Under the pieces are notes generated by a model, which worked only from the letters and a program-made list of their open reading frames with translations, searched no databases and was not told the DNA's origin. A program made the translations under genes and the position numbers. A stretch of 21,033 nt of DNA from a virus: the IMG/VR virus record IMGVR_UViG_3300021963_000780, positions 1 to 21,033 of that record; one strand, given 5' to 3'. Of this stretch, positions 1 through 21,033 are shown piece after piece; the first letter of the stretch is position 1; each line of letters begins with the position of its first letter.

Positions 1-1
1 A

Positions 2-1165
2 ATAAATGGAACTAATATAGTATTATACAAATACGATTCAAACAAACAATATTATTTTAATGGTTCTGTTAGTCAAGGAATAACTGTAAATGGTTTTGCT
101 TGTAAAGAGTTAAGTACTGAAGACATTATTGGTACTTCTACTAACTTTACTAAAACAGGAGCAGGAGTAATAGCTTCTTTTATAACAGATGCTGGTGATC
201 CTAGTATTACAGAAATTACTGCTGGTACTTGGAGTATCTCAGCTTATTATTCTATAGCTACTGCCTTTGCAGGTGCTAAAGTACAATATAAGCTATACAA
301 ATATGCTGGTGGAACAGCTACTTTATTGGCTACATCAGATGAAACAACTTTAACATCTCTTACAAAGATTATATATAATACTAATATGACAGTGACTAAT
401 ACTGTCTTAGCTATTACAGATAGAATCATTATAGAAGTAAATTACTTAGGTACTACAACTAATCAGATAACTTTATATACTCAGTCAACTAATCCTGGTA
501 TAACTACAACTAATATTTCTTTAGGTGTACCTTTTGGTGCATCAACTAACTGTACTTTTAGCACAAGTGTAGATCAGGTAGAAGTGACTACTACAAATAG
601 TGCGTCATATAAGGAGTTCTTAGGCTCTCAAATAAGCTGGAATATCTCTGCTGATGGTTTTATAGCCCTTAGTGACTATTCTTACTTATTCTTGCTTAAT
701 AAGCTACAAACAAAGGAACAAATCATAGTTAAGTTTCAAATAGATAATGACAATGGTACTGGTTCAGGTACTTTAGGTTATAGCGTCTTTACAGGTCTTG
801 CTAATATTGTTAATTTAGATATGAGTGGTCCAGTTGAAGGTGCATCAACTTATAGTGTGTCTTTACAAGGTAGAGGTCCTTACACAGTTACAGGTACACA
901 AGTTACACCTACAGGAGTAGTAATTGAAAGCTCAAACGTAACTATGCAACAATATACTGCATTTGGCGGTGAAACTACAATCACTTTTTCAACTCAAATT
1001 GGTTCTACTTGTTTATCAGTTACAAGAGGTGGAATAGAGGTTAGAACTATATTAACATCAGGTGTGCCAACAGGTGAGAATGTGACCTTTAACTCATCTA
1101 CAGGAGTTCTTACCTTTGCTAGAGCATTAGAAGCGGATGAGTTTGTTAGAGTAATTTTCAAATAG
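2..1165 (+). CDS. Tail fibre/adhesin-like structural protein, 5' end missing
   Basis: The reading frame is open from the first bases of the window, so the gene starts upstream and 387 residues are visible; an internal ATG at 326 is not the real start. The protein is rich in Thr, Ser, Asn and Gly with alternating beta-strand patterns, as in phage tail fibres and baseplate adhesins. Visible residues about 17-170 are clearly related to residues 59-216 of the next gene: both carry YY-x-N-x-SVSQG, an ELS-x-E-x-IIGT stretch, ITDA-x-DP and an AITDR motif. The 3' part (about residues 180-387) looks like immunoglobulin-like or carbohydrate-binding beta structure, but I recognise no named domain. It ends 15 bases before the next gene, so the two are probably co-transcribed late genes. 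The exact role (fibre, baseplate or head decoration) cannot be decided from sequence alone. Confidence 0.7.
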   Translation: MNGTNIVLYKYDSNKQYYFNGSVSQGITVNGFACKELSTEDIIGTSTNFTKTGAGVIASFITDAGDPSITEITAGTWSISAYYSIATAFAGAKVQYKLYKYAGGTATLLATSDETTLTSLTKIIYNTNMTVTNTVLAITDRIIIEVNYLGTTTNQITLYTQSTNPGITTTNISLGVPFGASTNCTFSTSVDQVEVTTTNSASYKEFLGSQISWNISADGFIALSDYSYLFLLNKLQTKEQIIVKFQIDNDNGTGSGTLGYSVFTGLANIVNLDMSGPVEGASTYSVSLQGRGPYTVTGTQVTPTGVVIESSNVTMQQYTAFGGETTITFSTQIGSTCLSVTRGGIEVRTILTSGVPTGENVTFNSSTGVLTFARALEADEFVRVIFK

Positions 1166-1180
1166 ATAAAATAGATATAA

Positions 1181-4100
1181 ATGAGTTCACAATTACAGGT
1201 ATCAGGCGAAGCAAAGATTAGGGATATACAAGGTCCAGTAGTGGCTAATAGTGGGGTAATAACCGCTTTAGATGGTGCTGCTTCTCAATATGTACGAGGG
1301 GATGGTACTTTAGCTGATTTCCCATCTTCAACAGGTGGCGGAAGCTCGGTTAGTTACTATCTTAACTCAAGTGTTTCACAAGGTACAATAGGTGGGGTGG
1401 CATATAGAGAGTTAAGCAAAGAGCCAATCATAGGTACTGGAACTGATATTACTATTGCTGCAAACGGATATGTGGCAAATTACATTACCGATGCTAATGA
1501 CCCAGATGTATTATCAATTCCTGGCGGTAACTTTAATTGTGAGTTTTATTTTAGCGTAAATAACAATACAGGCGCACCTTATACTTATGCGGAACTTTAT
1601 AAGTACAATGGTACAACTTTTACCTTATTGGGTTCAAGCGTTGGTGTTCCAGAGTATATAAATCAAGGTACTATTATAGCACCTTATTATTTTGCTATTC
1701 CTGTTCCTACAAGTGCTTTAGCTATTACGGATAGGTTAGCAATTAGAATATATGTAAACGTAGATGGTAGAACAGTTACTTTACATACCGAAAATAGCCA
1801 TTTATGTCAAGTAGTAACTACTTTATCAAAAGGGATGGTTTCTTTAAACAACTTAACTGACCAATCACAATATTTAACAACAGGAACAAGCGGTACTGAC
1901 TTTGCTATTGTTTCAAGTGGTGATACACATACTTTTAATTTACCTGTTGCTTCGGCTACAAATACAGGTAAGTTAAGCTCAACGGATTGGAGTACGTTTA
2001 ATGGCAAAGTTCCATATACAGGAGCAAATGCTAATGTAAACTTAGGAGTTTATGAATTATTAGCACAAAATGCTTTTCTGAATGGAGTTAGCGGTTTAAA
2101 TGGTGGTAATTTATTTTTAAGACAAGATGTAGATTTTGGACAATCGGCTGGTTATACTACATTGTATTCAACTGGAAAAAATCTTGGTTTTGTATCTTAT
2201 GTTGGTTCATTTACATATAACGCATTATTTAGCTTAAATTCATTAACGAATAATAGCACAAGAACATATACATTACCAGATGCAAGTGGTACAATAGCAT
2301 TGACAAGTAATATTAATTATCCTGTTACAAGTGTATTTGGTAGAACAGGTGCGGTTGTGGCTCAAAGTGGTGATTATACAACAACACAAGTAACTGAAGG
2401 AACAAACCTTTATTATACGGATGCAAGAGCAAGAGCAGCTTTAAGTTTTACGGCTGGTAGTGGTGCTTATAATTCTACAACAGGAGTTATTACAATACCT
2501 ACAAATAATAATCAAATCACAAATGGAGCAGGATATATTACAAGTTCTGCTTTAAGCGGATATGTGCCATACACAGGTGCTACAACAAATGTTAATTTAG
2601 GTGCAAATAGTCTTACGGCAAATCAAGTAATAGTAGGTGGAGCAGGTGTAAATAATGCAGGTACTTTTACAACTTACGATGGTGGAGTTGCAACACAATT
2701 AATTGGTTCAACAGGTAATTTAAAGTTTTTTCCTTTTTGGAATCCAAGTCTTGGAGCAAGAATAAATGCAGAAAATAGTGCTGGTTCAGCATATACTCCT
2801 TTATCTTTTTTTGCAAGTAATTTTTATTTCCATTCTAATGTAAATTTTAATTCTACAATAGGTAACGGAACTTATACTTATACTTTACCAAGTGCAACAG
2901 GTACTTTAGCACTTTTAGAAGGAACGCAGACATTTACAGGGGTAAAGACATTTGGTGCTTTAAGTAATTTTGATAATGTTATAAGATTAAAACAAAATTT
3001 AGCTTTAATTTCAACAAGTAGTGGTTATACTACCTTATTCTCAACAGAGGGAGGTGGTCAATATGGATTTGGATTTTACAATAGTGGTGGTGCATTAAAT
3101 TCTTTAAATTTCCCAACTGCAAGTTCAAATGCATACACATTCCCTGCTGCAAGTGGTACAGTTGCCCTTACAAGCAACCTATCTGCTTACCTACCTTTAA
3201 CAGGTGGTACGCTTACTGGTGCTTTAAGTGGTACTACTTCAAGTTTTAGCGGTAATAGCTTTTTAGCAACAAGTAGCGGTGATGTTGGCGTGGGTACTAC
3301 TACTCCTAATTTAACTGCTGCAAATAGAAAGGTTTTAGATATTAATGGCACAACTGAAAGTCTTTTATCTTTTAGTAGTGGGGGTACAAATAAGTCTTAT
3401 ATATTTAATGACGGCACTAATTTAATTATTCAAGGTGCTACATTGAAATTTCAAACAGGATATACCGATAGACTTACAATAGCTTCTACTGGTGCTGCTA
3501 CATTCTCAAGTAGTGTAACGATAGGTGCTGGTACTGCTTTAGCTTGGGGGGCTAGAGGTGGTATTACACAAGATGGTTCTTGGAATTTTAGTTGGGGTAC
3601 AAATAGTGTAGCAAATGCATTTTATATACAATCAAGTACTGGTAATGTTGGAATCGGAACGAGTTCGCCAAATGATTATGGAATAGGTTCAAGTGCTAAA
3701 GTTTTACAAGTAACTGGTTCTTCTTATGGTATTGTAAATGCAACTGCAGGAAGTGTTACTGCTTGGATTATTGCAGATACGGCTGAAGCAGCAACAGGAA
3801 CAAGTAGTAATCATCCTTTTAAAATTACTACTAACAACGTAGAACGAATGAGAATCACATCGGGGGGGAATGTATGTATTAATAGAACTTCATCTCTTTT
3901 ATCTTCTGTATTTTCTATTGACCAATTTGGAAATGGCACATCAAATATAGCTTTAAATCATTTTTATACTGGTAATAAATTTATAGATTTTGTATGGTAT
4001 GGTAGTTCAATAGGTAGCATTACAAATGTAGGTGGTACTTCTGTTTTATATAATACAACTTCTGATTATAGATTAAAACAAGACCTTAAAGAATTTAGTG

Positions 4101-4369
4101 GATTAGATTTAATATCTAAAATTAAAACTTATGATTATCAATGGAAATCTGATAAGTCAAGAATGTATGGAGTTCTTGCACACGAATTACAAGAAGTTGT
4201 TCCTTATGCAGTTTGTGGTAAAAAAGATGATTTAGACAAAAAAGGTAATATAAATCCACAAGGAGTTGACTATTCTAAAATAGTTCCAATTTTAGTAAAA
4301 GCTATCCAAGAACAACAAGCACAAATAGAAGAATTATCTAATAAAATAGTAGCTTTGGAATCAAAATAA
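1181..4369 (+). CDS. Tail fibre/spike with C-terminal S74 self-cleaving chaperone
   Basis: A 1062-residue receptor-binding tail fibre. The C-terminus (about residues 961-1062) is a Peptidase_S74 intramolecular chaperone: it begins with SDYRLKQD, continues with the LIxKIKTYDYQWK and GVLAHELQEVVP blocks and ends in a heptad-like coiled coil. In this family the domain drives trimerisation and is released by cleavage just before the Ser of SDxRLK, here Ser961. The N-terminus has the ASQYVRGDGTLADFP motif common near fibre attachment regions. The middle is modular: VPYTGA-x2-NVNLG at about 277 and 462, TYTLP-x2-SGT-type modules at about 362, 566 and 651, and VGxGTxxP repeats. Residues 59-216 are paralogous to part of the upstream gene. 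A run of seven G lies at 3862-3868. Fibre identity and the S74 domain are secure; the receptor is unknown. Confidence 0.93.
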   Translation: MSSQLQVSGEAKIRDIQGPVVANSGVITALDGAASQYVRGDGTLADFPSSTGGGSSVSYYLNSSVSQGTIGGVAYRELSKEPIIGTGTDITIAANGYVANYITDANDPDVLSIPGGNFNCEFYFSVNNNTGAPYTYAELYKYNGTTFTLLGSSVGVPEYINQGTIIAPYYFAIPVPTSALAITDRLAIRIYVNVDGRTVTLHTENSHLCQVVTTLSKGMVSLNNLTDQSQYLTTGTSGTDFAIVSSGDTHTFNLPVASATNTGKLSSTDWSTFNGKVPYTGANANVNLGVYELLAQNAFLNGVSGLNGGNLFLRQDVDFGQSAGYTTLYSTGKNLGFVSYVGSFTYNALFSLNSLTNNSTRTYTLPDASGTIALTSNINYPVTSVFGRTGAVVAQSGDYTTTQVTEGTNLYYTDARARAALSFTAGSGAYNSTTGVITIPTNNNQITNGAGYITSSALSGYVPYTGATTNVNLGANSLTANQVIVGGAGVNNAGTFTTYDGGVATQLIGSTGNLKFFPFWNPSLGARINAENSAGSAYTPLSFFASNFYFHSNVNFNSTIGNGTYTYTLPSATGTLALLEGTQTFTGVKTFGALSNFDNVIRLKQNLALISTSSGYTTLFSTEGGGQYGFGFYNSGGALNSLNFPTASSNAYTFPAASGTVALTSNLSAYLPLTGGTLTGALSGTTSSFSGNSFLATSSGDVGVGTTTPNLTAANRKVLDINGTTESLLSFSSGGTNKSYIFNDGTNLIIQGATLKFQTGYTDRLTIASTGAATFSSSVTIGAGTALAWGARGGITQDGSWNFSWGTNSVANAFYIQSSTGNVGIGTSSPNDYGIGSSAKVLQVTGSSYGIVNATAGSVTAWIIADTAEAATGTSSNHPFKITTNNVERMRITSGGNVCINRTSSLLSSVFSIDQFGNGTSNIALNHFYTGNKFIDFVWYGSSIGSITNVGGTSVLYNTTSDYRLKQDLKEFSGLDLISKIKTYDYQWKSDKSRMYGVLAHELQEVVPYAVCGKKDDLDKKGNINPQGVDYSKIVPILVKAIQEQQAQIEELSNKIVALESK

Positions 4370-4374
4370 AGACT

Positions 4375-4551
4375 ATGAAAACAACAATGAAAGAATTAGG
4401 TATGTATTATCCAAGTTCAATAACATTAATTGTTTATGATAAGGAATATAAAAACTACAAACCTAATATGACATTGTTTGATGTATCAATAGAAATGATA
4501 AGATTAAAACAAGGTTTAAATCAAGATAAAGAATTACTTAAAAACAAATAA
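4375..4551 (+). CDS. Small hypothetical protein (58 aa)
   Basis: A 58-codon frame beginning MKTTMKELGMYYPSS and ending LLKNK. It lies in the 183-base gap between the tail fibre and the next gene, starts 5 bases after the fibre stop and ends 1 base before the next ATG, which is how genes are packed in this operon. The protein has a short predicted beta segment (ITLIVYD) followed by a charged helix. No domain is recognised. An alternative start is the Met at codon 5. The tight fit between neighbours argues that it is real; a role in fibre assembly is only a guess from position. Confidence 0.6.
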   Translation: MKTTMKELGMYYPSSITLIVYDKEYKNYKPNMTLFDVSIEMIRLKQGLNQDKELLKNK

Positions 4552-4552
4552 T

Positions 4553-4885
4553 ATGACAGAATACAAGTGGATTATAAATCAAATGGACTGCGTTCCAAAA
4601 GAAGGTTCGTTAGTTGATGTGGTAAGCGTAGTGCATTGGACTCGTGAGGCTACTAAGTACGTTGGTGCAGAACCAATCGTAGTTTCAGTTTACGGAACAA
4701 TGGCTTGTCAAACTCCAAGTGAAACAGACTTTACTGCCTATCCGGATTTAACTTATGACCAAGTATGTTCGTGGCTTGATGCTGGTCTTAATGTTCCAGC
4801 TTTAGACCTTAATTTAGATGCTCAAATAGAGAATCAAGTTAATCCACCTGTGATAGTTTTGCCACTCCCATTTACTAACCCATAG
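4553..4885 (+). CDS. Small conserved phage protein near tail fibre (110 aa)
   Basis: A 110-residue protein starting MTEYKWIINQMDCVPKEG. The pattern (YKWIINQ..., a Val-rich strand with VHW, a YGT turn, then F-x-AYPDLTYDQVCSWLDAGL) resembles a family of roughly 100-residue phage proteins found beside tail-fibre genes, made of beta strands followed by a DLT-x-DQV-xxWLD helix. I recall this family only as domain-of-unknown-function proteins and am not certain of the match. It sits between the 58-aa gene (1 base away) and the membrane protein at 4891 (5 bases away), in the late operon. No signal peptide or membrane segment is visible and no enzymatic motif is seen. Confidence 0.7.
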   Translation: MTEYKWIINQMDCVPKEGSLVDVVSVVHWTREATKYVGAEPIVVSVYGTMACQTPSETDFTAYPDLTYDQVCSWLDAGLNVPALDLNLDAQIENQVNPPVIVLPLPFTNP

Positions 4886-4890
4886 ACATA

Positions 4891-5487
4891 ATGAGGACTG
4901 TTAAGGACTATTTAATCATTATTGTTACCTTCTTTGGATGCGTATATCTTTATGAATATACGCATAAGTCAGATGTTAAGTATGACTTTAGTGATATAAG
5001 GAACTACAACAAGATTAAAGAGATTCATGACACGATTTACAAAACCAATGTGACCACCAGGTGGGTGAAAGGAGACTCGATTCCTTATATTGTACTAGAT
5101 TCTGTACAGAATTACGTACATGATACTGTCTTTGTTTTAAGGGATTATAACACCATAAAAGCCTATTCTGACACTATTAGACAAGATTCTAATACCTTTG
5201 TCATAGAAGATACTATTTCACAAAATAGCATCAAATCAAGGTCTTTTACAGCTCAAATCAAGGAAAAAACAATACTCGTAAAGGAGTTTTATGCTGAAAA
5301 AGCTAAGAATACCCTTTATTGGGGCTTTAGAGGCGATTTTAGCCCTTCTAATGGCTTGGAAGTACTAAGTCCTGGTTTGATGTTAAATGCCAAAAATAAG
5401 GCTCTAATAGGGCTTAATGTAAATATTAATAAAAATAATAATATAGGATACTCAGGTAGCTTATATTTCAAAATAGGTAAAAAATGA
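4891..5487 (+). CDS. Membrane-anchored lysis-region protein (198 aa)
   Basis: The N-terminus has one hydrophobic segment (about residues 7-22, YLIIIVTFFGCVYLYEY) following a short positively charged end, which suggests an N-in anchor with the rest outside the cytoplasm. The middle (30-135) is charged and strand/helix-rich. The last 60 residues (GFRGDFSPSNGLEVLSPGLMLN...) look like amphipathic beta strands. The last four bases overlap the next, holin-like gene (ATGA), and the M15 endolysin lies two genes further on. From topology and position this could be a spanin-like or outer-envelope lysis protein for a Gram-negative host, but there is no lipobox and no recognised spanin motif, so that is inference. 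Proteins of this layout are frequent beside lysis genes in Bacteroidota phages. Confidence 0.65.
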   Translation: MRTVKDYLIIIVTFFGCVYLYEYTHKSDVKYDFSDIRNYNKIKEIHDTIYKTNVTTRWVKGDSIPYIVLDSVQNYVHDTVFVLRDYNTIKAYSDTIRQDSNTFVIEDTISQNSIKSRSFTAQIKEKTILVKEFYAEKAKNTLYWGFRGDFSPSNGLEVLSPGLMLNAKNKALIGLNVNINKNNNIGYSGSLYFKIGKK

Positions 5488-5684
5488 TGAAGTTTTTTAA
5501 AGATATGGTTTCAGGAGGTAGTGAAGTAAGTTCTAAAAGAGTAGCTGGTTTACTAGCATTATTATGTGCAATAATTGGCATCTTTTGTGCGTTATTACCT
5601 CAAGTGGCTTTTGATTCACTATTGATGTATTCTGCAACTTTGTTATCAGCAAGTATAGTAACAACAATTTTTAATAAGAAATAA
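5484..5684 (+). CDS. Holin-like small membrane protein (66 aa)
   Basis: A 66-residue protein with a short charged N-terminus (MMKFFKDMVSGGSEVSSKR), two hydrophobic segments (about 20-38 and 43-63) and a charged end NKK. This is the layout of a class II holin, which permeabilises the inner membrane and lets the endolysin reach peptidoglycan. It overlaps the preceding gene by 4 bases (ATGATGA), so it is probably translationally coupled; ATG at 5484 or 5487 could be used. It lies upstream of a second small membrane protein and the M15 peptidase. No family signature is diagnostic, so holin is inferred from topology and context. Confidence 0.65.
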   Translation: MMKFFKDMVSGGSEVSSKRVAGLLALLCAIIGIFCALLPQVAFDSLLMYSATLLSASIVTTIFNKK

Positions 5685-5685
5685 A

Positions 5686-5880
5686 ATGTCACAATTCAAC
5701 GATTTGAACTCAGATTTAACTCCAATAGGCATCACATTCACAGCTATCTCATGGCTTAATATTTTTGGGTTTGTAAATATCAATCCATTCTTACAGACAA
5801 TCGTTTATTTGATGACTATAGTATGGTTAGGAATGCAGATGTTTGCTTTCGTAAAAAAGCACTACAAGAAAAAGTTCTAA
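5686..5880 (+). CDS. Second holin-like or holin-partner membrane protein (64 aa)
   Basis: A 64-residue protein with a polar N-terminus of about 12 residues, two hydrophobic segments (about 14-34 and 36-56) and a strongly basic tail (VKKHYKKKF). It starts 1 base after the preceding holin-like gene stops and ends 11 bases before the endolysin. Either this gene or the previous one may be the holin, with the other an antiholin or pinholin-type partner. The paired arrangement is common in phage lysis cassettes, but the sequence does not say which is which. Confidence 0.6.
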   Translation: MSQFNDLNSDLTPIGITFTAISWLNIFGFVNINPFLQTIVYLMTIVWLGMQMFAFVKKHYKKKF

Positions 5881-5891
5881 TTTAGTATATC

Positions 5892-6341
5892 ATGATTTTA
5901 TCAGCACACTTCAATCTAGCAGAGTTTACTCGTAGCGAATCAGCTAAAAGACATGGTGTATCTAACCAACCAACTCCTGAACACATAGAGAATATCAAGA
6001 TACTTTGTGAAAGAGTATTAGAACCAATCAGAATGAAGTTTGGTCCTATTGTGCTTTCTAGTGGCTATAGAAGTAAGGTTCTCAATCATTATATAGGTGG
6101 AAGTTTAAGATCACAGCATTGCGAAGGCAAAGCAGCAGATATAGATATGGATGGTGTGGATGGTGTAACAAACAAAGAGATTTTTGAATACATAAAGAAT
6201 GAGCTTGAGTTTGATCAGCTAATTAACGAGTTTAATTATGGATGGGTTCATGTAAGTTATAATTTAGGTAAGAACAGAAGGCAGATATTAGATGCTTTAA
6301 AAGTAAACAATAAGACTGTATATTCTAACCACAAAATCTAA
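5892..6341 (+). CDS. Peptidase M15-family endolysin (zinc D-Ala/L-Ala-D-Glu-type peptidase)
   Basis: A 149-residue single-domain zinc peptidase of the Peptidase_M15 superfamily. It starts with the typical HFNLAEFTRSESA segment and continues with VLEPIRMKFGPIVLSSGYRS. The metal site is clear: His76 in SQHCEGKAADID, Asp83 in the same motif and His120 in GWVHVSY, with Glu113 the likely catalytic base. In this family the enzyme cleaves peptide cross-links in peptidoglycan. There is no signal peptide, so it would need a holin, and two holin-like genes lie directly upstream. The length is normal for stand-alone phage M15 endolysins. It is the lysis enzyme of this phage with high probability. Confidence 0.92.
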   Translation: MILSAHFNLAEFTRSESAKRHGVSNQPTPEHIENIKILCERVLEPIRMKFGPIVLSSGYRSKVLNHYIGGSLRSQHCEGKAADIDMDGVDGVTNKEIFEYIKNELEFDQLINEFNYGWVHVSYNLGKNRRQILDALKVNNKTVYSNHKI

Positions 6342-6361
6342 CCAAACCAAAACCACATATA

Positions 6362-7066
6362 ATGAGCAAGAAAAATGTCCTAGTAATAGGCGACACTCAT
6401 GAACCATTCTGTCATCCAGGCTATAAAGCTTTTTGCTATGAAGTAGCGAATAAGTTTCAATGCGCTGAGGTAGTACACATTGGAGATGAAGTTGACAATC
6501 ATGCCATCAGTTACCATGAATCTAAACCTGACGGACATGGAGCAGGTAGAGAAGCAGACTTAGCACAAGCTGCTATGTACAAATGGTACAAACAATTCCC
6601 TAACGTAAAAGTATGTATTGGTAACCACTCAGCCCTTCATAAAAGAAAGGCTCAAACAAGCGGTTTACCAGAACGATTTATTAAATCCTACGAACAGGCT
6701 TGGGATGCTCCTAAAGGCTGGAAATGGGCTTTAGAATGGGAAATAGACGGTGTTCTATATAATCATGGTACAGGATCATCAGGACAAGCAGGTGCAATCA
6801 ATAGAGCAAGAGATGCTCGACAATCAACAGTAATAGGTCATATACATAGCTTTGGAGGTGTTCTTTATAGCTCATCTGATAAGGATATGATATTCGGTAT
6901 GAATGTAGGCTGTGGTATCGATATTGATGCCTACGCTATGGAGTATTCAAGACCTTTCCCCAAAAGACCCACATTAGGCTGTGGAGTTGTTCTAGATGGC
7001 GGAAGAGTTGCTATATTTGTTCCGATGCCTCTAGGCAGTAAGATTATTAGGTTGCCAAGAAAGTAA
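6362..7066 (+). CDS. Metallophosphoesterase
   Basis: A 234-residue calcineurin-like phosphoesterase. The metal-binding motifs are in the expected order: GDTH (Asp11, His13), GDEVDNH (Asp42, with Asn46-His47), GNH (Asn88-His89), NHGTG (His135) and GHIH (His160, His162). In the GNH motif the usual D/E is Ser (GNHS). The family hydrolyses phosphomono- or diesters with two metal ions; in phages the substrate is usually unknown. It is the last gene of the plus-strand late block: the endolysin ends 20 bases upstream and a strong terminator hairpin follows at 7090. No membrane segment is visible. Substrate and biological role (nucleic acid, nucleotide or signalling nucleotide) cannot be told from the sequence. 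Confidence 0.88.
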   Translation: MSKKNVLVIGDTHEPFCHPGYKAFCYEVANKFQCAEVVHIGDEVDNHAISYHESKPDGHGAGREADLAQAAMYKWYKQFPNVKVCIGNHSALHKRKAQTSGLPERFIKSYEQAWDAPKGWKWALEWEIDGVLYNHGTGSSGQAGAINRARDARQSTVIGHIHSFGGVLYSSSDKDMIFGMNVGCGIDIDAYAMEYSRPFPKRPTLGCGVVLDGGRVAIFVPMPLGSKIIRLPRK

Positions 7067-7089
7067 CTATAGTCTAGTAAATATAAAGA

Positions 7090-7135
7090 AAGTGTGTATT
7101 ACATTGGTTTACAATGGAGTATGCACTTTTTATTT
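7090..7135 (+). terminator. Long intrinsic terminator of the late operon
   Basis: The 5' arm AAGTGTGTATTACATTG (7090-7106) pairs with the 3' arm at 7112-7128, with 16 of 17 positions paired (one A-G mismatch, a few G-U), around a 5-base loop GTTTA. The stem runs into TTTTTATTT. It lies just after the metallophosphoesterase and marks the end of the late transcript. Confidence 0.85.
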
Positions 7136-7160
7136 CAGTATCAATTAAATCGTAAATTTG
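7129..7160 (+). promoter_or_regulatory. Bacteroidota-type promoter (TTTA-N20-TAAATTTG)
   Basis: TAAATTTG at 7153-7160 matches the Bacteroidota -7 element TAnnTTTG exactly. At 20 bases upstream, TTTA (7129-7132) matches three of four bases of the -33 element TTTG and lies inside the T-tract of the late terminator. Transcription would begin around 7164-7168 and serve the two small genes that follow. Confidence 0.55.
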
Positions 7161-7161
7161 T

Positions 7162-7323
7162 ATGAACAGAGAAGTAGACGTTAAGATTAACCAATTAATG
7201 AAAGAAAAGACTCACTTAGAAGCTAGGCTTGAGTTGATTGTAAAGGAATTACGACTTACTGTACTTAAAAATAGTATCACAAATGTTAATGCACATCATA
7301 CAACTGACCGAAGAGGAAGATGA
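7162..7323 (+). CDS. Small coiled-coil-like protein (53 aa, or 41 aa from inner Met)
   Basis: A frame starting MNREVDVKINQLMKEKTHLEARLELIVKEL (shown here only in part) and ending TTDRRGR. The first 38 residues are a charged, heptad-like helix. The first ATG is only one base after the promoter -7 box, so the mRNA would start at or inside that codon; the Met at codon 13 (7198) is therefore the more likely start unless the message is leaderless or transcription comes from elsewhere. The 3' end overlaps the next gene by about 40 bases in another frame, suggesting coupled expression. No family is recognised. Confidence 0.5.
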   Translation: MNREVDVKINQLMKEKTHLEARLELIVKELRLTVLKNSITNVNAHHTTDRRGR

Positions 7324-7555
7324 CAGCTATGATTTCCAGGATAACTCTGAGGAATCAGATGCTTATATCAACATCTATCAGGTGGCGAGTGTAACGGCTG
7401 ATGAAGAAGATCATGATAGGTGTTTTGTATATATGGCTAATGAAGATTATTTCTATGTGAATGAATCAGTAGATAGCTTTATTACAAGGTATCAGGCAAT
7501 CCTATACGGATCAGTATTGACAAAGTTTTATGACACTAGAAATAGTCATAATTAA
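7283..7555 (+). CDS. Very acidic small protein, FlbD-like pattern (90 aa)
   Basis: A 90-residue protein with 20 Asp/Glu against 4 Lys/Arg; 19 of the acidic residues lie in the first 64. After an acidic insert, the core (IIQLT ... AYINIYQVASVTAD ... YFYVNESVDSFI) follows the strand pattern of small FlbD-like beta-barrel proteins, in which I-x-LT, a short loop, IN-x3-I-x2-V and V-x-ESV-D recur; this is a weak resemblance, not an identification. The ATG at 7289 (MHIIQLTEE) is as plausible as 7283. The gene has its own upstream promoter and is followed by a terminator at 7601. The acidity invites comparison with DNA-mimic anti-restriction proteins, but nothing else supports that. Confidence 0.6.
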   Translation: MLMHIIQLTEEEDDSYDFQDNSEESDAYINIYQVASVTADEEDHDRCFVYMANEDYFYVNESVDSFITRYQAILYGSVLTKFYDTRNSHN

Positions 7556-7600
7556 AATAGCTCTCATGTGTGGTGTGTGATTGTGTGTAGTTTTGGTTAA

Positions 7601-7629
7601 AAGCCTCAGGTAAAATCTGGGGCTTTTTT
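7601..7629 (+). terminator. Intrinsic terminator after the acidic-protein gene
   Basis: AAGCCTCAG (7601-7609) pairs with CTGGGGCTT (7617-7625) with one G-U pair around loop GTAAAAT, followed by a T run (7624-7629). Confidence 0.85.
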
Positions 7630-7630
7630 A

Positions 7631-7662
7631 TTTGTTTATGTTACTATAAGACAATACATTTG
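7631..7662 (+). promoter_or_regulatory. Bacteroidota-type promoter (TTTG-N20-TACATTTG)
   Basis: TTTG at 7631-7634 and TACATTTG at 7655-7662 match both Bacteroidota core elements without mismatch, separated by 20 bases. It starts directly after the preceding terminator, so it drives a new unit beginning near 7667-7670. No ATG lies between it and the next terminator. Confidence 0.65.
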
Positions 7663-7667
7663 TATCC

Positions 7668-7732
7668 CTTATTCTCGGTGTTATTCTTAACACTAATTAA
7701 CCTCAATAGAATAGCACTATTGGGGTTTTTTT
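7668..7732 (+). ncRNA. Candidate phage small RNA (~65 nt)
   Basis: The interval runs from the expected start of a well-formed promoter to an intrinsic terminator and contains no start codon. It holds two hairpins: GTGTTA/TAACAC with loop TTCT, and the terminator stem AACCTCAATAG/CTATTGGGGTT (7699-7709 with 7717-7727). The arrangement of promoter, short structured non-coding stretch and terminator is that of a small RNA gene. The transcript start is inferred. It could instead be a remnant of a lost gene or extra protection against read-through. Confidence 0.45.
7699..7732 (+). terminator. Intrinsic terminator of the candidate small RNA
   Basis: AACCTCAATAG (7699-7709) pairs with CTATTGGGGTT (7717-7727), 11 pairs with one non-canonical, around a 7-base loop AATAGCA, followed by seven T (7726-7732). 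Confidence 0.85.
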
Positions 7733-7737
7733 ATAAT

Positions 7738-7766
7738 AAAAGACCCCACTATGAATAGCAGGGTCT
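7738..7766 (-). terminator. Convergent terminator of the minus-strand early region
   Basis: AGACCC (7741-7746) and GGGTCT (7761-7766) form a stem with an inner CTAT/ATAG pairing. On the minus strand it is followed by a short T run (TTTTATTAT). It lies 27 bases after the last minus-strand gene and back to back with the plus-strand terminator, separating the two transcription directions. Confidence 0.65.
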
Positions 7767-7792
7767 AACTATTAAACTACAAACAAAACATA

Positions 7793-7975
7793 CTACTTTT
7801 TGTTATACTGAGTTACTCCGTAAGCTATTGTTACTGCAACTGATATAACGTATAAACATCTTTCATACCATTCCCATACTAAAGGATTGTACTTATTGAT
7901 AATGAAAGCAAATGGTAGGTACAAACCTACTAATAAAAGTGATAAGTTGATTAAAATATCTCTATATATTTTCAT
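7793..7975 (-). CDS. Small two-pass membrane protein (60 aa)
   Basis: A 60-residue protein with two hydrophobic segments (about 8-27, LINLSLLLVGLYLPFAFII, and 40-55, CLYVISVAVTIAYGV), a charged turn (NKYNPLVWEWYER) between them and a basic tail (QYNKK). It is the last gene of the minus-strand early region, 9 bases after its neighbour and just before a terminator. No family is recognised. Small early membrane proteins in phages can act in superinfection exclusion, but nothing here shows that. Confidence 0.6.
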   Translation of the reverse strand: MKIYRDILINLSLLLVGLYLPFAFIINKYNPLVWEWYERCLYVISVAVTIAYGVTQYNKK

Positions 7976-7984
7976 GTTGATAAA

Positions 7985-8239
7985 TTAAAATGGCAAACTT
8001 TTGCCACTTGGTTTATAATCACCTGCTTTAAATGTATCCATTTCGCAATAGAAATCACTTTGTTCAGGTCCTGCGTTCTTTTTGTCTTTGATAAGGATAG
8101 AACACCATCCTTTGTTAGATGCTGCGAACTCATTTAGTTTCTTTAAGTCCTCTGGACCGAATGATACTTTTCTAAATGATCCGTAAGCTGATCTAAGTGT
8201 GAAACATCTTCCTAAGAAGTTCTCTTTTTGTGTTGCCAT
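7985..8239 (-). CDS. Conserved-looking small phage protein (84 aa)
   Basis: An 84-residue soluble protein. The core has alternating strand patterns (RKVSFGPEDLKKLNEFAASNKGWCSILIKDKK, given only as its approximate span 24-53) and ends in a basic, Pro-rich tail KPSGKSLPF. I have the impression of a pattern seen in other Bacteroidota phages (SFGPEDL-x2-LN-x-F ... GW-x-x-ILIK) but know no function. It lies within a run of small minus-strand genes with 9- and 17-base gaps to its neighbours. There is no catalytic or metal motif and no membrane segment. Confidence 0.6.
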   Translation of the reverse strand: MATQKENFLGRCFTLRSAYGSFRKVSFGPEDLKKLNEFAASNKGWCSILIKDKKNAGPEQSDFYCEMDTFKAGDYKPSGKSLPF

Positions 8240-8256
8240 GATATTTGTGTTTTGAT

Positions 8257-8466
8257 TTATAAACTCTTTTTTAGTTGATTTTTAAGTTTGGTTAAGTAAA
8301 GGCTAAAATCTAATGCCTCTTCTATTGCGTGTTCAATCCATTGTTCTGTTATTAGGTCGTTTCTATCAAGGTCAGTTCCATATTTTTCGTAGCCAATCCT
8401 TGCTCTATCTTTTAAACGATTAATAACATTTTCAACGACTGAATCATACTCATACTTATTCTCCAT
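8257..8466 (-). CDS. MazG-like all-alpha NTP pyrophosphohydrolase-type protein (69 aa)
   Basis: The 69-residue sequence fits a short phage MazG-like family: RARIGYEKYGTDLDRNDL, a Trp-x3-HA helix, then EEALDFSLYLTKL. Glu49, Glu50 and Asp53 form the EExxD motif that binds magnesium in all-alpha NTP pyrophosphatases. Such enzymes hydrolyse (d)NTPs or alarmone-like nucleotides to monophosphates; in phages they are thought to clean nucleotide pools or lower stress signals. The protein is much shorter than full MazG and has one clear metal motif, so activity is not certain. Its start overlaps the end of the upstream gene by 11 bases. Confidence 0.6.
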   Translation of the reverse strand: MENKYEYDSVVENVINRLKDRARIGYEKYGTDLDRNDLITEQWIEHAIEEALDFSLYLTKLKNQLKKSL

Positions 8467-8668
8467 GTCCTTTATATTTTCTTACTTGTTCTTTAAGTTG
8501 TGCTCTCCATTTGATGTCTACTGTGCCATCGTTTAAGATGTCTTCTACTAACTTAATAGTTTCAGCAGTTACAAACTTGCTTTCCTTAGGAACTACAGTA
8601 ACCTTAACTTCTTTTTTAGTAGTCTTAGTTACATTTTCTGCCTTGTTTTCTAATTCTTGTTTTTCCAT
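8456..8668 (-). CDS. Lys-rich small hypothetical protein (70 aa)
   Basis: A 70-residue protein. The first 30 residues are low-complexity and Lys/Glu/Thr-rich (NKAENVTKTTKKEVKVTV); the second half (FVTAETIKLVEDILNDGTVDIKWRAQLKEQVRKYKG) looks like two helices. Its 3' end overlaps the MazG-like gene by 11 bases and a 43-codon gene ends 11 bases upstream. No family is recognised. An open frame also exists on the opposite strand, but it is in the wrong orientation for the region. Confidence 0.55.
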   Translation of the reverse strand: MEKQELENKAENVTKTTKKEVKVTVVPKESKFVTAETIKLVEDILNDGTVDIKWRAQLKEQVRKYKGHGE

Positions 8669-8679
8669 AATTGTTGTTT

Positions 8680-8811
8680 TTATCTACCTTGTTTTACGTA
8701 GGGTTTTACATTTTTGTCTTTAGGTCCGTTTCTTTTCTTAGCCTTACCCAATCTTCTCTTCCCAAAATTGACCTTTGTACTCGTCCCAGATGCTGATTTT
8801 GCTTTCGCCAT
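8680..8811 (-). CDS. Small highly basic protein (43 aa), overlaps nuclease gene
   Basis: The frame begins MAKAKSASGTSTKVNFGKRR and ends KPYVKQGR, 43 residues with 15 Lys/Arg and one Asp. Its first 68 bases overlap the 3' end of the VRR-NUC gene in another frame, and it fills the otherwise empty stretch between that gene and the 70-aa gene. The KVNFGKRR-x-GKAKKR core resembles short basic proteins I have seen in Bacteroidota phages; a nucleic-acid-binding role is plausible from charge only. The ATG start, ordered stop and good fit in the operon support a real gene despite its size. Confidence 0.6.
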   Translation of the reverse strand: MAKAKSASGTSTKVNFGKRRLGKAKKRNGPKDKNVKPYVKQGR

Positions 8812-9199
8812 TGTCTAAAAATATTGTTAAATTAATTGTTCCGTCTGATACTTGTTGACATACAATAGATGTGCCACCGCACATACCTAAGTGAGTTAAG
8901 AACTCTATTTGTGATACACTTAACCTATCACCAATAGCTTTAATCTCACAAGCAATAAACTGACCATAGTTCTTATGGTAACCAATGATGTCAGGCAAAC
9001 CTTTCTTACCAATGAAAGACCTTCCTTTGACTGCTAGGTTGTTGTTTCTCCATACTTCATAACCTAAACTATCTAAATATTCTAGCATCATCTTGGTTAA
9101 ATCACTTGCTGTTTTGTATGTCATATAAACGAAATTACAGTTTTTATTTAATATATTAGGTTCATCTGTAGTATCTATGATTTCTAGTAGTGTCTTCAT
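8744..9199 (-). CDS. VRR-NUC domain nuclease
   Basis: A 151-residue protein from the ATG at 9199. The PD-(D/E)xK nuclease core of the VRR-NUC family is visible: GKKGLPDIIGYH (Pro69-Asp70), a strand with ACEIKAIGDRLS (Glu85, Lys87) and SQIEFL (Gln97). The N-terminal helix around residues 30-45 carries the Glu usual before the core. The family includes stand-alone phage nucleases and the Fan1 catalytic domain and cleaves structured or flap DNA; a role in phage recombination or replication is likely. An upstream ATG at 9232 would add 11 residues but overlap the preceding gene by 32 bases; the start one base after that gene's stop (TAATATG) is preferred. The 3' end overlaps the 43-aa gene. Confidence 0.82.
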   Translation of the reverse strand: MKTLLEIIDTTDEPNILNKNCNFVYMTYKTASDLTKMMLEYLDSLGYEVWRNNNLAVKGRSFIGKKGLPDIIGYHKNYGQFIACEIKAIGDRLSVSQIEFLTHLGMCGGTSIVCQQVSDGTINLTIFLDNGESKISIWDEYKGQFWEEKIG

Positions 9200-9200
9200 A

Positions 9201-10040
9201 TTAAAAAGCTTCACATGATTCTGAGCATCCATCTAAAGGCTCAAATAAGTTAATTTGTTTTAATTCTGCTTGAGAAAGCTTAGCCATTTCTCTTATATCA
9301 TTAATGCTTTTATTGCCTCTATAAAAGCTTTGAATATCTCCTTCATAAGATTTATGTTTAGAAGTCCCATATTCATCAATCATTTGTTGCCACCAATCAA
9401 ATGATTTGGGGCTTCTTTCCATTATCCTAGCTAAAACATTAAAAGACTTTTTCCAACAACATACACAATTCCCATCATCAGGATGAATATCTAAATCAAA
9501 AGATTGTAAATCCCACCATTGCTTAATCTGATTTTTAGTTACTGGATTAAATTCTACTAATGGATATATTATTCTTTGTTTCTTATAGTTCTTATTTATT
9601 CTTTTTTGTTCATCATATCTAATTCCTATTGCCGTATAGTACTTAGTCCAACCTATAGACTTTAAATACTTCTTAATTGGTGCAGTTTTTAGTTGGGGTG
9701 AGCAAAATGGTGCTGATTGAAAAGGTATTCCTAATTTTTTAATCATAGCTTCAAATGGTTCGCCATTTCTTGAAGCTGTTTCATACGTTACTAATTTATG
9801 ATTTACGGACCATCCTTTACCAATTTCTGATGGGTATCCTTCTATCCACTTAATATCTATATTCCATTCATTAGCACATTCATCAACAAAAAATAAAGTT
9901 CCTTCAGATTCTTTACCTGTGTTAGCAAATACTACAAGCTTGTCCCAATTTTGTCTATCTTCCCATTCGTTAAATAACCACCAGGTCATATAAGCACTTG
10001 TTCTACCACCTGAAAATGTTATAAGTAATTTATCTTTCAT
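9201..10040 (-). CDS. PP-loop ATPase / PAPS-reductase-like protein
   Basis: A 279-residue adenine-nucleotide alpha-hydrolase fold enzyme. The PP-loop SGGRTS (10-15) follows strand LLITF, and the VVFANTGKE segment, the FCSPQLKTAPIKKYL block (Cys113) and GIRYDEQKRI are characteristic of the phosphoadenosine-phosphosulfate reductase/DndC-like group. Further cysteines in DGNCVCCWKKS (Cys192, Cys194, Cys195) could, with Cys113, form an Fe-S cluster. A second pair, Cys272 and Cys276, ends the protein (GCSESCEAF). Related phage proteins are common and usually lack a known substrate; sulfur transfer to nucleic acid or nucleotide chemistry is possible. No dnd partner genes are present. The VRR-NUC gene follows after one base. 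Confidence 0.82.
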   Translation of the reverse strand: MKDKLLITFSGGRTSAYMTWWLFNEWEDRQNWDKLVVFANTGKESEGTLFFVDECANEWNIDIKWIEGYPSEIGKGWSVNHKLVTYETASRNGEPFEAMIKKLGIPFQSAPFCSPQLKTAPIKKYLKSIGWTKYYTAIGIRYDEQKRINKNYKKQRIIYPLVEFNPVTKNQIKQWWDLQSFDLDIHPDDGNCVCCWKKSFNVLARIMERSPKSFDWWQQMIDEYGTSKHKSYEGDIQSFYRGNKSINDIREMAKLSQAELKQINLFEPLDGCSESCEAF

Positions 10041-10054
10041 TTTGTAAAATTATG

Positions 10055-10426
10055 TTAATCGAAACGTATCATCTCCACAGTTGGAACTTTTACATATCTT
10101 ATGCCCTCGACTATCTTAGTTTTACCCCATTTAAAGTGTCTTCTTGCCTTTATTCTAAGCATCTCAGCTCGTATAAAGTAGATTCTGTCCTTAAGGTCAA
10201 AGTTAATAGCAAAGAACTCTACTCTTGTATCAGCTATCCCACTAGGTTTACCATTATTCTCATATTCAAGCCACATATATTTCTGCTTTAGGGCTTTTGG
10301 CTGTTGGATAACCAAGATTTTTGTGTTCCTAGCAAACAATAACAATGCCTGGTAAGTGCCATCTTTAGCCTTAGCTTGTTCTATGTCAAACTTACGAGTA
10401 TTCTTATAGTTCCTATTTAAGTCCAC
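10055..10426 (-). CDS. Hypothetical protein (123 aa), possible nuclease-fold
   Basis: A 123-residue basic protein starting with GTG at 10426, the only usable start before residue 50; it overlaps the preceding gene by 14 bases. The first half is helical. The second half contains WLEYENNGKPSGIADTRVEFF, then IYFIRAEMLRIKARR, a strand-turn-strand pattern (E-N-GKPSGI...A...IYFI+...L) that recalls small phage proteins of the restriction-endonuclease fold, but I cannot point to a complete PD-(D/E)xK triad. It lies between the helix-turn-helix protein and the PP-loop enzyme, downstream of DnaB. Function unknown; co-expression with replication genes is likely. Confidence 0.6.
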   Translation of the reverse strand: MDLNRNYKNTRKFDIEQAKAKDGTYQALLLFARNTKILVIQQPKALKQKYMWLEYENNGKPSGIADTRVEFFAINFDLKDRIYFIRAEMLRIKARRHFKWGKTKIVEGIRYVKVPTVEMIRFD

Positions 10427-10643
10427 TTCTCTTAGGTAGTTTTAGTTTTTTAGCATAGTAGTAAAGTGTTTTTGTTCCTACACCGATTCCAACTGCTATA
10501 TCGTTTAAGTCATGAAATCTAGCAGTATCATACCATGCTCTAGTTATTATACGTTGCTTCATGTTTTCGATGTTAAGGTCTTCGCCTTCTATATATTCCA
10601 CTTCAGGGAATTTTTGGTCGATTAGTGTGATGTTTGTTTCCAT
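10413..10643 (-). CDS. Helix-turn-helix DNA-binding protein (76 aa)
   Basis: A 76-residue protein. The C-terminal half (DLNDIAVGIGVGTKTLYYYAKKLKLPKR, about 45-72) has the pattern of a helix-turn-helix: a first helix, a Gly turn, and a recognition helix with TKTLYYYAKKL. The N-terminus is acidic. It starts 2 bases after the DnaB gene ends and overlaps the following gene by 14 bases, so it is part of the replication operon. It may be a small regulator or replication accessory. The motif is recognisable, the target is not. Confidence 0.65.
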   Translation of the reverse strand: METNITLIDQKFPEVEYIEGEDLNIENMKQRIITRAWYDTARFHDLNDIAVGIGVGTKTLYYYAKKLKLPKRSGLK

Positions 10644-10645
10644 GT

Positions 10646-11983
10646 TTATAGTTTATAATCTTCGAATGTTGTTGTTTCGCCTATGAATCTGACCGCCATA
10701 TTTTTGGTTGGTCCATGTCTATTTTTTTCAACTTTTACTATCACAAGATCTTTTGGGTTATATTCTTTGCCATCAATTTCTACTGGCTCAGTCATCTCAT
10801 AATATGCAGGTCTCATTAACATTATTACAATGTCGCTATCTTGTTCAATACTACCTGATTCTCTTAAATCAGACAACATTGGTAGCTTATCAGCTCTTTC
10901 CTCAACCTTTCTAGATAACTGCGATAAAGCAATAATAGGTACTTCCAACTCTTTGGCTAAGGCTTTAAGGCTTCTGCTTATAAAACTTACTTCCTGCTCT
11001 CGGTTTTGGTTTTGTTTGCCTTGTCCACTCATAAGCTGAAGATAGTCTAGGAATATTACCTTAATACCATACTTCTGCTTAAGAATAGTAGCCTTAGCTC
11101 TGAGTTGTGAAATACTGATTCCTCCTGTATCTTCTATGTACATGGGTGCTGTGATTATCTTGTCATCTGTCTTTAAAAGTAGCTTACGTTCATAGTCATT
11201 CAAATTATTCGTTCTAAGGCGTTTTAAGGGCACTTGACTTGTTATTGACTCTAACCTTTCAACAAGCTGTTCGGAGCTCATTTCGAGGCTAAAAATAGCC
11301 GTAGGAACGCTATTTACAATAGCTAAGTGATAAACACTTGAAAGCATCATTGCTGTCTTACCTGCACCAGGTCTAGCAGCTATAATACATAGGTCAGGTT
11401 TACACCATCCAGCTATGGTTTGGTTTAACTCTTGGAATCCTGTATTAAATCCTAAAAGTTCACCATTACTTGCCAAGTCCCTAGCAAAGTTGATAGCCAT
11501 AACTACGTCAGTTATACTTTTTTCATAAATATTGCCATATTCTTGGATAGATAATAGTTGGCTATTAAGATCAGATAATAGGTCTAATGACTGACTATCA
11601 TTATCTAAGCATTGACTTTCAGCTATTCTAAGCACTTTATAAGCTTCACGCTTCTTATACATCTCAATAACAATTTCAATATGGGTGTTTAAATGAGCTG
11701 TTGAGATTACATTATCAGTTAACTTAGATAGGTAAAAAGCTCCACCAACATCTTGTATGTCCTTATCTTGGGAAAGTTTTTGAGCTACAGTAGTAAGGTC
11801 TATAGATATGTTACTATCGTACATTTCTTTAATAGCGTTAAAGATTTTTTGGTGCTTTAGATCATAGAATATGTCAGTTTTTAGATGACCAATAACCAAT
11901 GGGATAGTCCTTTTGTCTAAAAGTAATGCCCCAAGTATGTTAGATTCAATATCTATAGCTTTTGGTAGGTTTATAGCTATCAT
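10646..11983 (-). CDS. dnaB: Replicative DNA helicase, DnaB family
   Basis: A 445-residue hexameric replicative helicase. The N-terminal DnaB domain (about 5-105) starts with the usual IESNILGALL. The RecA-type motor domain carries Walker A ARPGAGKT (203-210), the FSLEMSSEQL motif (231-240), Walker B VIFLDYLQLM (309-318), the SQLSRKVEERADK segment (354-366), SDLRESGSIEQDSD (371-384) and the arginine-finger region KNRHGPT (420-426). All key residues are present and the length is normal. The gene overlaps the replication initiator by four bases (ATGA), so loader or initiator and helicase are coupled. It unwinds DNA at the phage fork, probably with the initiator and the DnaA-like protein encoded nearby. 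Confidence 0.95.
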   Translation of the reverse strand: MIAINLPKAIDIESNILGALLLDKRTIPLVIGHLKTDIFYDLKHQKIFNAIKEMYDSNISIDLTTVAQKLSQDKDIQDVGGAFYLSKLTDNVISTAHLNTHIEIVIEMYKKREAYKVLRIAESQCLDNDSQSLDLLSDLNSQLLSIQEYGNIYEKSITDVVMAINFARDLASNGELLGFNTGFQELNQTIAGWCKPDLCIIAARPGAGKTAMMLSSVYHLAIVNSVPTAIFSLEMSSEQLVERLESITSQVPLKRLRTNNLNDYERKLLLKTDDKIITAPMYIEDTGGISISQLRAKATILKQKYGIKVIFLDYLQLMSGQGKQNQNREQEVSFISRSLKALAKELEVPIIALSQLSRKVEERADKLPMLSDLRESGSIEQDSDIVIMLMRPAYYEMTEPVEIDGKEYNPKDLVIVKVEKNRHGPTKNMAVRFIGETTTFEDYKL

Positions 11984-12621
11984 TTAAGTTTTATTTGTGT
12001 AGTTATTTTGTTTGTAGGTACGTTAGTAGTATTAAATTTGGAACTATTCCTTTTCCAAGTTCTTATAGTAGCCTTCCAATCTTTCATAGGGTTTTTACCT
12101 ATCAACCAACCATTAGATTCATAATGATCTATAAAGTAAGAAGGATCAAGAGTTAAAAAGCCTATTTCTTTGGCATATAAGTCTATCTCATTAGCAGTTG
12201 GTCTTATAAACTTAGTTTTCTTAATATTTAATTTACTATTAATTGTATTAGTATTACTTATAGGGGCACTTTCACCGACTTCGGCATTTATAGAACTCGG
12301 TGATTTATCATCTCGGATTGCAGGTGTATCATATACTACATGATTCCATCCAGTAAACCTTCCAAGCTCGTTTATCACCTTTACCGACAATATATAGTTC
12401 TTGGTTTGTAATCCCTTAAAAACTCTGTCTAATTGCCCCTTACTGCATCCTAATCGTTCATGTAGGTTAGTTTTATAAACCACCCAATCATGCCTCATGC
12501 TTAGTAAGTAGATTAATAATCCTCTCTCCTCTAATGTTAAATCGACATTTCTAATAATCTCGTTGTCGATGGCAGTAAACTTTTCAGCCGATCTGCTCTT
12601 AACAATCATTCCTGTATTCAT
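11980..12621 (-). CDS. Replication initiator / helicase-loader-like protein with winged helix
   Basis: A 213-residue protein from the ATG at 12621 (a TTG seven codons earlier would lie in the leader hairpin region). Residues about 20-80 form a winged-helix domain (LTLEERGLLIYLLSMRHDWVV, then a recognition helix CSKGQLDRVFKGLQ and a wing), as in phage replication initiators and RepA/DnaD-like proteins. The C-terminal part has FIDHYESNGWLIGKNPMKDW followed by KATIRTWKRN, the DnaD/DnaT-type tail motif of phage replication proteins. The middle (Ser/Asn-rich, 115-145) is a linker. It overlaps dnaB by 4 bases, consistent with helicase loading. It is preceded by a promoter and a kissing-loop leader, so its expression is probably controlled at RNA level. 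Confidence 0.82.
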   Translation of the reverse strand: MNTGMIVKSRSAEKFTAIDNEIIRNVDLTLEERGLLIYLLSMRHDWVVYKTNLHERLGCSKGQLDRVFKGLQTKNYILSVKVINELGRFTGWNHVVYDTPAIRDDKSPSSINAEVGESAPISNTNTINSKLNIKKTKFIRPTANEIDLYAKEIGFLTLDPSYFIDHYESNGWLIGKNPMKDWKATIRTWKRNSSKFNTTNVPTNKITTQIKLK

Positions 12622-12631
12622 AAAATAAAAG

Positions 12632-12710
12632 TGCCCTATCAAATTCCCCCCAGTCGGATTGGGGGTTCATCTCAAGGGCAATAAGTTCTTAATGAGTATC
12701 CGACACTCAT
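12632..12710 (-). ncRNA. Structured mRNA leader with predicted kissing loops (leader 1)
   Basis: On the minus strand, hairpin 1 is ATGAGT-GTCGGAT-ACTCAT (12710-12692). After an 11-base linker comes hairpin 2: outer stem TGCCCT/AGGGCA (12680-12675 with 12637-12632), a symmetric 9x9 internal loop, inner stem CCCCCA/TGGGGG and a 7-base loop ATCCGAC (12659-12653). The two 7-base loops are perfect reverse complements. The structure begins 4-5 bases after the promoter box and ends 10 bases before the initiator's ATG. A second leader at 14288 has the same layout with different loop sequences. Function is inferred: translational or stability control. Confidence 0.75.
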
Positions 12711-12712
12711 GA

Positions 12713-12743
12713 CAAATATACTACTTATCCCTTACAATTCTAA
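12713..12743 (-). promoter_or_regulatory. Promoter 1 of the replication genes (TTAG-N19-TATATTTG)
   Basis: On the minus strand TATATTTG (12720-12713) matches the Bacteroidota -7 element; 19 bases upstream TTAG (12743-12740) matches three of four -33 bases. It sits in the 3' end of the NUMOD1-like gene and leads directly into leader 1. Its geometry equals that of promoter 2 at 14368. Confidence 0.65.
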
Positions 12744-12933
12744 ATATAACATCTCTTTCATTGTGCTTAAATCTACGCTTCAGTAACGGATTAAGTGACT
12801 TCTTTATTGCGTCTTGTGTTATTCTTGTATTCCTTGCTGCATGAGCTAAAGATTTAAACAATACTTCACTTTTATCGTCAACATAAATCATCCTCACTGG
12901 TACTGAGTTCTCTAATCCTGCAATCTCCATCAT
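12721..12933 (-). CDS. Stand-alone NUMOD1-like DNA-binding protein (70 aa)
   Basis: A 70-residue basic protein. The segment VRMIYVDDKSEVLFKSLAHAARNTRITQDAIKKSLN (about 13-48) follows the NUMOD1 pattern: a strand with a short hairpin, F-x-S-x-x-x-AA, then a helix-turn-helix with a basic recognition helix, and a final strand VIFRIV. NUMOD1 modules are normally fused to HNH or GIY-YIG homing endonucleases as DNA-recognition tails; here it is alone, close to an HNH endonuclease whose own C-terminus has a similar module. Either Met1 or Met2 may start it. The start overlaps the stop of the tiny membrane protein gene (ATGA). Promoter 1 lies inside its 3' end. Confidence 0.55.
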   Translation of the reverse strand: MMEIAGLENSVPVRMIYVDDKSEVLFKSLAHAARNTRITQDAIKKSLNPLLKRRFKHNERDVIFRIVRDK

Positions 12934-13046
12934 ATATTCTTGAATTTACTAATTATGGTTAATGTTACAAATAGCAATATTGCTAGTGGTATTGATATTA
13001 CTATAAACTTTATAAGCTCAAAAGCAAATTTGAAATTTTGTTTCAT
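12930..13046 (-). CDS. Tiny single-pass membrane protein (38 aa)
   Basis: A 38-codon frame beginning MKQNFKFAFELIKFIVISIP and ending SKFKNI, with one long hydrophobic helix (about 11-33) and basic ends. It starts 11 bases after the oxygenase-like gene and its TGA overlaps the ATG of the NUMOD1-like gene (ATGA), a typical coupled arrangement, so I consider it real. No function is recognised. Confidence 0.55.
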   Translation of the reverse strand: MKQNFKFAFELIKFIVISIPLAILLFVTLTIISKFKNI

Positions 13047-13057
13047 AATTTTTTAAT

Positions 13058-13717
13058 TTACCATCCTTTTGTAGGAAATTCTAGATAAACTTGTGAGTTA
13101 ACTCTAATTTCATTAGTAATATTTTTAACTCTATCTGTTTTTCTACTTAATCTACCAAACCACCTCCAACCATTAGATATAGCCTTTTGTCCAGTATGAA
13201 ATGTATTACAATCAAAATATATAAGTGTTCTATCATAAACATCTACAGCCCTTAATACACCCTCTTTAATTTCTGATTCCACAACATTATGCCATTTTTC
13301 ATAAACAATTTCACCATCTTCAACAGGCGGCATGTATACATCACCTAATGCAAACTTAGTTGGACATATATCAGAATTTACTACACCTAAAATATGTTCA
13401 CTAAAATAACTTTGATTTTCATAGTCAGGCTGACCATTATTAGTTCTTGGAACATCGTCATGATGCCAACCTGGTATGCAAGGATACCAATCCTTCATTA
13501 ACATATGAACCCTACTATCAAAAACAACATCATCAAATATCCAATCGGTAGGTAAATTTTCAATAAATGACTTTGTTATATCTCCTCCATTTTTATAAGC
13601 AAATTTTAAATCACAATTAAAAAACATAGGTTCATTTTTTATTTGATCATTAGATATATTAGTTGCAAAAGGTTTTATCCTTATTACATTGCTTTTAAAT
13701 AATTTATGATTTTTCAT
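13058..13717 (-). CDS. 2-oxoglutarate/Fe(II) oxygenase-like protein
   Basis: A 219-residue protein with a recognisable double-stranded beta-helix oxygenase signature: the HxD motif in PGWHHDDV (His85-x-Asp87 or His86-x-Asp88), the distal His174 in DRTLIYFDCNTFHTG, and the RxS-type 2-oxoglutarate anchor in WFGRLSRK (Arg189, Ser191). The family uses Fe(II), oxygen and 2-oxoglutarate to hydroxylate proteins, nucleic acids or small molecules; phage members are frequent and substrates are usually unknown. It lies in the accessory block between the HNH endonuclease and the tiny membrane protein. Its 81-base leader contains an inverted repeat. A base-modification or host-protein-modification role is possible but not shown. 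Confidence 0.65.
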   Translation of the reverse strand: MKNHKLFKSNVIRIKPFATNISNDQIKNEPMFFNCDLKFAYKNGGDITKSFIENLPTDWIFDDVVFDSRVHMLMKDWYPCIPGWHHDDVPRTNNGQPDYENQSYFSEHILGVVNSDICPTKFALGDVYMPPVEDGEIVYEKWHNVVESEIKEGVLRAVDVYDRTLIYFDCNTFHTGQKAISNGWRWFGRLSRKTDRVKNITNEIRVNSQVYLEFPTKGW

Positions 13718-13732
13718 TTTTGTAGTTTAAAA

Positions 13733-13793
13733 TAACCACCCCAAGTTTCACTAATTACTATCAGGTTATTAATATTTTATCATGAGGTGGTTA
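13733..13793 (-). promoter_or_regulatory. Leader inverted repeats with alternative pairing
   Basis: In the minus-strand leader of the oxygenase-like gene, TAACCACCTC (13793-13784) can pair with GGGGTGGTTA (13742-13733), a 10-pair stem with one G-U. The same 3' arm extended to GGTTATT (to 13731) can instead pair with AATAACC (13770-13764). The two pairings exclude each other. No promoter consensus is seen here, so transcription probably comes from the HNH promoter. Confidence 0.4.
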
Positions 13794-13798
13794 ATATT

Positions 13799-14275
13799 TT
13801 ATATTATTTGAAATCTTTTGTTATTTGTAATATATCTTCTAAAAGATGTAAATGGTTTATTAAAATATCTACATGCATCAGAAATAGAATCATATATGAC
13901 ATTTGTTTCAATATCCTTTAATTTTTTTGAACAAGATATTTTTGCATTTGGATGTACAAAAATTGGTTTTAAACCAGTGTTAATCGCGTGTCTAATATTT
14001 TCAGATTGGGTTACCCATTCTAGATTACTAACATGATTATTTGATTTATTGCCATCTTTATGGTTTATTTGTGGTTTCATATATGGATTATCAATAAAAG
14101 TAGATGCTACAAGCCTGTGTATTTGAAAGTTTTTTCTTACACCATCTTTAAATAATCTTATATGGTTATAACCAAATTTGTTAATAGATTTTTTTAATTG
14201 TCTTTTTGTTAGATTACTATAAATATCACCACTTTCTGATATTAAATAATCTGGTAAATCTTTTATTTGTTTCAT
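13799..14275 (-). CDS. HNH homing endonuclease (NUMOD4-HNH-NUMOD1-like)
   Basis: A 158-residue protein from the ATG at 14275; a TTG nine codons upstream lies within the leader hairpin and is rejected. The N-terminus (IKDLPDYLISESGDIYSN) is NUMOD4-like. The HNH core follows: IHRLVASTFI (His53), INHKDGNKSNNHVSNLEWVT (given as span 70-89, with His72, Asn80 and Asn84). The C-terminus (KLKDIETNVIYDSISDACRYF, then a basic helix) is NUMOD1-like. Such genes are free-standing mobile endonucleases that nick or cut intron- or gene-less target sites and spread themselves. Here it is placed between the annealing-protein operon and the replication genes, with its own promoter and kissing-loop leader. Confidence 0.88.
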   Translation of the reverse strand: MKQIKDLPDYLISESGDIYSNLTKRQLKKSINKFGYNHIRLFKDGVRKNFQIHRLVASTFIDNPYMKPQINHKDGNKSNNHVSNLEWVTQSENIRHAINTGLKPIFVHPNAKISCSKKLKDIETNVIYDSISDACRYFNKPFTSFRRYITNNKRFQII

Positions 14276-14287
14276 AAGATAAAAAAT

Positions 14288-14367
14288 GGCATCGGAATCC
14301 AAGATAGTACCAGTATCCTTTCATCCAACGCCATAATAAATTTTTAATGAGTCTGGTACACTCTATG
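14288..14367 (-). ncRNA. Structured mRNA leader with predicted kissing loops (leader 2)
   Basis: On the minus strand, hairpin 1 is GAGT-GTACCAG-ACTC (14363-14349), extended by AT/AT with one bulged A. After a linker of about 14 bases comes hairpin 2: outer stem GGCGTTGGA/TCCGATGCC (14332-14324 with 14296-14288, two wobble pairs), inner stem AAGGATA/TATCTT with one bulge, and loop CTGGTAC (14313-14307). The loops GTACCAG and CTGGTAC are perfect reverse complements. The structure starts 4 bases after promoter 2 and ends 12 bases before the HNH gene's ATG. It matches leader 1 in architecture and in GAGTGT-N5-ACTCATTAA, while the loop sequence changes. Confidence 0.75.
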
Positions 14368-14398
14368 CAAATTTACTATTTTTTTCTATTTCTTCAAA
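14368..14398 (-). promoter_or_regulatory. Promoter 2 (TTTG-N19-TAAATTTG)
   Basis: On the minus strand TTTG (14398-14395) and TAAATTTG (14375-14368), spaced by 19 bases, match the Bacteroidota promoter consensus at all defined positions. It overlaps the 3' end of the upstream 154-aa gene and feeds leader 2 and the HNH gene. Confidence 0.75.
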
Positions 14399-14850
14399 CT
14401 AATTTTGAAAGTAGTTGTAGAAATTCTAGGAGCAGGTATCACCATTTCGCCTGATTCTGGATCAACCATAGAGGTTGGCAATGTTCTAAGCATCTTCTCC
14501 CTTTCCTTTAAAGCAAACTTTAATGACTCAATCTCTTCATTCATTTTGCTCCAAGTATAGTCTTGGTCATAGATATACTTAACACCTGATTCAAACTTAG
14601 CCATTTCGCTTCCTAAGACCTCAGCCTTGCCTCCAGGATATTTACTAAGCTCATCTAGTACTAAATCTTTTAAATCGGCTCTAATGCCCTCTAAAAGCTG
14701 TACTACAGCCTCAGACTTAACCAGTAACTCTAATGGAGATTCTCCAGTCTGTGTAAAGTGATTTACTATCTGCGACTTGATTAACTCAATAGCAAATTTG
14801 TTAGGCTCAATAGAAGCAAGTTCTACTTTTGGTAATAATGTTAAATTCAT
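14386..14850 (-). CDS. Conserved-looking phage protein beside annealing protein (154 aa)
   Basis: A 154-residue acidic, mostly helical protein. The C-terminal third (KYIYDQDYTWSKMNEEIESL, then KEREKMLRTLPTSMVDPESGEMV and a final strand pattern PAPRISTTTFKISLKK) includes a long helix with a coiled-coil look followed by a Pro-rich hinge and a beta segment. It follows the putative annealing protein by 1 base, so the two are co-expressed and may work together in recombination, for instance as a nuclease inhibitor, structural partner or ssDNA factor. I do not recognise a named family. Promoter 2 is embedded in its 3' end. Confidence 0.65.
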   Translation of the reverse strand: MNLTLLPKVELASIEPNKFAIELIKSQIVNHFTQTGESPLELLVKSEAVVQLLEGIRADLKDLVLDELSKYPGGKAEVLGSEMAKFESGVKYIYDQDYTWSKMNEEIESLKFALKEREKMLRTLPTSMVDPESGEMVIPAPRISTTTFKISLKK

Positions 14851-14851
14851 T

Positions 14852-15529
14852 TTATTTTAGGTTTTCTTTTTTCATTTTTAATACCTTCATCAATGTTTCA
14901 TCAGAATCGAATGATTGCTTGTATGTAAAGTATATGTCAGTCAATTGCTTAACCTTAGTACATTTTGCTACTTCCATCATGATTTCTTCTCTTGTAGGCT
15001 CATCTTGTAAGATTTCAGCTACAACTGTTTGTACTGGCTTAGAGGTTTTTTTTGGCTCTTCATGTACGAAATCCATCTCTTCAGCAGGTGTTGCCTCGAA
15101 TCCAGCAGCTTTCATAAGCCATGCTAACTGATTACGGAATGCTTTACCTACTGCTCTAGTTTGTGCCATAGATAAGATAGCATACTCATCAAAGAATTTT
15201 TTGCTACCCTCTTTGTTAGAGCATATTGCGATACCTACTGATACCAATTTATTGTCTTGGTACGATCTAACCTCGCAAGTAGCCATGTACTTAATCTCTT
15301 TTTCACTTGATAAGTCTTGTACGCTTGTAATGATAGGGAATAAGCCTAGTGAAGCTCCTGCCATCTGCCAAGCTTCTACGTTACAATAGTCCTTGCCTTT
15401 AATGTTAGATACTAAGTGTGCATCCTTTACGAAGCGTTTAAGCTCGTTTGATAAGGATAGCATAGAATCCTTGTTGACCATTTGGTAACTAGGAGTCTGA
15501 ATTTGGGTGTTAGTTGTTTGCAATTCCAT
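14852..15529 (-). CDS. Putative recombination / ssDNA-annealing protein (Erf/RecT-like)
   Basis: A 225-residue protein. The central block has VEAWQMAGASLGLFPIITSV, a strand pair (KYMATCEVRSYQDNKLVSVGIAIC) and SMAQTRAVGKAFRNQLAWLMKAAGFEATPAEEM (span about 119-151). The combination of a substrate-like beta hairpin and a MAQTRA-x3-AFR helix is typical of a phage and mobile-element family placed near single-strand annealing proteins (Erf/Rad52-like 'A-x-TRA-x-x-RA' helix). The C-terminus (150-225) is a Lys/Glu-rich tail that could recruit SSB or a partner. Position in the early operon beside nuclease and replication genes supports a recombination role. This is pattern-based; a different DNA-binding function is possible. 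Confidence 0.55.
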   Translation of the reverse strand: MELQTTNTQIQTPSYQMVNKDSMLSLSNELKRFVKDAHLVSNIKGKDYCNVEAWQMAGASLGLFPIITSVQDLSSEKEIKYMATCEVRSYQDNKLVSVGIAICSNKEGSKKFFDEYAILSMAQTRAVGKAFRNQLAWLMKAAGFEATPAEEMDFVHEEPKKTSKPVQTVVAEILQDEPTREEIMMEVAKCTKVKQLTDIYFTYKQSFDSDETLMKVLKMKKENLK

Positions 15530-15707
15530 TTGTTAATTGATTTTTTTGTGTGAAAAATGTTGCAGGTCTAATAGGGAACTGCTCCCACATCTTAACTATA
15601 GCTTCCATAGTGTCATAACTAGATTGGCTGTAGTTCATGTTGTGAATAATCTTAGCGACAAAGATTTTTTTGTCTGTTTCGTTCATGTGTGCGAATGTTG
15701 ATAGCAT
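15510..15707 (-). CDS. Small hypothetical protein (65 aa)
   Basis: A 65-residue helical protein starting MLSTFAHMNETDKK; a second Met at codon 8 is a possible start. The sequence KKIFVAKIIHNMNYSQSSYDTMEAIVKMWEQF suggests two helices, and the end is polar (KNQLTNGIANN). Its 3' end overlaps the putative annealing-protein gene by 20 bases and its start lies 10 bases after the DnaA-like gene. No family is recognised. Confidence 0.6.
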   Translation of the reverse strand: MLSTFAHMNETDKKIFVAKIIHNMNYSQSSYDTMEAIVKMWEQFPIRPATFFTQKNQLTNGIANN

Positions 15708-15717
15708 AATGTTTGTT

Positions 15718-16095
15718 TTATTGTAGTGCGTAAATGGTTGAATGTAAATGTTCTATTCTATGCATGACATAGTCATACTTCTCCTTTAAAAAAGGTATTT
15801 GCTTTATGTCTTCAGGAAAGCTGTTTACTGCATGAAGTATTGTAGTTCTATCCCTAAAGAAATAAGGTGCAATCTGCGAAGCTTTTTGCTTGAATGTTGT
15901 GTGTAGGATATAACAAGCCATGTTTCTTGCCATAACCACATCAAAGGTTCTACGTTTGCAAGTAATCTTAGATACAGGGAATCCGAACTCTCTAGCAACC
16001 GAACCAATAACATCAGCATAAACATCTTGTACGATTGTTACTTTTTTAGTCACAAGTAAAGATGATCTTGTATGTCTAAGATTCTGTGTAGTCAT
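15718..16095 (-). CDS. DnaA domain IV-like DNA-binding protein (125 aa)
   Basis: A 125-residue protein from the ATG at 16095 (a TTG eight codons earlier is less likely). Residues about 23-92 match the C-terminal DNA-binding domain of DnaA: a leading helix (VYADVIGSVAREFG), KRRTFDVVMARNMACYIL, a turn, SQIAPYFF and DRTTILHAV (82-90), the counterpart of the DnaA signature GRDHTTVLHA that contacts DnaA boxes. The AAA+ ATPase domain is absent, so this is a stand-alone binding module, as known from several phages and mobile elements. It could bind the phage origin, repress genes or compete with host DnaA. It is encoded about 1 kb from the origin-like region at 17100-17400. The 5' end overlaps the upstream gene by 20 bases. 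Confidence 0.8.
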   Translation of the reverse strand: MTTQNLRHTRSSLLVTKKVTIVQDVYADVIGSVAREFGFPVSKITCKRRTFDVVMARNMACYILHTTFKQKASQIAPYFFRDRTTILHAVNSFPEDIKQIPFLKEKYDYVMHRIEHLHSTIYALQ

Positions 16096-16276
16096 TGATT
16101 TGTGTTTTAAGTATTTCAAGTTTTTTGTTATAGAAGGTTTTTATTAACTCGGTCATCTCATAGTCATTGTTCTTTAGCCTTGTTTCTATAACGTAACGAC
16201 TATAACCTGTAATCTCCATAATCTTCTTCATGTCGCCATATTTGAATAGGCTTTTGTAATCTGTAATCTCTAGCAT
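16076..16276 (-). CDS. Small helix-turn-helix-like protein (66 aa)
   Basis: A 66-residue protein with the pattern DMKKIMEITGYSRYVIETRL (about 15-34): a helix, a Gly turn and a second helix with SRYVIETRLKN, as in small phage DNA-binding regulators, then a long charged C-terminal helix (LIKTFYNKKLEILKTQI). The 3' end overlaps the DnaA-like gene by 20 bases and the gene starts 4 bases after the preceding stop. The HTH call is from pattern only. Confidence 0.55.
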   Translation of the reverse strand: MLEITDYKSLFKYGDMKKIMEITGYSRYVIETRLKNNDYEMTELIKTFYNKKLEILKTQINDYTES

Positions 16277-16280
16277 TTGT

Positions 16281-16511
16281 TTATTTAGTTTTAAAGTGAT
16301 TGATATGTCTGTCTACCCCTTGAACTGCCGCATCTAAAGAAGCATAGTAACTTGCTCTCCAGTAGTACCATTTGCCATTTAGGATCTGATTGTCCCAAGT
16401 GATATACATTCCTTTGTAGGTATATTGTTTCGACATTCTGCCATTACTGTTTACATAGGTATACTCTTCTTTAATACCTTTTTTCTTTTGCTCTAGGGTT
16501 AGTTTCAACAT
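16281..16511 (-). CDS. Small hypothetical protein (76 aa)
   Basis: A 76-residue basic protein rich in Tyr and Trp (EEYTYVNSNGRMSKQYTYKG, MYITWDNQILNGKWYYWRASYYASL). The alternating aromatic pattern suggests a small beta sheet followed by a helix (DAAVQGVDRHINHFK). It is in the early operon with gaps of 4 and 12 bases to its neighbours; an A-rich stretch ACCAAAAACCA precedes the ATG, as is usual for translation starts here. No family is recognised. Confidence 0.6.
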   Translation of the reverse strand: MLKLTLEQKKKGIKEEYTYVNSNGRMSKQYTYKGMYITWDNQILNGKWYYWRASYYASLDAAVQGVDRHINHFKTK

Positions 16512-16523
16512 TGGTTTTTGGTT

Positions 16524-16733
16524 TTATTCCTCTTGCAAGGGTTTTTGATAGGTTTTTGTTTCTAAGACTAATGATGTTCTTAATGGGATGCCTTGACTAA
16601 GCTTCTCGAATATGGCGTAAGCCTTGTCCTTGTCAGCATTAATAGATCCACTAATTAAGACACCTTCTTGCTTTGTATAGTAAAGCGTACTATTTAAGAT
16701 AAGGTCTGTTTCTTCTACAAATTCGAATTTCAT
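16524..16733 (-). CDS. Small hypothetical protein (69 aa)
   Basis: A 69-residue acidic protein starting MKFEFVEETDLILNSTLYYT. The pattern (strands FEFVEE, STLYYTKQEG, VLISGSINAD; helix KDKAYAIFEKLSQG; strand TSLVLETKTYQ) suggests a small alpha/beta fold. It lies between two other small early genes. No family or motif is recognised. The upstream sequence AAAAACAAACAAACATG is the A-rich start context used in this region. Confidence 0.55.
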   Translation of the reverse strand: MKFEFVEETDLILNSTLYYTKQEGVLISGSINADKDKAYAIFEKLSQGIPLRTSLVLETKTYQKPLQEE

Positions 16734-16751
16734 GTTTGTTTGTTTTTATTG

Positions 16752-16883
16752 TTATTTAATAGTTTCTGATTCTTCGTCTTCTTCTTCTTCGTCATCTTCC
16801 CAAGAGCAATGTTCTAAGCAGTCAGGACAAATATCTACTTCAGAATAGTTGGTATGAGCTCCACAGCAGGTTGAGTATGGCAT
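16752..16883 (-). CDS. Small Cys-rich acidic protein, zinc-ribbon-like (43 aa)
   Basis: A 43-codon frame starting MPYSTCCGAHTNYSEVDICP. Cys6, Cys7, Cys19, Cys22, Cys26 and His10/His25 form a CC-x11-CPDC-x3-C arrangement that could bind zinc. The second half is almost entirely Asp/Glu (WEDDEEEEDEESE). The ATG overlaps the stop of the upstream gene by one base (TAATG), a sign of translational coupling, and the frame fills the otherwise empty stretch before the 69-aa gene. Function unknown. Confidence 0.6.
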   Translation of the reverse strand: MPYSTCCGAHTNYSEVDICPDCLEHCSWEDDEEEEDEESETIK

Positions 16884-17080
16884 TATTTATTAAGTTTTTG
16901 TAGTCTAGTAAAATAAGTTTTTGGATCGCCTATCTTAACCTTGCTCATATTCTTCTCGTATTCCAATGGATGAATACAGGTTTTTGTCTGATGGTTGTAA
17001 TAGGCTTGTTCGCCTTTGTCAATGATTGTGCCAGTAATACCGCACTTCATCTGATAACTGAGTGTGATTAATTCGTGCAT
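16883..17080 (-). CDS. Small hypothetical protein, first gene of the early run (65 aa)
   Basis: A 65-residue basic protein. The segment MKCGITGTIIDKGEQAYYNHQTKTC (about 11-35) has the pattern of a small beta-rich zinc- or disulfide-type module with C13 and C35, similar to phage and bacterial modules of the type C-x-x-x-G-x-x-I-x-KGE-x-AYY, but only two cysteines are seen. It is the first gene after the non-coding, repeat-rich region, so its upstream sequence should contain the promoter for genes 14852-17080; I find no good match to the Bacteroidota consensus there. Confidence 0.6.
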   Translation of the reverse strand: MHELITLSYQMKCGITGTIIDKGEQAYYNHQTKTCIHPLEYEKNMSKVKIGDPKTYFTRLQKLNK

Positions 17081-17117
17081 GAGTTTTTGTTTTGGTTGTA
17101 AAGTGTAAAATTAATAA

Positions 17118-17252
17118 GTTTTTGGATATGTTTAAAGTTTTTTACAGGTTTTTTGTTAAGGAAATCATAAAAGATTTTTGCTGGATTTTTGCGTACAAGA
17201 TTTTTGCGAGGTTTTTGTGGGGTTTTTGCATAGGGTTTTTGGCAGGTTTTTG
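17118..17252. repeat. Array of helically phased G(A/G)TTTTTG repeats
   Basis: Seven copies of the octamer G(A/G)TTTTTG start at 17173, 17184, 17199, 17210, 17221, 17234 and 17245 (spacings 11, 15, 11, 11, 13, 11). Degenerate copies lie at 17118, 17137 and 17147. T5 tracts repeated about every helical turn are expected to bend DNA. Some GTTTTTG copies in the adjacent genes are A-rich translation starts read from the other strand, but this array has no start codons, so it is not explained that way. It may be part of an origin or a binding-site array. Confidence 0.7.
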
Positions 17253-17253
17253 G

Positions 17254-17294
17254 TGCAACTGATTATTAGTTGCATAGTCAACAATGTTGCAACA
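17254..17294. repeat. Inverted repeats in the origin-like region
   Basis: TGCAACT-GATTATT-AGTTGCA (17254-17274) is a perfect 7-bp inverted repeat with a 7-base spacer. TGTTGCAACA (17285-17294) is a perfect 10-bp palindrome sharing the GTTGCA core. Both lie between the T-tract array and the 14-bp iterons. Confidence 0.7.
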
Positions 17295-17332
17295 TCAATG
17301 GTATAACATCAATGTTAAAACATCAATATTAC
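17291..17332. repeat. Three 14-bp iterons (AACATCAATG core)
   Basis: AACATCAATG at 17291, AACATCAATG at 17305 and AACATCAATA at 17319 have an exact period of 14 bases. ACATAATG follows at 17333-17340 and again at 17355-17362. Short direct repeats of this kind next to bent and AT-rich DNA are typical of iteron replication origins or operator clusters. The rest of the interval to 17480 is AT-rich and shows no gene. Confidence 0.7.
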
Positions 17333-17486
17333 ACATAATGTTTGCAATATCATGACATAATGCACAAAATCAATTCTTTGCCCATTTTTAGCCCGATTCA
17401 GCCATTTTGATATGTTAGTAATGGTATTACATTGTTTTATATTTTTAGTGTCTTAAATTGCCTTATTTTGGCTATTTTTTATAATT

Positions 17487-17502
17487 GGTACATTCTTGTA
17501 CC
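17487..17502. repeat. Short perfect inverted repeat
   Basis: GGTACA-TTCT-TGTACC is a perfect 6-bp stem with a 4-base loop, immediately downstream (minus strand) of the amidotransferase terminator. It could be a second hairpin of the terminator region or a protein-binding site. Confidence 0.5.
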
Positions 17503-17503
17503 T

Positions 17504-17539
17504 AAAAAAGTGAACACCCATATTTCAGGATGTTCACTT
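17504..17539 (-). terminator. Strong terminator of the amidoligase operon
   Basis: On the minus strand a 12-bp stem AAGTGAACATCC/GGGTGTTCACTT (one G-U) with an 8-base loop is followed by TTTTTT. It lies 21 bases after the stop of the amidotransferase gene. Confidence 0.9.
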
Positions 17540-17560
17540 ACACAATAGAAAACCACAATA

Positions 17561-18295
17561 TTATTTTTCCTCAATTACCCATTCACTGCATTTTGTACAC
17601 AATAGCATATCGAAATAACTATCATGCACCATATCGTCTAATGAATGGACTTCATTACAAGATTCGCAATATTCGAATTTATCCTCAATGGAATAGGTAT
17701 TGTTTTTTTTATCCTTTGCATGATAATCCCATTTTTTTGGATAGTATGTATATGAATGTCTTTTGTATGTTTCATTCGAATACCATGCACCATTGTCCCA
17801 TTTTCCCGCATTTTCATTCAGGATATAAAATTGTCCTGTTGCATCCATGAAAACGAATTTATTTCGATTGCCTATTGTATATTCAATCAATGCCATAATA
17901 GTATCATTTTGAACAAAATTGTTAGGCAATCCTTTCATAAATGAATTATTGAAAATTTGCGTATCATTAATATTCGAATGTAAGGGAACATCAATGTCCA
18001 AAATTCCGTTATGGCAAAAATATAGGTCATTATTCACCTTAAATGGATGGCAATTCCTATCATTGATTCCACCACTAGTTGCAATGCGAAAATGCATAAC
18101 AATATTTGAATGTACTTTGTCCGCATGTTTTTTTAGTTTCATAAATTCGTTAAATGAATGCATCTCTTTATTGACAATAATTTTCCCGTTTTCAACATAC
18201 ATGATTCCCGCGCCATCCTTGTTAGCATCCCAACAATTTTTCAATGTTGATTCCTTTATTTTTACGCCCAATGGCTGAATAGCAATAATGCACAT
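17561..18295 (-). CDS. Class II glutamine amidotransferase with C-terminal zinc ribbon
   Basis: A 244-residue protein. Cys2 directly follows Met1 (MCIIAIQ), as required for the N-terminal nucleophile of class II amidotransferases after Met removal. Other motifs fit: DGAGIMYV (28-34), MHFRIATSGG (67-76), NCHPF (81-85), CHNGILD (94-100, with the oxyanion Asn-Gly) and SNINDTQIF (107-115). These enzymes release ammonia from glutamine and hand it to a partner ligase or synthetase. The C-terminus adds a zinc ribbon, Cys210-x2-Cys213 and Cys233-x2-Cys236. The amidoligase gene ends 1 base upstream, so the pair is co-translated and very probably functions together; amidoligase/GAT-II pairs are known from phages. 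The substrate is unknown. Confidence 0.85.
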   Translation of the reverse strand: MCIIAIQPLGVKIKESTLKNCWDANKDGAGIMYVENGKIIVNKEMHSFNEFMKLKKHADKVHSNIVMHFRIATSGGINDRNCHPFKVNNDLYFCHNGILDIDVPLHSNINDTQIFNNSFMKGLPNNFVQNDTIMALIEYTIGNRNKFVFMDATGQFYILNENAGKWDNGAWYSNETYKRHSYTYYPKKWDYHAKDKKNNTYSIEDKFEYCESCNEVHSLDDMVHDSYFDMLLCTKCSEWVIEEK

Positions 18296-18296
18296 A

Positions 18297-19574
18297 TTAT
18301 AAGTTTTTTAAGTTGATGAATTTTTTTAAATTGGAATAGTCGCAAGATGATTCAATATATAATTTGAACCCGTCTAATGTCACATCTTTATTTTCCTTTG
18401 TGTACATGAATAAAGAATGTGCAAATTCAATATTTTTCATGAATGAATTAATATTGAGCGTTCCTCGAAAAATGCGAATTTCAATCGTTTGACTATTTTT
18501 TAGATTGATTGCAACATACCTTTCATTGTTCCCGTCTTTTTTCTTTGCTTTATATATCAATGAGCTATCATTATCATCCTCAATGTTTGCCCATTTTTTA
18601 AGTTTTTCCATTTTCCTTTGTGAAATAGCTACAATGAATTCTTTATTTTCTACAAAGAATTTAAGGAAACGATATAAATGCCATGTAGTAAAATTATTTT
18701 TACTAATGTGAATGTGCATCCCGCATGTATTTGCGTCGTATGAATTATACCCATTTTCAACCAACAATTTAAGAGAATTGGTAAATTCCTTTGTATTTTG
18801 CTGAATGTAGTTAAATGTCAATGGATGCGTAACAATTTCGAACCCGTCCGTTAAACTTCCGTCGGTCTTGAAATACCAATGCTCATGCTCAATCATTCCC
18901 GCCATGTATTTATGTTTTAATCCATTACTATTTTTCCTTTCAACTTCTAACTCAATACCAAAAAATGGCGCATTTTCATTCTCATTCGATAATTTATGGA
19001 ATTTCATTGCAGGTCGGTATGAATAGGAATTTATACATGCTGCATCCAAATCATGGTCATCTTCTTCTTCATCCTCTTCGCTACCTTCTTCGGGTTCATC
19101 ATGCCATTCGCAGTCCGATTCCCAATAATATACATCATCAATATTTCTAATGTCACCATTGCAATCATGTACTAAATTATATCGTTCCATATAATTTGAA
19201 CTAATCCATGATCCATTGTACATATAAATATCATTGCATGGTTCACAATTTTCATCATGCGTATAATATCCGTCGCGTCCTGTTTCCACCCAACTTGCAT
19301 TATCTCTTAATATGTAACACTCGTCCAATTCATCATAAACATAATCATCTTCATCCTCAATCTCATGCAAGAATTCACCTTCAGCAATAATACAATCATC
19401 CTTGAATGCATAATATCCTGAATAAGTATTGATAATACTTTCATAATTATTCCCTTTGTCTAGTTCCTTCCATTCAGGTCTTAAATAGCCATTTTTGATT
19501 GACTTCTCAATCATCTGCATAATTACTCTCAATGTAGTAAATGCCATTGTTTTTTGTTGTGTTGTGTTTTCCAT
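18297..19574 (-). CDS. Amidoligase family protein (glutamine-synthetase-fold COOH-NH2 ligase)
   Basis: A 425-residue protein. The C-terminal half is an Amidoligase_2 domain: FFGIELEVE (205-212), FKTDGSLTDGFEIVTHP (235-251), CGMHIHIS (284-291), a helix with LYRFLKFF, and RYVAINLKNSQTIEIRIFRG (352-371) with the Glu/Arg residues typical of ATP- and metal-binding in the glutamine-synthetase fold. The family joins amino groups to carboxyl groups. The N-terminal half (about 50-160) is an acidic, Cys/Trp/Tyr-rich region with repeated Y-x3-D-x-C motifs (DELDECYILRD, HDENCEPCND, HDCNGDIRN, ESDCEWHDE), followed by a very acidic linker (161-178), probably a binding module. The start may be ATG 19574 or ATG 19547; a 17-bp duplication covers both. 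The partner amidotransferase follows after one base. Confidence 0.85.
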   Translation of the reverse strand: MENTTQQKTMAFTTLRVIMQMIEKSIKNGYLRPEWKELDKGNNYESIINTYSGYYAFKDDCIIAEGEFLHEIEDEDDYVYDELDECYILRDNASWVETGRDGYYTHDENCEPCNDIYMYNGSWISSNYMERYNLVHDCNGDIRNIDDVYYWESDCEWHDEPEEGSEEDEEEDDHDLDAACINSYSYRPAMKFHKLSNENENAPFFGIELEVERKNSNGLKHKYMAGMIEHEHWYFKTDGSLTDGFEIVTHPLTFNYIQQNTKEFTNSLKLLVENGYNSYDANTCGMHIHISKNNFTTWHLYRFLKFFVENKEFIVAISQRKMEKLKKWANIEDDNDSSLIYKAKKKDGNNERYVAINLKNSQTIEIRIFRGTLNINSFMKNIEFAHSLFMYTKENKDVTLDGFKLYIESSCDYSNLKKFINLKNL

Positions 19575-19594
19575 GTCTTGTTGTGTTGTGTTTT
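19554..19594. repeat. 17-bp direct repeat flanking the amidoligase start
   Basis: TTGTTGTGTTGTGTTTT occurs at 19554-19570 and 19578-19594 without mismatch (period 24). The ATG at 19574 lies in the 7-base spacer; a second in-frame ATG at 19547 lies just beyond the other copy. Each ATG is preceded on its strand by the same A/C-rich segment, so the translation start region appears duplicated. Confidence 0.85.
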
Positions 19595-19600
19595 ATAGTT

Positions 19601-19705
19601 TTATTTTTCCTTTATGTGTTCGATTATTGTTTTCCCGAATATTACAACAGGATAGCAAATAAGAATAATCAAAATAAATTCACCCAATGAAATAAATTGA
19701 TTCAT
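19601..19705 (-). CDS. Tiny single-pass membrane protein (34 aa)
   Basis: The frame starts MNQFISLGEFILIILICYPV and ends IIEHIKEK. A hydrophobic helix (about 10-25) is followed by a charged end. Its ATG overlaps the stop of the upstream 36-codon gene (ATGA), and it ends 26 bases before the amidoligase start. The coupled arrangement in the same orientation suggests a real gene of the amidoligase operon. No family is recognised. Confidence 0.55.
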   Translation of the reverse strand: MNQFISLGEFILIILICYPVVIFGKTIIEHIKEK

Positions 19706-19812
19706 GATAATTTAGTTTTAATAGTTAAGTAAATAAATTTCCCTACAAAGAATAAGAATGCCCCAAAGATTGCTAACTGAATTGGGAACAATAATGTGGT
19801 AATAATTTCCAT
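19702..19812 (-). CDS. Tiny single-pass membrane protein (36 aa)
   Basis: The frame starts MEIITTLLFPIQLAIFGAFL and ends TIKTKLS, with one long hydrophobic helix (about 5-24) and a basic C-terminus, suggesting insertion with the C-terminus inside. It overlaps the next tiny gene by four bases. It is the first gene seen downstream of the AT-rich region and probably the first of the amidoligase operon. No family is recognised. Confidence 0.55.
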   Translation of the reverse strand: MEIITTLLFPIQLAIFGAFLFFVGKFIYLTIKTKLS

Positions 19813-19839
19813 GATATAAACGCATTTTGTTTTATAATG

Positions 19840-20060
19840 CAGAATAAAGATATTAAAACATATTGAAACAATTGTAAATAAATGAAAGTATTTTTATTTA
19901 TTTATTCAATGTTTCACCATTGAATTATCAATATACTATTATCCAATGTTCAATATCTAATTTAATATTGAATATAATATACTATATTATAATAGATATA
20001 TACTATTATAATGTTCTTATACTATTATAGTAGTAAGGTATATTAATATAATAGATTCAG
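19840..20060. repeat. AT-rich non-coding segment with repeats
   Basis: About 220 bases are almost pure A/T. TATACTATTAT occurs at 19932, 19999 and 20018, with a variant at 19978. Two inverted repeats are perfect: ATTCAATG/CATTGAAT with a 6-base loop (19904-19925) and TTCAATAT/ATATTGAA with an 8-base loop (19949-19972). It separates minus-strand genes from plus-strand packaging genes, so it must hold divergent promoters; it could also be an easily melted element for replication. No gene is seen. Confidence 0.6.
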
Positions 20061-20330
20061 GCATTTTTACTTTTGCCGTTTGAGTGCCTAGACAATCATT
20101 AAATATTATCCCTAACTTTGGGCAACCATAAACAAGCACAATTTAACATAATGGTAATTATAAGACAAAATGAATATTGATAATCAACAAGTTATATTTA
20201 AGCACATTGGAATATTTAAAAAATTTAGTACCCCCTAGCCTATTTTTTAGCGTTAACAAAATTTTAACACCCTTGTGCCCCCCAATATTCTGATATAAAA
20301 CAATGATTTTAACATTTTTAAACATTTGAG
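20061..20330. other. Non-coding leader region upstream of packaging genes
   Basis: No convincing gene is present in these 270 bases. TAACTTTG at 20113-20120 fits the -7 element on the plus strand but no TTTG is found 19-21 bases upstream, so it is a weak promoter candidate. GTTAA-N7-TTAAC (about 20253-20269) is a small inverted repeat. Blocks CCCCCTAG and GTGCCCCCC interrupt the AT-rich sequence and could pair with G-rich partners in RNA, but no clear stem is seen. Confidence 0.4.
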
Positions 20331-20522
20331 ATGAAAGATACTTACGGCAAACGAGAGTACACTTGTAAATGTGGTACGATTACTGAAGGATACGTTTGGT
20401 TTAGTCAAATCAAGACTACTCAGTTTGAATGCACCAATTGTGGCAAGTGGTTAGGATATGATAACCTGGAGAAAAAGGTTACTAGCATTATTTCAATTCG
20501 CACACCAACAAAAAACCGATAA
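20331..20522 (+). CDS. Small zinc-ribbon protein upstream of terminase (63 aa)
   Basis: A 63-residue protein. The pattern YTCKCGTITEGYVWFSQIKTTQFECTNCGKW is given as span 10-40: Cys12-x-Cys14 and Cys34-x2-Cys37 separated by a beta hairpin, a classical small zinc ribbon. The tail (VTSIISIRTPTKNR) is basic. Similar short zinc-ribbon proteins precede the terminase genes in phages. It starts a plus-strand operon: the next gene begins one base after its stop. It could bind nucleic acid or regulate the packaging genes; that is inference. Confidence 0.65.
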   Translation: MKDTYGKREYTCKCGTITEGYVWFSQIKTTQFECTNCGKWLGYDNLEKKVTSIISIRTPTKNR

Positions 20523-20523
20523 T

Positions 20524-20655
20524 ATGATTTTAGCTTTTACTTCATTAGCTGCTTATGAAAGAAGCCTATTAAGGGCTAAGCGGAATGTAAAGAGGTTTAA
20601 GAAGACTAATAAGCTAAGGTCAATAATACGAGACATCAAAATCTGGATAATATGA
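20524..20655 (+). CDS. Small basic protein (43 aa)
   Basis: A 43-residue protein from the ATG at 20524, one base after the previous stop. It starts MILAFTSLAAYERSLLRAKR and continues with a run of Lys/Arg (NVKRFKKTNKLRSIIRDIK), so it is a strongly basic helix. The frame is open further upstream to 20458, but that would overlap the zinc-ribbon gene by 65 bases. Its TGA overlaps the terminase ATG (ATGA), showing coupling. No family is recognised. Confidence 0.55.
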   Translation: MILAFTSLAAYERSLLRAKRNVKRFKKTNKLRSIIRDIKIWII

Positions 20656-21033
20656 ACGCACAATTCAAAGAAATAGCTAAAGAGGCTTTTATCATAGCTT
20701 ATAAGGAGAACTTCGGCAATATCACTATATCTTGTGAGGCTTCTGGAGTCGGTAGGACGCAGTATAAGACTTGGTTGAAAGATGATCCTGAGTTTGCTAA
20801 GAGATTAGCTGAAATCGAGCCTGAGGAGATAATGCTTGACTTTGGCGAACAAAAGCTGATGGAGAGGATTGCTAGGGGTGACACCTTAGCTACAATGTTC
20901 TTACTGAAGACTAGAGGCAAGAGAAGAGGATATATCGAGAAGACTGAGGTTGCTCATGAAGGAGATGTGGTTAAGCAGATTACAGTCAACGTAGTTAAAC
21001 CGAATCAAATTGGAGATATTATGAAACAAGTAG
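20652..21033 (+). CDS. Terminase small subunit-like DNA-binding protein, 3' end missing
   Basis: The frame is open from ATG 20652 to the end of the window (127 codons visible). Residues about 1-45 form a homeodomain-like helix-turn-helix (AFIIAYKENFGNITISCEASGVGRTQYKTWLKDDPEF), here split for reading: helix, I-x-x-A-x-x-x-GV turn, recognition helix with TQYKTWL. Then comes LMERIARGDTLATMFLLKTRGKRRGY (about 70-95), the typical I-x-xGD-x-x-A-x-x-F-x-LK motif of phage small terminases and related phBC6A51-type proteins. The protein would recognise packaging sites and recruit the large subunit, which should lie just downstream. It overlaps the previous gene by four bases. Confidence 0.8.
   Translation, partial: MNAQFKEIAKEAFIIAYKENFGNITISCEASGVGRTQYKTWLKDDPEFAKRLAEIEPEEIMLDFGEQKLMERIARGDTLATMFLLKTRGKRRGYIEKTEVAHEGDVVKQITVNVVKPNQIGDIMKQV

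Follow-up and report, generated by a model that had tools for sequence, protein, structure and literature searches.

In annotations since 2009, phage amidoligases appear as modifiers of the wall or as auxiliary metabolic genes; we found no experiments on them in the literature that we searched. For the amidoligase and glutamine amidotransferase pair of phage phiEco32, a role in wall modification against superinfection, or in conflict, has been suggested (Iyer et al. 2009, as quoted in PMC10580990 and PMC11318856), and the same two activities in another phage have been read as nitrogen metabolism (PMC10945688). The locus described here shares with phiEco32, which we know through these cited predictions, the presence of the pair in a phage. 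Its likeness to mycobacteriophage Marvin and the OM43 phages MEP401/402 extends to both enzymes, their order and strand, their direct adjacency, and their catalytic motifs. However, its amidoligase is only ~22-30% identical to theirs, has lost most of the N-terminal Cys pairs, and follows two membrane peptides, specific to this lineage, that open the operon. MurT and GatD belong to ligase and glutaminase families other than those of our pair. The resemblance is in the working only, that is, an ATP-dependent ligase and a separate glutaminase subunit that amidate a carboxylate, D-Glu of peptidoglycan in their case (PMC3267633). Finally, exchangeable accessory hotspots are known from P2 and P4 phages (PMC9122126). 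Our locus likewise has conserved flanks, a constant position and unrelated cargo between close relatives, but it occurs in another phage lineage, probably in another host phylum, its cargo is mostly of no known function, and it has a constant membrane-peptide head. This combination of a constant membrane-peptide head with exchangeable cargo, of which the amidoligase pair proves to be one, is new.

The window, that is, the whole stretch of DNA that we analyzed, is an entire 21,033-base viral contig from IMG/VR. The operon runs on the minus strand in the order TM1, TM2, amidoligase, amidotransferase, terminator, within the following features.

19702-19812, minus strand: TM1, a single-pass membrane peptide of 36 aa that opens the operon (ORF, homologues, dN/dS)
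19601-19705, minus strand: TM2, a 34-aa single-pass membrane peptide (ORF; ATGA overlap with TM1)
18297-19574, minus strand: Amidoligase_2 (COOH-NH2 ligase), 425 aa (PF12224, AlphaFold model)
18300-18983, minus strand: glutamine-synthetase-like catalytic domain, residues ~198-425 (Foldseek, VIA, invariant residues)
19101-19436, minus strand: acidic beta-hairpin repeat region, residues ~47-158 (secondary structure of the model; site of the relatives' LIM/zinc-ribbon arrays)
17561-18295, minus strand: class II glutamine amidotransferase (Ntn glutaminase), 244 aa (GATase_4, Cys2, fold)
17597-17677, minus strand: zinc-ribbon-like hairpin at the amidotransferase C terminus (CxxC...CxxC, strands in the model, weak Zn_ribbon_4 match)
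17508-17539, minus strand: intrinsic terminator of the operon (hairpin and T run)
19866-20118, no strand: left boundary of the exchangeable block, a conserved non-coding leader/promoter region (identity with other-cargo phages stops here; alignment of relatives)
16895-17274, no strand: right boundary, conserved, with repeated CAAAAA motifs (identity with other-cargo phages restarts here)
20652-21033, plus strand: terminase-small-subunit-like gene, cut by the window end (adjoins the terminase large subunit in the sister phage L202; 326 IMG/VR relatives)

An earlier note on this DNA had described the four genes and the terminator, and all were found at their minus-strand positions. The ORFs likewise confirm the proposed operon of tiny membrane-peptide genes followed by the enzyme pair, with gaps of 26 bases between TM2 and the amidoligase and 1 base between the two enzymes. 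In the terminator, a T run comes after a stem of 12 base pairs (folding z = -4.7). Since hairpin and T run are kept in 15 of 15 relatives examined even though the stem sequences have changed, in some wholly, through compensating changes, we consider the terminator real.

The amidoligase was identified in the earlier note as a member of the Amidoligase_2 family, with a profile match named as the check, and a Pfam search bears this out: the 425-aa protein scores 39.4 bits against PF12224, for a cut-off of 22. No solved structure was matched by sequence search for this protein. The catalytic domain of its AlphaFold model (pLDDT 84, built with 43 homologues) matches YbdK (1r8g) with a Foldseek E value of 4e-5, and a VIA comparison, which covered residues 197-425, gives residues 198-425 a Z score of 11.9 to 1tt4 and of ~10-11 to many glutamine synthetases. 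As modelled, residues 198-425 share the glutamine synthetase / carboxylate-amine ligase fold. In an alignment of 43 sequences, the acidic, His, and Arg active-site residues are all intact, and E208, E210, D238, S240, E246, H287, H289, R320, N357, E365, and R367 are invariant. As for the N-terminal part, which had been put forward as a possible substrate-binding module, it is indeed modular and occupies the site of LIM-like zinc-ribbon arrays in relatives, but amidoligases of the window clade have acidic beta hairpins there, with zero or one CxxC, so that nearly all of these motifs are gone. Bacterial homologues carry six CxxC in 61 of 70 N termini, and one homologue (L133) matches the LIM profile PF00412 above cut-off at its N terminus. 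The acidic repeats may derive from zinc ribbons; the profile comparison aligned the linker alone. We can fairly infer a substrate-binding role for this acidic region.

Class II amidotransferases are marked by a Cys following the initial Met, an Asn-Gly oxyanion motif, and an Arg and an Asp for glutamine. The 244-aa protein, which scores 30 bits against GATase_4 (cut-off 23) in the Pfam search, has C2, R70, N96, G97, and D111 invariant or nearly so, and the catalytic Cys2 is kept in 41 of 43 homologues. Its model (pLDDT 85, built with 43 homologues) displays an Ntn glutaminase fold and matches the GlmS glutaminase 1xff with an E value of 3e-7. Profile, catalytic Cys, and fold thus agree with the class II assignment already made from the sequence. 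As for the zinc ribbon that had also been pointed out, the match to Pfam Zn_ribbon_4 is weak (E 0.068), but its CxxC...CxxC is seen in 27 of the 43 homologues and the model has strands at residues 207-233.

How tightly are the two enzymes associated? The amidotransferase lies directly downstream of the amidoligase in 52 of 67 non-redundant loci and within 700 bp in 5 more, and no other neighbour family recurs at ~58 viral amidoligase loci beyond terminases and within-lineage genes. The two, in that order, consequently form a conserved functional unit. Pairs of these families are expected to release ammonia from glutamine and use ATP to amidate a carboxylate. Here, the amidotransferase would free the ammonia, and the amidoligase would activate a carboxylate with ATP and then amidate it, a predicted chemistry that family, fold, and intact residues make highly probable.

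The cassette has terminase genes, on the opposite strand, on one side and replication genes on the other. No Shine-Dalgarno motif was found upstream of any operon gene, nor of any of the 27 window genes tested, and this absence, together with a GC content of 33%, is the sole basis for suggesting a Bacteroidota host. The phage belongs to a lineage of double-stranded DNA tailed phages whose hosts are probably Bacteroidota. As to other clues to the host, we found no near DNA match among phages and no match for a recombinase-like protein, and helicase matches were too general to indicate one.

We sampled the slot by scanning IMG/VR with the terminase-small-subunit-like protein. This returned 326 relatives, of which 80 were kept, and 67 contigs, including the window and L202, were informative, the contigs being incomplete and some near-duplicates. 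Seven of these 67 carry the amidoligase and the amidotransferase. In 28 others both peptides occur and the enzymes are absent, and a further 28, also free of the enzymes, have a single recognised peptide. Four showed no peptide at threshold, and a closer look revealed the peptide pair in three of them and a TM2-like ORF in the fourth. Membrane-peptide genes therefore head the operon in essentially all 67. What follows them is strikingly diverse: two GP88 types (PF17338), phrog_7247, RusA-like, TreK, DUF7249, and Kyano_Gp96 proteins, and many families of no known function, in many cases followed at some distance by a phage DNA methyltransferase family. PADLOC searches with eight representatives of the cargo and both window enzymes, ten proteins in all, returned one weak methyltransferase match. 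Mapped onto a terminase tree, the presence of the enzyme pair requires at least nine gains or losses, at least four of which are forced by strongly supported branches, and its distribution is unclustered (59 of 500 shuffles equally low). Pairwise comparison placed the exchange breakpoints in the conserved non-coding leader to the left of TM1 and in repeat-rich non-coding DNA to the right of the terminator, so that the exchanged block spans ~17275-19930 in the window, peptides included. With conserved flanks and unrelated cargo among close relatives, the locus resembles an accessory hotspot. The survey also yields a catalogue of alternative cargoes of unassigned function.

TM1 and TM2 are present in all close relatives having upstream sequence, also in a subclade with 53-60% identity, with dN/dS values of ~0.21 and ~0.12, respectively. 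Judging from this conservation, the two tiny single-pass membrane proteins of the earlier note are real genes under purifying selection, of a size (34-36 residues) that ordinary gene callers may miss. They are not an obvious holin, because separate two-segment membrane genes adjoin the endolysin gene at 5484-5880. By synteny, all loci with window-type TM1/TM2 belong to one phage lineage, and more distant phages share the enzyme pair alone. Outside the lineage, a small membrane ORF lies upstream in 5 of 55 amidoligase loci versus 8 of 114 control genes, and we therefore rejected the idea that phage amidoligases generally have such peptides as partners. The expectation that homologous pairs would have the same tiny membrane genes as neighbours is thus not borne out, and the membrane partner proposed for a phiEco32-type envelope system is not conserved across homologous operons. 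Taken together, the slot survey and the control-gene comparison show that the membrane peptides stay constant at the head of a slot whose cargo varies, and that they are no general partner of the enzymes.

A scan with TM2 led to L202, a sister phage in which the peptides are present and a GP88 gene takes the place of the enzymes. TM2 was found without an amidoligase in L202 and in L203, an unrelated-looking phage contig where a TM2-like peptide of 47% identity is encoded at L203:3001-3105; the latter suggests a wider micropeptide family. The first scans had shown a perfect co-occurrence of TM1 and amidoligase, and a specific partnership between them was discarded, since the search had used one allele and the TM2 and terminase scans found diverged alleles with other cargo. 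These diverged alleles are connected by intermediate ones. In some other-cargo phages the peptide matches are weak (E 0.001-0.007), and these assignments rest partly on position and overlap; the weakly matching peptides are short and hydrophobic, and their ORFs keep both position and order. One TM1 allele is exclusive to amidoligase phages in the main clade (7/7 vs 0/48), in keeping with the peptides being part of the exchanged block. Shared exchange is the simplest reading of this linkage, and a functional match between the allele and the amidoligase is possible. Among variants of the head, unrelated acidic ORFs of 60 and 64 aa are inserted between TM2 and the amidoligase in L008 and L009/L010, and the TM2 of L009/L010 keeps its N terminus and has a different C-terminal half.

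The enzyme pair is not confined to phages. Of 76 amidoligase loci on bacterial genome contigs, 48 have an amidotransferase within 500 bp downstream, as judged by the profile used. Many of the loci lie on elements that also encode recombinases, integrases, a relaxase, or a coupling protein, including mobile elements of gut Clostridia. On two Ignavibacteriae contigs (L115:3518-7964 and L116:3722-7775), the pair and a recombinase-like gene occupy a common locus. Beside the pair, one of these has a TIR gene and a separate protein similar to a short Argonaute, whereas TatD- and QueC-like genes, known from the Qat defence system, are found on the other; the locus has the look of a hotspot for defence. 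Among the strong PADLOC matches of 53 neighbours, counted without a background comparison, are pAgo, GajA, QatC, and QatD. As a lead, the bacterial pair is found on mobile elements and, at least twice, beside defence systems.

In our favoured reading, which we think reasonably likely, the block represents one of the interchangeable versions of a cargo cassette, headed by a constant overlapping pair of single-pass membrane peptides and carrying cargo that differs from phage to phage, here a module that would amidate carboxylates in a glutamine-dependent way and act in conflict. The fast replacement of cargo among phages that are otherwise almost identical, the occurrence of the pair on mobile elements of bacteria, and the defence genes close by make such a role (host takeover, counter-defence, or rival exclusion) somewhat more plausible than housekeeping metabolism. 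The best candidate for a substrate, a shade short of probable, would be a macromolecule recognized by the N-terminal module of the amidoligase. TM1 and TM2 probably have a function of their own in the early membrane that does not depend on the cargo. A broader synthesis, in which the pair is a mobile conflict module of phage plug-in slots, conjugative-type elements, and bacterial defence islands that uses glutamine to amidate a protein or nucleic-acid carboxylate, and TM1/TM2 form a hitherto unrecognised, lineage-wide membrane micro-system heading every slot version, is offered tentatively. Because the pair is exchangeable among near-identical phages, the question can be addressed by comparing phages with and without the cassette.

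Of the other readings that we weighed, the one that fares best, at close to an even prospect, has TM1/TM2 as a superinfection-exclusion or membrane-regulatory pair behind which the cargo merely rides. The constant position, the overlap, and the several alleles across the lineage speak for it, as do the separate membrane genes beside the endolysin; however, a wholly separate role leaves the linkage between TM1 allele and amidoligase unexplained. Slightly behind it, and still a serious contender, comes a cytoplasmic takeover or counter-defence enzyme, in which the pair modifies a protein or nucleic acid, of the host or of a rival, to which the N-terminal module binds. Neither enzyme shows a signal peptide or membrane segment on inspection, the N termini of relatives carry zinc-ribbon/LIM-like arrays, and the pair is cargo of a fast-exchanged slot in which a DNA methyltransferase family is found as well. 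Against this, CxxC pairs are nearly absent in the window clade, and no recurring neighbour gene at the ~58 viral loci hints at a substrate.

In line with the published phiEco32 prediction, the earlier note suggested that the peptides may place the enzyme complex at the envelope. In this scheme, they hold it at the inner membrane, where a wall- or lipid-linked carboxylate is amidated so that the host surface changes and other phages are blocked. Glutamine-dependent amidation of peptidoglycan precursors by MurT/GatD (PMC3267633) and the suggested wall modification against superinfection (PMC10580990 and PMC11318856) lend it some credit, and the peptide pair is adjacent in every close relative. 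We nevertheless consider it unlikely. The same peptide pair heads enzyme-less operons in near-identical phages and the enzymes occur elsewhere without peptides, with such ORFs at background frequency, so that an envelope target loses its main argument and retains one point in its favour, the 7/7 TM1 allele of the main clade. Moreover, the amidoligase of the sister clade L036-L044 comes with another peptide allele, the amidoligase-type TM2 of L202 accompanies GP88, and unrelated short ORFs separate TM2 from the amidoligase in L008, L009, and L010. Auxiliary nitrogen metabolism, feeding glutamine nitrogen into metabolites for phage growth as proposed for another phage with both enzymes (PMC10945688), is very improbable, given that the pair is swapped for unrelated genes in near-identical phages, that the relatives' N-terminal module is of a macromolecule-binding type, and that copies sit on mobile elements of gut Clostridia.

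Several minor observations complement this picture. In Clostridioides-type phages, an amidoligase was seen and no amidotransferase was found nearby, and in Geobacillus phage GR1 a gamma-glutamylcyclotransferase adjoins the amidoligase in place of the amidotransferase (L023, L074-L084, and L027 for the two kinds of phage together). Butyricicoccus pullicaecorum DSM 23266 has at least six amidoligase loci on separate contigs (L120, L121, L126, L139, L141, and L158). Finally, non-coding window positions 17135-17327 contain a run of CAAAAA-type repeats, read in the operon sense, and after it three repeats of the AACATCAATG type, conserved in relatives. They lie upstream of the replication-side genes, with a DnaA C-terminal-domain protein encoded at 15718-16119, and this region is possibly a replication origin or a regulatory region.
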